DNA of 64,000 nucleotides from the NCBI GenBank assembly GCA_025128025.1, contig JAHLYR010000016.1, positions 62,001 to 126,000 on the forward strand. Reading direction: 5' to 3'. The notes under the pieces are model-generated. The model saw only the letters and a program-made list of their open reading frames with translations, had not been told where the DNA came from and searched no databases. This document shows, piece after piece, positions 1 through 64,000 of this stretch. This DNA is from Synechococcus sp. CS-1330. Its GTDB lineage: Bacteria; Cyanobacteriota; Cyanobacteriia; PCC-6307; Cyanobiaceae. The position numbers were made by a program, and so were the translations under genes. The number at the start of each line of letters is the position of its first letter. Position 1 is the stretch's first letter.

Positions 1-977
1 CGCCACAGCAGCGGGCTGGGGCCCAGGGCCCATGGACCCCAGAAGGCCACCGCCTGGGGTCTGGTGTTGCTGCCATCGCCCAGCAGCTGCAGCGCCCAGC
101 GCTGGGGCCGCCAGGGCCGCAGCTGGCGGCTCGCCACCACTGCAGTCAGGTTGTGGGCCAGGGTTTGGGCGCAGCGCACAGCCCAGACACCGGAGGCGGG
201 CCGGGGCCTGCTGGCGATCACGCCGCAGTCGCCGCTGGCGAACAGCCTCGGCTGCTCCCTTACCTGCAGGCTGGCCTCAGTGAGCAGGCGCCCCTGGCTG
301 TTGCAGGCCAGGCCTGAGGCGGCGAGCCAGCGGGGGCCGCGGCTGCCTGTGCAGGCCAGGTCGGCGGTGGCGTCATCCGGGCAGTTGGCCTCGATGGCAA
401 TGCCGGCGCTCTCCAGTAGCTGCTCCCCTAATTGGTTGGCTGCCTTTGAGCCCAGATTCAGCTGGGTGCCGCGTAACTGCAGCTTGGGCTGCTGGCCCCT
501 CGCCCGCAGGGCCAGGGCCACCTCTACGGCTGCGGCGCCGCCACCGCGGATGCGGACGCTGCCTGCTTTGGGCTGGCTGCACCAGTGCAAGAAGGGCTCC
601 AGGGGCTTTACCGCCATGGCCGCATGAGTTGCGGCGCCGGTTTCTGCGCCCACATCGAGGCTGAGCCAGTCCCAGCGCAGGTTGGGCCGCCCCGCCAGTG
701 CCAGCTCCCGGCTCACGGGATCAATCGCTGTGATCTCTGCCTGCACAAAGGTCACCCCCGCCAGCAGGCAAAGGCGGCGCAGGTCGATGGCGCAGGCGGC
801 TGGCTGATAAAGACCGGCGACCAGCCCCGGCACCATGCCCGAATAGAGGGTGGTGCTGTGGCGGCTCACCAGGGTGATCCAGGCGGCTGGCCGCTGCCGG
901 CCCATGGCCCACATGCGCAGCACCAGGGCGTGGCTGTGGCCGCCACCGGCGAGCACCAGCCTTGCTTCAGCGGCCAT
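1..977 (-). CDS. FAD/NAD(P)-dependent oxidoreductase, SelD N-terminal-domain type (partial, runs off window)
   Basis: About 325 N-terminal residues are visible; the 3' end lies outside the window. The protein opens with a Rossmann signature GGGHSH at residues 11-16 and later has a second nucleotide-binding glycine cluster (IRGGGAAAVEVAL) and a closing FASGDCGVI segment, as in NDH-II-like pyridine nucleotide-disulfide oxidoreductases. The GGGHSH variant is typical of the flavoprotein domain fused in front of selenide, water dikinase in cyanobacteria. Whether the SelD kinase domain follows cannot be seen. The ATG overlaps the galE stop by 11 bases, so it is probably translated from the galE transcript. 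A stand-alone oxidoreductase is the alternative. Confidence 0.7.
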   Translation of the reverse strand, partial: MAAEARLVLAGGGHSHALVLRMWAMGRQRPAAWITLVSRHSTTLYSGMVPGLVAGLYQPAACAIDLRRLCLLAGVTFVQAEITAIDPVSRELALAGRPNLRWDWLSLDVGAETGAATHAAMAVKPLEPFLHWCSQPKAGSVRIRGGGAAAVEVALALRARGQQPKLQLRGTQLNLGSKAANQLGEQLLESAGIAIEANCPDDATADLACTGSRGPRWLAASGLACNSQGRLLTEASLQVREQPRLFASGDCGVIASRPRPASGVWAVRCAQTLAHNLTAVVASRQLRPWRPQRWALQLLGDGSNTRPQAVAFWGPWALGPSPLLW

Positions 978-2010
978 AACCCTCGGGATTGGCCTGCTGC
1001 CAGGTCCAGCCGTCGCGGCACATCTCTTCCAGGCAGCGGCGGGTGCGCCAGCCGAGTCGTTTAGCTGCCAGGCGCGGATCAGCCACGGTGCTGGCCGCGT
1101 CTCCGTCTCGCCTTTCCACAATGGTGTGGGGAACTGAACGGCCACTGGCAACCTCGAAGGCCCTCACCACCTCCAGCACCGAGTGGCCCTGGCCGCTGCC
1201 CAGGTTGAGGCTGAGCAGCTGGGGGGGCTCGGCCAGCAGCACGTCCAAGGCGGCCTGGTGCCCCTCAGCCAGGTCCATCACATGAATGTAGTCGCGGATG
1301 CCGCTGCCATCGGGGGTGGGCCAGTCGCCGCCGAATACCTGCAGGCAGTCGCGACGCCCCACCGCTACCTGGCTCACAAAGGGGAACAGGTTGTTGGGTA
1401 TGCCCCTGGGGTCCTCGCCGATGCGGCCACTGGGGTGGGCTCCCACCGGATTGAAGTAGCGCAGCCGGGCGATGCGCCAGCCCGCCTCGCTGGCCGCCAG
1501 ATCGGCCAGCAGCTGCTCCACCGCAGCTTTGCTGTGGCCGTAGGGGTTGATCGGCTGGATGGCGGCAGATTCACTGATCGGTGTTTGTTCGGGTAGGCCG
1601 TAAACCGTGCAGCTGCTGCTGAAGACCAGGCTGCGGCAGCCATGGGCTTGCATTGATTCCAGCAGCTGGCGAGAGCCACAGAGGTTCACGTCCCAATAAC
1701 GCAGGGGCTCGCGCACCGATTCGCCCACCGCCTTGAGACCGGCGAAGTGGACCACGGCTGTGATTGGCCGGCCGGCCGGGGCGGCCTCGAAGGCCCGCTC
1801 CAGATCTCCAGCGGAGCGAATATCGCCCTCCACCACCTGCAGCCGGTCGGCTGCGGAGGGGCCGGCAAGTTCCAGCACGCGCTTCAGGCTCTCGGGTGAG
1901 CTGTTGTCGAAGTTGTCGAGCACCACCAAGTTGTGGCCTGCTTCCAACAGCATCAGACAGCTGTGGCTGCCGATGAAGCCAGCACCTCCGGTGATTAGCA
2001 GCTCAGCCAT
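967..2010 (-). CDS. galE: UDP-glucose 4-epimerase
   Basis: A 347-residue extended short-chain dehydrogenase that interconverts UDP-glucose and UDP-galactose using bound NAD. It shows the NAD-binding TGGAGFIG at residues 7-14, the SSSCTVYG segment with the catalytic serine near 133, and the YGHSK motif with Tyr157 and Lys161. Length matches bacterial GalE. It supplies galactose-containing precursors for surface polysaccharide or lipopolysaccharide. The downstream oxidoreductase gene overlaps its 3' end; upstream is the divergent nucleotide-sugar remnant region, so this is a small sugar-nucleotide locus. Start is the first ATG, next to the intergenic region. Confidence 0.95.
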
Positions 2011-2062
2011 GGAGGTAATTCATGCATAAGGAATAGTCTCTCGTCCTGGCTAGGTGAGTTTC

Positions 2063-2170
2063 ATGGGAATGCCCACCATTCGCTCCATCTGCTGCATAGG
2101 AGCGGGTTACGTAGGTGGCCCAACGATGGCGGTGATTGCAGATCGCTGCCCGATGACGGCCGGGTGGTGA
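2063..2170 (+). pseudogene. ugd: 5' remnant of UDP-glucose 6-dehydrogenase
   Basis: A 35-codon reading frame whose first 30 residues match the conserved N-terminus of the cyanobacterial/eukaryotic type of UDP-glucose dehydrogenase: [16 protein letters not shown], the Rossmann GxGYVG loop, then [11 protein letters not shown] good Shine-Dalgarno sequence (AGGTGAG, 2052-2058) precedes two in-frame ATGs at 2063 and 2069. Homology stops at about 2153, where the DNA continues into an internal segment of uxs in another frame, and the frame closes at TGA 2168-2170. The rest of the roughly 460-residue enzyme is gone, so this is a deletion scar. The ribosome-binding site and start look intact, so a short peptide could still be made. 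Confidence 0.8.
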
Positions 2171-2361
2171 GCAACTTCATCGTGCAGGCCCTCAAAGGCG
2201 AGCCGCTCACGCTTTATGGCGATGGCAGCCAAACCCGCAGCTTTTGCTACGTGGATGATCTGGTGGAGGGGCTGATCCGGCTGATGAACGGGGCCCACAC
2301 CGGCCCGATCAACATCGGCAACCCCGGCGAATTAACGATCCGTCAGCTTTTGGCCCCATGA
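2146..2361 (+). pseudogene. uxs: Internal remnant of UDP-glucuronate decarboxylase (UDP-xylose synthase)
   Basis: Reads [11 protein letters not shown], then [17 protein letters not shown], then a NIGNPGE motif, the hallmark middle-to-late part of UDP-glucuronate decarboxylase. Only about 70 of roughly 310 residues remain: the NAD-binding domain and catalytic YxxxK are missing, and the C-terminal helix region is cut after TIRQL, where the next gene begins. Two GTG codons (2164, 2167) are possible starts; the second overlaps the ugd-remnant stop as GTGA, and the remnant's own stop overlaps the next ATG as ATGA. It cannot be an active enzyme. It probably arose by deletions between adjacent ugd, uxs and epimerase genes. 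Confidence 0.85.
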
Positions 2362-3377
2362 GTCGCCCCGTGCTGCTGACCGGTGCGGCCGGCTTTATCG
2401 GTGCGGCGGTGTGTGAGCGGCTTTTGGCTCGGGGTGAACGGGTGGTGGGGATCGACAACCTCAACAGCTATTACGACCCCGCCTTGAAGCAGGACCGGCT
2501 GAGCCGGATCGAGGCCTCTGCCCCCAAGGCGGCCTGGAAGTTCCATCGCCTTGAGCTGGAGGACGGATCTGCCATGGCGGCCCTCTTCGCCCGCGAACGA
2601 CCCCGACTGGTAATTCACTTGGCGGCCCAGGCCGGGGTGCGTTATTCCCTGGAAAATCCTGGGGCTTACTTGCAGAGCAACTTGGTGGGTTTTGGCGCAA
2701 TCCTCGAAGGCTGCCGCCATCACGGCGTTGAGCACCTTGTCTATGCCTCCAGCAGCTCGGTTTATGGCGGCAACACCAACCTGCCGTTCACGGAACATCA
2801 GTCGGTGAACCATCCGGTGAGCCTGTACGCGGCCACAAAGAAGGCCAATGAATTGATGGCCCACACCTACAGCCACCTTTATGGGCTACCGGCTACGGGG
2901 CTGCGCTTTTTCACCGTGTACGGCCCCTGGGGCCGGCCCGATATGGCGCCGATGCTGTTTGCCAAGGCGATCCTGGCGGGGGAGCCGATTCGGGTGTTTA
3001 ACCACGGCCGCATGCGCCGCGATTTCACCTACATCGACGACATCGTGACCGGGGTGATCGCCTGTGCCGACAAGCCGGCCAGCGCCGACCCCAATTTTGA
3101 CCCTGCGGCTCCAGACCCTGCCACCAGCTGGGCGCCGCACCGCTTGTTCAATATCGGCAACAGCGAGCCGGTGGAGCTGCTGTATTTCATCGATCTGCTT
3201 GAGCGGGCTTTAGGTCGGCAGGCGATCCGCGATCTGCAGCCGATGCAGCCCGGCGATGTGGAGGCCACCGCCGCCAATACGAGCTTGCTCGAGGCCTGGG
3301 TGGGCTTCCGCCCCTCCACCTCGATCGAGGTGGGGGTTGAACGCTTCGCCCGTTGGTATCAAGCCAGCTACGCCTGA
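2358..3377 (+). CDS. NAD-dependent epimerase, UDP-glucuronate 4-epimerase type
   Basis: A 339-residue extended SDR enzyme with TGAAGFIG at residues 8-15, SSSSVYG near 131-137 and the catalytic pair Tyr157 and Lys161 (YAATK). The [12 protein letters not shown] segment is characteristic of the CapI/LpsL group, which converts UDP-glucuronate to UDP-galacturonate. The likely role is providing an acidic sugar for envelope polysaccharide. Its natural partner ugd survives only as a fragment just upstream, so UDP-glucuronate must come from a copy elsewhere if the enzyme is functional. No Shine-Dalgarno precedes the ATG; it overlaps the uxs-remnant stop, suggesting translational coupling. Confidence 0.85.
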
Positions 3378-3416
3378 GCGCCGGCAGGCAGACTCACCCC
3401 ACTTGCTGCTTTCGGT

Positions 3417-4694
3417 TTGGCATCGCTGCAGAGCCTGCGTGGCATGGCCGATCTGCTGCCAGAGCAGATTCGCTTGTGGCAGCACCTGGAAGCCACGGCC
3501 CGCGAGCATTTCCGCCGCAGTGCCATCACTGAGATCCGCACCCCCCTGCTGGAGGTCACCGAGCTGTTTGCCCGTGGCATCGGCGAGGCCACCGACGTGG
3601 TGGGTAAGGAGATGTACACCTTTTTCGACCGTGGCGAGCGCAGCTGCACCCTGCGGCCGGAGGGCACGGCGTCGGTAGTGCGGGCGGCAATCCAGCACGG
3701 CCTGCTGAGCCAGGGCCCCCAGCGCCTCTGGTATGGCGGGCCGATGTTCCGCTACGAGCGCCCCCAGGCGGGCCGGCTGCGTCAGTTCCACCAGATCGGG
3801 CTGGAGCTGCTCGGTTTTGCCGATGCCTGCAGTGACGTGGAGGCTATTGCCGTCGCCTGGGATCTGCTGGCCCAGCTGGGGGTGGGCGGGCTGGAGCTGC
3901 AGCTCAATTCCCTCGGCAGCAGCGAAGACCGGGCCCGCTACCGGGAGCAGCTGGTGGCCTGGCTGGAGCAGCGGCGCGACCAGCTCGATGCCGATTCCCA
4001 GGCCCGCATTGCCAGCAACCCCCTGCGGGTGCTTGATAGCAAGAACCCCGATACCCAGGCCCTGCTGGCGGAGGCCCCCAGCCTGGCGTCCGCTCTCAGC
4101 GATGGCAGCCAGGCCCGCTTTGCGGTGGTGCAGCAGGCCCTCACGGCCCTGGGTATTCCCTTTGTGCTCAACTCCCGGCTGGTACGGGGCCTCGATTACT
4201 ACAGCCACACCGCCTTTGAGATCACCAGCAGCCAGCTGGGGGCGCAGGCCACCGTGTGCGGTGGTGGCCGCTACGACGGCCTGGTGCAGCAGCTGGGCGG
4301 GCCGGCCACGCCGGCGATCGGCTGGGCCCTGGGGATGGAGCGGTTGGTGTTGCTGCTCAGCCAGAGCGAAGCTTCGGCCGCCGCCGCCCCCTCCCTCGAT
4401 CTCTATGTGGTCAGCCGCGGCGAGGCCGCAGCCGCACTGGCGCTGGCCCTTGCGCGGCGCTGCCGCCAGGCCGGGTTAGCGGTGGAGAGGGATGCCAGTG
4501 GCGCGGCCTTCGGCAAGCAGTTCAAGCGGGCCGACCGCTCCGGGGCCCGTTGGGCGGCGGTGATCGGCGAGCAGGAGGCGCTAGACGGGTTGGTGGGGCT
4601 CAAGGATCTGCGCGCTGGCGCTGAGCAGGCTGATCAGCGGCTCACGCCTGAAGCCCTGCTTGAGGTCCTCGCAGCGGGCCTGCCGAGGCCATGA
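3417..4694 (+). CDS. hisS: Histidyl-tRNA synthetase
   Basis: A 425-residue class II aminoacyl-tRNA synthetase that charges tRNA-His. Visible are the N-terminal [10 protein letters not shown] typical of HisRS, motif 2 around [10 protein letters not shown] (111-120), the histidine-binding [11 protein letters not shown] (255-265) and GGGRYDGL (282-289), followed by an anticodon-binding domain. The start is taken as TTG because it gives the conserved [10 protein letters not shown] opening; the next ATG would remove it. It follows the epimerase by 39 bases on the same strand. Not to be confused with HisZ, which lacks the anticodon domain and these intact signature loops. Confidence 0.95.
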
Positions 4695-4785
4695 CGCCAC
4701 AGGACCTGTCCACCAGAGCAGGCCACTCGTGGGTGCTGGGCCTTTGACTGTGTATAGCCCCGTATGTGAAGCAAGTCCGGCCCTG

Positions 4786-5619
4786 ATGGGTGATCCGACC
4801 GTCGCGATCATTGCTGGTGAGGGCGTGTTGCCTCGGATGCTCTCGGAGGCTCTCAGCCGTGCGGGGCGGCCCCATATCGCCTGCTACCCCCACGGCCTGG
4901 AGGTGGAGGTGCCGGCGGCTGAGGAGTTTTTCTTCGAGCGTTCGATCGCCTTCATCAAGTCGCTGCAGCAGCGAGGCATCAAGCAGATCGTGATGGTGGG
5001 CAAGTTTGTGCGGCCGCGCTCGCTCAACCTGCTGCGCTTTGAGGGCTCCACCTTGATGGCCGCTCCCCGCATCCTGGCGTCGCTGCGCAATGGCGATGAC
5101 GCCTCCCTGCGGGCCCTGGCCCAGATCATCGAGGAGCACGGCCTGAAGGTAGTGGGCATCGAAGATGTGGCGCCAAATCTGCTGCCGGAGCCGGGCCTGT
5201 ATGCCAGCACGGTGCCCAGCGATCTAGACCGGGCTGATGTGGAGCGCGCCGCCTACATCGTGGAGGCCATCTCCCAGGTGGACGTGGGCCAGGGAGCGGT
5301 GGTGGCCAAGGGGCTGTGTCTGGCCACCGAAGCCCTGCCTGGCACCGACGCCATGCTCGAGTGGGTGGCGGCCACTCGCACCGATCGGCCGGAGACGGGT
5401 CGCACCGGGGTGCTCTACAAGGCCCCCAAGCTCAACCAGGACCGGCGCATGGACCTCCCCGGCATCGGCCCCACCACCGTGGCCAAGGCAGCGGCTGCAG
5501 GGTTGGCCGGCATCGCCTGGGAAGCCCGCAGCGCCCTATTGCTCGATGCCGAGCAAACCATGGCTGACGCCGAGAGTTTAGGGCTGTTTTTGTGGTCGCG
5601 GGAGCCGAATGTGGACTGA
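4786..5619 (+). CDS. lpxI: UDP-2,3-diacylglucosamine pyrophosphatase LpxI (DUF1009)
   Basis: A 277-residue protein of the LpxI family, which hydrolyses UDP-2,3-diacylglucosamine to lipid X in lipid A synthesis and replaces LpxH in many bacteria. The sequence shows the N-terminal AGEGVLP loop, the central RNGDDASLRALA segment, ALPGTDAML, and the C-terminal KAPKLNQDRRMDLPGIGP block, all characteristic of the family. The frame is open further upstream, but the ATG at 4786 gives the usual length and the family N-terminus. Other lipid A genes lie 18-24 kb away, so the pathway is dispersed. It converges with hisB. Confidence 0.87.
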   Translation: MGDPTVAIIAGEGVLPRMLSEALSRAGRPHIACYPHGLEVEVPAAEEFFFERSIAFIKSLQQRGIKQIVMVGKFVRPRSLNLLRFEGSTLMAAPRILASLRNGDDASLRALAQIIEEHGLKVVGIEDVAPNLLPEPGLYASTVPSDLDRADVERAAYIVEAISQVDVGQGAVVAKGLCLATEALPGTDAMLEWVAATRTDRPETGRTGVLYKAPKLNQDRRMDLPGIGPTTVAKAAAAGLAGIAWEARSALLLDAEQTMADAESLGLFLWSREPNVD

Positions 5620-5648
5620 ACCGTGATCGGGTTCCGGCTCGATTCGAT

Positions 5649-6281
5649 TCATCCTCCCGCCTGCTCCAGCACACCCTTGCTGCTCGGTACCGCGCCGGCG
5701 CGGCGGGGATCCACTTCTACCGCCAGCCGCAGTGCCCGGGCGAACGCCTTGAAGCAGGCCTCCACGATGTGGTGGGAATTCACCCCATCCAGCTGGCGGA
5801 TGTGCAGGGTGAGGCCGGCGTTGTTGGCCACCGCCACGAAAAACTCCTTGACCAGCTCGGTGTCGTAGCTGCCGATCTTCTGGGCCGGGACCGTTAGCCC
5901 GTAGCTGAGGTGGGGCCGGCCGGAGCAGTCGATCGCCACCTGCACCAGGGCCTCATCCAGCGGCGCCACGAAGTGACCGAAGCGGTGGATGCCGCGCCGG
6001 TCGCCCAGGGCCTGGGCTAGTGCCTGACCCACGGCAATGCCCACGTCTTCGTTGGTGTGGTGGTCATCGATGTGGGTGTCGCCCTTGGCGCTGATCTCCA
6101 GGTCGATCAGCCCGTGGCTGGCCAGCTGGTGGAGCATGTGGTCGAGAAACGGCACGCCGGTGTTCACCGTGCAGCGGCCGCTGCCATCGAGCCCGAGCGT
6201 TATGCGCACATCGGTCTCGCCGGTGGTGCGGTGCACGTTGCCCCGTCGGTTTAGACCGCTCTGCCCTACAACGCCTGTCAT
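5649..6281 (-). CDS. hisB: Imidazoleglycerol-phosphate dehydratase
   Basis: Catalyses the sixth step of histidine synthesis, dehydrating imidazole glycerol phosphate to imidazole acetol phosphate. Diagnostic metal-binding motifs are present: [22 protein letters not shown] and the closing [14 protein letters not shown]. From the chosen ATG the protein is 210 residues, close to the usual 195-210; a further ATG at 6341 would add 20 residues of weak sequence and would overlap the divergent carbonic anhydrase start. It is a stand-alone monofunctional HisB without the phosphatase domain found in enterobacteria. Confidence 0.95.
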
Positions 6282-6339
6282 GCCTTCAGTGGGCTCATCC
6301 TTGGTGTTCCATGCTGACAGCTGATTACCTCCCTGGCCC

Positions 6340-6954
6340 ATGGTTGACCGTCCCAGCCCTGAAACGGCCCTGTCCTTGCTGAAGGCGGGCCATCAGCGTT
6401 TTCTGGACGGCAAGCCCCTGCATCCCCATATGGACGTGGATCACCTGCATGCTCTGGCCGAGCAGCAGCATCCCATTGCCGCGGTGCTGGGATGCGCTGA
6501 TTCGCGGGTGCCGGTGGAGCTGCTGTTCGACACCGGTTTCGGAGACCTGTTCGTGGCGCGCAATGCCGGAAACGTGGCCCTAGCTGGCATGGTGGGCACT
6601 CTGGAATATGCGGTCGAGGTGCTCAAGGTGCCCTTGATCGTCGTTCTCGGCCATGAGCGCTGCGGGGCCGTGGCGGCAGCCCTACGTACCCAGAATCTGG
6701 ATCTGTTGCCACACAGCCTCGCCCAGCTTGTGGGTCAGATCAGGTTGGAACTGCTAGCAGCTGGGATTGATCGAGACCTTGACCAAGCCTGCCGGCACAA
6801 CGCGATCCGGGCGGCTCAGCGCCTCGCCGGTTCTAGCGTGTTACTTAACGATGCCCTGCGCAGTGGTCAGCTCCGGATCGAGGCTGCACGCTATGACCTC
6901 GATGACAGCTGCCTTGACTGGCTCTGCTCCGTGGCCCCTGTCCCTGTCCGGTGA
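6340..6954 (+). CDS. Beta-class carbonic anhydrase
   Basis: A 204-residue zinc enzyme that interconverts CO2 and bicarbonate. Zinc ligands and the Asp-Arg dyad are visible: Cys52, Asp54 and Arg56 in CADSRVP, then His105 and Cys108 in GHERCGA. In cyanobacteria such enzymes serve inorganic carbon handling, either in the carboxysome or in the cytoplasm. This protein has no evident carboxysomal targeting extension and no signal peptide, so a cytosolic or general role is more likely than CcaA/IcfA function. Divergent from hisB with almost no spacing, so promoters must overlap coding sequence if the longer HisB start were used. Confidence 0.92.
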
Positions 6955-7031
6955 TATCTGGGGGCTGGTCGTGCATCAGGAGTCTCGCCAGCGCCGAAGC
7001 AGGTCGCTGCAGGCGTCAAGTTGGTGCTCGC

Positions 7032-7814
7032 TCACATCCCCGTGATGCAGTAGCCGGCGTCCACATAGATCACCTGGCCGGTGATGCCGGAGGCCAGGGG
7101 GCTGGCCAGGAAGGCGGCGGTGCTGCCCACTTCCTCCTGGGTCACGGTGCGCTGCAGAGGCGCTTTGGCTTCCACGTTGTGGATCATGTCGAGGATGCCG
7201 CCGATGGCGCTGCTGGCCAGGGTGCGGATCGGTCCGGCGCTGATGGCGTTGACGCGCACCTGCTTCTCGGGGCCTAGCTCAGCCGCCAAATAGCGCACCG
7301 AGGCCTCCAGGGCCGCTTTTGCCACGCCCATCACGTTGTAATTAGGGATGGCCCGCTCGGCCCCCAGGTAGCTCAGCGTGATCACGCTGCCGCCCGGGTT
7401 GAACAGGGGTTTGGCAAAGCGGCAGAGGGGCGCCAGGGAGTAGGCGCTCACCTCCAGTGCCCGGGCGAAGCCCTCGGGGCTGATGGCGGAATAGTCGCCG
7501 ATCAGCTCCTCCTTACCCGCGAAGGCCAGGCAGTGCACCAGCACGTCGATCGAGCCCCATTGCTCCTTCACCCGGTGGAACACGGCTTCGATCTGGGCGG
7601 GGTCCTGCACGTTGAGAGGTTCGAACAGGCTGGGTGCCAGCGGCGCGGTGAGCTCGCGCACCTTGCCTTCGAAGCGGCCCTTCTCGTCGGGCAGGTAGGT
7701 GACGCCCAGCTCAGCCCCGGCGGCATGCAGCTGCTGGGCGATGCCCCAGGCGATCGACTTGTTGTTGGCGATGCCGGTGACCAGGGCCTTTTTGCCGCGC
7801 AGATCGAGGAGCAT
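7032..7814 (-). CDS. fabI: Enoyl-[acyl-carrier-protein] reductase (NADH)
   Basis: A 260-residue short-chain dehydrogenase for the last reduction of each fatty-acid elongation cycle. It begins MLLDLRGKKALVTGIANNKS, the FabI dinucleotide-binding signature, and contains SVITLSYLGAERAIPNYN with the FabI-type tyrosine pair and the catalytic lysine in MGVAKAALE. It ends VIYVDAGYCITGM as in other cyanobacterial FabI. The start is placed at the ATG giving the conserved N-terminus, 22 codons inside a longer open frame. It is divergent from the photolyase-like gene with 26 bases between the two start codons. Confidence 0.96.
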   Translation of the reverse strand: MLLDLRGKKALVTGIANNKSIAWGIAQQLHAAGAELGVTYLPDEKGRFEGKVRELTAPLAPSLFEPLNVQDPAQIEAVFHRVKEQWGSIDVLVHCLAFAGKEELIGDYSAISPEGFARALEVSAYSLAPLCRFAKPLFNPGGSVITLSYLGAERAIPNYNVMGVAKAALEASVRYLAAELGPEKQVRVNAISAGPIRTLASSAIGGILDMIHNVEAKAPLQRTVTQEEVGSTAAFLASPLASGITGQVIYVDAGYCITGM

Positions 7815-7840
7815 GGGAGCAGTGGCCAGGAGCCGGAACG

Positions 7841-8686
7841 ATGCGATCGGGCGATTCTCTCCCACCCGGCGATCTGCCACGCCAGTTCGCCAATCGCGAT
7901 GCGCTGGAGGCGACCCTGCGCCAGCTGTTTCCCCAGGCCCCTGGTGGGTTGAGCCCGATCGCGGGCGGGCGACGGGCGGCTGAAACGGCGCTGGCTGCCA
8001 TCGATCCGGCCGCCTATGGCCGTAGCCGCAACCACCTCGATGGCGCGGTGACGCGCCTCTCGCCCCATATCCGCCACGGGGTGCTCAGCCTGGTGGAGGT
8101 GCGTGAGGCGGTGTTTCTCTGGCTGGCGCGCAGCGAGCAGCTGCCGGTAGCGGCCCAAAAATTAATCAACGAGCTGGGTTGGCGCGACTACTGGCAGCGG
8201 CTCTGGCGCCAGCTGGGCGATGGCATCTGGCGCGACCAGGAGCCGCTCAAGACCGGCCATCCCCCCGAGCGCTACGCCGCCGCGCTGCCGGCCGATCTGC
8301 TGGCAGCCCGCACCGGCCTGGCCTGCATGGATGGCTTTGCCACTGAACTGATCCACACCGGCTGGCTGCACAACCATGCCCGCATGTGGCTGGCGGCCTA
8401 CGTGGTGCACTGGCGGCGGATCCAGTGGCAGGCGGGTGCCCGCTGGTTTCTGCAGCATCTGCTCGATGGCGATCCGGCCAGCAACAACCTCAGCTGGCAG
8501 TGGGTGGCCAGCAGCTTCAGCAGCAAGCCCTACATGTTTAACCGGGAAAACCTGGAGCGCTTCAGTTCCGGCCGCTTTTGCCGCGACTGCGCCCTGGCTG
8601 GTGCGGGCTGCCCCTTTGAAGCCAGCTATGACGAGCTGCAAGGTCGATTGTTTAAGGCAGTGCCCTCCCCACGGGGGCCTCGCTGA
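7841..8686 (+). CDS. Photolyase/cryptochrome-type FAD-binding domain protein (stand-alone C-terminal domain)
   Basis: A 281-residue protein consisting essentially of the helical FAD-binding domain of the photolyase/cryptochrome family. Signature stretches include SPHIRHGVLSL, ELGWRDYWQRL, GWLHNHARMWLA and LLDGDPASNNLSWQWV, which line the flavin pocket in true photolyases. The N-terminal alpha/beta antenna domain is absent; a separate gene starting one base into this stop codon encodes an alpha/beta domain that may supply it. Near the C-terminus is a cysteine cluster, CRDC-x6-CPF. DNA repair, light sensing or FAD binding without catalysis are all possible; function is inferred from family only. 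Confidence 0.8.
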   Translation: MRSGDSLPPGDLPRQFANRDALEATLRQLFPQAPGGLSPIAGGRRAAETALAAIDPAAYGRSRNHLDGAVTRLSPHIRHGVLSLVEVREAVFLWLARSEQLPVAAQKLINELGWRDYWQRLWRQLGDGIWRDQEPLKTGHPPERYAAALPADLLAARTGLACMDGFATELIHTGWLHNHARMWLAAYVVHWRRIQWQAGARWFLQHLLDGDPASNNLSWQWVASSFSSKPYMFNRENLERFSSGRFCRDCALAGAGCPFEASYDELQGRLFKAVPSPRGPR

Positions 8687-9150
8687 TGCTTAAACCGATC
8701 ATTTGGATCCATGGCGAGGCCCTAGGGCCTACCAACCCGGCGCTGCTGGCCCATCCGGCGGCGCCGGCGGTGTTTGTGTTCGACCGGGAGCTCATCGAGA
8801 CCCAGCGCCTCAGCCTCAAGCGGCTGGGCTTTCTCTACGAGTGCCTGCTGGAGCTGCCGGTGACTCTGCGCCACGGCGACGTGGCCATGGAGGTGCTGAG
8901 CTTCGCTCGCCGCCATGGGGCTGATGGCGTGGTCACCAGCGCTGCGGTGGATCCGCGCTTTGGGTTGTTGCGGGAGCAGATCGCCACCCAGTTGCCGCTG
9001 CAGGTGCTGGAGCCAGAAGCCTTTGTGGCGCTGCCGGAACCGCTGGATCTGCGCCGCTTCAGTCGCTACTGGCGCCGGGCTGAGCCGGTGCTGTGGGGGC
9101 GGGGTTCAGCAGCCGCTCCTCCTGCTCCAGCACGTCGTTGGGATCGCTGA
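8686..9150 (+). CDS. Photolyase-like N-terminal alpha/beta domain protein
   Basis: A 154-residue protein that reads like the Rossmann-like antenna domain of DNA photolyases (WIHGEAL..., AVFVFDRELI, LRHGDVAMEVLSFARRHGADGVVTS). It overlaps the FAD-domain gene as TGATG, indicating translational coupling and probably a heteromeric protein equivalent to a split, order-reversed photolyase. The last 20 or so residues are Ala/Pro-rich and overlap the convergent lipoprotein gene by 92 bases, so the true C-terminus may be poorly conserved. Assignment as photolyase-like rests on pattern similarity and on its partner. Confidence 0.65.
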   Translation: MLKPIIWIHGEALGPTNPALLAHPAAPAVFVFDRELIETQRLSLKRLGFLYECLLELPVTLRHGDVAMEVLSFARRHGADGVVTSAAVDPRFGLLREQIATQLPLQVLEPEAFVALPEPLDLRRFSRYWRRAEPVLWGRGSAAAPPAPARRWDR

Positions 9151-9631
9151 GCAGGTCGGCTTCCTCCAGCAGCGGGTAGGGCTCCGGCTTGATTTCGGCG
9201 GCGTTGCGGGGAGGCTCAAGCCAGCTGAAGCTGCTGCGGGGGGACTGTTGCTTACAGAGGGCCTCGCTCTGCTGGCGCAGGGCCCGGCGCACGTCCTGGC
9301 GGGCGACGGCCTGGAAGAACTCTTGGCGCGGCGCCAGGCCCGAGCTGAAAGGCGCTGTGCCGTTGCCGTTGAACAGCCGCGCCGCATCGGCGCTCCAGCG
9401 GGGCTTGCAGCTGCCGCTCTGGCGGGTGTCGGTGTCGATCCAGATGTGCAGGCCGTAGCCATCGGGCTGACTCACCACCGCCAGGCCGTCGTTTGGTAGG
9501 CGCCGCTGCAGCGGATAGATCGCCCAGGTGGGGTGGCGGTGGGCTGGCACGCAGGCGCTCAGTAAGGCGGTGCCGACCACGCTGGCAAGCCCGCTGGCCA
9601 GGACATGTTGTCTTTGCCGAGCTGGGATCAT
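9059..9631 (-). CDS. Putative lipoprotein of unknown function
   Basis: A 190-residue protein with a basic N-terminus, a hydrophobic segment and a lipobox-like LLSAC at about residues 23-27, so it is probably a lipid-anchored envelope protein. The mature part begins PAHRHPTWAIYPLQ and contains no motif I recognise; the C-terminal third is rich in Glu, Pro and Ala. The start is placed at the ATG just before the signal peptide, not at the longer open frame. It overlaps the opposite-strand photolyase-like gene by 92 bases at its 3' end. Function unknown. Confidence 0.6.
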   Translation of the reverse strand: MIPARQRQHVLASGLASVVGTALLSACVPAHRHPTWAIYPLQRRLPNDGLAVVSQPDGYGLHIWIDTDTRQSGSCKPRWSADAARLFNGNGTAPFSSGLAPRQEFFQAVARQDVRRALRQQSEALCKQQSPRSSFSWLEPPRNAAEIKPEPYPLLEEADLLSDPNDVLEQEERLLNPAPTAPAQPGASSD

Positions 9632-9745
9632 CGCCGGGCTCCCGTGGCGGATTGTGAGCTGATCATGGCCCGGCCCCACTTGGCTCAACCACCAACTGGC
9701 ATCCGGCCACCAAGGGGTAGGCCTGAAAGGCGTAAATTGCCCGCT

Positions 9746-10954
9746 ATGCAAGTGCCCCCGTTCAGCCTCAGCGAGCAGATCCATGAGCTAGGCGCGGCTC
9801 TGGATCAGGCTGTGCTCGAGGTTTTGCGCAGCGGTCAATACATCGGCGGCGCCACGATCGCCCGCTTTGAGCAGGATTTTGCTGAGGCCTGTCGAGTTCC
9901 CCACGCCATCGGCTGCAACAGCGGCACCGATGCCCTGATTCTGGCCCTGCGGGGCTTGGGAATCGGTCCAGGCGATGAGGTGATCACGGCTTCCTTCAGC
10001 TTCTTTGCCACCGCTGAAGCGATCAGCGCAGTGGGCGCCACGCCGGTGTTTGTCGATGTGGAGGAGAGCAGCTACCTGATCGATCTCGATCAGCTGGAAG
10101 CAGCGATCACGCCGGCCACCCGGGCCCTGCTGCCGGTGCACCTGTTCGGGCGGCCCGTGGACATGGAGCGGGTGTGTGCCATCGCTGAGCGCCATGGCCT
10201 CAAGGTGGTCGAAGATTGTGCCCAGGCCACCGGTGCTAGCTGGGCGGGCCGGCCCGTGGGCAGCTGGGGGGATGTGGGCTGTTTCAGCTTCTTTCCCACG
10301 AAGAATCTGGGTGCCGCTGGTGATGGAGGGGCGATTACCTGCCGCGATGCCGAGCTAGCCCAGGCCATCCGGGAGCTGGCGGTGCACGGCATGCCCCGCC
10401 GCTACCTGCACACGGCTCTGGGCTACAACAGCCGCCTTGACGCAATGCAGGCGGCGGTGCTCAACGTCAAGCTGTCCCACCTGCCTCGCTGGGTTGAGCG
10501 CCGCGGAGCTATTGCCCGGCACTATCGCGAGCATTTGGCCGCCCTTTCTGGTGTGGCCTTGCCAGAGCTTGGCCCAGATGGCCACAGCTGGAACCAGTTC
10601 GTTCTGCGGGTCCCCCGGTGCGCTGCGGCCCAGGCCTGTGCTGATTCCGGTGTCTCCTGTACGCCGGCTTCAGATAGCGTCAATTTTGGTTTACCGGAGG
10701 CCTGCTGCCGCGATTGGCTCAAGCAGCAGCTGCAGGATGCGGGGGTCAGCACGATCATCTACTACCCGATTCCGATCCATCGCCAGCCGGCCTACGCGAA
10801 GCTTGGCTACGGCCCGGGTTCCCTGCCGGTAACCGAGCGTCTCTGCACCGAAGTGCTGAGCCTGCCGATCTTCCCGGAGCTCAGCGGCGAGCAGCAGCAG
10901 CGGGTGATCGAGGTGCTGAGCGCTGTGTTGGCTCAGCCCTTGATCGTGGCGTAG
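9746..10954 (+). CDS. DegT/DnrJ/EryC1/StrS family aminotransferase
   Basis: A 402-residue PLP enzyme of the sugar-nucleotide aminotransferase family. Features include the substrate loop SGQYIGG, the cofactor-contacting NSGTDALILAL, VVEDCAQA with the PLP-ring aspartate, and FFPTKNLGAAGDGG with the Schiff-base lysine, followed by YNSRLDAMQAA. Such enzymes aminate keto-sugar nucleotides for surface polysaccharides or for glycosylation. The start at 9746 gives the family N-terminus; the frame is open for 47 further codons. Its 3' end overlaps the convergent photolyase gene by 22 bases. The exact sugar substrate cannot be told. Confidence 0.88.
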   Translation: MQVPPFSLSEQIHELGAALDQAVLEVLRSGQYIGGATIARFEQDFAEACRVPHAIGCNSGTDALILALRGLGIGPGDEVITASFSFFATAEAISAVGATPVFVDVEESSYLIDLDQLEAAITPATRALLPVHLFGRPVDMERVCAIAERHGLKVVEDCAQATGASWAGRPVGSWGDVGCFSFFPTKNLGAAGDGGAITCRDAELAQAIRELAVHGMPRRYLHTALGYNSRLDAMQAAVLNVKLSHLPRWVERRGAIARHYREHLAALSGVALPELGPDGHSWNQFVLRVPRCAAAQACADSGVSCTPASDSVNFGLPEACCRDWLKQQLQDAGVSTIIYYPIPIHRQPAYAKLGYGPGSLPVTERLCTEVLSLPIFPELSGEQQQRVIEVLSAVLAQPLIVA

Positions 10955-12393
10955 AGGGCCTTAAAGCGCGCCTGCTGAATTTTGTGGTTCACCAGAGGGG
11001 CCGTGTAGCCGCGGCGCTCCAGCGGGGCGATCTCCCCACTGATCAGGTCGCGGGTGGCCACATGGCGCAGCTCCGGCAGCCAGGTGCGGATGTAGGTGCC
11101 CTCGGGATCAAACTTGCTGGCCTGGGTGGCCGGGTTGAAGATGCGCAGCGGTTTGGGGTCCATGCCGCTGCTGGCGCTCCACTGCCAGCCGCCGTTGTTG
11201 GCGGCCAGGTCGCCATCCACCAGGCGCGCCATGAAGGCCGCCTCCCCCCAGCGCCAGTCGCAGATCAGGTCCTTCACCAGGAAGGAGGCCACGATCATGC
11301 GGCAGCGGTTGTGCATCCAGCCGCTCTCATTTAGTTGGCGCATGGCGGCGTCGATGATCGGCATGCCCGTGAGGCCATCGCGCCAGGCCTCAAACCAGCC
11401 GCGGTCGTTGTCCCAGGGGAAGGCCCGCCACTGGGGCCGGTAGGGCCCGTCGGCCAGCTCGGGAAAGTGAAACAGTGCCTGCTGATAAAACTCGCGCCAG
11501 GCCAGCTCCTGCTCCCACACCTGGATTGAGTGCAGCTCCTCCTCGCTGCGGGCCAGCTGCCGGGCCTGCTGGGCGGCGGCCCAGGCTTGCCGCGGGCTGA
11601 GCGTGCCGAACTTGAGGGCGGCACTGAGCCTTGAGGTGCCCGCTTCGCCGGGGATGTTGCGTCCCGGTTCGTAGCCAAGCAGCGCAATGGAGCGGCCATC
11701 GCCATCGCAGAAGGCCTGCAGCTGCTGTTGGGCCGCTTTTTCGCCGGGCCGGCAGGGGCAGAGATCGGCGCCGGCAAAGCCATGCTCCAGCTCCGGGCTC
11801 ACCCGTGGCAGCCCGCTGAGCTGGGCGGGATCGCAATCCATCAGGGCGCTCGGCGCCGGCAGGGGATCCAGGCCACCCGAGGCTGCTGATCCGAGGGCGC
11901 TCGCTTCCTCCACCCAGCGGCGCCAGCTGCGCCAGTAGGGCCCGTAAACCCGGTAGGGGTCGCCGGCGCCGGTTTTGATGGCCTCCGGCGCCACCAGCAG
12001 CTGGTCCCAGTCGGCCAGCACCTTGCGCCCCTCCGCCTGCAACGCCCGCGCCACCCGCCGGTCGCGCTCGCGCCCGAAGGGTTCCACATCCCGGTTCCAG
12101 GCCACCACTTCGGCGCCCAGGCCAGCGGCCAGGCGGGGTAATAGCTCGGCGGGGTCGCCGTTCAGGATCACCAGCCTGCTGCCGGCCTGCTGCCAGGCCT
12201 GTTGCAGCTCCCGCAGGCTCTCAGATAGAAACCAGAGCCGCGCCGGGGCCATGCTGGGGTCCGAGAGGATGGCCGGGTCGAGCACAAACACCCCAGTCAC
12301 CGCTGGAGTGGCTGCGGCGGCCGCCGCCAGGCCCCGGTTGTCGGCTAAGCGCAGGTCGCGACGGTGCCAGAACAGCCAGCGGGATGGAGTCAT
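10933..12393 (-). CDS. phr: Deoxyribodipyrimidine photolyase (class I CPD photolyase)
   Basis: A 486-residue complete photolyase: N-terminal antenna domain starting LFWHRRDLRLADN, then the FAD domain with WEQELAWREFYQQ, GLTGMPIIDAAMRQL, NRCRMIVASFLVKDL and LVDGDLAANNGGWQW, and finally FNPATQASKFDPEGTYI. It repairs cyclobutane pyrimidine dimers using blue light; cyanobacterial members usually bind 8-HDF as antenna. It is the last gene of a folK-nudix-phr set, six bases after the nudix stop. It makes the third photolyase-type reading frame within 4.6 kb, alongside the split pair. Confidence 0.95.
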   Translation of the reverse strand: MTPSRWLFWHRRDLRLADNRGLAAAAAATPAVTGVFVLDPAILSDPSMAPARLWFLSESLRELQQAWQQAGSRLVILNGDPAELLPRLAAGLGAEVVAWNRDVEPFGRERDRRVARALQAEGRKVLADWDQLLVAPEAIKTGAGDPYRVYGPYWRSWRRWVEEASALGSAASGGLDPLPAPSALMDCDPAQLSGLPRVSPELEHGFAGADLCPCRPGEKAAQQQLQAFCDGDGRSIALLGYEPGRNIPGEAGTSRLSAALKFGTLSPRQAWAAAQQARQLARSEEELHSIQVWEQELAWREFYQQALFHFPELADGPYRPQWRAFPWDNDRGWFEAWRDGLTGMPIIDAAMRQLNESGWMHNRCRMIVASFLVKDLICDWRWGEAAFMARLVDGDLAANNGGWQWSASSGMDPKPLRIFNPATQASKFDPEGTYIRTWLPELRHVATRDLISGEIAPLERRGYTAPLVNHKIQQARFKALYATIKG

Positions 12394-12399
12394 CGCTGC

Positions 12400-12960
12400 T
12401 TAGATCCCCAGCAGTTGCTTGGCCCGCAGCCAGGCGGTGACGCTTTTGCCATCGAGGTACTCGTCGCCGCTGGCCAGGGCCGCATCCAGTTCGCCGGGCT
12501 CCATCAGCAGCACCTCCAGGTCCTCGTCGTCATCGCCGTCGGGGGGCTGGGCAAGGGGCGTCAGCTCGCGGGCCAGAAACAGGTGGATCACCTCGTCGGA
12601 GTAGCCCGGGCAGGGGAGCATCGCCCCCAGGGGATCCCAGCGGCTGGCGCTGTAGCCGGCCTCCTCCTGCAGCTCCCGCTGCATGGTGCTGATGGGATCT
12701 TCGCCCTCATCGAGGGTGCCGGCCGGAAATTCCAGCAGCCGGGTGGCCACGGCGAAGCGGTATTGGCGCAGTACCACAATTCGGCCGTCCGCGAGCACCG
12801 GCACGGCCAGGGAGGCGCCGGGGTGGCGGATCAAGCCAAAAGTGCCCACCACGCCCATCGGCAGCTCGACGCGGTTGACCTCAAAGCGGATCTTGCGGGC
12901 ATCGAGCACCGCGGTGGTTTCCAAGTGACGCGAGGGCTCAGGAGCGGGGAGGGGCGCCAT
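12400..12960 (-). CDS. NUDIX hydrolase, ADP-ribose pyrophosphatase type
   Basis: A 186-residue hydrolase with a complete Nudix box: GTLDEGED followed by RELQEEAGYSA fits GX5EX7REUXEEXGU. The region before it (VVLRQYRFAVATRLLEFPAG) matches the ADP-sugar pyrophosphatase subgroup, which cleaves ADP-ribose or related nucleoside diphosphate sugars to remove toxic metabolites. It sits between folK and phr on the same strand with gaps of 43 and 6 bases, so the three are probably one transcript. Exact substrate unresolved. Confidence 0.88.
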   Translation of the reverse strand: MAPLPAPEPSRHLETTAVLDARKIRFEVNRVELPMGVVGTFGLIRHPGASLAVPVLADGRIVVLRQYRFAVATRLLEFPAGTLDEGEDPISTMQRELQEEAGYSASRWDPLGAMLPCPGYSDEVIHLFLARELTPLAQPPDGDDDEDLEVLLMEPGELDAALASGDEYLDGKSVTAWLRAKQLLGI

Positions 12961-13003
12961 GGCTGGGCTTTTCGCGGGTCGGTGGGGCCAGCATCGCGCA
13001 GGG

Positions 13004-13588
13004 CTACCCCAGCTGCTCGGGCCAGCCGGGTCTGCCAGCCAGCGCTATCACCGCGCACCCAGGTTCTGGGGCCAGGCCTGCCAGGGCAGCCAGTGGCGCC
13101 AGCACAAAATCTCGCTGCCGCCAAAGCGGGTGGGGCAACTGGAGGCGGGGGGTGTGGCAGCTCAGATCCCCCCACCAGAGCAGGTCGAGGTCGAGGCTGC
13201 GGGGGGCCCAGCGCGCCTGACGCTCCCGGCCGAAGTCATGCTCCAGCGCTTGCAATTGCTCCAGCAGAGCTTCACCAGCTGCTGCCCTTGCCCCATCAGC
13301 TCCCAGCCCTGCCACCAGGCCGTCCACCACTAGCACCGCATTGACATAAGGCGGCTGTCCTGGGGGGCCGCCTACCGGTTCGGTCTCAAACAGAGGAGAC
13401 CAGCGGAAGCCAGTGGGCCCCGAGCTGAGGCCCTGGCCCCACTGGTGCAGGCTGGCTTCGAGCAGGGGCCGCACGGCGATCAGGGTGGCGATCGGGCCAC
13501 CGCAGCGGCTGGGCAGGTTGGCACCAAGGGCGATGGCCAGGGTTGCCGCTTCACTGCCTCTGGGCTGATCAGCGAGACTGGCTGGCAC
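13004..13588 (-). CDS. folK: 2-amino-4-hydroxy-6-hydroxymethyldihydropteridine pyrophosphokinase
   Basis: A 194-residue HPPK for folate synthesis, transferring pyrophosphate from ATP to 6-hydroxymethyl-dihydropterin. It shows ALGANLPS near the N-terminus, [12 protein letters not shown], the signature [16 protein letters not shown] with the metal-binding aspartates, and [15 protein letters not shown]. The GTG start lies 23 bases from the divergent chlD ATG. The start is uncertain by about 15 residues because the first segment is not conserved. First gene of the likely folK-nudix-phr operon. Confidence 0.92.
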
Positions 13589-13611
13589 GTGAATCGGGTC
13601 TTAGCCCTCCC

Positions 13612-15696
13612 ATGGTTGCAAGCGGAGTTGCCAGTAGGGCCTTTCCCCTCGCCGCCATCACCGGCCACGGCACCCTCAAGCTGGCCCTGCTGTTGGCCGC
13701 GGTCGATCCAGGCCTGGGCGGGGTGGTGATCGCCGGTGGTCGTGGCACTGGGAAGTCGGTGTTGGCTCGCGGTCTGCACGCCCTGCTGCCGCCGATCGAC
13801 GTGCTGGATGTGGGCGGCCAGGCCCTCAACATCGATCCCCAGAGGCCCGATGACTGGGACGAGGCAACTTGCGTTCGGCTTACCGAATTGGCTGCCGATC
13901 CGACGGGCGCCGATGCCAGCGCCCTGTTGCCCACCGCAGTGGTGCCGGCGCCCTTTGTGCAGGTGCCGTTGGGCATCACCGAAGACAGGCTGGTGGGCTC
14001 GGTCGATGTGACGGCTTCGCTGACCAGTGGCCAGGCTGTTTTTCAGCCAGGGCTACTGGCTGAAGCCCACCGGGGTGTGCTCTACGTCGACGAGCTCAAC
14101 TTGCTTGACGACAACGTCACCAACCTGTTGTTGGCGGCGGTGGGCAGCGGCGAAAACCGGATCGAGCGGGAGGGCCTCAGCCTGAGCCACCCCTGTCGCT
14201 GCCTGCTGATCGCCACCTTTAATCCTGAGGAGGGGCCGGTGCGCGATCACCTGCTCGATCGCTTCGCCATCTGCCTAAGTGCCAATCAGGTGCTCGAGCT
14301 TGAGCAGCGGGTGGAAATCACCCGCTCGGCGATGGATCAGGCCGAATCCAGCACCGACTTTGGTGCGCGTTGGCAGGAGGAAACCGATGCTCTGGCCACC
14401 CAGCTGCTGCTGGCGCGGCAGTGGCTACCGGATGTGCAGATTGCCCGCGAACAGATCGTTTATCTGGTGAATGAGGCGTTGCGGGGTGGGGTCGAGGGCC
14501 ATCGCAGCGAGCTCTATGCCGTGCGGGTGGCCCGGGCCCATGCAGCCCTCAGCGGCCGCGATCGAGTCGAGGCCGACGACCTTCAAGTAGCAGTGCGCCT
14601 GGTGATTGCCCCGCGCGCGCTGCAAATGCCGCCACCGGATCCCGACCAGCCTCTGGAGCCGCCGCCACCGCCGCCGCCGCAGGGGGAGCAGCCGCCGGAG
14701 GAGCCCGAGCCGCCCGAGAACGAGCAGGAGCCCGAGCAAGACAAAGACGATCAAGAAGACAAATCTGAAGAAGACAGTCCCGAAGACCAGGCCCCGCCCC
14801 AGGTGCCTGAGGAGTTCCTGCTGGATCCGGAGGCCATCGCCATCGACCCTGACCTGCTGCTGTTCTCCTCGGCCAAGGCCAAGAGCGGCGGCAGTGGCAG
14901 CAGGGCAGTGGTATTCAGCGATTCTCGCGGCCGTTACGTGAAGCCGATGCTGCCCCGCGGCCCGGTGAAGCGCATCGCCGTCGATGCCACCCTGCGGGCG
15001 GCCGCCCCCTTTCAGAAATCTCGCCGTGAGCGGGAGCCCCATCGCAAGGTGATCGTCGAAGACGGTGACCTGCGCGCCAAGCAGCTGCAGCGCAAGGCCG
15101 GTGCCCTGGTGATCTTCCTGGTGGATGCCAGCGGCTCGATGGCTCTCAACCGAATGCAGAGCGCTAAGGGGGCCGTGATCCGCTTGCTCACCGAGGCCTA
15201 CGAAAATCGCGACGAAGTCGCCCTGATTCCCTTCCGCGGCGAGCAGGCCGAGGTGCTGCTGCCCCCCACCCGCTCGATCACCGCTGCGCGCCGGCGCCTG
15301 GAGGCGATGCCCTGCGGCGGCGGCTCACCCCTGGCCCACGGGCTCTCCCAGGCCGCCCGGGTGGGGGCCAACGCCCTGGCCACGGGCGATCTGGGCCAGG
15401 TGGTGGTGGTGGCGATCACCGATGGCCGCGGCAATGTGCCCCTCAGCCGCTCCCTGGGTCAGCCCCAGCTGGAGGGGGAGGAGCCGGTGGACCTCAAGGA
15501 GGAGGTGAAGCAGGTGGCCAGCAAGTACAGGGCCCTCGGTATCAAGCTGCTGGTGATCGACACCGAGCGCAAGTTCATCGGCAGCGGCATGGGCAAGGAC
15601 CTGGCTGAGGCCGCCGGTGGCAAGTATGTGCAGCTGCCCAAGGCCAGCGATCAGGCCATCGCCGCCATCGCCATGGAGGCGATCAACGGGATTTAG
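13612..15696 (+). CDS. chlD: Magnesium chelatase subunit D
   Basis: A 694-residue subunit of the ATP-dependent chelatase that inserts Mg2+ into protoporphyrin IX, committing it to chlorophyll. The N-terminal AAA+ domain carries GGRGTGKS (about residues 42-49), then comes a very proline- and acid-rich linker (about 340-405), and a C-terminal von Willebrand A domain with the MIDAS motif DASGSM (about 504-509). This three-part build is diagnostic of ChlD rather than ChlI. The ATG at 13612 gives the family N-terminus; the frame is open 23 codons upstream. Its stop overlaps the convergent MCE gene by four bases. Confidence 0.96.
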
Positions 15697-16619
15697 GGCT
15701 TTGCCTGCGCGGCCTTCTCTCGGGCGGCCTTGTCCCGGGCGACGTCGGTCTGGGCTGGGTACAGCTCATCGAAGAATTTGCCTAAGCCCACGGCCACGCT
15801 GCGGATGCCGTCCATGAAGCGGGGATCGTCGGTGAGCTTGGTCACATCGCCCCCAACTGAATTCCATTTGGCGGTGAGCTGCTCGGCATTGCTGACGGTG
15901 GCCTGCAGATCCTTCAGGGTCTGGGGATTGTCCAGGGCAGCGAGCACGCGGCGCAGGTGGGCGCTGCTGCTGTTGAGGTTGGTGATCGTGGGCTGGGCTG
16001 CCTTCACCGATGTTTCGAGCTCCTTGGCCAGAGACTGGCCGTCCTTCATGAAGGCCGAGGTGTCCTTGGCGGTCCGCTCAAAGCTGCTGGCGGCGGTTGA
16101 GACCTTGCTGAGCAGTTGCATCTGGTCTGTTTCCACCAGCATCTTGTGCATCAGCGTGGTCACGCTGGTGAGACTTGGCCCTTGAATTCCCTCGATAGTG
16201 GCGCCATTGCAGATGGCGACGGTCGTATTGCAGGCCTTGGAGCGCGGGTTGGCAGAGCCTGGCGGCAAGGGCGGGCCGTTGCTGATCAGGGCAACTTCGG
16301 CTTCACCACCTAGTAAGGAGGCTTCGCCGATCTCCGCCCTGGTGGGCCGGGCCAGATTTAGGTCGGCATGGTTGATTTCCAGCTCAGCAACCACCGCCTG
16401 GGGTGTAACGGTTACGCGCCGCACGCTGCCAACCAAAACTCCTCTGTAGGTCACAGGTGAGCGCTCTGCCAGGCCAGATGCTTCGGCAAAGCTGGCTTTG
16501 ACACTCCAGTTTTGCCTGCTTAGGGAGATGCCGCGCAACCAGAAGGAGAGACCTACGGCACTACTTATGGCGGCTAACAGGGAGAAGCCGACAACTGCTT
16601 CGCGGATGCTGCGGCGCAT
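15693..16619 (-). CDS. MlaD/MCE-family periplasmic substrate-binding protein
   Basis: A 308-residue protein with one N-terminal membrane segment (about residues 8-28) and an MCE domain ([15 protein letters not shown] followed by an [17 protein letters not shown] core), then a long helical, Ser/Thr/Leu-rich C-terminal region. MCE proteins form hexameric channels that carry phospholipids or other lipids between membranes. It lies four bases after an ABC ATPase gene that would power it. The permease that completes an Mla system is not adjacent. In plants and cyanobacteria the equivalent is the TGD/Mla lipid transporter. Confidence 0.88.
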
Positions 16620-16623
16620 GGAT

Positions 16624-17382
16624 TCAGAGCTCCGCAGGCTGCATAGGTCCGCGCAGACTACCGCTCCTGAACTGCACCACGTAGGGATCGCTGCAGCTGC
16701 GGTATTCCCCAACCGTGCCGCTCCAGCGGAATTGGCCGTCGTACAGCAGCACAACCCGTTCCGCAGAGCGTTCGATGGTGCTGTGCACATGGCTCACCAC
16801 CACAGAGGTGGCGCGGGCTACTTCTGTGGTGCGCACGATTAGATCTTCGATGCGGGTACAAGCCATCGGGTCCAGGCCGGCGGTGGGTTCGTCGAACAGC
16901 AGCAGGGGCATCTGTTCATCTGGCTTGGCCGGGTCGTCGATTAGGGCCCGGGCAAAGCTGACCCGCTTCTGCATCCCGCCGCTGAGCTCCGCAGGCATTT
17001 GCTCCTCGATGCCTTGCAGTCCCACCGCATGCAGTGCTGCTCCCACTCGCTCCCGTATGTCTCCTTCAGCTAGGCGGCCGTGGCGGTAGAGCAGGAAGCC
17101 GACGTTTTCACGCACGGTTAGGGAGCCAAGTAGGGCCGGGTTCTGAAACACCAGCCGTACGTCTGGAGGCTGGCGCTGGTCTAAGCGCAGGTAGGACTGA
17201 GGTATGCCATGCAGGCTCAAGCTGCCGCCGCTGGGCAGCTGCAGTCCGGCCAGCAGACGCAAGATAGTTGACTTGCCCGCCCCGGAAGGCCCAACCACCA
17301 CAAGGCGCTCGCCAGGGGCGACGTGCAGGTTTACCTGGTCAAGGACGCAGCGGCTGCCCCAGCGCACGCTGAGGTTCTCCAT
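16624..17382 (-). CDS. ABC transporter ATP-binding protein, MlaF type
   Basis: A 252-residue ATPase with Walker A GPSGAGKST (about 33-41), signature ELSGGMQKRVSFARAL, Walker B LLLFDEPTAGLDP and the switch histidine in VVSHV. The LSGGMQKR variant and the adjacent MCE gene mark it as the MlaF-like energy subunit of a lipid transporter. No permease gene is adjacent, so that subunit must be encoded elsewhere. It is the first gene of a two-gene minus-strand unit, diverging from the YvcK-like gene across about 225 bases. Confidence 0.9.
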   Translation of the reverse strand: MENLSVRWGSRCVLDQVNLHVAPGERLVVVGPSGAGKSTILRLLAGLQLPSGGSLSLHGIPQSYLRLDQRQPPDVRLVFQNPALLGSLTVRENVGFLLYRHGRLAEGDIRERVGAALHAVGLQGIEEQMPAELSGGMQKRVSFARALIDDPAKPDEQMPLLLFDEPTAGLDPMACTRIEDLIVRTTEVARATSVVVSHVHSTIERSAERVVLLYDGQFRWSGTVGEYRSCSDPYVVQFRSGSLRGPMQPAEL

Positions 17383-17607
17383 TGCGGCCAGCGGTGCTGC
17401 TGAGGAAGCCAGAGGGGGCTCATGAAGAAGGTTTCCATCCTGGCTGTTTGCGGGGCCGATGGCTCTCCTTAAAGTTCAGCCAATTGAGGCAGCGTCCTCC
17501 CCCGCCCTTTGCGCTCCTCCGCTCCGGTTTCTCGATTGCGGCGCTCTCGCCGACCGCTGCCGAAACCGGGTTGGCTGGGCCGCGGCGATCTGCGCCGCAA
17601 GGACTTG

Positions 17608-18939
17608 ATGAGTCGCTCCCGGCGAGCGGCCCGCTGGTTGCAGCCAGGTCTGGTGGTGAAGCGCTGGGTCCTCACCTCCGGGTTGGGTTTATTGGTGGCC
17701 CTGCTCGGCGCGGCGGTGTGGGCCGATTTGCAGCCGATCTACTGGATGCTCTCCAGTATTCAATGGCTGCTGGCTCAGGTCACCGGGGTGTTGCCTCGCA
17801 AATTCACGGGCCCGTTGGTGCTGCTGGTTGGGGCTGTGCTGATCTGGCTGGGCCAAAGCCGCAGTTTCGGCTCCATTCAGCAGGCTTTGGCTCCTGAAAA
17901 AGACACATTGTTGGTGGATGCCCTGCTGGCTCAGCGGCGTCTCAACCGCGGTCCAAGCATCGTCGCCATTGGCGGCGGCACCGGTCTTTCCACCCTGCTC
18001 AGTGGACTAAAGCGCTACAGCAGCAATCTCACGGCCATCGTCACGGTTGCTGATGACGGCGGCAGCAGCGGGGTGCTGAGGCGCGAGCTGGGCGTGCAAC
18101 CACCCGGCGACATCCGCAACTGCCTGGCTGCCCTGGCTCGGGAGGAGCCCCTGCTGACCCGGTTGTTCCAATACCGCTTCAAGGCCGGTAGCGGCCTGGA
18201 GGGCCACAGCTTCGGCAATTTATTCCTTTCAGCCCTCACGGCGATCACTGGCAATCTGGAATCGGCGATCACCGCCAGCAGCCGGGTGTTGGCGGTGCAG
18301 GGGCAGGTGGTGCCCGCCACCAACGCCGACGTGCGTTTGTGGGCTGAGCTTGAGAACGGTGAACGGATCGAAGGCGAGTCGAAGATTGGCCACGCCTCCA
18401 GCCCAATCGTGCGGCTGGGCTGCACGCCTGAGCGTCCCCCGGCCCTACCCCGAGCCCTTGAAGCCATCGCCAATGCCGATCTGATTGTGTTGGGTCCGGG
18501 CAGCCTCTACACCTCGCTGCTGCCCAACCTGCTCGTACCCGAACTGGTGCAGGCCATCCGCCGCAGCAAGGCACCGCGCCTTTACATCTGCAACCTAATG
18601 ACCCAGCCGGGCGAAACCGATGGGCTCGATGTAGAGGGCCATTTGCGGGCCCTTGAGGCTCAATTGGCCAGCCTCGGGGTGGAGGAGCGACTCTTTACCG
18701 CTGTGCTGGCCCAGGAAGATCTGGGCGATTCCGCATTGATTGACCATTACCGGCATCAGGGCGCCGAGCCGGTGGCCTGTGATACGCGCCAACTGCGCCG
18801 CCAGGGCTACGAAGTGATGCTGGCACCGCTCCAAGGAGCTAGGCCTACGGCCACGTTGCGCCACGATCCCCGCAGCGTAGCCCTAGCGGTGATGCGGTTT
18901 TTCCGTAATCACCAGCGGCGCAGTGGCTCCGCTTCTTAG
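17608..18939 (+). CDS. YvcK/CofD-like protein (gluconeogenesis factor family)
   Basis: A 443-residue member of the CofD-like/YvcK family. Two N-terminal membrane segments (about residues 18-38 and 62-80) precede the soluble domain with [49 protein letters not shown] and [15 protein letters not shown]. In Bacillus YvcK binds UDP-GlcNAc and affects cell shape and carbon source use; a nucleotide-sugar sensing role at the membrane is inferred here. The ATG is preferred over a TTG 33 codons upstream, although that would also keep the membrane segments. It converges with ndhJ, overlapping it by four bases. Confidence 0.88.
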
Positions 18940-19511
18940 TAGGCGTCCTGCATTTCGTAGAAATCGGGCTGCACGTAGTCCTTGCGCATCGGAAAGCCTT
19001 TCCAGTCTTCCGGCATCAACAGCCGCTTGGGATGGGGGTGGCCAGCAAACTGAATGCCATACATGTCGAAGGTTTCCCGCTCCTGCCAGTCGGCACCGCG
19101 GAACAGGCCATAGAGAGTGGGAATGGTGAGATCGCCGTCGCGCTCAAGAAACACCTTGATGCGCACTTCTTCAGGGGCTTCCCCTGGGGGCATCACTCCA
19201 GTAGTAGAGCGATCTGAAAGGGCTGCCAGCTTGACCAGGTTGTAGAAGCTCACCAACCGGCCACCGGCGCCTTCGTCGTAGCCCCCTTGGCATTGCAGGT
19301 AATCGAACCCTTGGCTTTTAAGGGCCGTAGCGATTACGGGCAAAAACACCGCTTCCACGCCGATCATTTCGATGCCGAGATGGTCGCTGCCAAGAGCAAC
19401 ATGATCGAACCCCTGGCTGCAAAGCCAGCTGCCAACCGCGCCTGGAGCTGGGGTTTCAATCGCCGTGCTGCTGGCGTCGTCGCCGGCGTTGGTTTGGATT
19501 GGGTCAGGCAT
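18936..19511 (-). CDS. ndhJ: NAD(P)H-quinone oxidoreductase subunit J
   Basis: A 191-residue subunit of the thylakoid NDH-1 complex, which carries out cyclic electron flow, respiration and CO2 uptake. It contains the 30-kDa subunit core [39 protein letters not shown] split across the window's codons, and the closing [16 protein letters not shown]. The ATG is chosen to give the usual cyanobacterial length; the open frame continues 57 codons upstream into ndhK. It is the last of ndhC-ndhK-ndhJ, 20 bases after ndhK. Confidence 0.95.
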
Positions 19512-19531
19512 AGCGGGCGTGGAGGTGGTGC

Positions 19532-20254
19532 TCAGGCTTCGACTGGAGCAGGAATGGCCGCAGCTGGTGCGGGCATGGGAAGGGAGCTGGCGGCGGCTAG
19601 GGCCTGCCTTTGGGTTTCGGCCGCTAGGTATTGGCCATTCACGATCGGAGCCACCGCTTTCATCTGGTGGGAGACCGTGCAATAGCGGTGCGATTGCTGC
19701 AGATTGCCGCGCTCGACCAAGGCTTCGTTGCCCACCTTTTTACGCAGCTTTATCACCGCATCAAAGATTGCTTCCGGGCGAGGAGGGCAGCCGGGCAGGT
19801 AGAGATCTACAGGGATCAACTTGTCCACGCCCCGCACGGCGGTGGTGGAATCGGCGGAAAACATGCCGCCGGTGATGGTGCAAGCGCCCATGGCGATCAC
19901 ATATTTCGGCTCCGGCATCTGCTCATAGAGACGCACGAGGGCAGGTGCCATTTTCATGGTCACCGTGCCGGCCACAATCAGCAGGTCTGCCTGGCGTGGA
20001 CTGGAGCGGGGCACTAGACCAAAGCGGTCGAAATCGAAGCGGGAGCCAATCAGGGCAGCAAATTCGATGAAGCAGCAAGCCGTGCCGTAAAGCAGGGGCC
20101 AGAGACTCGAGAGGCGCGCCCAGTTGTGAATGTCATCCAGGGTGGTGAGGATGACATTTTCTGAAAGATCCGAGGTGATCGTTGGCGTGCCAACTGGGTT
20201 GCAGCTAGCCGCCCGCAGATCCTTTAAAGCTTCTATTGAGGGTGTGTTGGTCAT
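19532..20254 (-). CDS. ndhK: NAD(P)H-quinone oxidoreductase subunit K
   Basis: A 240-residue subunit that binds iron-sulfur cluster N2, the last electron carrier before plastoquinone. Cluster ligands are visible in [21 protein letters not shown] and LPGCPPRPE. The C-terminus is Ala/Pro-rich and variable, as in other picocyanobacteria. The ATG is placed seven residues inside the longest frame, four bases after the ndhC stop. The middle gene of the conserved ndhCKJ cluster. Confidence 0.96.
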
Positions 20255-20258
20255 GGGT

Positions 20259-20630
20259 TCAGCTCCACTCAAGGGCGCCTTTGCGCCAGGCGTAGGCGAG
20301 GGCCACTACCAGGATGGCGATGAAGATAAGGGCTTCGATAAAGGCAAGCAGGCCAAGGCGGTGGAAGGCCACGGCCCATGGGTAGAGAAAAACGGTCTCC
20401 ACGTCAAAGATGACGAAGACCAAGGCAAACATGTAGTAGCGGATATTGAATTGAATCCAGGCTCCGCCAATCGGCTCCATGCCCGATTCGTAGGTGAGCT
20501 CGCGCTCGCCTTTGCGGCTCTGGGGTGACAGCAGTTTGTTGGCCAGCAACGCCAGCACTGGCACCGCCGCCGAAATCAGCAGGAAGCCAACAAAAGCGTC
20601 GTAGCCGGAGAGCACGAACATTCGAGCCAT
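20259..20630 (-). CDS. ndhC: NAD(P)H-quinone oxidoreductase subunit 3
   Basis: A 123-residue membrane subunit with three transmembrane helices (about residues 8-28, 66-86 and 92-114) and the conserved [10 protein letters not shown] loop near the quinone site, plus [22 protein letters not shown]. The family protein usually starts MFVLSG, which here would be the internal ATG at 20621; the upstream ATG adds three residues and has the better-spaced AGG. First gene of the ndhCKJ operon and divergent from rubA across about 80 bases. Confidence 0.95.
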
Positions 20631-20713
20631 ACCAACCTGACGGTCAGTCTGGCATCTGTGCCCGGGCCCTGGAGTGGCACCGATAAAGTGACTGCACCAC
20701 CTGAGGCCCAGGG

Positions 20714-21169
20714 ATGAGTTCTGATCAAGTGCCTGGGCCCCAGCCCGAAGCCAGCGAACCCAGCGAGGTCATTGAGGCCGAGCCAGGCCCCCAAGCGCAA
20801 GAGGCGCTGTCAGTTGATCCATCAGTTGATCCGTCAGTTGATCCAGGGGAGGATCCAGATACGCACCGCTTTGAATGCCGCAGCTGCGGTTTCGTCTACG
20901 ACCCGGCTGAGGGGGTGCGCAAGCTGGCCATCGCCCCCGGCACGCCCTTTACCCAGCTAGATCCGATCGGCTTCCGCTGCCCCGTCTGCCGCAGTCGGGT
21001 GGGGGCCTTTAAGGACATCGGGCCCCGCAACAAGCCCAGCGGCTTCGAAGAAAACCTCAACTTCGGGTTGGGCGTCAACAGGCTCACCCCAGGCCAGAAG
21101 AATGTGTTGATCTTCGGGGGCTTCGCTTTGGCTTTTGCCTTCTTCCTCTCCCTTTACTCACTGCGCTGA
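20714..21169 (+). CDS. rubA: Membrane-anchored rubredoxin (RubA)
   Basis: A 151-residue protein with a one-iron rubredoxin domain, [10 protein letters not shown] and [11 protein letters not shown] supplying the four cysteines, and a C-terminal transmembrane helix ([20 protein letters not shown]). RubA is needed for photosystem assembly in cyanobacteria and algae and sits in front of ycf48 and psbEFLJ, as here. The N-terminal 55 residues are an acidic, low-complexity linker with three SVDP repeats encoded by a 12-base tandem repeat. Its stop overlaps the ycf48 start by one base. Confidence 0.95.
20810..20845 (+). repeat. Three tandem 12-bp repeats inside rubA
   Basis: Three near-perfect copies of TCAGTTGATCCR lie head to tail and encode SVDP three times in the disordered N-terminal linker of rubredoxin. 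The in-frame 12-base unit allows copy-number change without a frameshift. Confidence 0.9.
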
Positions 21170-22191
21170 TGACCAGTCTTCCCTTGTCCCGCCTGCTACA
21201 GGCCCTAATGCGGCCCCTTGTGAGCTTGCTGCTCATTGCTGGGCTGGGCTTTGGCCTGTCTGGTTGTGTCACCACCGGGTTGCCTGTGGCAGCCGCAAGC
21301 CCCTGGCAAGCAGTGCCTTTGGCCACCAAGGCCAATCCCCTGGATGTGGCCTTCACCGATGACCGCCACGGCTTCCTGGTGGGTAGCAACAGGCTGATCC
21401 TCGAAACCAACGACGGCGGTGCCAGCTGGGCTGAGCGGGCCCTCGATCTGCCGGAGGAGGAAAACTTCCGTTTGATCAGCCTTGATTTCCGTGGCGATGA
21501 GGGCTGGATTGCCGGCCAGCCTGGTTTGCTGCTCCACACCACGGACGGTGGCCAAAACTGGAGCCGTCTTTTCCTGGATACCAAGCTGCCAGGCGAGCCG
21601 TACCTGATCACGGCTCTGGGGCCAAATCAGGCCGAGCTGGCCACCAATGTGGGAGCTATCTATCAAACAAGCGATGGCGGCACCAATTGGCAAGCCGATG
21701 TGGATGACGCTGCTGGGGCTGTGCGGGAGCTGCGCCGCTTTAACGATGGTCGCTATGTAAGCGTCAGCGGACTGGGCAACTTCTTCTCCACTTGGAAGCC
21801 AGGGGATGGCACCTGGCAGCCCCACCAACGGATGAGCAGTCAGCGGCTCCAGTCGATGGGCTTCCAGCCCGACGGCTCCCTCTGGATGTTGGCCCGGGGA
21901 GCTCAGATCCGCTTCAACCCAGATGCCAGCAACGTTGAGGAGTGGGGCAAGGCGGTGGTGCCGATCACGAATGGCTTCGGTTATCTCGACATGGCCTGGG
22001 CTCCTGATGGCTCGATCTGGACCGGCGGCGGCAGCGGCACCTTGTTGATCTCCAGCGATGGTGGCAAAAGTTGGCAGAAAGATCCGGTGGGCGCCCAGCA
22101 GCCCTCCAACTTCACCCGCATCAGCTTTAAGTCAGATGGCAAGGGCTTTGTGCTCGGTGAACGGGGATCCCTGCTGCGCTGGGTGGGCTGA
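21169..22191 (+). CDS. ycf48: Photosystem II assembly factor Ycf48/HCF136
   Basis: A 340-residue seven-bladed beta-propeller lipoprotein of the thylakoid lumen that binds the D1 precursor during photosystem II assembly. The N-terminal signal ends at a lipobox, LSGC (about residues 33-36). BNR-like repeats recur as DGGASW, DGGQNW, DGGTNW and DGGKSW, one per blade. It starts within the rubA stop codon (TGATG), so the two are coupled, and it precedes psbE by 110 bases in the usual order. Confidence 0.96.
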   Translation: MTSLPLSRLLQALMRPLVSLLLIAGLGFGLSGCVTTGLPVAAASPWQAVPLATKANPLDVAFTDDRHGFLVGSNRLILETNDGGASWAERALDLPEEENFRLISLDFRGDEGWIAGQPGLLLHTTDGGQNWSRLFLDTKLPGEPYLITALGPNQAELATNVGAIYQTSDGGTNWQADVDDAAGAVRELRRFNDGRYVSVSGLGNFFSTWKPGDGTWQPHQRMSSQRLQSMGFQPDGSLWMLARGAQIRFNPDASNVEEWGKAVVPITNGFGYLDMAWAPDGSIWTGGGSGTLLISSDGGKSWQKDPVGAQQPSNFTRISFKSDGKGFVLGERGSLLRWVG

Positions 22192-22235
22192 TCCCACCCC
22201 GTCCAGCTGCTGCTGCCGCCAACTTCTGTAACCAA

Positions 22236-22252
22236 GGGGCCGTTCCGGCCCC
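22236..22252 (+). other. GC-rich hairpin between ycf48 and psbE
   Basis: GGGGCCG and CGGCCCC form a perfect 7-bp stem with a TTC loop, 45 bases after the ycf48 stop. There is no T-run after it, so it is not a classical terminator; it may attenuate read-through or protect mRNA ends between the assembly genes and the highly expressed psbEFLJ genes. Confidence 0.4.
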
Positions 22253-22272
22253 GGCCTCCCCCGGCTCACCCT

Positions 22273-22278
22273 TAAGAT
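22273..22278 (+). promoter_or_regulatory. Candidate -10 element upstream of psbE
   Basis: TAAGAT, fitting the cyanobacterial TANNNT -10 pattern, lies 23 bases before the psbE ATG. No convincing -35 box is visible. A separate psbE promoter is expected because psbEFLJ is far more abundant than rubA-ycf48 products. Confidence 0.3.
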
Positions 22279-22301
22279 CAATGAGCTGAACGCTTGTCGC
22301 T

Positions 22302-22550
22302 ATGGCTGCCGGCTCAACTGGAGAACGCCCGTTCTTCGAGATCATTACGAGCATTCGTTACTGGGTAATCCACGCGGTTACCCTGCCAGCCATCTTTTTG
22401 GCCGGTTTCATGTTCGTGTCTACGGGCTTGGCCTATGACGCCTTTGGAACCCCTCGCCCTGACGCCTATTTTCAGGCTCAGGAGAGCAAGGCTCCAGTGG
22501 TGAGTCGGCGTTACGAGGGCAAGAGTCAACTTGACCAGCGCTTGCAATAA
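22302..22550 (+). CDS. psbE: Cytochrome b559 subunit alpha
   Basis: An 82-residue photosystem II subunit with one membrane helix. The heme-ligating histidine is in [18 protein letters not shown], followed by the conserved [16 protein letters not shown] lumenal segment. With PsbF it binds the cytochrome b559 heme and is essential for photosystem II assembly. First gene of psbE-psbF-psbL-psbJ, separated from psbF by three bases. Confidence 0.98.
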
Positions 22551-22553
22551 GCC

Positions 22554-22691
22554 ATGACCCAAGCACCTGTTTCCACCACCCCCCGCAACTATCCGATCTT
22601 CACAGTTCGGTGGCTGTCGGTGCATGCCCTCGGCGTTCCCACGGTCTTTTTCCTGGGATGTCTTGCGGCTATGCAATTTGTTCGCCGCTGA
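22554..22691 (+). CDS. psbF: Cytochrome b559 subunit beta
   Basis: A 45-residue single-helix subunit that contributes the second heme histidine in [17 protein letters not shown]; it closes with AAMQFVRR as in all PsbF. Three bases after psbE and 21 before psbL. Confidence 0.97.
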
Positions 22692-22712
22692 GTCGGTAAT
22701 TGCTCGTCAGCC

Positions 22713-22832
22713 ATGCAACGCTCTCCCAATCCCAATAATTTGCCGGTTGAACTAAACCGCACCAGCTTGTTTCTGGGCCTGTTGTTCGTTTTCACGATCG
22801 GCATCCTTTTTTCAAGCTATTTCTTTAACTGA
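22713..22832 (+). CDS. psbL: Photosystem II reaction center protein L
   Basis: A 39-residue single-helix protein, [16 protein letters not shown] followed by [15 protein letters not shown], the standard PsbL sequence. It lies at the monomer interface of photosystem II and affects the quinone acceptor side. Third gene of psbEFLJ. Confidence 0.97.
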
Positions 22833-22862
22833 CCCCTCTTCACGTAACCCGGAGAGCTCCCG

Positions 22863-23063
22863 ATGAGCGGCAAGAAGTCCAATCTGCCTGATGGCCGGAT
22901 TCCAGATCGTCTGCCAGATGGTCGTCCTGCAGTTGCTTGGCGCTCTCGCTGGACCGAAGGGGTTTTGCCCCTGTGGCTGGTCGCAACAGCCGGCGGTATG
23001 GCAGTTATTTTTGTGGTTGGTCTGTTTTTCTACGGCTCCTACGTGGGCGTTGGTTCCGCCTGA
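22863..23063 (+). CDS. psbJ: Photosystem II reaction center protein J
   Basis: A 66-residue subunit with the PsbJ helix [19 protein letters not shown] and the ending [12 protein letters not shown]. The N-terminal 25 residues are longer than in plants, as usual in cyanobacteria. A GGAGAG ribosome-binding site sits just ahead of the ATG. It is the last gene of the operon and is followed by a strong hairpin terminator. Confidence 0.96.
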
Positions 23064-23091
23064 GTTGGCTGCCGATCTGACTCGTGATTCC

Positions 23092-23131
23092 CTGCAGAAT
23101 TGCCGTTTTCGGCAGATCTGTAGGGTTTTTT
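23092..23131 (+). terminator. Rho-independent terminator of psbEFLJ
   Basis: An outer stem CTGCAGA/TCTGTAG (7 bp with one G-U) and an inner stem GCCG/CGGC around a TTTT loop are followed by GG and a run of six T. It ends the photosystem operon 15 bases before the next gene starts. Confidence 0.85.
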
Positions 23132-23145
23132 GATGGGTTGTTTTG

Positions 23146-23802
23146 GTGAAAAAACGAACCCTGCTCAACAACCGACTGCTAGCCAGCCTTGCCGGTGCTG
23201 CGCTCAATTGCTACGGGGAGCTGTTTGTGCGTACCTCGCGGATCCGCATTCAGGCCCATCCCGACACCTATCGGTTGGTTCAGGAACAGGGGGCCGCAGT
23301 GATTTACGCCCTCTGGCATCGCCACGCTTTTTTTATACCCCTATTGCGTCGCTTTGATCGGCGCCGGGTGGCAGTGCTGCTTAGTAGCCACCGGGATGCC
23401 CAGATCGTTGCCGTGGCAGTGCGCTTACGCGGTTTGGAGGTGGTGGAGGGTTCCTCCACCCGGGGTGGCCTGCAGGCCTATCACTTCCTGCGCCGCGCTC
23501 TGCAGCAATGCCAGCCTGTTTGCATCACTCCAGATGGGCCTAAGGGCCCGGCTGAGTTGGTCAAAAGTGGGGTGATTCATCTTGCCCAGCAATCGGGCTG
23601 CCCGATTGTGCCGGTTTCTGTTTCCTGCTCCCGCAGCTATCGCTTGCGCTCCTGGGACAGGTCGGTGTTGCCCTTGCCCCTGTCGCGAGTGGTAGTGCAG
23701 CTGGGCGAGCCGCTGTGGCTACATAACAGCTTGGTGGATAGCCAGGAGCTGCTGGCGGAGAGATTGCGTCAGGTGGCCAGCCTGGCTGGTGAGTGCCCGT
23801 GA
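23146..23802 (+). CDS. DUF374-type lysophospholipid acyltransferase
   Basis: A 218-residue protein of the LPLAT/DUF374 family. It has WHRHAFFIPLL, SSHRDAQIVAVAVRLRG, EGSSTRGG and the DGPKGPAELVKSGVIHLA block typical of this family. It starts the lipid A/Kdo cluster and overlaps waaA, so it probably adds an acyl chain to lipid A or another envelope lipid, although classical LpxL/LpxM similarity is low. The GTG start follows an in-frame TTG by one codon; either could be used. It lies just after the psbEFLJ terminator. Confidence 0.78.
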   Translation: MKKRTLLNNRLLASLAGAALNCYGELFVRTSRIRIQAHPDTYRLVQEQGAAVIYALWHRHAFFIPLLRRFDRRRVAVLLSSHRDAQIVAVAVRLRGLEVVEGSSTRGGLQAYHFLRRALQQCQPVCITPDGPKGPAELVKSGVIHLAQQSGCPIVPVSVSCSRSYRLRSWDRSVLPLPLSRVVVQLGEPLWLHNSLVDSQELLAERLRQVASLAGECP

Positions 23803-25067
23803 AGCGGGGTCAGGCCTGGTTGCTGCTGGGGTTCTATCGACTGCTCTCCCTTGGCCTGACCCCGCTCTGGCTGATCTTGTTGCTGGTGCGCCTGGCCCAG
23901 GCCAAGGAGGATCCCCGCCGGCTGGGGGAGCGCCTGGGCTGGCCCAGCCGCCGCCGCCCAGCTGGGCCGCTGCTGTGGTTCCATGCCGCCAGTGTGGGCG
24001 AACTCAACAGCCTGCTGCCCGTGTTGCGAGCGCTGGGCCAGGGCGCTGGAGCGCCAGTGCTGCTGGTGACAACGGTGACACGCACCTCCGCCGCCCTGGC
24101 TGGCCGGGTATTGCCGCCTGCTGCGATTCACCAATACGTGCCGATAGATCATTGGCTCGCCCTGTTGCCCTTTCGCTGCTACTGGCGGCCCTGCCTGGGG
24201 GTATTGGCGGAGGCGGAGCTCTGGCCTGAGCTGGTGCAGGCGATGCCCCATCTGCATTTGATCAATGCCCGCATGAGCCAACGCTCCTACCTGCGGCATC
24301 GGCGGCTACCTATTTATGCCGGCTGGTTGCTGGCGCGGCTGGAGCTGTGCCTGGCCCAGTCCCAGGCCGATGCCGAGCGCTTTCGGCGTCTGGGGGCCCG
24401 CGATGTGCGCGTCTTGGGCTCCACCAAGCTCGATGCCGATCCGCCGCCGGTCAATAGCGTTCACCTAGAGGTGGTGCAGCAGGTGTTTGCCGGTAGGTCG
24501 GTGCTACTGCTGGCCAGCAGCCATGCCGGTGAGGAGCGGCAATGGCTTGAAGCCTGGGCGGAAAACAAGCTGACGCAGCGCCCATTTGGACTGCTGTTGG
24601 CACCGCGCCATCCCCAGCGGGCCCAGGAGGTGCTTGCTCAGGCGCGGCAGCTGGGTCTGTCGCCGGCGCTCTGGAGTGACCTGGCTGGCGGGGGCTTGGC
24701 TCCTAACCCCGATGTGCTGGTGGCTGATGTAATTGGCGAGATGGGCACCTGGATCAGCGCAGCGGCCGTGGTGGTGATGGGGGGTAGTTTTTATCCGCAG
24801 GGTCGGGCCCTTGGTGGCCAGAACCCCCTGGAGCCCGTGGCCCTGGGGCGTCCCGTGCTCTGCGGCCCCGATATGGCCAACTTTTCTGACCTTCTGGAGC
24901 CGTTGCTGGCGGCTGGCTGCCTCCAGCAGTGCGCCGATGTGGCAGCAACCCTGGCGGCAGCCCTGCCCCTGCTGGTTCAGCCATTGCCGCAGGGGCATGG
25001 GGAGGGCCTGCGCTTGCGCGGCCCCTCCCAGCTGCTTGCTTCACTGCTGCTGAAGCAGTGTCGCTGA
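23793..25067 (+). CDS. waaA: 3-deoxy-D-manno-octulosonic acid (Kdo) transferase
   Basis: A 424-residue GT30 glycosyltransferase with one N-terminal membrane anchor (about residues 8-30). Signature stretches are LWFHAASVGELNSLLPVL, the catalytic-region EAELWPELVQ, NARMSQRS, and the GGSFYPQGRALGGQNPLEP motif of the C-terminal Rossmann domain. It attaches Kdo to lipid A precursor. It overlaps the acyltransferase gene by 10 bases and sits five bases before lpxK. Its presence argues that this strain, unlike several marine picocyanobacteria reported to lack Kdo, makes a Kdo-bearing core. Confidence 0.92.
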   Translation: MPVKRGQAWLLLGFYRLLSLGLTPLWLILLLVRLAQAKEDPRRLGERLGWPSRRRPAGPLLWFHAASVGELNSLLPVLRALGQGAGAPVLLVTTVTRTSAALAGRVLPPAAIHQYVPIDHWLALLPFRCYWRPCLGVLAEAELWPELVQAMPHLHLINARMSQRSYLRHRRLPIYAGWLLARLELCLAQSQADAERFRRLGARDVRVLGSTKLDADPPPVNSVHLEVVQQVFAGRSVLLLASSHAGEERQWLEAWAENKLTQRPFGLLLAPRHPQRAQEVLAQARQLGLSPALWSDLAGGGLAPNPDVLVADVIGEMGTWISAAAVVVMGGSFYPQGRALGGQNPLEPVALGRPVLCGPDMANFSDLLEPLLAAGCLQQCADVAATLAAALPLLVQPLPQGHGEGLRLRGPSQLLASLLLKQCR

Positions 25068-25071
25068 TTCG

Positions 25072-26091
25072 ATGCCATTAACTACGCCGCGTTTTTGGTA
25101 TCAGCGCCGCCGTGGCTGGCAGGCCTGGCTGCTCTGGCCACTGGGCTGGCTTTATGGCTGCGCTGTGACTTTGCACCGGCGCAGTACCCGCCGCTGGCGT
25201 TGTTCTGTGCCGGTGCTCTCGATCGGCAACCTCACCCTGGGGGGCACGGGCAAGACCCCCCTGGGGATTGCCTTGGCCCAGGGCCTTGAGGAGCGCGGCT
25301 GGCGGGTGGCGGTGCTGCTGCGGGGCTACGGAACCCGGCGCCGAAACTCGTGCCCGGTTTCTGCGACCAGCTCCTGCACGGAGGTTGGGGATGAGGCCCT
25401 GGAGTACGCCCAAAGCCTCGGAGAGGGTGTGGCGTGGGTGGGCTCGAACCGCTGCCAGAGCGCGGCCTTGGCGGTGGCGGCTGGGGCCACTGTGATCTTG
25501 CTGGACGATGGTTTGCAGCACTGGCGTTTGGGCCGTGATTTGGACCTGTCCCTGCTGGATCGAAAGCACGGACTGGGCAACCGTCTGGTGTTTCCGGCGG
25601 GCCCGCTACGCGAGCCCCTGGATCAATTGGCCCGGGCCGATGGGCTGGTGTTCACCGGTGCAGAGCCTGTTGAGCCGTTGCCGCCTATGCCCTTGGGTTG
25701 GCCGAGCCACAAGCCACGGTTTGATGTGCGCTTCTGTTTGCTGCCGCCACCCCAGCTCCAGCAGGAGCGTCTGGTGGCCTTCTGCGGTATTGGCTTGCCG
25801 GAGAAGTTTTTTTCAGGTCTGCGGGCCTGCGGACTCGAGCTGGTGGCAACGGAATCCTTCCCGGATCACCACGTTTATGCTGAATCAGACCTGAAGCGTT
25901 TGTTGGATTTGGCCCACGCCAATGGCGCACGGTTGGTCACCACCGTCAAGGACGGCCAACGCCTGCCCCACCGTTTTCGCCAGGCGGTGAGCTTGGTGCC
26001 GCTTCAGGTGGATAGTGCCAGTCTGGCTCCCTTACTGAATTGGCTGGATCAGCGTCTTTGTGCTCTGTCGAATGTTCGGTTCCATGGTTGA
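25072..26091 (+). CDS. lpxK: Tetraacyldisaccharide 4'-kinase
   Basis: A 339-residue membrane-associated kinase that phosphorylates the 4' position of the lipid A disaccharide. The N-terminal hydrophobic stretch is followed by VLSIGNLTLGGTGKTP, the LpxK P-loop, then LLRGYG, VGDEALEYA, LLDDGLQHW and FPAGPLREPL. It overlaps lpxB by eight bases in the order waaA-lpxK-lpxB. Length fits the family. Confidence 0.93.
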   Translation: MPLTTPRFWYQRRRGWQAWLLWPLGWLYGCAVTLHRRSTRRWRCSVPVLSIGNLTLGGTGKTPLGIALAQGLEERGWRVAVLLRGYGTRRRNSCPVSATSSCTEVGDEALEYAQSLGEGVAWVGSNRCQSAALAVAAGATVILLDDGLQHWRLGRDLDLSLLDRKHGLGNRLVFPAGPLREPLDQLARADGLVFTGAEPVEPLPPMPLGWPSHKPRFDVRFCLLPPPQLQQERLVAFCGIGLPEKFFSGLRACGLELVATESFPDHHVYAESDLKRLLDLAHANGARLVTTVKDGQRLPHRFRQAVSLVPLQVDSASLAPLLNWLDQRLCALSNVRFHG

Positions 26092-27217
26092 TCCGGGACG
26101 GCGGCGGGTTTTGTTTGTGGCAGGTGAGGCGTCGGGAGATCTCCATGGCGGCTTCTTGGTGCGCGAGCTGCAGCGCCAAGTGCCGGGGGTAGAGATAGCA
26201 GGGGTGGGCGGTGACCAACTGCGCGCCTGCGGCATCGACATCCTGGCCGACGTGCGAGTGCTTTCTGCGGTTGGCTTGGTGGAGATCATCAGCAGTCTTC
26301 GCCGTCACCACCGCGTGATGGAGTTGTTGAAGCATCAGATGGATAACCATCGCCCGGATGTGGTGGTGCTGGTTGACTATCCCGGCTTCAATATGTTTGT
26401 GGCTAAAGAGGCTAAGAAGCGTGGTATTCCTGTCTTTTTCTATATTGCGCCCCAGGTTTGGGCCTGGGGCCAGGGAAGGGCCAAAAAGATGGAGCGACTA
26501 ATTGAGCGCTTGGCAGTAATTTTTCCGTTTGAGGAGCCCATCTTTAATGCTCATGGCCGCGACTTTGCTCGCTATGTGGGCCATCCACTAGTGGATGAGC
26601 TCCAAGTCAGTTCCTCCCGTGAGCAGACGCGGCTTCGCCATGGGTTATCCCTAGAGCAGCCCTTGCTTGTGCTGATGCCTGGCAGTCGCCGGGCAGAGGT
26701 GCGGATGCTGTTGCCCGCCATGTTGAAAGCTGCCAACCAGCTCAAACTTGATGGTTGGCAGGTTGTCTTACTTAAGGCACCCACCATCGATCGCTCCTAT
26801 TTGGAGCAGGCGAATGGCGGAGAGGCACTGCCGGTTTCCCTAGTTGATGGCGACGCCCATAACCTGCTGCACGCTGCCGATGCTGGTGTGATCGCCTCTG
26901 GCACAGCCACGCTCGAGGCGGCCTTACTGGGTTGCCCCCATGTGATTCTTTATCGCTTCTCCTGGCTTACCTATTTGATTGCCAGGCTGGTAATTGGCCA
27001 GCGCTCTATGGGGCTGCCCAATGTTATCCTCGGACGCCAGTTGTTTCCCGAGTTAGTTCAGAGGCATGTGACGGCCGACAAAATTGTAAGATCCCTGCGC
27101 AGTCTCGATCACAATCGGGCCTTGTTTAATCAAGCTGTGCAGGAGCTGCAGGTAACTATGGGGCCCCCTGGCGCATCCAGGCGAGCGGCCGATGAATTAG
27201 TGGGCTTGCTTAAGTGA
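26084..27217 (+). CDS. lpxB: Lipid-A-disaccharide synthase
   Basis: A 377-residue GT19 enzyme joining UDP-2,3-diacylglucosamine and lipid X. It starts with RVLFVAGEASGDLHGG, contains DYPGFNMFVAKEAKKRG, YIAPQVWAWGQGRAKKM, the MPGSRRAEV motif and ASGTATLEAALLG, all diagnostic. The ATG is chosen over a GTG eight codons upstream. It overlaps lpxK by eight bases and the next gene by four (GTGA). Base composition begins to fall toward AT-rich within this gene. Confidence 0.95.
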   Translation: MVDPGRRRVLFVAGEASGDLHGGFLVRELQRQVPGVEIAGVGGDQLRACGIDILADVRVLSAVGLVEIISSLRRHHRVMELLKHQMDNHRPDVVVLVDYPGFNMFVAKEAKKRGIPVFFYIAPQVWAWGQGRAKKMERLIERLAVIFPFEEPIFNAHGRDFARYVGHPLVDELQVSSSREQTRLRHGLSLEQPLLVLMPGSRRAEVRMLLPAMLKAANQLKLDGWQVVLLKAPTIDRSYLEQANGGEALPVSLVDGDAHNLLHAADAGVIASGTATLEAALLGCPHVILYRFSWLTYLIARLVIGQRSMGLPNVILGRQLFPELVQRHVTADKIVRSLRSLDHNRALFNQAVQELQVTMGPPGASRRAADELVGLLK

Positions 27218-28962
27218 GTAAGCAAATTTATCAACGGCTGGCTTTTTATGGACGCCGCCATTTGTGGCCGGGCTTTTCTCTAGCCTTATTCTTTAATTTT
27301 CTGTATGGCGCGTCCACCGGCTTCGTGCCATTGGTAATTCGCTACCTTTTTGATGATATTTTGCCTTCGAGTGATCGAAGTCGCTTGTATTTGGCGCCTG
27401 TAGTCATATTGGTAGTGATAGTGCTTAGGGCGGTTTCTCAGTATTTAGGAGCCTATCTAACTGAAACTGTGGGCCAGTCAATCACGGCCGACTTACGTCA
27501 TCAACTCGCTGAGCGAATATTAGATTTGCCCCAGTCCTATGTGGATCGCAATTCCTCCACCGTGTTGGTGTCTCGAGTGCTGACTGATGTGTCACTCGTC
27601 AAGAGCGGAATCGTTGATGGTTTTTCGTCTATATTTAAAGACTCCCTAACTCTTCTGGTTTTGGTTTGCGTGGCCTTCTATCAAGATTGGCTGCTGTCGT
27701 TGATTGCTTTCATACTTTTCCCTTTAGCGATTTTACCGATTCTTAACTCATCTAAAAAAGTTAGGCGTCACTCTAGTAAAGGGCAGCTCAGCCTGGCCAA
27801 GTTGGCTTCATTCCTCCAAGAGTCGGTAATCGGTTTGCGGGTGGTCAAGATCTTCGGCATGCAGGCCTATGAGTTGTCGAGGTTTGATCAAGAGAATCAA
27901 TCGGTTTTAAGGGCTGCCCTAAAGACAACTAGGGCAAAGCTTGCTAACCAGCCACTAATGGAAGTAATAGGCGCGATTGGTTTTAGTGCGGTTTTAGTGT
28001 ATGGCGGTGAAAATGTGATTGCCGGTACACGTACTACTGGCAACTTCTTTGCCTTTTTAACTTCTCTCTATCTGTGCTATGCGCCCTTTAAAGGGATTGC
28101 TAGATCTAATTCTACATTGCAGCAAGGCGTCTCTGCTGCAAGTGATTTATTCAATATTCTCGATACCAAGCCTGAGCCTCCTGAGGCTTCCAGCCCCAAG
28201 TCCTTGAGCAACGTTTCCGAAGGCCTTGTGGCCAGGAATGTATGTTTTGCTTATGGCGATGATCTGGTTATAGATGACTTATCTTTAGAGCTGCCTTGCA
28301 GTGGCACAGTTGCCCTGGTTGGATCTAGTGGTGGCGGTAAAAGTACCATAATTGATTTATTCTGCCGTTTTTACGATCCCAGCTCAGGCGTTATATCGAT
28401 TGATGGCATTGATATTCGTCAGCTTTCCCTGGCGTCGTTGCGCTCCTTGATTTCAGTTGTTGATCAAAATACATTTCTTTTTAACGATACTGTTGCTAAT
28501 AACATTGCCTATGGTTTGTCGTCAGCTTCGGCGCCCCAAATTGAGGCTGCTGCGCGGGCTGCGAATGCACACGATTTTATTATTCAGCTGCCCGAGGGCT
28601 ATGCCACCCTTATTGGCGAAAATGGCACGATGCTCTCCGGCGGCCAGCGTCAGCGAATTGCAATTGCGCGCGCATTAATTAAGGATGCGCCCTTGCTATT
28701 TCTTGACGAGGCCACCTCTGCCCTCGACTCAGCTTCTGAGCAGGTGGTGCAAGAAGCCCTAGACCGATTGATGGCTGATCGCACCACCTTGGTAGTGGCC
28801 CATCGCCTCTCCACTGTGGTTAATGCCGACTGCATTTGTGTGATTGCGGGTGGCCGAGTGGTTGAGTCGGGAAATCACGCCACCCTTCTGGCTCGCGGCG
28901 GCACTTATGCCGACCTATTTTCGACACAATTCGCAAACGCTGACGCGGGATCGCCAGGATGA
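27214..28962 (+). CDS. MsbA-like ABC exporter (lipid A flippase family)
   Basis: A 582-residue half-transporter with six membrane helices in the first 300 residues and a C-terminal ATPase: Walker A GSSGGGKST, Q-loop VVDQNTFLFNDT, signature LSGGQRQRIAIARAL, Walker B LLFLDEATSALD and VVAHRLST. Position directly after lpxB, with a GTGA overlap, makes a lipid A flippase role likely, though a general multidrug or glycolipid exporter cannot be excluded. The gene is clearly more AT-rich than its neighbours (19 of 60 bases are G or C at 28441-28500), hinting at transfer or different constraints. Confidence 0.88.
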   Translation: MSKQIYQRLAFYGRRHLWPGFSLALFFNFLYGASTGFVPLVIRYLFDDILPSSDRSRLYLAPVVILVVIVLRAVSQYLGAYLTETVGQSITADLRHQLAERILDLPQSYVDRNSSTVLVSRVLTDVSLVKSGIVDGFSSIFKDSLTLLVLVCVAFYQDWLLSLIAFILFPLAILPILNSSKKVRRHSSKGQLSLAKLASFLQESVIGLRVVKIFGMQAYELSRFDQENQSVLRAALKTTRAKLANQPLMEVIGAIGFSAVLVYGGENVIAGTRTTGNFFAFLTSLYLCYAPFKGIARSNSTLQQGVSAASDLFNILDTKPEPPEASSPKSLSNVSEGLVARNVCFAYGDDLVIDDLSLELPCSGTVALVGSSGGGKSTIIDLFCRFYDPSSGVISIDGIDIRQLSLASLRSLISVVDQNTFLFNDTVANNIAYGLSSASAPQIEAAARAANAHDFIIQLPEGYATLIGENGTMLSGGQRQRIAIARALIKDAPLLFLDEATSALDSASEQVVQEALDRLMADRTTLVVAHRLSTVVNADCICVIAGGRVVESGNHATLLARGGTYADLFSTQFANADAGSPG

Positions 28963-30482
28963 CAGTCACCGCTTCTCAGCCCACCGGTTTTCAGCCTGCC
29001 TATGAGCGCCACGATTGGTCCAGCGCCTTTCGCAACGTCGGTGTTGAACTGAGCGACGTTCCCTTGGAGCCCGTGCGCGGCACGATCCCGCCTGAGCTGA
29101 AGGGCACTTTGTTCCGCAATGGGCCAGGCCGGCTCGAGCGGGGTGGCCAGTGGGTTCATCACCCATTTGATGGCGACGGCATGATCAGCGCCTTCCGGTT
29201 CGAAGGGGGGCAAGCCCGACTCACCAACCGCTTTGTGCGCACCGAGGGCTGGCTGGCTGAGGAGCAGGCCGGTCGCTTTGTTTACCGGGGGGTCTTCGGC
29301 ACTCAGAAGCCTGGCGGGCCACTCGCCAACGCCTTCGATCTGAGGCTCAAAAATATTGCCAATACCCATGTGGTGCAGCTGGGTGACCAGCTGCTGGCGC
29401 TTTGGGAAGCGGCCGAGCCCCACGCCCTTGATCCCCGCACCCTCGAGACCAGGGGACTCTCGCGGCTGGAGGGCCTGCTTAAGCCAGGCGAAGCTTTAAG
29501 CGCCCATCCTCGCTTCGATCCTGGTCACCACGGCGAGTCCCGCATGGTCACCTTTGGCGTCAAGGCGGGCCCCACCAGCACCGTTCGCTTGATGGAATTT
29601 GCCACCGCAGACCAGCCAGATGGTGTGCGCGCCGGCGATCTGGTGGCTGACAGCCACCACAGCTTTAAGGGATTTGCCTTCCTGCACGATTTCGCGATCA
29701 CACCCAGTTGGGCTGTGTTCCTGCAGAACGCTGTGGCGTTCAATCCCCTGCCGTTCGTGCTTGGCCAGAAGGGGGCAGCCCAATGCCTGGCTTCCAAGCC
29801 CGGCGAAGCCGGCCAGTTCTGGCTAGTGCCCCGCCAGCCGGGTCACCACGCTGGCGCCCGGCCGCTGCTGCTACCTGCTCCTGAAGGCTTTGTGTTCCAC
29901 CATCTCAATGCCTTTGAGGATCCGGCCACCGGCGAGGTGGTGGTGGATTCGATCTACTACGACGATTTCCCTTCCATAGGCCCAGAGGTTGACTACCGCG
30001 AAATTGATTTCGACTCCATACCTGAAGGGCAGTTGCGCCGTTGCCGGATAGACCCCCGCAGCGGCACGGTGCAGAGCGAGTGGCTGGAGCAGCGCTGCTG
30101 TGAGTTCGCCATGGTTAATCCGGCAAAGCAGGGCCTAAATGCCCGCTTCGCCTGGATGGCGGTGGCGGAGCGGGAGCGAGGTAATGATCCGCTCCAGGCG
30201 ATTGAGAAGCTCGACTTGCAGACCGGAGAACGCCTGGTTTGGAGTGCGGCCCCCCGCGGTTTTGTCACCGAACCGGTGATGGTGCCCCGCCTAACTGATG
30301 GCTCAGCCGAAGAAGGGGCCGCAGAAGATAGGGGCTGGGTGCTGGTGCCGGTTTGGAACGGGGCTCGCTGCGCCACGGATCTGGTGATCCTCAACGCTGC
30401 CGATATGACAGAGCAAGCCGTGCTCGAGCTTCCCCTGGCGATTCCCTATGGGCTGCACGGCAGTTGGTCTGCGACTGCCTGA
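28959..30482 (+). CDS. Carotenoid cleavage oxygenase (RPE65 family)
   Basis: A 507-residue non-heme iron dioxygenase. It has FRNGPGRLERGGQWVHHPFDGDGM near residue 50, DFAITPSWAVF, FHHLNAFEDPATGEVVVD and GLHGSW at the C-terminus, which carry the iron-binding histidines and neighbouring conserved positions. Cyanobacterial relatives cleave apocarotenals to retinal or longer carotenoids. Its ATG overlaps the msbA-like stop (ATGA), an unusual neighbour for a carotenoid enzyme. It abuts rdgB tail to tail with no spacer. The substrate is not determinable from sequence. Confidence 0.9.
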   Translation: MTVTASQPTGFQPAYERHDWSSAFRNVGVELSDVPLEPVRGTIPPELKGTLFRNGPGRLERGGQWVHHPFDGDGMISAFRFEGGQARLTNRFVRTEGWLAEEQAGRFVYRGVFGTQKPGGPLANAFDLRLKNIANTHVVQLGDQLLALWEAAEPHALDPRTLETRGLSRLEGLLKPGEALSAHPRFDPGHHGESRMVTFGVKAGPTSTVRLMEFATADQPDGVRAGDLVADSHHSFKGFAFLHDFAITPSWAVFLQNAVAFNPLPFVLGQKGAAQCLASKPGEAGQFWLVPRQPGHHAGARPLLLPAPEGFVFHHLNAFEDPATGEVVVDSIYYDDFPSIGPEVDYREIDFDSIPEGQLRRCRIDPRSGTVQSEWLEQRCCEFAMVNPAKQGLNARFAWMAVAERERGNDPLQAIEKLDLQTGERLVWSAAPRGFVTEPVMVPRLTDGSAEEGAAEDRGWVLVPVWNGARCATDLVILNAADMTEQAVLELPLAIPYGLHGSWSATA

Positions 30483-31091
30483 TCAGCTGGCGAGCAGGGA
30501 GCGAAGCTGGGGCTCCAGCCGGGCAAAAGCCCGGCCCCTGTGGCCGATGGCGCTTTTGAGGCCTTTGTCCATCTCGGCGTAGGTCTGCCCTGTGTGCGGC
30601 ACAAGGAACACGGGGTCGTAGCCGAAGCCCCCATTACCCCGCGGCGTTGGCAGGATCAGGCCAGCGCAGCGACCCTCCACCTCCAGCCGCACTCTGCCGC
30701 TGGGATCGGCCACCGCCAAGGCGGCGCTGAACTCGGCGCTGCGGTCGCTAGCGCCCTCCATTTCTTGCAGCAGCCTGGCGATACGGGCTGTGTCGCTGCT
30801 TGCGTAGCGGGCTGAGTGCACCCCTGGCGCGCCGCCTAAGGCAGGCACACTCAGGCCTGAGTCGTCGGCCAGGGCCCAGCAGCCGGTGGCGCTGGCCACG
30901 GCTATGGCTTTTAGGCGCGCGTTTTCGGCAAAGGTGCTGCCGGTTTCCTCCACCTCCAGGCCCTCGGGCTGGGGTTCGATTGCCAGGTTGAGTCCGGCGA
31001 GTAGGTGCTGGAACTCGCGCACCTTGCCGGCATTGCCGCTGGCGATCACCAGCTTGGTGACGGGTGAGCAGACCATATCTGATGTGTGCAT
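30483..31091 (-). CDS. rdgB: Non-canonical purine NTP pyrophosphatase RdgB/HAM1
   Basis: A 202-residue house-cleaning enzyme that hydrolyses dITP, XTP and ITP. Motifs: LVIASGNAGKVREF near residue 14, ALADDSGLSVPALGGAPGVHSARYA, and the C-terminal GNGGFGYDPVF and GHRGRAF. An internal ATG five residues in would also work. It follows the phosphohexomutase gene on the same strand by four bases, so the two are probably co-transcribed. Confidence 0.94.
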   Translation of the reverse strand: MHTSDMVCSPVTKLVIASGNAGKVREFQHLLAGLNLAIEPQPEGLEVEETGSTFAENARLKAIAVASATGCWALADDSGLSVPALGGAPGVHSARYASSDTARIARLLQEMEGASDRSAEFSAALAVADPSGRVRLEVEGRCAGLILPTPRGNGGFGYDPVFLVPHTGQTYAEMDKGLKSAIGHRGRAFARLEPQLRSLLAS

Positions 31092-31095
31092 TGCG

Positions 31096-32565
31096 TCAGA
31101 CCGATTCCGCCAGCTCGCGGGCCCAGCCCAGCACGTCGGCCACCCGCTGGGCGGAGGGGGCTTCGCAGTAGAGCCGCAGCAGCGGCTCGGTGCCGGAGAA
31201 GCGCAACATCAGCCAGTGGCTGGGGCCTAGGCGCAGCTTCACCCCATCGGTGGTGATCACCTCCAGCACGGGGCTGCCGGCCACCTCGCTGGGCGGTGCT
31301 GCGGCCAGCTTTGCCTCGAGGCGCTCGCGGGCGGCCATGTCGGGCAGGCGCAGGTCGAGTCGGTCGTAGGCGGCGGCACCGCCGCAGCGCTCCTGCAGGG
31401 CATCGATCCGCTCCCCCAGGGGCACACCACCCTCCACCAGCGCTTCGATCAGCAGCAGGGCGGCAAAGGGTGCGTCCCGCTCTGGCAGATGCATGCCGAA
31501 GCCCACGCCGCCCGATTCTTCGCCGCCCACCAGCACATCGCTGCTGAGCATTTCAGCTGCGATGTATTTGAAGCCGACGGGTTTTTCCAGCACCTGGCAG
31601 CCCAGATCCTCAGCCACCAGCTGCATCAGGTCGGAGCCGCTGACGGTTTTGATCACGCTTCCCGGCAGCTGGCGGGCCCGGGCCAAGTGGTCGATGAATA
31701 GGGGCATCAGCAGCTGGGTGCTGCAGAAGCGGCCGCGCTCGTCAACGGCGGCGATGCGGTCGCCGTCGCCGTCAAATACGATCCCCATGGCGGGCCTGCC
31801 AGCTGCGGTGCTGGCGGTTACGGCCGCGATCAATTCCTGCAGGTAAGGGGCCAGCGGCTCGGGAGGGTTGCCGCCAAATAGGGGGTCCCGGTTTGCCCGA
31901 ATTTCGCGGATGACGCCACTGGATCTGGCCCCATCGCCCAGCAGGGCCGGCAGCACACCGGCTGCTGAGCCGTGCATTGGATCGACAATCACCGTGAGCC
32001 CCAGGCGCTCTAGGCCTGCCGCCAGTGCCGCAGTGTTCACCTTGGTCTGCAGGCCCGCCAAGTAGTTACCCAGGGCGTCGAAGCGTTGGGGGTCGCCCGG
32101 GATCGGCACAGTGATGCCACCGGCTTCCAGGCGAGTTTCAACTCGCCGGGTGAAGTCGCCTTCAACCGAGCCGCCGAACGATCCCTTGATTTTTAAGCCA
32201 AGCCATTCCGGCGGGTTGTGGCTGGCTGTGATCACCAGGGCGCCCAGGGCCTGGCGCTGCACCACGGCCCAGCTGCTGGCAGGGGTGGGAGTGGCTGTGG
32301 CCGAAAGCAGGGGCTCCAGGCCGCAACCTCTAACGGCGCTGCAGATCGCCTCAGCTAGTTCGGGCGCCAGAAATCGGCGGTCGTAGCCGATCACCACCTC
32401 GCGGTTTTTCAGGCCTTCGGGGGCTGAGTGGGCCAGCTCCCGGGCTGCAGCGGCAGCTACCGGCAGCAGTCGATCCAGGGTGATGTCCACGCCGAGGATG
32501 CCGCGCCAGCCATCGGTGCCGAAGGCGATTGGGCTGGCCTCCAGGGGCAGGGGGGCTGAGGCCAT
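31096..32565 (-). CDS. Phosphoglucomutase/phosphomannomutase
   Basis: A 489-residue alpha-D-phosphohexomutase. It has GTDGWRGILG at the start, the phosphoserine loop TASHNPPEWLGLKIKG, the metal site DGDGDRIAAVD, the sugar-specificity GGEESGGVG and a C-terminal RFSGTEPLLRLY phosphate-binding loop. The GEESGG variant fits phosphoglucomutase or bifunctional PGM/PMM enzymes. The start is put at the ATG before the conserved core; a 28-residue low-complexity extension is possible from 32649, where it would share its position with the start of the nuclease gene on the other strand. Confidence 0.92.
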   Translation of the reverse strand: MASAPLPLEASPIAFGTDGWRGILGVDITLDRLLPVAAAAARELAHSAPEGLKNREVVIGYDRRFLAPELAEAICSAVRGCGLEPLLSATATPTPASSWAVVQRQALGALVITASHNPPEWLGLKIKGSFGGSVEGDFTRRVETRLEAGGITVPIPGDPQRFDALGNYLAGLQTKVNTAALAAGLERLGLTVIVDPMHGSAAGVLPALLGDGARSSGVIREIRANRDPLFGGNPPEPLAPYLQELIAAVTASTAAGRPAMGIVFDGDGDRIAAVDERGRFCSTQLLMPLFIDHLARARQLPGSVIKTVSGSDLMQLVAEDLGCQVLEKPVGFKYIAAEMLSSDVLVGGEESGGVGFGMHLPERDAPFAALLLIEALVEGGVPLGERIDALQERCGGAAAYDRLDLRLPDMAARERLEAKLAAAPPSEVAGSPVLEVITTDGVKLRLGPSHWLMLRFSGTEPLLRLYCEAPSAQRVADVLGWARELAESV

Positions 32566-32648
32566 GGGGGGTGGGCATGCCGAGCTGGGGCAATTCTGCG
32601 GTGCCGGCGGCGCTCCAGCCCTAGCGTCGGCTTCTGTGGACGCCATCA

Positions 32649-34136
32649 TTGACTTCCTGGCCCCAAATTGAACGTTCAGGGCCCGAGCCGGCTCTCACGG
32701 ATCGCTTGCTGCGCAGTTGGCTGCGATGCAGGCGCCGCGCCTGGCTGGATCGCTTTGGGGTTGCCAGCGAGCGGCAGTGGAATGCCCACCGGGCCCTGGC
32801 CTTGAGCGACCAGCTGCGCAGCTTTCAGACCCTGCTGCCCCAGCGGCCTGGCCACGGCGAGGCGGCCTGCGCCGCAGGGGCGGCTGGGGTGGTGGGCTTA
32901 CGGCTGCGGGGGGCTGGTCCCCAGGGAGTGCGATTGGAATCCCATCCCTCCCTGCTGGAGCGCATCGCTGGCCAAAGCCGTTGGGGTGCCTATGCATACC
33001 GGCCGGTATTGGCTCGCCAGGGGCGACGTCTAACCCGCGAAGCTCGGGTGGTGCTGGCGCTTTGGGGGCGCCTGTTGGCGGAGCACCAGCAGGCAGCAGT
33101 GCCCCATGGTCTGGTGGTGGCCGGTGAAGGCAGGTTCCTGCAGCGGGAGCGCCTGGCATTGGCTAGCGGCCTGCAGCATCAGCTCGATGAAAGCCTGCAG
33201 CGTCTCGCCGCTGATCTTGCCCAGTCCACGCCACCGCCCTTGGTGAGCGATCGCAAAAAGTGCACCCTGTGCAGCTGGCGAGGCGTCTGCGATAAGGAGG
33301 CCGCCGCCATGGGGCATCTCAGCGAGGTGAGTGGCATCGGCGGTAAGCGCCGCGAGATGTTGCTGGAGCAGGGGGTCACCAGCCTGCCGGACTTGGCTGC
33401 CCGCGACCCAGAGCTATTGGCCGAGGCCCTGGCCGCCTACGGAGAGCAGCATCGCGAGATTGCCGCTGAGTTGGTGGCTCAGGCCGGGGTGCAGGCTTCC
33501 GGCCTGCCGCAGCGCCTTGGTCGTGGGCGGGTTTTGCCCGAGTTGGCAGCAGCACCTGGTGTGCTGCTCTACGACATCGAATCCGATCCCGATGCCCGCG
33601 ATGATTTCCTGCACGGCTTTGTGGTGCTGGAGAGCGACGGGGCGGGGGGCTGGCTAGAGCAGTCCGCCCGCTACCAGCCCCTGCTGGCCTTGCAGGAGCA
33701 TGGTGAGCAGCGCCTGTGGCAGCGATTGCAGCGTTTGCTTGCCCGCTATCCCGATTGGCCGGTCTTGCATTACGGCGAAACCGAGGTGATTGGCCTGGTG
33801 CGCCTGGCCCAGCGCCAGGGGGCCAGTGAGGCTGAGGTGGCCCGGTTGCGGGGCCGGATGCTGGATGTGCACGCCCGGCTGCGGCGCCACTGGCGTCTGC
33901 CGGTGAGCAGCTACGGGCTCAAGGCGGTGGCCGGCTGGCTTGGCTTTGCCTGGAGCCAGAAGGGGGTGGATGGGGCCCGCTGCCTGCTTTGGTGGCGCCA
34001 GTGGCGTCAATGGCACCGCCAAGACGGCAGCCGGGGCCAGGCCAGTCGCAATCAGTTGCAGCGGATATTTCTCTACAATCGCGATGACAGCCTGGCCACC
34101 TGGGCCGTGGTGCGCTGGCTACTGGCTCAGCCCTGA
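32649..34136 (+). CDS. TM0106-family RecB-like putative nuclease
   Basis: A 495-residue protein. The N-terminal region (LLRSWLRCRRRAWLDRFG) and the cysteine cluster KCTLCSWRGVCDKEA resemble RecB/Cas4-like nucleases with an iron-sulfur site; a helix-hairpin-helix-like segment follows (SEVSGIGGKRREMLLEQGV), and the C-terminal half begins LLYDIESDPDARDDF, an RNase H-like/DEDD exonuclease-type motif, ending with NRDDSLATWAVVRWLL. It is a conserved cyanobacterial gene with an unproven DNA-repair role. No CRISPR array or cas gene is nearby. TTG start is the only upstream candidate. Confidence 0.82.
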   Translation: MTSWPQIERSGPEPALTDRLLRSWLRCRRRAWLDRFGVASERQWNAHRALALSDQLRSFQTLLPQRPGHGEAACAAGAAGVVGLRLRGAGPQGVRLESHPSLLERIAGQSRWGAYAYRPVLARQGRRLTREARVVLALWGRLLAEHQQAAVPHGLVVAGEGRFLQRERLALASGLQHQLDESLQRLAADLAQSTPPPLVSDRKKCTLCSWRGVCDKEAAAMGHLSEVSGIGGKRREMLLEQGVTSLPDLAARDPELLAEALAAYGEQHREIAAELVAQAGVQASGLPQRLGRGRVLPELAAAPGVLLYDIESDPDARDDFLHGFVVLESDGAGGWLEQSARYQPLLALQEHGEQRLWQRLQRLLARYPDWPVLHYGETEVIGLVRLAQRQGASEAEVARLRGRMLDVHARLRRHWRLPVSSYGLKAVAGWLGFAWSQKGVDGARCLLWWRQWRQWHRQDGSRGQASRNQLQRIFLYNRDDSLATWAVVRWLLAQP

Positions 34137-34140
34137 CGCT

Positions 34141-35094
34141 TCAGGATTTACGGCCGGCACCGACCGGTGGATCAACGCAGGCTGGCGGGCGAGATAGCTC
34201 CAGCAGCGCGCCATCGGGATCGGGGCCGGCGCGCAGGCAGGTTTGTTGAAGCGACTGGCGGCGCACCAGGGCTAGGCCAATCCAGAGGCCATCTTCCAGG
34301 GCCAGGCTGGAGGTGATCAGGCCCGCCCGGGGGCTGCTGCTCTCATCGCCCGTCTTGGCGCCATACAAGACCGTGCCTGGCTCTACAGGGCCCGGGGTTC
34401 CGCGCCAGAACCAGCGCCGCAGCTGTTGTTTGACGCCGTCGTAGGTGGCGAGTTTGGCCAGGGTTTCCTGGCCCACGTAGCAGCCCTTGCTGAGGCTCAC
34501 CCGATCGGCGAGCCCTACTTCGAAGGGGTTGGTGTCGTCGTTGATCTCACCTGGGGCCGCCGGCACCCCCTGCTGGATGCGCCAACGCTCCTGTTCCCTG
34601 GCCGGCAGGGGCGCTCGATCGGCTAGCCAGGCGGGCAGCTCGGCGTTGGCCAGCAGGATCAACTGGCGGCCCAGCAACCAACCGCTGCCATCTTCCAGAG
34701 CAATCCAGCTCCCAACAGCAACCTGGGGCAGGGCGTCGCAGCCATCCCCCAGCGGTGTGATCCAACGCACCGCTGTTACCGGACCCAGTTGCACTCGATC
34801 GGCGGGGAACAGCACCCGCTCAAGGGCCTGCCAAAGGGCGGTGCCATCAGCGCCGCGCAGCAGGAGCCAGGCCCCATCCCTATCCACCAACACTTCAGCG
34901 AGGGCCCGCAGGCGACCGGTGGCGGTGGTGCAACAGCTGGGTATCAAGCAGCCGGGCTGCTGGCCTTCGATTGCGGCGCTGGTTTGGCCGTGTAGAAATC
35001 TGCCCGAATCTGGGCCATCCAGGCGGATCAGGTAGCCCGCTTGCTCGCTTCGACACGGGCCGCTGGGCTGCCAGCCCCAGGGAGCGGAGTTCAT
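34141..35094 (-). CDS. ygfZ: YgfZ/GcvT-like folate-binding protein
   Basis: A 317-residue protein related to the glycine-cleavage T protein. It carries the YgfZ signature [12 protein letters not shown] with its key cysteine, and an early [11 protein letters not shown] folate-pocket segment. YgfZ helps iron-sulfur cluster enzymes keep activity, using tetrahydrofolate. It overlaps pyrE by four bases and follows it on the minus strand, and it converges on the nuclease gene with a four-base gap. Confidence 0.88.
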
Positions 35095-35711
35095 GAGTTG
35101 GCCAGGCCCGCGGCGGTGGCAGCCACCTCGTCCAGCAGAAACAGGCTGCGCAGCTCGAGCCCGGCAGCCGTCATCGCCTCGACGCCCCCCTCCTGGCGAT
35201 CCACGATTGTCACTACCCGGTTCACTATGTAGCCAGCCTCCCGCAGCTGCTGCACGGCTTTTAGGGAAGAGCCGCCGGTGGTGACTACGTCTTCAAGCAC
35301 GGTGATGGTGCTTCCCGGTTCCGGCAGCGGCCCCTCCAGCCAGGCACCGGTGCCGTGCCCCTTGGCCACTTTGCGCACGATCAGAGCATTGAGCTCCCGG
35401 CCATCCAAGGCAGCCCTCATCGCCACTGCGCTCACCAGGGGATCTGCCCCCAGGGTGAGGCCAGCCACCGCCCGCGCTTCCGCTTCCACCTGCTCGAGCA
35501 TTAGGGCGCCGAGCAGGGCCAAGCCGGTGCCACTGAGGCTGACTGGCTTGCAATTGACGTAGTGGTGGCTGCTGCGCCCGGAGGCCAAGGTGAAATTGCC
35601 GTGGCGGTAAGCCTCGGTGGCGAGCAGAGGAAGCAGGGTCAGGCGCATCTCTGCGGGGCTGGCAGCCAATGACGTGGCAGCCAGGGAAACGGTCGACAAG
35701 ATCTGGTGCAT
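35091..35711 (-). CDS. pyrE: Orotate phosphoribosyltransferase
   Basis: A 206-residue enzyme that joins orotate and PRPP to give OMP. The PRPP-binding motif [15 protein letters not shown] is complete, with the [20 protein letters not shown] substrate region near the N-terminus and a flexible-loop [19 protein letters not shown]. The N-terminal 21 residues are less conserved and an internal ATG at residue 22 is an alternative start. It leads a pyrE-ygfZ pair divergent from the secreted protein gene. Confidence 0.95.
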
Positions 35712-35774
35712 TCGCGATTGGTTGTCTAGTTTGCGACCATCACGACAGGATCAGCTGCTGGGCTGATCGGATCC

Positions 35775-36326
35775 ATGGCTAACAGCAGCAAATTAAGGTC
35801 TAATTTTTGTTTCGCCGTAGCCTCATGGTCATCTGCCGTAGCCGCATGGTGCTGGGTTGGAGGCTTGGTCTCGGCCCCTGCAGCGGCTGGCCCTGTCGTT
35901 TGTACCACCACCTTGGAGGCCCCAAACAGCAGTGGGCAGGCACTCCAGGGGGGGGCAGCCGGCCCGGTTGAAGTCACCCGTTGCGGCGTCGTTCAGACCA
36001 CTCCCCAACTGATGAAGCAGCGCTTCTACAGCTACACGGCACCCTTTGCCCGCGGCGTCAGCCTCACCAATCAAATCACCGATCTATTTGGCATCGCCAT
36101 GGGTGGTGGTGATGGCACCAGGTTGATGGGCTTTGGCTTCCCTGATCAAACGATCATTTGGGATGGCACCGCAGTGGAAAATACCTATCAAGTATTGCTT
36201 CAGCAGCAGAGTGATCCCATGCCCTGGCGTACGGGTGATGTGTCCAACGGCTATTCCGGCAGTCTGGGATCTGCTGGTACGGTCACTCTTAGCAGCTATA
36301 GCTCCCCAGTGCGGGGGCTCTGGTAG
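35775..36326 (+). CDS. Small secreted protein of unknown function, cyanobacterial
   Basis: A 183-residue protein with an N-terminal hydrophobic segment ending in an Ala-rich cleavage-like site (SAPAAAG, about 33-39), so probably exported. The mature part has two cysteines close to the N-terminus (VVCTTT and VTRCGVVQTT), then LMKQRFYSYTAPFARGVSLTNQ and a glycine-rich GIAMGGGDGTRLMGFGFPDQTIIWDG. I have seen similar proteins only in cyanobacteria and know no function. It ends 12 bases before tRNA-Met with no terminator between, so both may share a transcript. Confidence 0.7.
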   Translation: MANSSKLRSNFCFAVASWSSAVAAWCWVGGLVSAPAAAGPVVCTTTLEAPNSSGQALQGGAAGPVEVTRCGVVQTTPQLMKQRFYSYTAPFARGVSLTNQITDLFGIAMGGGDGTRLMGFGFPDQTIIWDGTAVENTYQVLLQQQSDPMPWRTGDVSNGYSGSLGSAGTVTLSSYSSPVRGLW

Positions 36327-36338
36327 CTCTGTCAATGT

Positions 36339-36411
36339 GGGGGTCTAGCAATCTGGTGAATGCAGCGAACTCATAATTCGCCTTAGCCGAGTTCGATCCT
36401 CGGGACCCCCA
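36339..36411 (+). tRNA. tRNA-Met (anticodon CAT), elongator type
   Basis: Cloverleaf fits fully: acceptor GGGGGTC/GACCCCC, a D arm GCA/TGC, anticodon stem GCGAA/TTCGC with loop CTCATAA (anticodon CAT), and T arm CCGAG/CTCGG around TTCGATC. Position 1 pairs and the anticodon stem lacks the three G-C pairs of initiator tRNA, so it is not tRNA-fMet; a lysidine-modified tRNA-Ile is a remaining alternative. The CCA end is not encoded. Confidence 0.9.
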
Positions 36412-36475
36412 TTCACGTTAGTTCAATCAACCCCAGCGGTTTGATTGCCCAGCAACCCCTATCGTCAGAGGACTG

Positions 36476-37804
36476 ATGGCTCTCCTGGCGGGGCTTCCTG
36501 TGATTCAAGTCCTGGCGCTGGCCGTTTTGCTGGCTCTGCTGGCTTTTTTTGCCGCTGGGGAATTCGCCCTGATTCGCCTGCGGCCTAGCCGGGTGCAGCA
36601 ACTGCAGGAGGCGGGTGAGCCCGGTGCCCAAGCCGTTGCCAAGCTGCAACACCGGCTCCGGCGCGTGCTGGTGGCTACCCAGCTGGGTACGGCGCTCGCT
36701 TTGGTGGCATTGGGCTGGGCCGGTCGCGGCTTGGCTGAACAGCTGGGTGGGGCCCTGGCCGCCAGCCCTGGGGCTATTCCCCAGGTTTGGCTTGATGCCG
36801 GCTTGTTTCTCGTATTGGTATTGCTTGCCACCGTGCTGGGCGGCTTACTGCCCAAGGCCTGGGTGTTGCATCGTCCCGAAAGCTCGGCACTGAGACTGGC
36901 GCCGTTGCTGGCTGCGGTGAGTCGCAACCTGGCCCCCTTGCTTTCCCTGATAGAGCGCTGCAGCGAAGTGCTGCTGCACCTGCTGGGCTTGCCCCGTAAC
37001 TGGGATGAGCTCGTGCCTGCCTTGTCGGCTGGCGAGCTTGAAACCTTGATCGAAACCGGCAACGTCACCGGTCTGATGCCCGACGAACGCAACATTTTGG
37101 AGGGAGTCTTTTCGCTGCGGGACACCCTGGTGCGGGAGGTGATGGTGCCCCGATCCGGGATGGTCACCCTGCCCCTGGATGTGAGTTTTGCGGAGCTGAT
37201 GCGCGAGGTCCATGACACGGCCCACGCTCGCTTCCCGGTGATCGGCAGCTCCCTCGACGACGTGCGTGGCGTGCTTGACCTGCGGCGTCTTGCTGATCCC
37301 ATTGCCAGGGGCCTGCTCAGCGCCGACACTCCCCTGGCTCCCTACATCACCCCCGTGGCGCTGGTGCAGGAGAGCACTTCCCTGGCTGAGCTCCTGCCCC
37401 TGATTCGCAGTGGTCAGCCCCTGCTGGTGGTGGTGGATGAGCATGGTGGTACTGAGGGGCTGGTCACGGTGGCCGACCTCACCAGCGAGATTGTCGGAGA
37501 GGAAGAAGATTCCCTCGAGGCGGCCCAAGACCTGCAGCAACTCGGCGAAGGCTGCTGGTCGGTGGCAGGGGACCTGGAAATCTTCGAACTCAACAGGCAG
37601 CTGGCGCTGCAGTTGCCTGAGGCGGAAGGACATCACACGCTCGCTGGCTTCCTGCTTGAGCGCTTGCAGCACATTCCCTCGGCTGGTGAAGGTTTGCGCT
37701 GGAAGGGCCACCAATTTCGGGTCCTGGCCATGGATGGCCCGCGCATTGAGCGGGTACAGATCGAGCGTCCAGTCGTCGAACCGGAGCGCACCGAGGGCGG
37801 TTGA
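36476..37804 (+). CDS. CBS/DUF21 hemolysin-family membrane protein (CNNM/CorC type)
   Basis: A 442-residue protein with an N-terminal DUF21 membrane domain of about four helices (first helix around residues 9-30), a pair of CBS domains beginning near VREVMVPRSGMVTLP and ending at VVVDEHGGTEGLVTVADL, and a C-terminal CorC/HlyC domain (CWSVAGDLEIFELNRQL). Family members handle Mg2+ or Co2+ efflux or its regulation. The hemolysin name is historical. It is a single gene after tRNA-Met and 55 bases before the oxidoreductase. Confidence 0.9.
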   Translation: MALLAGLPVIQVLALAVLLALLAFFAAGEFALIRLRPSRVQQLQEAGEPGAQAVAKLQHRLRRVLVATQLGTALALVALGWAGRGLAEQLGGALAASPGAIPQVWLDAGLFLVLVLLATVLGGLLPKAWVLHRPESSALRLAPLLAAVSRNLAPLLSLIERCSEVLLHLLGLPRNWDELVPALSAGELETLIETGNVTGLMPDERNILEGVFSLRDTLVREVMVPRSGMVTLPLDVSFAELMREVHDTAHARFPVIGSSLDDVRGVLDLRRLADPIARGLLSADTPLAPYITPVALVQESTSLAELLPLIRSGQPLLVVVDEHGGTEGLVTVADLTSEIVGEEEDSLEAAQDLQQLGEGCWSVAGDLEIFELNRQLALQLPEAEGHHTLAGFLLERLQHIPSAGEGLRWKGHQFRVLAMDGPRIERVQIERPVVEPERTEGG

Positions 37805-37859
37805 TCAGCGGTCTGGGCCCCCGTACCCCCGATAATGACCTCAGTCGAGAGCCCCTGCC

Positions 37860-38852
37860 TTGAACCCTGTGCGCGTGGGTGTCATCGGCATCGGCAACAT
37901 GGGTTGGCACCACGCCCGGGTGCTGAGCCTGATCAAAGACGCCGAACTGGTGGGGGTGGCTGATCCAGATGGGAGCCGCGGACAGCTAGCTACCGAGCAG
38001 TTCGGTTGCCGCTGGTTCCCCTCCTACCAGGAAATGTTGCCGGAGGTGGACGCTGTTTGTATCGCAGTGCCCACCCTGCTTCACCACCGCGTAGGCATGG
38101 CCTGCCTTAAGGCCGGGGTGCACGTGCTGATCGAGAAGCCGATCGCGGCCAGTCAGGAGGAGGCAGCTGAGTTGATCCATGCGGCCGAGCAGGCCGCGCG
38201 TCTGCTGCAGGTGGGCCATATCGAGCGCTTCAATCCCGCCTTCCGGGAATTGGTAAAGGTTGTGGCCAATGAGGAGGTGGTGGTGCTTGAAGCTCGCCGT
38301 CACAGTCCCAACCCAGACCGCGCTAACGACGTGTCGGTGGTGCTCGACCTGATGATTCACGACATCGACCTTGTGCTGGAGCTGGCTGGGGCTCCGGTGA
38401 TTCGTCTAGCGGCGGCCGGCGGTCGCAGTGCTGAGGGGCCAATCGACTATGTCAACGCCACCCTCGCTTTTGCTAATGGTGTGGTGGCCAGCTTGACGGC
38501 CAGCAAGATGGCCCATCGCAAGATCCGCAGCCTTAGTGCCCACTGCCGCAGCAGCTTGGTAGAGACGGATTTTCTTAATCGCACCTTGCACATTCATCGC
38601 CGTGCCCACGAGTCGGTGAGTGCAGATCACGGCGAGTTGGTGTATCGCTCCGATGGAGTAATTGAAGAGGTCAGCACCACCTCCATTGAGCCCCTCTACG
38701 CCGAACTAGAGCATTTCCTCCAGTGCGTGCGGGGTGTTGAGACCCCGGCGGTGGATGGCTTGCAGGCTTCCCGGGCTTTGCAGCTGGCCGACCTGATTGA
38801 GCAGTGCGTCGAGCAGCCCAATCTCTGCATGAGCCTGGAAGCGCCGATCTAG
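37860..38852 (+). CDS. Gfo/Idh/MocA-family NAD(P)-dependent oxidoreductase
   Basis: A 330-residue dehydrogenase with VGVIGIGNMGWHHARVL (Rossmann GxGxxG, residues 7-14) and the EKPIAAS motif that carries the catalytic lysine near residue 87. The overall look (HIERFNPAFREL, DLMIHDIDLVL) matches the group acting on UDP-sugars or sugar acids. TTG is the only plausible start. It overlaps the convergent GH15-like gene by four bases. The substrate cannot be told; a role with envelope sugars is plausible. Confidence 0.85.
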   Translation: MNPVRVGVIGIGNMGWHHARVLSLIKDAELVGVADPDGSRGQLATEQFGCRWFPSYQEMLPEVDAVCIAVPTLLHHRVGMACLKAGVHVLIEKPIAASQEEAAELIHAAEQAARLLQVGHIERFNPAFRELVKVVANEEVVVLEARRHSPNPDRANDVSVVLDLMIHDIDLVLELAGAPVIRLAAAGGRSAEGPIDYVNATLAFANGVVASLTASKMAHRKIRSLSAHCRSSLVETDFLNRTLHIHRRAHESVSADHGELVYRSDGVIEEVSTTSIEPLYAELEHFLQCVRGVETPAVDGLQASRALQLADLIEQCVEQPNLCMSLEAPI

Positions 38853-41800
38853 GTCGTCGAAGTTGCCATTGCTGCTGGGGCTATTTTCGCGCTAGTGAGC
38901 TGGCGCAGAGCTGCCAGCTGCCAGCGGCGGCAATCAGCTGGGGAAGCCAGATAAAACTGATCCCAGGCATCTGCCTTATGCAGGCCGTATTGGGATTCAG
39001 GAATATTCGGGTGGCGTTGCTGCCAGCCCACCCGCACGGCGTGACCTATCACCACGTCTAATACAAGGTCGTCGTCAAATACCACCTCTGGATTAGCACC
39101 CATAAAGGTGATCAAGGTGAGCAGGGTTTCCGTGCACAGCTGGCGATAGTCCGGCGCTTCGATTTTGCTGAGCAGGTGATCGACAAGGGCGGCGAAATTA
39201 CGTTCGCCAGGTGTCTTTTCACTCAATAGGGGACCGCTGTCCAGGCGGTTGCGCTTCTCCAGCTTGTCGCCGATGACGATGCCGTGGCAGTGGTGCAGTA
39301 GATCCCAGATGCCGGGATAGAAATCGCGGGGCACGCGCCCTAGGGCCCCGAGCCGTAGCCGGTGTTGCAGCCAGCAGCCGCCCTTGGGTAGCTCTGCCAG
39401 GGGATCGGGAACGTCCCAACGCACCCGGCCGCTCACATGCAGTTGCTCCTGGCGCTGCAGGGAGGCTTTGGCATGTTCAAGGTCAGAGAGCACGGTCCGC
39501 AGCCGGCGCTGGATGGCGTGGGGGGGCTGATCGCAAAGGGCCTCGAAGGCGTCTATGGGGTTGAGCTCGGCTTCGCTGGCCAGTTCGCCGGTGAGCAACA
39601 GCAGCAGCTGGCCCAGTTGCAGGGTGAGGCTGCCGCTCAGCAGGGCTGGCTCGTGGCGGGCCAGGCTGTCGAGGGCAAGTAGCAATTCCTGCTGCAGCAT
39701 CCATTCACGGCCGTCTTCGCCGCTGAAGCGACGGATCATGGCGGCGATGCTGGCGCTGCCCTGGGGCTCGCTGATGCGCGAATCGCTGGTGTAATTGCGT
39801 CCCACCACAACCTGCTTCTGGCGCACCAGCAGGTCGGTGAGGGCATCTTCCAACTGGGGATGGACCAGATCGAGGGCGCCAGCCACCCGCCGCACCACGT
39901 TCCAGTCGGCTTCGGCCAGGGCGCGGCGGTAGACCTCCTCCAGCAGGTCATGCAGGCGCACTGGTTGGCTGCCTGCCGGTCCCTGCAGCCGGGAGTCGGG
40001 CCCTAGACGCCGCAGCAGTTGCTCCAGCAGTTCGCCCTGCTCTTCCAGGGAGGAGCTGCGCCAGAGCCGATCGGCGAGTTCGCCAATGCTGATGTCCTCC
40101 CGTTCGAGTTCTTGCTCCTCCTTGGCGCTAAGGGGGGTCTGGCTGGTACCAGCCCTCAACGGGGTGGGTATGGGCTCAGGCGGTAGAAGCACGGCCCCCG
40201 GCGCTTGGGGGGGCAGCTCCACCCAGCTGCCCTGGTCGATGAGTTCTGCCAGTGGGGCCAGCTGCACGGGGACGCCGTCCAGCAAACCTGCCTGCAACTG
40301 CTGCCCCAGCCTCAGGAAGGCATCTGGGTTGGCCTGGAAGGCCCCCTCGGCGATCGGCAGCAGCAGCAGCGGCGAGCCGCTTCCGCGCCAGTGGCGCTGC
40401 AACAGGCGCAGTTCGGCGGTCACGGCGTCCACGAGCTGCTCAGGATCGTCTGCCAGGTAGAAGGTGTCTTCCTCCAGCACGGCTGGGAAAAACGCAAAAC
40501 AGCTGGTTCCCTGCCGGTAAAGGCGAGCCGTAGCCATGGTTTCCATCCGCACCGGTGGATGGCCGCTGAGGCCGAGGGCGGGGTTTGCACCCACCTGGGC
40601 CATGCGCTGGGTCAGCTCTTGGGAGCTGGCGATGCGGATCGGCGGATTGGTGCTGTTGGGGTCGGCGTTGTCACTGGGGTCATGGGCCAGGGGCAGCCCA
40701 GCTGCCTCGAGGCTGGCTGCGATAGCCGCATTAGCTGGCACCAGAGCCACCAGCACCCGGTCGGCGCCGAGAGTGCTGGGCTTTCGTCGCCCGGTTGGAT
40801 CGAGATCTTCCGGACTGATTAATCCGGCCAGCAACAGGTCGGAGAGCCAGGTGAGGCTCTGGGTCCACAACAAGGGAACGTTGGGGTTTGCCAGCCGGCT
40901 TTGGCTGCCGGGCTGTTGCCGTTCGGCTGCGATGGCTGCTTTCGGAACCAGGTAGAGCTCGGGGAGCAGGCCGCCCATCGCTTGCTCCAGGCTCACTTCA
41001 CGCAGGCGCTGGCGCCATTGGCGGGCCTCCTCCCAGCGCTCTTCGCAGCAGGCGGTGATCAGTTCATAAGCCCAAAACAGGGGCCATTCGCATTCGATGT
41101 GCTCAAACTCCGCCAGTTCCTCCCGTTCGTAGTGCAGGCGGGTGTGGTCTTCGACCACGGTTTGGTGGCCATCGCGGCGGAAGCGCTTATACCCGTAGGC
41201 CCCACCCAGCTCGGCGCGAATCTTGGCGCGGGTGCGCCGCCTCAGCTCTGGGTCGTCCACGGCCCAGGCGGGATAGCCGATCACCGCTAGGCAGGCGCTG
41301 TCAACCTCCTTGCTCGCTGATTCCCGCGGCAGCAGGGCGTCTAGAGCCCGGCGCAGCCGCACGATGGCGTCGTGGGGGATCACCAGACAGCTGCGGCCAT
41401 CACCGTGGGGTCCGTAGAGATCGAGTCCCTCCAGGGATTCCAGAGCGGCCTTGACCAGGCCAATCGAGCTGGCGTTGCGTTCTGGGAGGCCGTGGTTGCC
41501 TTTGTCGCCCCTTTCCCAAATGCCGTAGTCGGCTACGCGGTAGGCGCGGGCCACGTAGTACACCAGGTTTTGCACGAAGTCGCGCTCGTGGCTGCTTTGC
41601 ACCACCACCAGGCCTGAGCGGGTCAGCTGGGCGAGTTGGAGCAGAAACAGCGCCGTGGCATCGAGTTGCAGATGCCCCCAGCCGTCATCGGCCACTACAG
41701 CAGCGCCGGTGGCCGTGTCGAACTTGGCGTGGATGGCATGCAGGCGATGCAGGCTGTGCTTGAAGCGCTCCACCTTCGGAGCCTGGCGCAGCATGGCGTT

Positions 41801-42136
41801 GAGCAGGCCGCGCATCAGTTGCAGCACCCTCGCTTCAAGCTCGTATACGCGGCGACTGTCCCCCCGCAGGCGGCGATGGGCCAGGGCAAGTCCCCAGACG
41901 CACTGGATTGAATAAACGCAGTCGCGCACCCAGGCGTCTGCGTAGTTGCCGTGCACGGTATGGGCGGTGCTGGCGGGCAGCAGTCCCGTGATCGGGTGTT
42001 GGCGGCTCAACACCACACGATCAATTTGACTATCCAGGTCTTGCAGCAGGGCCCAGGCCTGAGCCGGATCCAAGGCGGCTGAAACGGCGGGTTCCGGCTG
42101 ATGGGCCGGATTGTTCAGTGGCAGGGATTGCGCCAT
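38849..42136 (-). CDS. Glycoside hydrolase family 15/phosphorylase kinase alpha-like protein
   Basis: A very long (1095 residues) protein with a glucoamylase/phosphorylase-kinase-like (alpha/alpha)6 domain in the first two-fifths: VHGNYADAWVRDCVYSIQCVWGLAL, GLPERNASSIGLVKAALE and HIECEWPLFWAYELITACC. The rest, beyond about residue 600, is a C-terminal region resembling phosphorylase kinase alpha/beta subunits rather than starch hydrolases. Cyanobacteria commonly carry this gene, with proposed roles in glycogen metabolism or its regulation, but enzymatic activity is unproven. The ATG is chosen 28 codons inside the longest frame to avoid overlap with the divergent glycosyltransferase promoter. 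Confidence 0.83.
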   Translation of the reverse strand: MAQSLPLNNPAHQPEPAVSAALDPAQAWALLQDLDSQIDRVVLSRQHPITGLLPASTAHTVHGNYADAWVRDCVYSIQCVWGLALAHRRLRGDSRRVYELEARVLQLMRGLLNAMLRQAPKVERFKHSLHRLHAIHAKFDTATGAAVVADDGWGHLQLDATALFLLQLAQLTRSGLVVVQSSHERDFVQNLVYYVARAYRVADYGIWERGDKGNHGLPERNASSIGLVKAALESLEGLDLYGPHGDGRSCLVIPHDAIVRLRRALDALLPRESASKEVDSACLAVIGYPAWAVDDPELRRRTRAKIRAELGGAYGYKRFRRDGHQTVVEDHTRLHYEREELAEFEHIECEWPLFWAYELITACCEERWEEARQWRQRLREVSLEQAMGGLLPELYLVPKAAIAAERQQPGSQSRLANPNVPLLWTQSLTWLSDLLLAGLISPEDLDPTGRRKPSTLGADRVLVALVPANAAIAASLEAAGLPLAHDPSDNADPNSTNPPIRIASSQELTQRMAQVGANPALGLSGHPPVRMETMATARLYRQGTSCFAFFPAVLEEDTFYLADDPEQLVDAVTAELRLLQRHWRGSGSPLLLLPIAEGAFQANPDAFLRLGQQLQAGLLDGVPVQLAPLAELIDQGSWVELPPQAPGAVLLPPEPIPTPLRAGTSQTPLSAKEEQELEREDISIGELADRLWRSSSLEEQGELLEQLLRRLGPDSRLQGPAGSQPVRLHDLLEEVYRRALAEADWNVVRRVAGALDLVHPQLEDALTDLLVRQKQVVVGRNYTSDSRISEPQGSASIAAMIRRFSGEDGREWMLQQELLLALDSLARHEPALLSGSLTLQLGQLLLLLTGELASEAELNPIDAFEALCDQPPHAIQRRLRTVLSDLEHAKASLQRQEQLHVSGRVRWDVPDPLAELPKGGCWLQHRLRLGALGRVPRDFYPGIWDLLHHCHGIVIGDKLEKRNRLDSGPLLSEKTPGERNFAALVDHLLSKIEAPDYRQLCTETLLTLITFMGANPEVVFDDDLVLDVVIGHAVRVGWQQRHPNIPESQYGLHKADAWDQFYLASPADCRRWQLAALRQLTSAKIAPAAMATSTT

Positions 42137-42195
42137 GGATGTCCCTATGCCAGTGGTAGGCCAGCCATATATTCTCCACCCCCACCTCACCCCTG

Positions 42196-42921
42196 ATGGC
42201 ATCAACAGCAACTGAACCACTGCGCACCAGGGTTCTGGGGGTGCCGGTGAGCGTGTGTCCAGATGTGTTTGCAGCGGCGTTGGCCCTGCGGCAGCGGAGT
42301 GGTGGGCAGATCGTCACCCTGAATGCTGAGATGACAATGGCCGCTAAGGCCGATCCAGCTCTGGGGGCTGCCATAGCCGCGGCGGCCCTGGTTATTCCGG
42401 ATGGTGCCGGCGTGGTCTGGGCCCTAGGCCGCCAGGGCTACCGGGTGCGGCGCAGTCCTGGGATTGAGCTGGCCCGTGATTTGCTCACTCACGCGGCTTC
42501 CCATGGCTGGAGGGTGGCTTTGGTGGGGGCCTCACCGGAGGTGATGGAGCAGCTCACCGCGCGCTTGCGCCAGGAGCTTCCCGGGCTGAAGCTGGTGCTG
42601 CATGCCCATGGCTACCAACCGGCTGAAGCCTGGCCTGGCTTGGAGCAGCAGCTGCTGGCTGCTCGGCCCGATCTGGTGCTGGCGGCCCTAGGCGTACCCC
42701 GCCAGGAAACCTGGATTCAGCAGCTGCCTGGGCGCAGAGGCGGCCTCTGGATGGGTGTGGGCGGCAGCTTTGACGTTTGGGCTGGGGTCAAAAAAAGAGC
42801 CCCCGCTTGGATGGGAGCCCTGCAGATCGAATGGTTGTACCGGCTGATTCAGGAGCCCAGTCGCTGGCGCCGAATGCTCTCTCTACCCAAATTTGCCTGG
42901 GAGGTGCTCAGGCAGGGCTGA
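42196..42921 (+). CDS. WecG/TagA/CpsF-family glycosyltransferase
   Basis: A 241-residue GT26 enzyme. It has the NAEMTMAAKADPAL start, VIPDGAGVVWALG, the GASPEVMEQL segment and ALGVPRQETWIQ, ending WLYRLIQEPSRWRRML, all family hallmarks. Relatives transfer ManNAc or glucose residues to undecaprenyl-linked sugars in capsule, wall or enterobacterial common antigen synthesis. With the WecA-like gene at 57.5 kb it suggests an undecaprenyl-linked polysaccharide pathway. It converges on psbK with an eight-base gap. Confidence 0.92.
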   Translation: MASTATEPLRTRVLGVPVSVCPDVFAAALALRQRSGGQIVTLNAEMTMAAKADPALGAAIAAAALVIPDGAGVVWALGRQGYRVRRSPGIELARDLLTHAASHGWRVALVGASPEVMEQLTARLRQELPGLKLVLHAHGYQPAEAWPGLEQQLLAARPDLVLAALGVPRQETWIQQLPGRRGGLWMGVGGSFDVWAGVKKRAPAWMGALQIEWLYRLIQEPSRWRRMLSLPKFAWEVLRQG

Positions 42922-42929
42922 GGCCGGAT

Positions 42930-43073
42930 TCAGCGAAAGCCGACGGAGGCCTGCCACACGAAGGCAAGCAGCAGAAAGAACAGGGGAATGATCGGCAGGA
43001 TGTCGACCAGTGGTCCGAAGGCTTGGTAGGCCTCGGGGAGTTGGGCCAGGGTTTGCAGGGCGTAGGAAGCCAT
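42930..43073 (-). CDS. psbK: Photosystem II reaction center protein K
   Basis: A 47-residue precursor whose core [19 protein letters not shown] and [20 protein letters not shown] is unmistakably PsbK, a single-helix subunit near CP43. The first ten residues form the removed leader. It lies 29 bases after the tgt stop on the same strand, an arrangement common in picocyanobacteria. It is too short for many gene finders. Confidence 0.97.
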
Positions 43074-43102
43074 CCCGGAATTCACTGAGCTAGGGGCGGA
43101 CG

Positions 43103-44125
43103 CTACCACGTGTGGGCGGCTGGGGAGTCCGGTTCCCAGGGAGCGAAATCCTCTGCAAAACAGCCGTCGCGGATGGCTTGCCCCATGGCGGTTGAGAAGC
43201 GCACCAACTGGGTGATGTTGTGCAAGCTCAACAGAATTTTGCCCAGCAGCTCTTCGCTCTTGATGAGGTGGTGCAGGTAGGCCCTGCTGTGCTGGCGGCA
43301 GGCTGGGCAGGGGCAGCTGGCATCCATGGGGGTGTGGTCGTGGCGGAAGCGGGAGTTCTTGAGGTTCCAGCGTTCGCCACCCACCAAGGCGGCGCCATGG
43401 CGGCCGAGGCGGGTGGGAATCACGCAATCAAACAGGTCGAAGCCGTTGGCCACGGCGATGGCCATTTCCCGCAGGGTGCCTATGCCCATTAGGTAGTGGG
43501 GCACGGCATCAGGTAGCAGCGGCCCCAGCTGGCGCACGATCCGATGCATTTCCTCGGTGGGCTCGCCGACACTCACGCCGCCCACGGCTATCCCGGGCAG
43601 GCCCATGGAGGCCACCACCTGGGCCGACTCCTGGCGTAGGTGGGGGAAGCAGCCCCCTTGGACGATGCCAAACAGGGCTTGGTCGGCTTTGGTGTGGCTG
43701 GTGATGCAGCGCTCCAGCCAGCTGTGGGTGCGCCGGCAGGCGGCGGCCACATCCGCCTCACTGGCGGGATAGGGGGGGCATTGGTCGAAGGCCATGGCCA
43801 CATCGGCCCCCAGGGCCATCTGGATCGCCATCGAGCGTTCGGGGGTGAGTTCGATGCGGGCGCCGTCGCGCGGTGAGCGGAACACCACGCCGTGGTCGTC
43901 GATGGTGTTGATGTCGCCGAGGCTGAAAACCTGGAAGCCGCCGGAATCGGTGAGCATCGGCCCGTCCCAAGCCATGAAGCGGTGCAGGCCACCGGCATCC
44001 GCCACGATCTGCTCGCCCGGCTGCAGGTGTAGGTGATAGGTGTTGGAGAGCACCATCTGGGCGCCGGTGTCCCGCAGTTGGGACGCCGTAACCCCTTTCA
44101 CCGTGGCCAGGGTGCCCACGGGCAT
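43103..44125 (-). CDS. tgt: Queuine tRNA-ribosyltransferase (start uncertain, N-terminus probably extends to about 44212-44250)
   Basis: Exchanges guanine for a queuine precursor at position 34 of GUN-anticodon tRNAs. It shows [13 protein letters not shown] with the catalytic aspartate region, [19 protein letters not shown] and the zinc cluster CPCPACRQH with its following His. From the first ATG it has 340 residues, but the same frame continues upstream through conserved Tgt sequence ([15 protein letters not shown], then [12 protein letters not shown]) without any ATG, GTG or TTG until the frame leaves homology. The missing 30 or so residues include part of the fold, so a CTG (44248) or ATC (44236) start is likely. 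Downstream is psbK. Confidence 0.9.
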
Positions 44126-44273
44126 GAAGCGCGGTGTGGTGACATCACCATGGGGGGTGTGAAAGCAGCCACAGCGGGCCCGGGTGCGGCTGCACTGGGC
44201 CGTGATGTCGAAGGAGAACGCTGGTGGGAAGCTGATTGCGCCGAACAGGTGCTGTTCCGACGCTAGGTGTCGC

Positions 44274-45065
44274 TTGCTAAAGCCCGTGCCGAAGTTTTTT
44301 TCTGGGGCGATTCCCGGCTGGTTGGGCGATCTGGCCGGTGCCTGGGTGTTTTATTCGGTACTGCCCGCATGGCCAGGAGTGCCGCCACGCTTTGAGCGCA
44401 TTGCCCGCTTCGCTCCCCTGATCGGCCTGGTGCTTGGCGGGCTGCAGGGCCTTTTTTGGTGGCTTGCCGCTGGCTGGCTGCCCCTTGGAGCCCAGGTGGC
44501 CTTGGTGCTGGCCCTTGGGCTGGTGCTCACCGGTGGCTTGCACGTTGATGGCGCAATGGATACGGCCGATGGCTTGGGCGCCGGTCCTAGGGCCTTGGAG
44601 GCGATGGCAGATAGCCGGGTGGGCGCATCGGGGGTGCAATCCCTGGTGGTGCTGCTAATGCTCAAGGCAGCAGCCCTGCTTTGCCTAGGGGCCGCTGCCC
44701 CGCTGGCCTTGCTCTGGTCTGCTTTCTGGGGCCGGGTGGCACCGCTTGTGGCCATGCAGTGGTTTCCATATTTGAGGCAGCAGGGCAGTGCTGCTTTTCA
44801 CCGGCAGCACTGGCGTGGTCTGGCCGCGGAACTGGTGCCGGCCCTGCTGGTGTTCGCCCTGGCCCTGGGGCTAGCGGCCTGGACCCGCTGGCCCTGGCCC
44901 CAGGGGCTGGGTTTGCTGCCAGCGGTGCTCGTGCCCCTATGGCTCGGCCGCCGGCTCGGCGGCCATAGCGGCGATAGCTACGGAGCCTGTGTCGAATGGA
45001 CAGAAGCTCTGGCCCTGCTGCTCATGGGCCTGCTGCTGGGTTTGGGGCCGCGGCTGGCAGCCTGA
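44274..45065 (+). CDS. cobS: Adenosylcobinamide-GDP ribazoletransferase
   Basis: A 263-residue membrane enzyme of the last steps of cobamide (pseudocobalamin in many cyanobacteria) assembly, joining the lower-ligand nucleoside to the corrin ring. Multiple hydrophobic helices and the signature [14 protein letters not shown] and [11 protein letters not shown] are present. No ATG is suitable; TTG at 44274 or GTG at 44286 gives the normal length. It diverges from tgt, so both starts sit in a crowded short region, and its 3' end overlaps the histidine kinase by 44 bases. Confidence 0.9.
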
Positions 45066-46158
45066 GGCAAAAGGCGTTGCCCCGCTCGGGCAGTTGCCGG
45101 GCAACGGCTGCCGGCGGCAACACCAGGTTGAGCTCGCCACCGAGGCTGCGGGCCAGATCCCTGGCCAGGGCCAGTCCCAGACCCGTCCCCGGCCGCCCCT
45201 GCCCCTGCCGCCCCCGGAAACCCTGCTCAAAGATGGCCTGGCGCTCGTTTTCGGCGATCGGCTCGCCCCCATCCCACACCGTCAGTTGCCAGTCTCCTGA
45301 CGCCAGGGCTTGGCAGTCCAGGCCGATGGCCGTGCCGCTAGGGCTGTATCGAAAGGCGTTGTTTAGCAGGTTGGCCAAAATTTCAGCTACGGCGCCACTG
45401 TCCCCGTGCCAGTTGGGCAAGCAGGATGGCGGGTGCCAGGGGCGGCCCTGCAGAGAGGCCGTGGCAGCAGCCCGCTGCACCAAGGGCTCCAGCCAGTCGA
45501 GCAGGGGCTGGCCCTCGGGCCCCACGAGCCCGGGGGGAAGTAGCAGGGGCGGCGCCGCTTCGCCGCTGACGGCGGCTTGTTCGTGGCGGTCCAGCTGGCT
45601 GAGGGCTTCCACATAGCGGTTGAGCTGGCGCTCTTCCGCTAGCAAGCCTTCCACTAGCGGTCGGTTCTGCTGGTCTTGTTCGAGGCGCCGCAGCAGTAGT
45701 TGGCCGAAGGTGCGCAGGGCGGCGAGGGGGTTGCGCAGCTGGTGCAACAGCAGGCCCAATTCGGCTTGCTGTTGCTCGAGAGTCTGCTGCAATTGCTGTT
45801 GTTCCAGATCAAGGCAGAGCGCTTCGGTAAGACACAGGGCGACGGCCTGGAGCCGTTGCCCGAGGCTGTCTGGCCAGGGCACCACGCTGGTTTCCACCTG
45901 GATCGCGCCCAGCAGCACCCTTTTGTGGCGCAGCGGCAGCCAGCGACGCTCCTCGGCGGGCAGGCTCAGCGGGCTGCCAGCTTCCACTGCAGGTAGGGCT
46001 CGGCCGTCACTCGGCCACTGACCAATCGGTACAAGGATTGGGGCGTTGGCTTCGCCGGGCTGGGTGACGTAAACCACCAGGGAGCTGAGGTCGCTGCGAT
46101 CAGCGAACTGGGCTAGCTGGAAGCGCAGTAGGGCGAGAAAGCGGTTGGAGACTTGCAT
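45022..46158 (-). CDS. Sensor histidine kinase
   Basis: A 378-residue kinase without membrane segments. The N-terminal 115 residues look like a GAF-type sensory domain, a Gln/Leu-rich coiled region spans about 116-136, and the phosphoacceptor is His139 in HQLRNPLAALRTF. The ATP-binding lobe has ILANLLNNAFRYSP (N box), VWDGGEPI and GTGLGLALARDLARSLGG. No response regulator is adjacent. The signal is unknown. It leads away from a long intergenic region and overlaps cobS tail to tail. Confidence 0.88.
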   Translation of the reverse strand: MQVSNRFLALLRFQLAQFADRSDLSSLVVYVTQPGEANAPILVPIGQWPSDGRALPAVEAGSPLSLPAEERRWLPLRHKRVLLGAIQVETSVVPWPDSLGQRLQAVALCLTEALCLDLEQQQLQQTLEQQQAELGLLLHQLRNPLAALRTFGQLLLRRLEQDQQNRPLVEGLLAEERQLNRYVEALSQLDRHEQAAVSGEAAPPLLLPPGLVGPEGQPLLDWLEPLVQRAAATASLQGRPWHPPSCLPNWHGDSGAVAEILANLLNNAFRYSPSGTAIGLDCQALASGDWQLTVWDGGEPIAENERQAIFEQGFRGRQGQGRPGTGLGLALARDLARSLGGELNLVLPPAAVARQLPERGNAFCLRLPAAAPNPAAGP

Positions 46159-46589
46159 CTGCTGCCCTCAGTCCTGGCCTTGTTCCAAAAAGTTTGGATA
46201 AGGCGTGGGAAAACCAGAAAAAAGTCTTAAGATGAGCGGTATCGACCAATACGGCGCGGTCCGCAAGCGGGCAGCGGTTCGTCGTCGTGACGCCCTCACC
46301 CTTTGTTGCCCATTTCGGCAATTCAGGCTACAGCAGTGACAGATTCAACTTTCGCCGATCTTGTTTCCTGTTGTTCTGCACCCCGAATGGGCGGGGTGTG
46401 GCGTCACTGACCCCTGGGCCTGCTGACTCTCTCGGACAACAGAACGTTTGGGCGTCGCCCTGCTCTCCGAATTTTGGGGGGTGCGGGTGGGCTGAGTCAC
46501 GGACCCTGCGCATGTTTTGCGCTCCCACTGTCCGTTCCCCCTCCGGTTTCTCTTACTCCTCTTAATTCCTCCTTCTCGGGAGCAGTTCA
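46159..46589 (+). other. 431-base non-coding region; likely long structured leader or small RNA upstream of the DUF3155 gene
   Basis: No convincing protein-coding frame is present. A -10-like TAAGAT sits at 46228-46233. GTGACGCC (46287-46294) is perfectly complementary to GGCGTCAC (46400-46407), and this pairing competes with a local hairpin formed by CACCCCG (46379-46385) and CGGGGTG downstream of it. Further stems are GGGCG/CGCCC around 46450 and GCGC/GCGC around 46510. The stretch is far longer and more GC-structured than other intergenic gaps in the window. It could be a regulated 5' leader or a free RNA such as a 6S-like molecule; no known RNA family was recognised. Confidence 0.45.
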
Positions 46590-46961
46590 ATGTCCAAAAA
46601 GCGCAAGCGGATTAGCCGTCGCCGGCTCGCAGGCCAGCGGGTCCTGGCGCATGTCCCCACCTTTAATCTCGAGACCGGCTCCCACAAGCCGGTCACGGCA
46701 GCACGCCGCTTCATTGCTGAGGAGCTGTTGGTGCCCCCAGCAATTCTCAACGTGCGCCGCAACGAGCACACCACTGATCGCTTCTTCTGGGGCGAGAAGG
46801 GCCTGTTCAGCGCCCAATACGCCGAGGAAAACCATTTCCTGTTTCCCTCACTGCGCACGATCGTCGACCGCATCGGTGAGGAGGTGCTTTTCGAAGGCAT
46901 CGAAGCCCTCGCCGCCGACGACTGGGAAGAAATGGAGGAGTACGAATACGCCTTCGTTTGA
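46590..46961 (+). CDS. DUF3155-domain protein
   Basis: A 123-residue, cyanobacteria-restricted protein. It begins with a strongly basic MSKKRKRISRRRLAGQRVL and continues ETGSHKPVTAARRFIAEELL, ending in an acidic EEMEEYEYAFV. The basic N-terminus followed by a conserved acidic tail suggests binding to nucleic acid or ribosomes, but function is unknown. A GGAG ribosome-binding site stands 8 bases ahead of the ATG, and the preceding 430 bases hold potential RNA structure. Confidence 0.82.
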   Translation: MSKKRKRISRRRLAGQRVLAHVPTFNLETGSHKPVTAARRFIAEELLVPPAILNVRRNEHTTDRFFWGEKGLFSAQYAEENHFLFPSLRTIVDRIGEEVLFEGIEALAADDWEEMEEYEYAFV

Positions 46962-47004
46962 GCTTGGCTTTGCCCTGGCGTAACTCAGGTGGGCCACCGG
47001 TTGT

Positions 47005-47634
47005 TCAGCATGACCACTGGCCCGCCAAGTAGCTCCTCAGGGCAGGAAACAGGCAGCTATCAATTGTGTGGCCGCCTTTAAAGCCAACCAGTTCGGTGTC
47101 GATGCCACCGAGTTGCAACTGCTCTTTCAGGGCCTCACTGGCTCCGTAGGGCACCACAGGATCCTGTTCGCCATGGGTGAGCAGGATTTTTGGCAGGGAT
47201 GCTGAGGTTGGTTGCCAGCCGGGATGGGGGTAGCCGCTGCAGCCGATCAGAGCGGCAAGGGGGAGGCCGCTGCCGGCTGTGGCCACATCAAGGGCCATGG
47301 CTGCGCCTTGGGAGAAGCCCAGCAGAGCCGTTTGCTGCAGGGGCACCTCTACGGCTAGGGCCAGGAGCCGCTCTAGGAGCTGGGTTCGAGCGGCAGGCAG
47401 CTGGGGCCAATTTGGCTGTTGCAGGTCGTACCACTGGCGGCCGCTACCGCTTGGATGCGGCAGTGGTGCCCGCAGGGCCACCACGCTCACCGCTGGCCCC
47501 ACCAGCAACTCGGCCAGGTCGAGCAGGTCGTCGGCATCCGCTCCCCAGCCGTGCAGCAGCACAAGGCGCCGGTCGCACAGGTCCGGGCCACTGCGGATCA
47601 GTTGGTCATTGGGCCGGCTGGTTTGGCTACTCAT
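47005..47634 (-). CDS. Alpha/beta hydrolase, phospholipase/carboxylesterase family
   Basis: A 209-residue serine hydrolase. The oxyanion segment LLHGWGAD, the nucleophile elbow GFSQGAAMAL, the acid in HGEQDPVVP and the histidine in KGGHTID make up a complete catalytic set of the carboxylesterase (YpfH/Est-like) family. No signal peptide, so it is cytosolic; natural esters are unknown. The start is the ATG giving the compact family length; the open frame runs far upstream across purH and is not used. It diverges from purH with about 55 bases between starts. Confidence 0.9.
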   Translation of the reverse strand: MSSQTSRPNDQLIRSGPDLCDRRLVLLHGWGADADDLLDLAELLVGPAVSVVALRAPLPHPSGSGRQWYDLQQPNWPQLPAARTQLLERLLALAVEVPLQQTALLGFSQGAAMALDVATAGSGLPLAALIGCSGYPHPGWQPTSASLPKILLTHGEQDPVVPYGASEALKEQLQLGGIDTELVGFKGGHTIDSCLFPALRSYLAGQWSC

Positions 47635-47688
47635 GACGGGGGATCTGTTGCTGCGTAGGTTGGCCCTAAACCTGCACGTTTGGCAGCC

Positions 47689-49248
47689 ATGGCCCCCACG
47701 GCCCTTCTCAGCGTCTCCAATAAGGAGGGCCTGGTGCCCTTGGCCGAGGGGCTGCTGGAGGCTGGCTATCAGTTGATCTCTAGTGGTGGCACCGCTGCGG
47801 CCCTCAAGGCGGCCGGGCTTGAGGTCACCAAGGTGGCGGAGCACACCGGCGCCCCTGAGATCTTGGGCGGCCGGGTCAAGACCCTGCACCCACGCATCCA
47901 CGGCGGCATCCTGGCCCGCCGCTGCGAGCCCAGCCACCAGGCTGATCTGGAGGCCCAGGGCATTGCGCCGATCGACGTGGTGGTGGTCAACCTCTACCCA
48001 TTTCGAGAAACCGTTGCCAACCCCGAGGTGGCATTCGACACCGCCATCGAGAACATCGATATCGGCGGCCCGGCAATGGTGCGGGCAGCGGCCAAAAATC
48101 ACGCCGATGTGGTGGTGCTGACCAGCCCCAGCCAATACGGACCCTTCCTTGAGTCTCTGCGCACCGGAGCCATCAGCGCCGCCCTGCGGCGCCAGCTGGC
48201 GCTGGAAGCTTTCCAGCACACCGCTAGCTACGACACGGCGATCAGTAGTTGGCTGGCAGGCCAGCTAGCCGGCGCAGCGGAGGTCCCATCATCGGTGGCG
48301 GCGCCCCTGCGACTCGAACTGCCCGCCCGCCAGAGCCTGCGCTACGGCGAAAACCCCCACCAACAGGCCACCTGGCACAGCGAGCCCGCTGCCGGCTGGG
48401 GCGCCGCGGTGCAACTGCAGGGCAAGGAGCTCAGCTACAACAACTTGATCGATCTCGATGCGGCCCTCGCCACCGTGCGGGAGTTTGGCTACGGCCCCGG
48501 AGCCCAGCCCGCTGCGGTAGTGGTCAAGCACACCAACCCCTGCGGCGTGGCAATCGGCCACAACGGCGCCGCTGCCCTCAGCCGGGCCCTTGACGCCGAT
48601 CGGCTTTCAGCCTTCGGCGGCATTGTGGCGATCAACTGTGTGGTGGATCTAGCCACCGCCGAATTGCTGACCAGCCTTTTCCTTGAATGTGTAGTGGCGC
48701 CTGGCTTTGATGGGCCGGCATTGGAGCGGCTTGCGACGAAAGCCAATCTGCGCCTGCTGGAATTGAATCCTGCGGCGATCGCTCTGGCGTCCAGGCGCCA
48801 GCTGCGCACCCTGCTGGGCGGGGTACTGGTACAAGAGCTAGACGATCAACCGGTTGATGGAGCGGCCTGGCAGGTGGTGAGCGAACGCCAGCCCACAGCC
48901 CAGGAGCTCGAGGACCTCGGTTTTGCCTGGAAGCTGGCCCGCCATGTGCGCTCCAATGCCATCACCGTGGCCAAGGGTGGCCAAAGCCTGGGCATTGGCG
49001 CCGGCCAGATGAATCGGGTTGGCTCAGCCAGGCTGGCTTTGGAAGCGGCCGGGGATCGGGCCCGGGGCGCGGTGCTTGCTAGCGACGGCTTCTTCCCCTT
49101 CGATGACACCGTGCGGCTGGCGGCTGGTCAGGGCATCACTGCTGTGATTCAGCCTGGCGGCAGCGTGCGCGACGCCGATTCGATCACTGCCTGCAATGCC
49201 CTTGGCTTGGCGATGGTGGTAACCGGTCGCCGTCATTTTCTGCATTAA
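47689..49248 (+). CDS. purH: Bifunctional AICAR formyltransferase/IMP cyclohydrolase
   Basis: A 519-residue enzyme for the last two steps of IMP synthesis. The N-terminal IMP cyclohydrolase domain ([42 protein letters not shown]) is followed by the transformylase domain with [19 protein letters not shown], and SDGFFPFDD near the end. The ATG is chosen three codons inside a TTG start. Complete and of normal length. Confidence 0.97.
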
Positions 49249-49343
49249 CGCCCTTGCTGGGGCGCAGTGAGTTGTAGTTTCGCTTCATAAGTCCTGCTCT
49301 GCTGCGCACTTGCCGCAGCCCTCCCTTGGCCCCATCTGACGCC

Positions 49344-49808
49344 ATGCCCGAAGCCCTCGCCTACAACCTCAACTTCCTCCATCCCCTGTTGATGCTGGGT
49401 CTGTTGGCCCTCTCCAGTTACGGGATGCTGCTTGGCATCAAGGCCAAGAAAACCCGCACCGCAGATGCTGAGACCCGCAAGCAGCTGATCAAGGGGCAGT
49501 TTGCCAAGCGCCATTTCCAGATCGGCAGCCTGATCCTGGCGCTCACCGTGCTGGGCACCTTCGGCGGCATGGCCGTTACCTACCTCAATAACGGCAAATT
49601 ATTTGTAGGCCCCCACCTGCTCGTGGGCATTGGCATGACCTGCTTGATCGCCCTGGCGGTATCGCTTACCCCCCTGATGCAGCAGGGCAATCTGATCGCC
49701 CGCAAGGTCCATGTGGGCCTCAACATGGCAATGATGACTCTGTTCCTGTGGCAGGCGGTGAGTGGCTTTCAGATCCTCAATAAAATCTGGGAAAACCGCC
49801 CTGCTTGA
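49344..49808 (+). CDS. DUF4079-domain membrane protein
   Basis: A 154-residue protein with about four membrane helices, starting YNLNFLHPLLMLGLLALSSYGM, then an amphipathic basic stretch AKKTRTADAETRKQLIKGQF and HFQIGSLILALTVLGTFG. The spaced histidines (FLHP, KRHF, GPHLL, KVHVG) recall heme-binding four-helix bundles of the cytochrome b561 type. It belongs to a cyanobacterial/plastid family of unknown function, probably in thylakoid or plasma membrane. The ATG is preferred over an in-frame TTG six codons upstream. Confidence 0.82.
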   Translation: MPEALAYNLNFLHPLLMLGLLALSSYGMLLGIKAKKTRTADAETRKQLIKGQFAKRHFQIGSLILALTVLGTFGGMAVTYLNNGKLFVGPHLLVGIGMTCLIALAVSLTPLMQQGNLIARKVHVGLNMAMMTLFLWQAVSGFQILNKIWENRPA

Positions 49809-49856
49809 GTTCTGGCCTCAGGGCTAGGTTCCAAATTTGAAAGCAGCCCAGCTGAT

Positions 49857-50579
49857 TTAGAACTGGGCGCTTCGCCGGGGCGGGCACTCAAGATCGTGGC
49901 TGCCGTGAAAATCTTCCTGCACCTTCCAGGTGAGCCGGCGAGAGATCTGCCTCACGATCTGACGCAGCAGGTGGTCGCCGCTCGACTGCACCAGCCCATC
50001 AGGCAGCAGGGTGATCACCCCGGGTAGGCGTACCCAGACGCTCAAGTCGAGCTCCCAGCGCACCAAAGTTTGGGGACGGGGATCGTTGGAAGCGACGGCA
50101 GCATCATTGGCTTGGTCCAGTTGCAGCGAGGCGTTGAACTCGACGTCGTAAAGCCCTTCAAGCTTGGGATCGCCGCTGGGGTGGGGCACGGTCAAGATTC
50201 GGTACAGCCCCTGGTCTTGGGGTAGCAATTCCAGGCCGATGGTGGGCTCCACCTCGAAGCCGAAGTTGCCAAAGCTGCCCAAAGTCAGCGCGTAGCCCCG
50301 CGTGCCCAGGGCTTCCACACTCATCGGGGCAGCGCAACGGCGAAACCAGCCCTCGTGGTGATCGAGGTATTGGGAGACAACGGGCGCGCTGGCCCGCATT
50401 TCCATTACGTCGGCAAAGGCACTGGCATAGCGGCGCACCCGCGGATCATCGCTGTCGCGCAGCAGCAGACCGGAGTCCAGATCTGCCTTGCACGACGGAT
50501 GGGCTGATGCGGTTGACAACGACAAAGGCAACTCCTGGCGTTTGACCAGCCCTGGCAGCGAGATGCCGGACTTATTCAA
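49857..50579 (-). CDS. DUF1997-domain protein
   Basis: A 240-residue, soluble, cyanobacterial/plastid conserved protein. The middle part YLDHHEGWFRRCAAPMSVEALG and the C-terminal VRQISRRLTWKVQEDFHG are conserved in this family, whose fold resembles lipid- or START-like binding domains (SRPBCC). The function is unknown. It is a single gene between a DUF4079 gene (convergent) and ispH; the start is the first ATG of the frame. Confidence 0.8.
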   Translation of the reverse strand: MNKSGISLPGLVKRQELPLSLSTASAHPSCKADLDSGLLLRDSDDPRVRRYASAFADVMEMRASAPVVSQYLDHHEGWFRRCAAPMSVEALGTRGYALTLGSFGNFGFEVEPTIGLELLPQDQGLYRILTVPHPSGDPKLEGLYDVEFNASLQLDQANDAAVASNDPRPQTLVRWELDLSVWVRLPGVITLLPDGLVQSSGDHLLRQIVRQISRRLTWKVQEDFHGSHDLECPPRRSAQF

Positions 50580-50656
50580 GGCGTTCTTTAATCAATGTAA
50601 AGCTCCCGGTGGACCCGCGTGCCGCCCGCTGTGACACCCGAACACCTTGGTTCGGT

Positions 50657-51853
50657 TCAGGCTTCGCAGAGTTCGATCAGCCGCTCGATCACGTCCTCCA
50701 CCACCCGGTCGGGGGTGGAGGCCCCGGAGGTGATGCCCACTCGGATTGGACCTTCAGGCAGGAAGGGCTGCTCGATTTCGAGCACGCCCCCTAGGGGCAT
50801 GTGCTCGATGCGGTTGCCAGGGCCAATGCGCTCGGGGGTGTCGATGTGGAAGGAGCGGATGCCCCGGCTGACGGCGATCTCCTGCAGGTGGGTGGTATTG
50901 GAGGAGTTGTAACCGCCGATCACGACCATCAGGTCGAGAGGCTCATCCACTAAGGCGAAAATGGCGTCCTGGCGCTCCTGGGTGGCGTCGCAAATGGTGT
51001 TAAAGGCCAGGAAGTGTTCGTTGAGCTCGATGGGGCCGAAGCGCTGCAGCATGGTGCGCTCGAACAGGCGGCCAATCTCTTCGGTTTCGCTCTTCAACAT
51101 GGTGGTCTGGTTGGCGACGCCAACCCGGATCAGATCGCGGTCGGGGTCGAAGCCGGGCGAGCAGGCTTTAGAGAAGCGGTCCATGAAGGATTGGCGATCG
51201 CCGTTGCCGAGGATGTATTCGCTCACCATCTGGGCTTCGGCCAGGTCGAGCACCACCAAGTAGGTTCCGGCAAAGCTGCTGGTGGCGAGGGTTTCCTCGT
51301 GCTTCACCTTGCCGTGAATGATCGAGGTGAAGGAGTGCTTTTTGTGCTTTTCCACCGTGTTCCACACCTTGGAGACCCAGGGGCAGGTGGTATCAACGAT
51401 GTGGCAGCCCCGCTCGTTCAGCAGCTGCATCTCCTGCACGGTGGCGCCGAAGGCGGGCAGGATCACCACATCACCGCTGGCAACCTCCGAAAAATCTTTC
51501 ATGCCGTCTTCCACGGAGATGAACAGCACGTTCATGTCGCGCAGGTGATCGTTGACCGAAGGGTTGTGGATGATTTCATTTGTGATCCAGATCCGTTCAG
51601 TGGGGTAGTGGCGCCGGGTTTCGTAGGCCATCGCCACTGCCCGCTCTACGCCCCAGCAGAACCCAAAAGCTTCCGCCAGCCGCACGGTGAGGCGGCCGCT
51701 CTCGAGCGAGTAGCCGCTTTCCCGCAGCTTGGCGATCAGATCGCTTTGGTAGGCCTGCTCCAGGCTTCCTGCCACCTCATTGCCCAAACCGAAACCTCGG
51801 CGGTTGTAACGCTCCGAGTGGTGCAAGGAGCGTTTGAAGGCGCGGGTATCCAC
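50657..51853 (-). CDS. ispH: 4-hydroxy-3-methylbut-2-enyl diphosphate reductase
   Basis: A 398-residue [4Fe-4S] enzyme that makes IPP and DMAPP in the last MEP-pathway step, feeding chlorophyll, carotenoid and quinone side chains. Cluster cysteines appear in [23 protein letters not shown] and ICDATQERQ, with [11 protein letters not shown] at the N-terminus, as usual in cyanobacteria. The GTG start gives [14 protein letters not shown], the family opening; an ATG eight codons upstream is the alternative. Confidence 0.95.
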
Positions 51854-51890
51854 AGCGTCGAGGTCTCGGTGAAACAACTCTATGGGCCCC

Positions 51891-52598
51891 TTAGGTCAGA
51901 GCTGCGGCTCCCAGGGTCATCTGGTGGAGGCCCTCAATTCCCTGCCAGCCCAGATAGACCCCCAGCACCAGGGCAAATACCCCCACCAGCCATTCGGCCC
52001 GATGCACAAGCCAGTCGTTGAGGCGGCTCAGGGGCTGGCGCAGCCTGCCGCCGCTCAGCAGCCAGGCCACTGGTGGCAGCAGCAGTAGCGAGGTGGTTAC
52101 GGCCACAAATACGGCGCCCACCTCCAGGTCGCCGCGCAGGGAGGTGTGGTTGGTGAGCAACATGCCGCCTTCCTTGGCGTAAAAAACCAGATTTTCCGGG
52201 CTGATCAAGGCACAGCCGGCCCCCAGCCCGAGCAGGGGAAACCAGTCGAGCTCGGGCAGCTGGCCCATCAGTTGCATCGCCCAGCTCTCCTCACCGATGG
52301 CTGCCGCAGGGGTTAGCTGGAACAGCCCCAGGGCCACCAGGGCGCCGGCACCGATCAGGTCCATCAGCACCTGGCCGCGGCTGCCCAGCTGCATGGCCCA
52401 ACTGAAGCGACTGCCTACCAGCACCACCGCTGCCAGCGCGCCACCGTTGGCGATTATCCAGCCCCCCAGGTAGGTGGAGCAGCGTCGCAGCGGGTTGGGG
52501 CCCAGCAGCAGCAGGGCCACGAGAGCGATGTTGAGTGGGCTGAAGGAAATGCCCAGGCCCAGGGCGAGGGTCTGGGTAAGCCAGTGGAACGGAAGCAT
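51891..52598 (-). CDS. GAP-family/LysE-like membrane protein
   Basis: A 235-residue protein with six predicted membrane helices in the LysE-like arrangement. It starts [23 protein letters not shown] and includes a conserved [16 protein letters not shown] segment between helices, as in the GAP/sulfolipid-addressing family whose members export lipids or amino acids. The ATG was chosen at the first helix. Substrate unknown. It lies 28 bases after sfsA on the same strand. Confidence 0.75.
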
Positions 52599-52626
52599 CG
52601 CGGGATTGTGGCGCTTAGCCAGCGCC

Positions 52627-53382
52627 TTAGGCGGGGCCGTGGGTTTCCACAGCCGCAATTCCATGCCAGTTGACCTCGCTGGCGCTGAAGCTGTAGCGGC
52701 AGGGCAGTACCTCCACTCCCGCCGCCAGGGCCTGGCGAAACAGTTCGCCGTAGCGCGGGTCGGCTGCGTCGCCCGGGGCAAAGCGGCTCACATCGCCGCG
52801 ACTAAGGCAGGGCACCAGCACCGCCCGGCTCTCTGGCAGCAGGGCCATCAGCTCCACCAGGTGTTTTTGGCCCCGTTCAGTAACGGTGTCTGGGAAAAGG
52901 GCCAGCGGCCCTTCGCTCCAGGTGGTGTTTTTCACCTCCAGGTAGATCGGCCTGGGATCGGCGGCGTTTTCCGCTGGGGTGAGCAGCAGGTCGATGCGGC
53001 TGCGGCGCCCTTCGCCATAGGGCACTTCGGCCCGGATGGTGGCGATCGGCCCCAGCCAGGGCTCCAGGTAACCGGCCTCAATCGTGGCCCGCACCAGATG
53101 GTTGGGTAGGGCCGTGTTGATGCCCACCCAGATGGGCGTGCCATCGGCGCCAGGCACCTGGGCCTGTTCCCAGGTCCAGGCCAGTTTGCGGCTGGGGGAA
53201 GGGGCGTGGCGCAAGCGCACCCGGCCGCCGGGGTGCAGCACTCCGGTCATTGGCCCGGTGTTGGCGCAGTGGGCCGTGACCAGCTCGCCGTTTTCTAGTT
53301 CGATATCGGCCAGGAAGCGCTTGTAGCGCTTCACCAAGGTGCCTTCCACCAAGGGGCCGAGGCTGAGCACGCAGGTGGCCAT
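52627..53382 (-). CDS. sfsA: Sugar fermentation stimulation protein homolog
   Basis: A 251-residue SfsA protein. It has VKRYKRFLADIELENGELVTAHCANTG, the GMTG/GVL-like turn (GPMTGVLHPG), RSRIDLLLTP and YLEVKNTTW, then FPDTVTERGQKHLVEL. The RIDLLL-EVKNTT core is a PD-(D/E)XK nuclease-type fold, and the family is DNA-binding with unsettled function. Start at the ATG giving standard length. It diverges from murJ with about 70 bases between starts. Confidence 0.92.
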   Translation of the reverse strand: MATCVLSLGPLVEGTLVKRYKRFLADIELENGELVTAHCANTGPMTGVLHPGGRVRLRHAPSPSRKLAWTWEQAQVPGADGTPIWVGINTALPNHLVRATIEAGYLEPWLGPIATIRAEVPYGEGRRSRIDLLLTPAENAADPRPIYLEVKNTTWSEGPLALFPDTVTERGQKHLVELMALLPESRAVLVPCLSRGDVSRFAPGDAADPRYGELFRQALAAGVEVLPCRYSFSASEVNWHGIAAVETHGPA

Positions 53383-53455
53383 GTCGGGCAGGCTGGGGTG
53401 GATTGGAGCAGGCCAGCCATACTGCCGCCAACTCCCGGGCCTTGGGTCCCACTGG

Positions 53456-55081
53456 ATGGCAAAGTCCCTCAGGCGCATTGCCCTGGTTGTGGCAGTGGCC
53501 ACTGCCCTCAGCAAGTTGGCCGGCCTGGTCCGTCAGCAGGCCATTGCAGCGGCCTTCGGCGTTGGCGCTGCTTACGACGCCTACAACTACGCCTACGTGC
53601 TGCCAGGTTTTCTGCTGATCCTGCTGGGCGGCATCAACGGACCTTTCCACAGCGCCATGGTGAGCGTGCTGGCCCGCCGGCCCCGCCAGGAGGGCGCCTA
53701 CGTGCTGGCTGCAATCAACACCCTGGTGGGGGCGGGGTTGCTCGGGGTGACGGTGTTGCTGCTGGTGTTCGCTGGCCCCCTGATCACCCTGGTGGGCCCG
53801 GGCCTGGATGCCACCCGCCACGAAATCGCCGTGCTGCAGCTGCGTTGGATGGCGCCAATGGCCCTATTTGCCGGGCTGATCGGCCTGGGCTTTGGAGCCC
53901 TTAATGCTGCTGATGAGTTTTGGTTGCCCTCGGTGAGCCCCTTGCTCTCGAGCGTGGCCGTGATCGCTGGTATCGCCGCGCTGTGGTGGCAGCTCGGTGC
54001 AGCGATCACCCTGCCCACTACGGCGGTGCTTGGCGGCGTGGTGCTGGCCGGCTCCACAACTTTGGGGGCGGTGCTGCAGTGGTTGATTCAGCTGCCAGCC
54101 CTGGCCCGGCAAGGGCTGCAACGCTTTCAGCTGGTGTGGGACTGGCGAGACCCCGGTGTGCGCGAGGTGCTGCAGGTGATGGGGCCCGCCACCCTCTCCT
54201 CGGGGATGCTGCAGATAAACGTGTTTGTGTCCCTGTTTTTCGCTTCGGGTATCCCGGCGGCGGCGGCGGGTCTCGGCTACGCCAACCTGCTCGTGCAAAC
54301 GCCCCTGGGGCTGCTCTCCAATGCCCTACTGGTGCCGCTACTGCCGGTTTATGCCCGGCTGACGGCACCGGCCGATCGACCTGAGCTGGTCGGTCGTATC
54401 CGCCAGGGGCTGATGCTCTCCAACGCCAGCATGCTGCCCCTGGGGGCATTGATGGTGGCGCTGGCTTTGCCCATCGTGGCGCTGATTTATGAGCGGGGGG
54501 CTTTCAATGCCGGTGCTGCGGAGTTGGTGGGAAACCTGCTGATGGCCTACGGCATCGGCATGCCCGCCTATCTGGCCCGCGATGTGCTGGTGCGGGTGTT
54601 CTACGCCCTCGGCGATGGGGTTACCCCGTTCCGCTGGTCGATGGCGGGGATCGGGCTGAATGCGTTCTTTTGCTGGACTTTCGTGGGCGGACCGGTACCC
54701 GGCGCTACCCAGCTGCTACCTGGGCTCTATTGCGGCGCCGCCGGCCTGGTGCTGGCCACCGTGGCAGTGAATCTGATCACCTGTGTGGGTTTGCTGCTGG
54801 CGCTGCAGACCAAGCTCGGCGGGTTGCCATTGCGGCTTTGGCTGCGCGACACGATGCTGCTGTTCGGTGCAGCCGTACTGGCCGGACTGGCGGCCTGGGG
54901 CGTGTCAGTAACTGTGGCCTGGCCCATTGGTCTTTGGGGCCGGCTGCTGGAGTGCAGCTTTGCCGGCGGAGTGGGCGTCTTGATCTATGGCGTGGTGGCC
55001 AGCCTTGCCCAGGTGCCAGAGGTCAAGGATCTGACCGACCAGTTGCGAGATCGCTTGCCTCGAATTGGTGCGAGGCGCTAA
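53456..55081 (+). CDS. murJ: Lipid II flippase MurJ
   Basis: A 541-residue membrane protein of the MOP superfamily with about 14 helices that moves lipid II across the membrane for peptidoglycan assembly. The conserved N-terminus ALSKLAGLVRQQAIAAAFGVGAAYDAYNYAYVLPGFLL and the internal PLGLLSNALLVPLLPVYARL are family markers. ATG is chosen at MAKSLRR; upstream open codons overlap sfsA regulatory space. Its stop overlaps the convergent small gene by four bases. Confidence 0.94.
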   Translation: MAKSLRRIALVVAVATALSKLAGLVRQQAIAAAFGVGAAYDAYNYAYVLPGFLLILLGGINGPFHSAMVSVLARRPRQEGAYVLAAINTLVGAGLLGVTVLLLVFAGPLITLVGPGLDATRHEIAVLQLRWMAPMALFAGLIGLGFGALNAADEFWLPSVSPLLSSVAVIAGIAALWWQLGAAITLPTTAVLGGVVLAGSTTLGAVLQWLIQLPALARQGLQRFQLVWDWRDPGVREVLQVMGPATLSSGMLQINVFVSLFFASGIPAAAAGLGYANLLVQTPLGLLSNALLVPLLPVYARLTAPADRPELVGRIRQGLMLSNASMLPLGALMVALALPIVALIYERGAFNAGAAELVGNLLMAYGIGMPAYLARDVLVRVFYALGDGVTPFRWSMAGIGLNAFFCWTFVGGPVPGATQLLPGLYCGAAGLVLATVAVNLITCVGLLLALQTKLGGLPLRLWLRDTMLLFGAAVLAGLAAWGVSVTVAWPIGLWGRLLECSFAGGVGVLIYGVVASLAQVPEVKDLTDQLRDRLPRIGARR

Positions 55082-55338
55082 GGGTCGAGGCGAACGTCCC
55101 GTTCAGCTCGCACCTGTACTGGAATCTCTAGGTGGGAGCGACCCAGCATCCGGGGGCCGTCGACCGAAAAGATGCGTGCCTCAATGCCGAATTCCTTGAA
55201 GGCCGTCTCTAGCTCCTGAATCAGGGCTTTTTCAACCTGGGCCTCGGCGTCCACCACCTTGCCAATTAGGCGTCCGCCCAGGCGACCCAGGCGTTGACGC
55301 ACCACATCGCGGGCGTTGGTTACCTCAATGACCAGCAC
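55078..55338 (-). CDS. Small conserved cyanobacterial protein, function unknown
   Basis: An 86-residue soluble protein that reads VIEVTNARDVVRQRLGRLGG, GKVVDAEAQVEKALIQ, then FGIEARIFSVDG, ending with an acidic/basic RAERDVRLDP. Mixed alpha/beta character, no cysteine and no membrane segment. GTG start; the downstream neighbour is murJ (tail overlap), and the next upstream gene on this strand is the DUF3181-like gene 24 bases away. I recognise no domain. It is probably real because it keeps a compact, balanced composition. Confidence 0.6.
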   Translation of the reverse strand: MLVIEVTNARDVVRQRLGRLGGRLIGKVVDAEAQVEKALIQELETAFKEFGIEARIFSVDGPRMLGRSHLEIPVQVRAERDVRLDP

Positions 55339-55362
55339 AGCCCGTCGCCAGTTGGCGCAACC

Positions 55363-55653
55363 TTATCGGCAAAACTGCTCCAGCACCTCTTCGAGGTCCC
55401 GCAGCTGGCCGGCGGGCACCAGCCGAGCCAGGGGCAGCCGGGTGGAACCGGCGCCGATCGGCACCTGCACCGCCTCAAGGGCCTGGCGCGCGCACACCTC
55501 CGCCCCCTGGTCCAGCCGGGCGGAACATTCGATCGCCAGGGCCTGGGCCAGACCAGCGTCGCCGAGATAGAGATGCCAACTGGCTACTTGCACGTAAAGG
55601 CGATCTGCCAGGACCAGTTCCAGTTCTTTTAGGTCTGTGGCGGAGAGGGTCAT
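55363..55653 (-). CDS. DUF3181-family protein
   Basis: A 96-residue soluble protein: TDLKELELVLADRLYVQVASWHLYLGDAGLAQALAIEC, then VQVPIGAGSTRLPLARLVPAGQLRDLEEVL. This is a cyanobacteria-only family with no known function. It overlaps the two-helix protein gene as ATGA and is followed by the 86-residue gene, so three small genes appear to form one minus-strand transcript. Confidence 0.78.
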   Translation of the reverse strand: MTLSATDLKELELVLADRLYVQVASWHLYLGDAGLAQALAIECSARLDQGAEVCARQALEAVQVPIGAGSTRLPLARLVPAGQLRDLEEVLEQFCR

Positions 55654-55889
55654 GGCCGGGGGGCTGGACGCAGAGCCACTACAGCGCCAGCGTGAACCAG
55701 CAACACCAGCAACCAACCAAGGCTGAGCCAGTTGAGGTGGGCCCAGGGGTGACGCATTTCCTGTACCAACCAGAGGCCGCTGTTCAGGGCGGCGAATAGG
55801 GCGGCGTGGAGCGTCAGGTTCACGATCCGTTCGAAGTGCCTGTAGGTGGGGTCTTCGGGGTTGGCGGGGCCGTACCAGCGGATAGGCAT
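55650..55889 (-). CDS. Small two-helix membrane protein
   Basis: A 79-residue protein with a charged N-terminus (MPIRWYGPANPEDPTYRHFERI), a first hydrophobic segment LTLHAALFAALNSGLWLVQ, a short loop EMRHPWAHLNW and a second helix LSLGWLLVLLVHAGAVVAL. This resembles the 2TM domain family found alone in cyanobacteria. First gene of the three-gene small-protein set, with its stop overlapping the next start. Confidence 0.72.
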   Translation of the reverse strand: MPIRWYGPANPEDPTYRHFERIVNLTLHAALFAALNSGLWLVQEMRHPWAHLNWLSLGWLLVLLVHAGAVVALRPAPRP

Positions 55890-55953
55890 TGAGGGGGAGG
55901 CGAGGACGGGGTGTTTGACGGATGGGCCCTCCGTGCGGTGAGAATGGGCCCAT

Positions 55954-56027
55954 GCGCTTGTAGCTCAGCGGATTAGAGCATCTGACTACGGATCAGAGGG
56001 TCGGGAGTTCGAATCTCTCCAGGCGCG
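55954..56027 (+). tRNA. tRNA-Arg (anticodon ACG)
   Basis: Acceptor GCGCTTG/CAGGCGC (one G-U pair), D arm with AGCTCAGCGGATTAGAGC, anticodon stem TCTGA/TCAGA with loop CTACGGA (anticodon ACG), and T arm GGGAG/CTCTC around TTCGAAT. Reads CGN arginine codons after A34 to inosine editing. CCA is not encoded. A terminator follows immediately. Confidence 0.96.
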
Positions 56028-56035
56028 CTTCTTTC

Positions 56036-56062
56036 AAAACCGCCTTTGGGCGGTTTTTTTTT
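56036..56062 (+). terminator. Rho-independent terminator after tRNA-Arg
   Basis: AAAACCGCC and GGCGGTTTT form a 9-bp stem around a TTTG loop, followed by a continuous T-run. It ends the tRNA-Arg transcript ahead of glyA. Confidence 0.92.
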
Positions 56063-56137
56063 GGGTTGGCTTCGACATGGAGGTATCCCTTGCCCGGCTC
56101 CGGTCCTTACGATCATCAAACGATTTAACCCTCAACC

Positions 56138-57427
56138 ATGGCCAACCCCGGCGGTGCTGCCCTCAACCAGTCCCTAGCTGCCGGAGATCCCGCCATCGCT
56201 GGGCTGATTGAAAATGAGCTGCGGCGCCAGGAAACCCACCTTGAGCTGATCGCCTCTGAGAACTTTGCCTCCCGAGCCGTGATGGAGGCGCAGGGCTCTG
56301 TGCTCACAAATAAATACGCCGAAGGCCTGCCATCCAAGCGCTACTACGGCGGCTGTGAGCATGTCGATGCGATCGAGGAGCTGGCGATTGAGCGGGCCAA
56401 GGAGCTGTTTGGCGCCGCCTGGGCAAATGTGCAGCCCCACAGCGGCGCCCAGGCCAACTTCGCTGTCTTCCTAGCGCTGCTGCAGCCCGGCGACACGATC
56501 CTGGGTATGGATCTCAGCCACGGCGGCCACCTCACCCACGGATCGCCGGTGAACGTAAGCGGCAAGTGGTTCAAGGCCGTGCACTACGGCGTCGACCCCG
56601 ACAGCCAGCAGCTCAACTTCGACACCATCCGCCAGCTGGCCCTCGAGCACAAGCCCAAGCTGATCGTCTGCGGCTACTCCGCCTATCCCCGCAGTATCGA
56701 TTTCCAGGCTTTCCGTGCCATCGCCGATGAGGTGGGCGCCTTCCTGCTGGCCGATATGGCCCACATCGCCGGTCTGGTGGCGGCGGGCGTGCACCCCAAC
56801 CCTGTGCCCCATTGCGACGTGGTGACTACCACCACCCACAAGACCCTGCGGGGCCCCCGCGGCGGCCTGATCCTCTGCCGCGATGCCGAGTTCGGCAAGC
56901 AGTTTGACAAGGCCGTGTTTCCCGGCAGCCAGGGCGGCCCGCTCGAGCACGTGATCGCTGCCAAGGCGGTGGCCTTTGGTGAGGCCCTAGAGCCCAGCTT
57001 CCGCGTCTACAGCCAGCAGGTGGTGGCCAACGCCCAGGCCCTGGCGGCCCGCATCCAGGAGCGCGGCATCGCCGTGGTCAGCGGCGGCACTGACAACCAC
57101 ATCGTGCTGCTGGATCTGCGCGGCATCGGGATGACAGGCAAGGTGGCCGACCTGCTGGTGAGTGATGTCCACATCACCGCCAACAAGAACACGGTGCCCT
57201 TCGATCCCCAGTCGCCCTTCGTGACCAGCGGCCTGCGCCTGGGCACTGCCGCCTGCACCACCCGCGGTTTTGACGAGGCCGCCTTCCGCGAGGTGGCTGA
57301 TGTGATCGCCGATCGCTTGCTCAATCCCGAAGACAGCGCCATTGAACAGCGCTGCCGTGATCGGGTTGCGGCTCTCTGTGAGCGCTTCCCGCTTTACGCA
57401 GCAGCGCGTGAGCTTCAGCACGCTTGA
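56138..57427 (+). CDS. glyA: Serine hydroxymethyltransferase
   Basis: A 429-residue PLP enzyme that interconverts serine and glycine with transfer of a one-carbon unit to tetrahydrofolate. Motifs: [30 protein letters not shown] at the start, [10 protein letters not shown], and the PLP-lysine loop [18 protein letters not shown]. In cyanobacteria it is also linked to the photorespiratory glycine pathway. It stands alone between terminator and the WecA-like gene. Confidence 0.97.
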
Positions 57428-57491
57428 TCCAGTTCAACGCCCGTAAGGTGGGTGCTGAAGGCCATTTTTCGGCTTGCTTCGGTCTGATTCA

Positions 57492-58589
57492 GTGACCCTC
57501 GCCTACAGCCCCAACGCGGCCGCCTTGCTCACTTTTGCCGTTGCTGCTCTGTGCACGGCTCTAGTGGTGCCAGTGGTACGCAGGCTCGGACTGCGCTTGG
57601 GATTGGTGGATGCTCCCGATGCGCGCAAGCAGCACACCTCACCGATGGTTCGCCTTGGCGGGGTCGGCATTGTTATCGCCTTCAGTGCAGCCCTGGGCCT
57701 CATCTGGGCATTGGGTGGGTTCGCCAACCTGCCCGCTGAAAAGGACCAGCTGATCTGGACCACCCTGGCTGGCGCCCTTTGCTTTTTCTTGATCGGGCTT
57801 GCAGATGATCTCTATGCCCTGCCGCCCTTGCCCCGCTTGGCCGGCCAGTTGGCCATTTCGATGGTTGCGTGGAACGAGGGTGTGCGCATCGGCAACATCG
57901 AGATCCCCATGGGCTGGTGGGGAGGCTCTGATCTGCTGCTGCCATTGCCAGAGTGGCTAAGCCTGCTGGCAACCGTGATCTGGTTGGTGGGCATCACCAA
58001 CGCCATCAACTGGCTTGATGGTCTCGATGGTCTGGCCGCGGGCGTGAGCGGTATCGCTGCAGTGGGTTTGCTGTCGGTGAGTTTCAGCCTGCATCAGCCT
58101 GCTGCTGGCCTGTTGGCCGCGGCGCTGGCCGGTAGCTGCCTCGGCTTCCTGCGCCACAACTTCAACCCTGCCCGCATCTTCATGGGCGACGGCGGCTCCT
58201 ATTTCTTGGGCTTTGCTCTGGCGGCGATCAGCATCGTCGGCCCGGCCAAGGCGCTCACCAGCGTCAGCCTGCTGCTACCACTGCTGATCCTTTCGCTGCC
58301 CTTGGCCGACATGTCGGCAGTGATCATGGGGCGTCTCAGCGAAGGCCACTCTCCCTTCTATCCCGATCGGCGCCACCTGCACCACCGGCTACTAAGGACG
58401 GGACTGAGTCATCGCCGCACCGTGTTGCTGATTTATGCCTTCACCCAGTGGTTGGGCTCCCTGGCCCTGGTGCTGGTGAATGCTGAATTGCGCTTTCTCT
58501 GGCTGGCCCTGGCTACTGCGGTGTTGATCTGGGTGCTGGTTAGTACTCGCCGGGCCTTGCAGCAGCCTGCGGCCAACCGGGAGCTGTGA
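57492..58589 (+). CDS. MraY/WecA-family undecaprenyl-phosphate sugar-1-phosphate transferase
   Basis: A 365-residue polytopic membrane enzyme. It has [38 protein letters not shown], the [20 protein letters not shown] metal site, [23 protein letters not shown], and the substrate-loop [10 protein letters not shown], which marks the WecA/TagO branch that uses UDP-GlcNAc. It starts polysaccharide synthesis by loading undecaprenyl phosphate. GTG start gives the conserved N-terminus; an in-frame TTG six codons earlier is also possible. Followed by cinA four bases later. Confidence 0.92.
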
Positions 58590-58593
58590 GGCT

Positions 58594-59874
58594 TTGACAG
58601 CCGAGATCCTCTGCATCGGCACCGAGCTGCTGCTCGGCAACATCACCAATGGCAATGCCCGCTGGCTGGCCGAGCAGCTGGCAGCCCTGGGCATCGCCCA
58701 CCAGCGCCAGATCGTGGTTGGCGATAACCGCATGCGCCTGATGGCAGCGGTGCGGGAAGCGGCAGGTCGCTGCCGGGTGTTGATCACTACCGGCGGCCTC
58801 GGCCCGACCCCAGACGACCTGACCACCGAAGCTATCGCTGCTGTTTTTGACACGCCCCTGGTGGAGCACCCAGACATCTGGAGCGCCATCCAGGCCCGCA
58901 TCGGCGCCCGCGGCCGTTTCTGTTCTCCCAGCAACCGCAAACAGGCATTCCTGCCCGAAGGGGCGGCGGTGTTGCCAAATCCCACCGGCACCGCCCCCGG
59001 CATGATCTGGACCCCGCCTGCGGCCCCGGGCATCCAGCCCGGATTCACCGTGCTCACTTTCCCTGGCGTGCCAAGCGAAATGGAGGCGATGTGGTTTGGC
59101 ACCGCGGAGCCATGGCTGCGCTCAGCTGGTTTGGCTCAGGGGGTGTTCGCCAGTCGCATGTTGCGCTTTTGGGGCGTTTCCGAGTCGGCTCTGGCTGAGC
59201 AGATGGTTGATCTGCTCGCCCTAGAAAACCCAACTGTGGCTCCCTACGCCGGAGCCGGTGAAGTGAAGCTGCGCCTCACGGCCAGGGCAGGCAGCGTTGC
59301 TGAAGCCCAGATCCTGCTGGCTCCGCTTGAGGCCCAGATCCGGGCCCGCTCTGGTAGTGCCTGTTTCGGCGTCGATGACGACAGCCTGGCCAGTGTGGTG
59401 CTCGAGCAGCTGCGCCGCCGCGGTGAGACGCTGGCGGTAGCTGAGAGCTGTACTGGCGGAGGGCTGGGGGCGGCTCTGGCGGCGGTGCCCGGAGCCTCTG
59501 ATTGCTTTGTTGGTGGCGTGATTGCCTACGCCAACTCGATTAAGCAGGCGTTGCTTGGGGTGCCGCAGGCCCTGCTTGAGAGCCACGGCGCCGTGAGCGA
59601 TCCGGTGGCCCTCGCCATGGCTGAGGGCGCCCGCTGTGCAACTGGTGCCACCTGGGCCATTGCTGTGACCGGCATCGCCGGCCCCGGGGGTGGCAGCATT
59701 GAGAAGCCGGTGGGACTTGTGCATATCGCCATTGCCGGCCCGGATGGTTGCAGCAGCGAGGCAGTGCGCTTTGGCGCCACGCGCGGCCGGGTCTGGATTC
59801 AGCGGTTGACTACCGGTGAGGCGCTCCATCGCTTGCGCCTGCGGCTGGCCGACTGCCCCGGGGCGCAGCTTTAG
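58594..59874 (+). CDS. cinA: CinA-family protein (nicotinamide-nucleotide amidohydrolase PncC domain)
   Basis: A 426-residue two-domain protein. The N-terminal part is a MoCF-like domain ([43 protein letters not shown]), acting as ADP-ribose or CoA pyrophosphatase in relatives; the C-terminal part is PncC-like with [36 protein letters not shown] and [12 protein letters not shown]. It recycles the pyridine ring from NMN. TTG is the start. It is close behind the WecA-like gene, with leuC 28 bases after it. Confidence 0.94.
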
Positions 59875-59902
59875 GCTGAAGCTTCAGTCGAACGGACCTT
59901 GC

Positions 59903-61318
59903 GTGAGTGCCGGCACCCTCTACGACAAGGTCTGGGATCTGCATCGGGTGGCCCAGTTGCCTGGCGGCTCCACCCAGTTGTTTATCGGTTTGCACCTGAT
60001 TCATGAGGTGACCAGCCCCCAGGCCTTTGCAGCCTTGAAAGATCTGGGCCTGCGGGTGCGACTCCCCGAGCGCACCGTGGCCACGGTTGATCACATCGTG
60101 CCGACCACATCCCAGGCGCGCCCCTTCGCTGATCCTCTGGCGGAGGAGATGCTCGCCACCCTCGAGCGCAACTGCAGCGACTACGGCATCCCTTTGCATG
60201 GCCTCGGCAGCGGCCGCCAGGGAATCGTGCATGTGATTGCCCCCGAATTGGGTCTCACCCAGCCGGGTATGACCGTCGCCTGCGGCGACTCCCACACCTC
60301 CACCCACGGGGCGTTTGGAGCGATTGCCTTTGGCATTGGCACCAGCCAGGTGCGCGATGTGCTGGCCAGCCAGAGCCTGTCGATGGGCAAGCTCAAGGTG
60401 CGGCGGATTTGGGTTGAGGGTCAGCTGCAGCCGGGCGTCTATGCCAAAGACTTGGTGCTGCACATCATCCGGGTGTTGGGTGTCAAAGGTGGTGTGGGCT
60501 ACGCCTACGAATTTGCCGGCCCCGCCATCGATGCTTTGGCGATGGAGGAGCGCATGACCCTCTGCAACATGGCGATCGAGGGCGGTGCCCGCTGCGGCTA
60601 CGTCAATCCCGATGCCGTCACCTTTGCTTACCTGGAAGGCCGGCCCTATGCCCCCAAGGCTGAAGGTTGGGAGCGGGCCGTGGCCTGGTGGCGTGGCCTG
60701 GCCAGTGGCGCAGACGCAGTTTTTGACGATGAGGTGCGCTTCGATGCCGCCGCCATTGCGCCGACGGTCACCTGGGGGATCACCCCCGGCCAGGGCATCG
60801 GTGTTGATGAAACGGTGCCAACCTTGGAGCAGACAGAGCCAGATGAGCGGCCCCTGGCCCAGGAGGCCTACCGCTACATGGATCTGCAGCCGGGTACTCC
60901 GATTGCCGGCACAAGGGTGGATGTTTGCTTCATTGGCAGCTGCACCAATGGGCGCCTGTCCGATCTGCAGGCGGCTGCGGCTGTGGCCAAGGGGCGCCAT
61001 GTGGCTCCGGGCATCAAGGCGTTTGTGGTGCCTGGTTCTGAACAGGTGGCGGCGGCCGCGGTAGCGGAAGGACTCGACCGAGTTTTTAGGGAGGCTGGCT
61101 TTGAGTGGCGTGAGCCCGGCTGCTCGATGTGCCTGGCCATGAATCCAGACCGGCTTGAGGGCCGCCAGATCAGCGCTAGTTCAAGTAATCGCAACTTCAA
61201 GGGTCGCCAGGGCTCGGCTAGCGGCCGCACCCTGCTGATGAGTCCGGCGATGGTGGCTGCGGCCGCAATTGCCGGCAAAGTGTGTGATGTGCGCCAGATG
61301 ATTAACACCACGCCATGA
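59903..61318 (+). CDS. leuC: 3-isopropylmalate dehydratase large subunit
   Basis: A 471-residue aconitase-like subunit of leucine synthesis. Fe-S ligands are the cysteine in [11 protein letters not shown] and the pair in [11 protein letters not shown]; it also has [28 protein letters not shown] and NRNFKGRQG. The GTG start gives the family opening [13 protein letters not shown]. It overlaps leuD by four bases (ATGA), so the two subunits are made in concert. Confidence 0.96.
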
Positions 61319-61941
61319 CCGCGGCCATGACCACCTCCAGCTTTCCCCTTGGCCCTATCGCGGCTGTGCTCGGGCGCGCCGTTGTCATCGCCGGCGACGA
61401 CATTGACACCGACCGAATCATTCCAGCCCGTTTTCTTAAATGTGTCACCTTTGACGGGCTTGGTGAGCAGGTGTTTGCCGATGATCGGGCCGAGCTCTCT
61501 GGGGAGCATCCCTTCGATCGAGCAGAGCTGCAGGGCGCCTCTGTGCTGGTTGTGAACCGCAACTTTGGTTGTGGCTCAAGTCGTGAGCATGCTCCCCAGG
61601 CGCTGATGCGCTGGGGTATCCGGGCGGTTGTGGGGGAAAGCTTTGCTGAGATCTTTTATGGCAATTGTCTGGCCTTGGGAATTCCTTGTTTCACCGCATC
61701 CCACGCCAGCGTGCTGAGCCTGCAAGATCAGCTGATCGCCGATCCTGACCAAGAGCTGAACTTGTCGCTGGCTACGGCCTCCCTGGAGGACTCCCGGGGG
61801 CAGCTTTGGCAACTAGAACTCCAGGCCGGTCCCCAGCAGATGCTGGCGTCTGGGCAATGGGATGCCACCTCCCAGTTGCTGGCCCACGACAGCGAGCTAA
61901 CTCGCACAGCTGAATCTTTGCCCTATATCAACGGCTTCTAG
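61315..61941 (+). CDS. leuD: 3-isopropylmalate dehydratase small subunit
   Basis: A 208-residue swivel subunit of isopropylmalate isomerase. It has [15 protein letters not shown] and the [17 protein letters not shown] motif that binds substrate, followed by [18 protein letters not shown]. An internal ATG five residues in is also possible. Its tail overlaps the convergent LptD-like gene by 14 bases. Confidence 0.96.
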
Positions 61942-64000
61942 GCCTGGGCACGAAGGGTGTGCCACTGCCAGTGAAGTTGAAGTCGTTTAGTTTGACGCGG
62001 ATGCCGCCGATGCCGTCGTAGGGGCTGTAGTAGACCCCGAGCTCATAGGAGCGGCGTTGCAGTTTTAATTCCACATAGGAATAGGAAACGTCACCATAGA
62101 ATTCGGAGTTATTGTCAATGTTGAAGGTGGCACCAGCTTCCAGCACAATTGGACCATAGATCTGTTGGGCTGCTTGAAAGCTAAGGGTGCGCAGGTCTAC
62201 TGTGCGATCAAAGCCAAAGGGGCTGGCTCCATTTAAAAAGGTACCGGCGATTGAGGCCGAGAAGCGGGTGTAATCGAATACGGGCCGATCAAACTGCCCC
62301 AGCGTGAACGAAGGTCCGCCCCACAGGGTGAGGGTGTTCTGGTTTGCTCCATCGCTATAAGTGGCCGCGTAGCCACTGGCTCCGAAGTTGATTCCCAGGC
62401 CTGGTACTACCTGCACAGGTGCATAGCGTAAGCCCCGCTTGGGGTCTTCGCTGGCGTCAAGGGCAGGGCCCTGCCAGAGCTGTAGGGTGGTGCTTGCTGC
62501 CAGGTTGGCATAGCTACGCCATAAAGAATCAAGGGTGTTTGTTTCAAATAGCGCCGCCTCATAGGCTCCTGATTGGGCTGCCCAGTTGAGATTAACCGGC
62601 GCAATGAAGGGAGTTTTTCGGGGGGCACCCTGAGTCTTGGGCTGATTCAGGACCACGTTGCCAGCCAGATTGGCGCCATAGGAATAAACTACGGTTTGAA
62701 GTCCTAGGCTGCCATTGTAAATGCGCTCGCGATAGGATCCAAATAGATTGATGTTTGCGCTTGTATGGCCGGGCAGGTTGAGAGGGGCCGTCAAGCGGCT
62801 GGTGCTGCGGGTGCCGGAGCGGAAGTTGTCTGGGTTGAGAGTAGACAGGCTGGCTTCGGCATTTAAAGAGAGCCAGCCCATGGGCAGGTTGAGTGCCGCC
62901 AGCAGGCCGAACATATCTGCGAGTTTGGCGGTCTGTTCGCTGGTAGGGTTTGCCAGGTTTTGTCCGGGAAGCACGTAACTACTGGTACGGTCTTCGATGG
63001 CCCGCTGCACATTCAGCTGGGGCTGGAGTTGCAAGCTGCCCCGCTTGCCTAGTTTTATTGGCTCCAGGTTGTAGCCAATAAAAAAGCCATCGCGATCTTC
63101 TTTATCGGTATCCCAGGAAAAACGAGCTTCTTCGGCGCCGATGGTTGTGTTTGTGATTGCCGGCAAAGAAACTTTGCCGTCTAGCAGAATCTGGCTGCTG
63201 CGGCTGTTGATGCGGGTCACGCCGCGCCCATCCATAACGGCCACCACCTTGCGGGCCAGGCTCCAAGAGGCGGCAGGAGTGAAGGGATCGTTGGTAAAAG
63301 CAATCTGTTCGGCAGTCCAGCGGTTGCCTCTGATTTGGATCTGGGCTCCTTGAAAGCGAATGCGGCTGATCGTGCCCGCTTTGTTTGTGGGCGGGCGGTA
63401 GCCCTGCCCATTGCTGTTGAGCGAGTCCGTGGTGTCAATAACGGCTCCCAGGTCGAGCTTCAGCTTGGTGCTCCAGCTCTGCTGGAACTTCACGTTGCCC
63501 ACCTTTGAGTCCACGTCTGGCAGCTGGTCGAGCTCAGTTGCTGTAATGACAGGCTTCCCAGATCCCATCGAGATCGCCTGTGCCTGCGGGCCGCCCGCCT
63601 GGGGTGGGCCAAAAGCAACTGATTCCAGGGCCCTATTTAGAGATAGAGCTGGATTGGAGTGCTCGCCGCCAGGGCAGCCGGCTGGTGCGGGCATCGTGGG
63701 CAGGCTGCTGCGGCCCGGTGGCAACACCCGCACCAGCGTTCTATTGCCAGGATCTGCGCTGAGTGGCGGACAGGCAAACGCTGGTTGGCTGACTTCAGAT
63801 GGCTGACTGTTCGTTTTTGCCTTGGGTTCTTGAGAATTGATGTCCCGGGCAAGGGTGTCTTGGTCAATGACGCCATAGACGTCGTCAAGTTCACCGCTGC
63901 CTTCTAGGTCGCTATAGCGCAGACGGCTTGCCTGCAGGTATTGATCTCCTTTAATCAGGCGAATTTGCCCGCTGGCGTAGACACTGCGGCTTGGTTCTGC
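61928..64000 (-). CDS. DUF3769 LptD/OstA-like outer membrane protein (partial, 5' end beyond window)
   Basis: About 690 C-terminal residues are visible, open to the window end without a stop, so the real start is outside. The first visible part (SGQIRLIKGDQYLQASRLRYSDLEGSGELDD) is an OstA/LptA-like jellyroll, and the remainder alternates short hydrophobic strands in the manner of a beta-barrel, finishing GVYYSPYDGIGGIRVKLNDFNF. Such proteins insert lipopolysaccharide into the outer membrane; DUF3769 is the cyanobacterial form. This agrees with the lipid A and Kdo genes elsewhere in the window. Confidence 0.85.
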   Translation of the reverse strand, partial: AEPSRSVYASGQIRLIKGDQYLQASRLRYSDLEGSGELDDVYGVIDQDTLARDINSQEPKAKTNSQPSEVSQPAFACPPLSADPGNRTLVRVLPPGRSSLPTMPAPAGCPGGEHSNPALSLNRALESVAFGPPQAGGPQAQAISMGSGKPVITATELDQLPDVDSKVGNVKFQQSWSTKLKLDLGAVIDTTDSLNSNGQGYRPPTNKAGTISRIRFQGAQIQIRGNRWTAEQIAFTNDPFTPAASWSLARKVVAVMDGRGVTRINSRSSQILLDGKVSLPAITNTTIGAEEARFSWDTDKEDRDGFFIGYNLEPIKLGKRGSLQLQPQLNVQRAIEDRTSSYVLPGQNLANPTSEQTAKLADMFGLLAALNLPMGWLSLNAEASLSTLNPDNFRSGTRSTSRLTAPLNLPGHTSANINLFGSYRERIYNGSLGLQTVVYSYGANLAGNVVLNQPKTQGAPRKTPFIAPVNLNWAAQSGAYEAALFETNTLDSLWRSYANLAASTTLQLWQGPALDASEDPKRGLRYAPVQVVPGLGINFGASGYAATYSDGANQNTLTLWGGPSFTLGQFDRPVFDYTRFSASIAGTFLNGASPFGFDRTVDLRTLSFQAAQQIYGPIVLEAGATFNIDNNSEFYGDVSYSYVELKLQRRSYELGVYYSPYDGIGGIRVKLNDFNFTGSGTPFVPRPRSR

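Follow-up and report, generated by a model that had tools for sequence, protein, structure and literature searches.

Ahead of an intact sugar-nucleotide epimerase gene in Synechococcus sp. CS-1330 lie two short reading frames, one opening as ugd (UDP-glucose dehydrogenase) and the other closing as uxs (UDP-glucuronate decarboxylase), joined to each other and to the epimerase gene by start-stop overlaps. Are these pieces what gene loss has left behind, or do they form a translated leader that the third gene needs? The window analysed here, a stretch of 64,000 nucleotides, belongs to contig C33 of an assembly of 2.51 Mb in 72 contigs that is 99.91% complete; the features of the site are given in Table 1. 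The reading that we prefer, with a probability of about 0.9, is that of a gene-loss scar: two short-repeat deletions in an ancestral ugd-uxs-epimerase operon, with an intact second pair elsewhere in the genome.

Table 1. Features of the galE-hisS site in the window
Feature	Position	Strand	Basis
galE (UDP-glucose 4-epimerase), divergent neighbour	967-2010	-	ORF; TIGR01179 above cut-off
galE-ugd intergenic region, contains block GGAATAGTCTCTC (2030-2042)	2011-2062	+	Alignment of relatives
ugd stub: 30 native codons (2063-2152), 5 out-of-frame uxs-derived codons, stop TGA 2168-2170	2063-2170	+	
Deletion junction 1, 8-bp GCTGCCCG	2145-2152	+	Alignment to G004
uxs remnant, native uxs frame, native C-terminal codons and stop; possible start GTG 2164 or 2167	2153-2361	+	
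Deletion junction 2, 10-bp repeat TCCGCCAGCT, window reads TCCGTCAGCT	2339-2348	+	Alignment to G004
ATGA, uxs stop overlapping epimerase start; ancestral by alignment	2358-2361	+	
Intact NAD-dependent sugar-nucleotide epimerase	2358-3377	+	ORF; PF01370; dN/dS
hisS, right neighbour in relatives too	3417-4694	+	ORF

The ugd stub reads as a 35-codon ORF from ATG 2063, or as 38 codons when opened at GTG 2054, and matches PF03721 over residues 8-29 (E 1.1e-5, below the model's cut-off). The uxs-frame ORF has 65 codons from GTG 2164 (2164-2361) and joins a middle portion of uxs to its extreme end (PF01370, E 3.1e-10). Over 2145-2348 the DNA is 92% identical to that of G004 and G005, two of the relatives described below.

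Ancestral organization of the locus

The scar DNA was searched in 60 genomes, that of the window among them, and 20 stretches were retrieved. Twelve of these (L044-L055), picked because the search matched both ugd and uxs there, span the galE-hisS site, and these are meant wherever the 12 relatives' loci are mentioned; 11 come from the same genus and one (G020) from the same family. The other eight (L056-L063) are contig-end pieces, different loci, or stretches from family members with a different order. One genome per species was compared, and the scar is seen in one assembly. Gene order was also compared at 11 loci (L064-L071, L073, L100, L115) drawn from the 80 best among the epimerase's 587 relatives, a set that may lack the record of the window itself or those very near to it and whose best named matches are picocyanobacteria, for example uncultured Cyanobium and Synechococcus.

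All 12 loci have galE at the left and hisS at the right, with galE, ugd, uxs and hisS in that order. The preliminary description had proposed looking for an intact ugd-uxs-epimerase order in sister genomes, and it is present between galE and hisS in 11 of the 12, the epimerase gene lying between uxs and hisS. The spacing varies: galE is 2.3 kb away from ugd in G001, and gaps of 0.7-0.9 kb flank uxs in G013. Aphanothece saxicola (L069), among the 11 named records compared, has the same order; the reverse pair order, uxs-ugd, occurs in G024, G033, L065, L070 and L071, as on contig C12 of the window's genome. In near relatives, the scar-DNA search found the two query halves apart from each other, with about 2 kb separating the places matched. 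As judged from these alignments, the ancestral site was galE <- -> ugd-uxs-epimerase-hisS.

Block GGAATAGTCTCTC of the galE-ugd intergenic region is identical in five of the 12 aligned relatives (G004, G005, G011, G012, G014), changed in the others and recognisable in several. This region, or the block within it, is perhaps the promoter region of the operon, retained in the window; a sigma-70 and terminator scan of 1900-2500 gave no match to the sigma-70 consensus and no terminator, so that we speak of a candidate promoter.

Deletion junctions

Aligned with G004, G005, G012, G007 and G011, the window follows ugd up to GCTGCCCG and uxs from there onward. The first 30 codons of ugd are kept from ATG 2063 and run into the middle of uxs, just as had been described. 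In G004 the word GCTGCCCG occurs at ugd nt 83-90 and at uxs nt 549-556; the window keeps one copy, and 1,873 bp are absent relative to G004, as computed from the repeat positions. The word is complete in both ugd and uxs of G004, G005, G012 and G007, and is one base off in uxs of G011.

The second cut had been placed at the ATG of the epimerase gene; it actually lies inside uxs and in frame, and the last codons and the stop are native. In uxs of G004, TCCGCCAGCT occurs at nt 743 and again, exactly 180 bp further on and in the same frame, at nt 923; it is 180 bp that are missing from the window's uxs. The right-hand copy is also found in G011 and is absent from G005, G007 and G012; the window's TCCGTCAGCT differs from TCCGCCAGCT of G004 by one C to T change, private to the window. 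The total loss is 2,053 bp, equal to the shift in the distance between the ugd and epimerase starts (2,348 bp in G004, 295 bp in the window).

At the two junctions in the window the blastn blocks overlap by 8 and 10 bases. For a junction placed at random, the chance of falling in 8 or more consecutive identical bases is 4.4e-4 in the ugd x uxs comparison, and that of falling in 9 or more is 2.3e-4 within uxs. In G004, ugd and uxs have 69 words of 8 or more bases in common, and 26 such words are shared within uxs, so that sites for short-repeat events are plentiful. A short-repeat scar is recognised by an intact ancestral form in relatives and a junction on one retained repeat copy, and both are found here; the micro-homology deletions proposed for this operon are borne out by direct comparison with relatives, and there are two of them.

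With at most one mismatch allowed, the scar word was found in a single one of the 16 genus genomes, namely that of the window. Among the matches listed, no alignment spans junction 1 in the other 59 genomes searched. When three mismatches were allowed in a 19-base pattern of the junction, 196 of 400 family genomes matched, and this pattern was set aside as too loose.

A complete pair on another contig

A single full-length copy each of ugd (465 aa) and uxs (314 aa) was found in the window's genome; the two overlap by 4 bases and form an intact uxs-ugd pair at C12:85,434-87,769. A search for a complete ugd elsewhere in the genome had been suggested, and its presence beside uxs rules out the idea that the ugd-uxs pathway had been removed. 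Within the genus, 12 of 16 genomes have full-length ugd and uxs, and in the 11 besides the window's these lie at the galE-hisS site. The remaining four genomes are 82-88% complete; the ugd match stops at a contig end in G002, G006 and G008, and G009 has just a distant ugd relative and a 55-residue piece of uxs.

The neighbours of the C12 pair look like polysaccharide-export and chain-length proteins. In trees, C12 uxs clusters with that of G012 and the scar (support 0.89), and G004, G005, G011 and G012 form a clade that does not include C12 ugd. Given these differing placements, the pair may be mosaic, with a uxs of native type and a ugd of foreign type. The deletion and the gain of the second copy may have come in either order.

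Two further ugd remnants lie on C12 (L041 16918-17652 and 17952-18055), about 9-10 kb behind the intact pair. The possibility that the deleted part of ugd had moved to C12 was rejected: the main piece (C12:96,937-97,647) resembles C12 ugd (88.6%) more closely than it does G004 ugd (82.9%). At L041 10626-15346, on the same contig, are several similar, partly broken adjoining ORFs, for example NTDRWYYRVFQSAPDLIRALLPGS, which resemble a family of Rpn-type nucleases.

Translation signals and the surviving epimerase

Both start-stop overlaps named in the preliminary description exist: the ugd stop overlaps a uxs-frame GTG at 2167 (GTGA, 2167-2170), and the uxs stop overlaps the epimerase ATG. That this chain was kept through the deletions is another matter. 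ATGA is found at the uxs/epimerase boundary of G004, G012 and G001, and TTGA, which counts as an overlap provided that the epimerase starts at that TTG, in G003 and G015; five of the 12 relatives thus have one or the other, six differ (G005, G007, G010, G013, G014, G020) and one (G011) is without the epimerase. The alignment indicates that the overlap at the epimerase is inherited and not a product of the scar. At the ugd/uxs boundary the arrangement is TGA, three nucleotides and ATG in nine of the 12 relatives, with a 4-nt gap in G001, a spaced boundary in G013 and an unclear alignment in G020, and a GTGA link occurs in none of the 12 aligned. The GTGA link is therefore new, and it can be fortuitous: among junctions simulated from the G004 genes (160,950 in all), 4.4% (about 1 in 23) produced an NTGA overlap, and in one third the fusion was in frame. 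A preserved chain is not supported by these comparisons.

The AGGTGAG ahead of the ugd start had been called a strong ribosome site. Of the 13 sequences aligned, the window is the only one to have this word; G004 and G005 read ATGTGAG instead and G012 ATGTGAA, and G011 has no such word. It is not conserved, and as an inherited ribosome site it is ruled out. By eye, no Shine-Dalgarno-like word is seen before GTG 2167/2164, and the GTG sits in the 3' arm of a predicted hairpin of -33.0 kcal/mol (5 of 200 shuffles equally stable). No Shine-Dalgarno word is seen by eye directly before the epimerase ATG of the window or of G004, and the predicted folding of the epimerase start is not unusual (z -0.07). 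In G007 and G014 the epimerase gene lies about 110 nt behind uxs, and by eye its ATG has no such word immediately ahead of it; tight coupling is therefore needless there, and the gene seems to do without it in some relatives. The epimerase gene is also spaced in G005 and G010, where GGAG is seen by eye before the ATG.

The epimerase has the NAD-dependent epimerase family domain (PF01370, E 2e-57). No NCBIfam model reaches its cut-off among the matches listed (25 of 29 models), and the best solved relative, 5u4q, carries the label dTDP-glucose 4,6-dehydratase; judging from its operon context, the enzyme is probably a UDP-glucuronate 4-epimerase. The gene is found at E 1e-60 in 13 of 16 genus genomes, and in 10 of the 11 of good quality. 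Its dN/dS is 0.143 against G004 and 0.120 against G012, with 0.107 between those two, and its private changes (synonymous/non-synonymous) number 15/9 in the window, 15/8 in G004 and 16/7 in G012. These private changes are much like those of its counterparts in G004 and G012. The epimerase is still constrained and under purifying selection.

The epimerase of G005 (L045 4554-5690, compared with L044 and L050) is nearer in protein to that of G014 (dN 0.066) than to that of G004 (dN 0.099). Its galE and hisS are close to those of G004, and a spacer of about 120 bp precedes the gene. From these distances, the epimerase allele seems to have been exchanged between species.

Discussion

The course of events that we infer starts from an ancestor with galE <- -> ugd-uxs-epimerase-hisS at the site. 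Two deletions between short direct repeats, of 8 bp between ugd and uxs and of 10 bp within uxs, probably by replication slippage or strand annealing, removed 2,053 bp, so that ugd keeps 30 codons and uxs about 69. Such a loss would be tolerable because the genome has a complete uxs-ugd pair elsewhere, beside the polysaccharide-export-like genes. The epimerase gene has come through intact and lies 295 bp rather than 2,348 bp behind the ugd start and with the same intergenic region upstream, from which transcription may continue. Its translation would most likely begin at its own start, perhaps aided by ribosomes ending at the inherited ATGA.

The remnants bear changes of their own. Five bases of the uxs remnant are absent from C12, G004, G005 and G012, four of them synonymous and one changing F to L, and of two private changes in the ugd stub one is synonymous and the other is not. 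This pattern points to a recent deletion, and the scar is probably young; in this one genome, lasting coding constraint would fit it as well. That selection maintains the short ORFs as small proteins with a role of their own is scarcely credible. Their frames are open, and only one of the five scar-unique changes in the uxs remnant is non-synonymous, but that one strikes a Phe kept in 12 of 12 intact sequences compared, and the ORFs are pieces of enzymes present in a single genus genome.

The sequence before the epimerase gene also allows a reading in which translation initiates at the ugd ATG and terminates at 2170, resumes at GTG 2167/2164 and terminates at 2361, and resumes once more at the epimerase ATG; the remnants would then be a needed translated leader. 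Both overlaps are there for it, AGGTGAG precedes the ugd ATG in the window alone, and neither in the window nor in G004 is a Shine-Dalgarno word seen immediately ahead of the epimerase ATG. In a study of overlapping gene pairs in Haloferax and E. coli, strict translation coupling was found in 13 of 14 pairs tested (PMC6728339); a distance of about 20 nt nearly abolishes coupling, according to another (PMC10666635). What makes this reading unlikely is that the ATGA is ancestral, that a GTGA-type link arises so readily in the simulation, that the GTG lacks a Shine-Dalgarno-like word and lies in a stable predicted hairpin, and that the epimerase genes of G007 and G014 stand apart from uxs with no such word (those of G005 and G010 have GGAG). 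It is just as doubtful, from the sequence, that a relay from the ugd start contributes noticeably to epimerase translation. Less probable still is that the remnants have turned into a selected leader, the window-specific base making AGGTGAG and two reinitiations reaching the epimerase; no result points to selection for the relay. If the leader reading were true, operon decay would have made the first genes expression elements for the last.

It might also be asked whether the species has intact ugd-uxs here and the scar is an assembly or library artefact. The scar's confinement to one assembly would suit this, as would the 93% identity of C12 uxs to the remnant. Assembler overlaps are far longer than 8-10 bp, however, so that the junction repeats fall far below them; there are two separate junctions, the remnant is 7.4% different from C12 uxs and has its five private changes, and one full-length copy each of ugd and uxs was found in an assembly so nearly complete. 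We regard an artefact as very unlikely.

The gene-loss scar is ordinary gene decay of a known kind, and the preserved coupling claimed for it is mostly inheritance together with what chance allows. Deletions between short direct repeats (microhomology) are a known cause of bacterial gene loss. The present case is like them in having one 8- or 10-bp repeat copy at each junction and truncated gene pieces left behind, and does not differ in principle; here there are two in one operon, and another in G011. Translated leaders or upstream ORFs that control a downstream gene are likewise known. The ugd stub resembles these as a short upstream ORF in the same direction with a possible ribosome site, whereas it is a gene stub with a junction in no other of the 16 genus genomes. 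The ATGA of uxs and the epimerase, shared with G004, G012 and G001, recalls the -4 nt termination-reinitiation pairs treated in PMC6728339 and PMC10666635, but the upstream partner here is a remnant without its own start codon and coupling is putative. The literature search gave no title on this locus among the matches listed.

The reverse outcome is seen at the same site in G011, where the epimerase is absent in a genome search at E 1e-60. At 2904-2980 of its locus (L048, contig C32), a piece of the epimerase gene of roughly 50-70 bp is joined to the uxs tail, before hisS, and the junction is the 11-bp GCTTTTGGCCC, a word found in both the uxs tail and the epimerase gene of G004. With this loss at a short repeat, the operon of a related species has been shortened at its other end, and the operon has been pruned in different ways. 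The window provides a clean example of an operon pruned gene by gene through short-repeat deletions with the start of the surviving gene kept. It also carries a warning for annotation, since operon remnants may leave misleading small ORFs with tidy overlaps. On contig C6 of G004 (L056 7290-7490), a frameshifted 5' stub of ugd lies directly behind two genes that are similar to gmd and wcaG.
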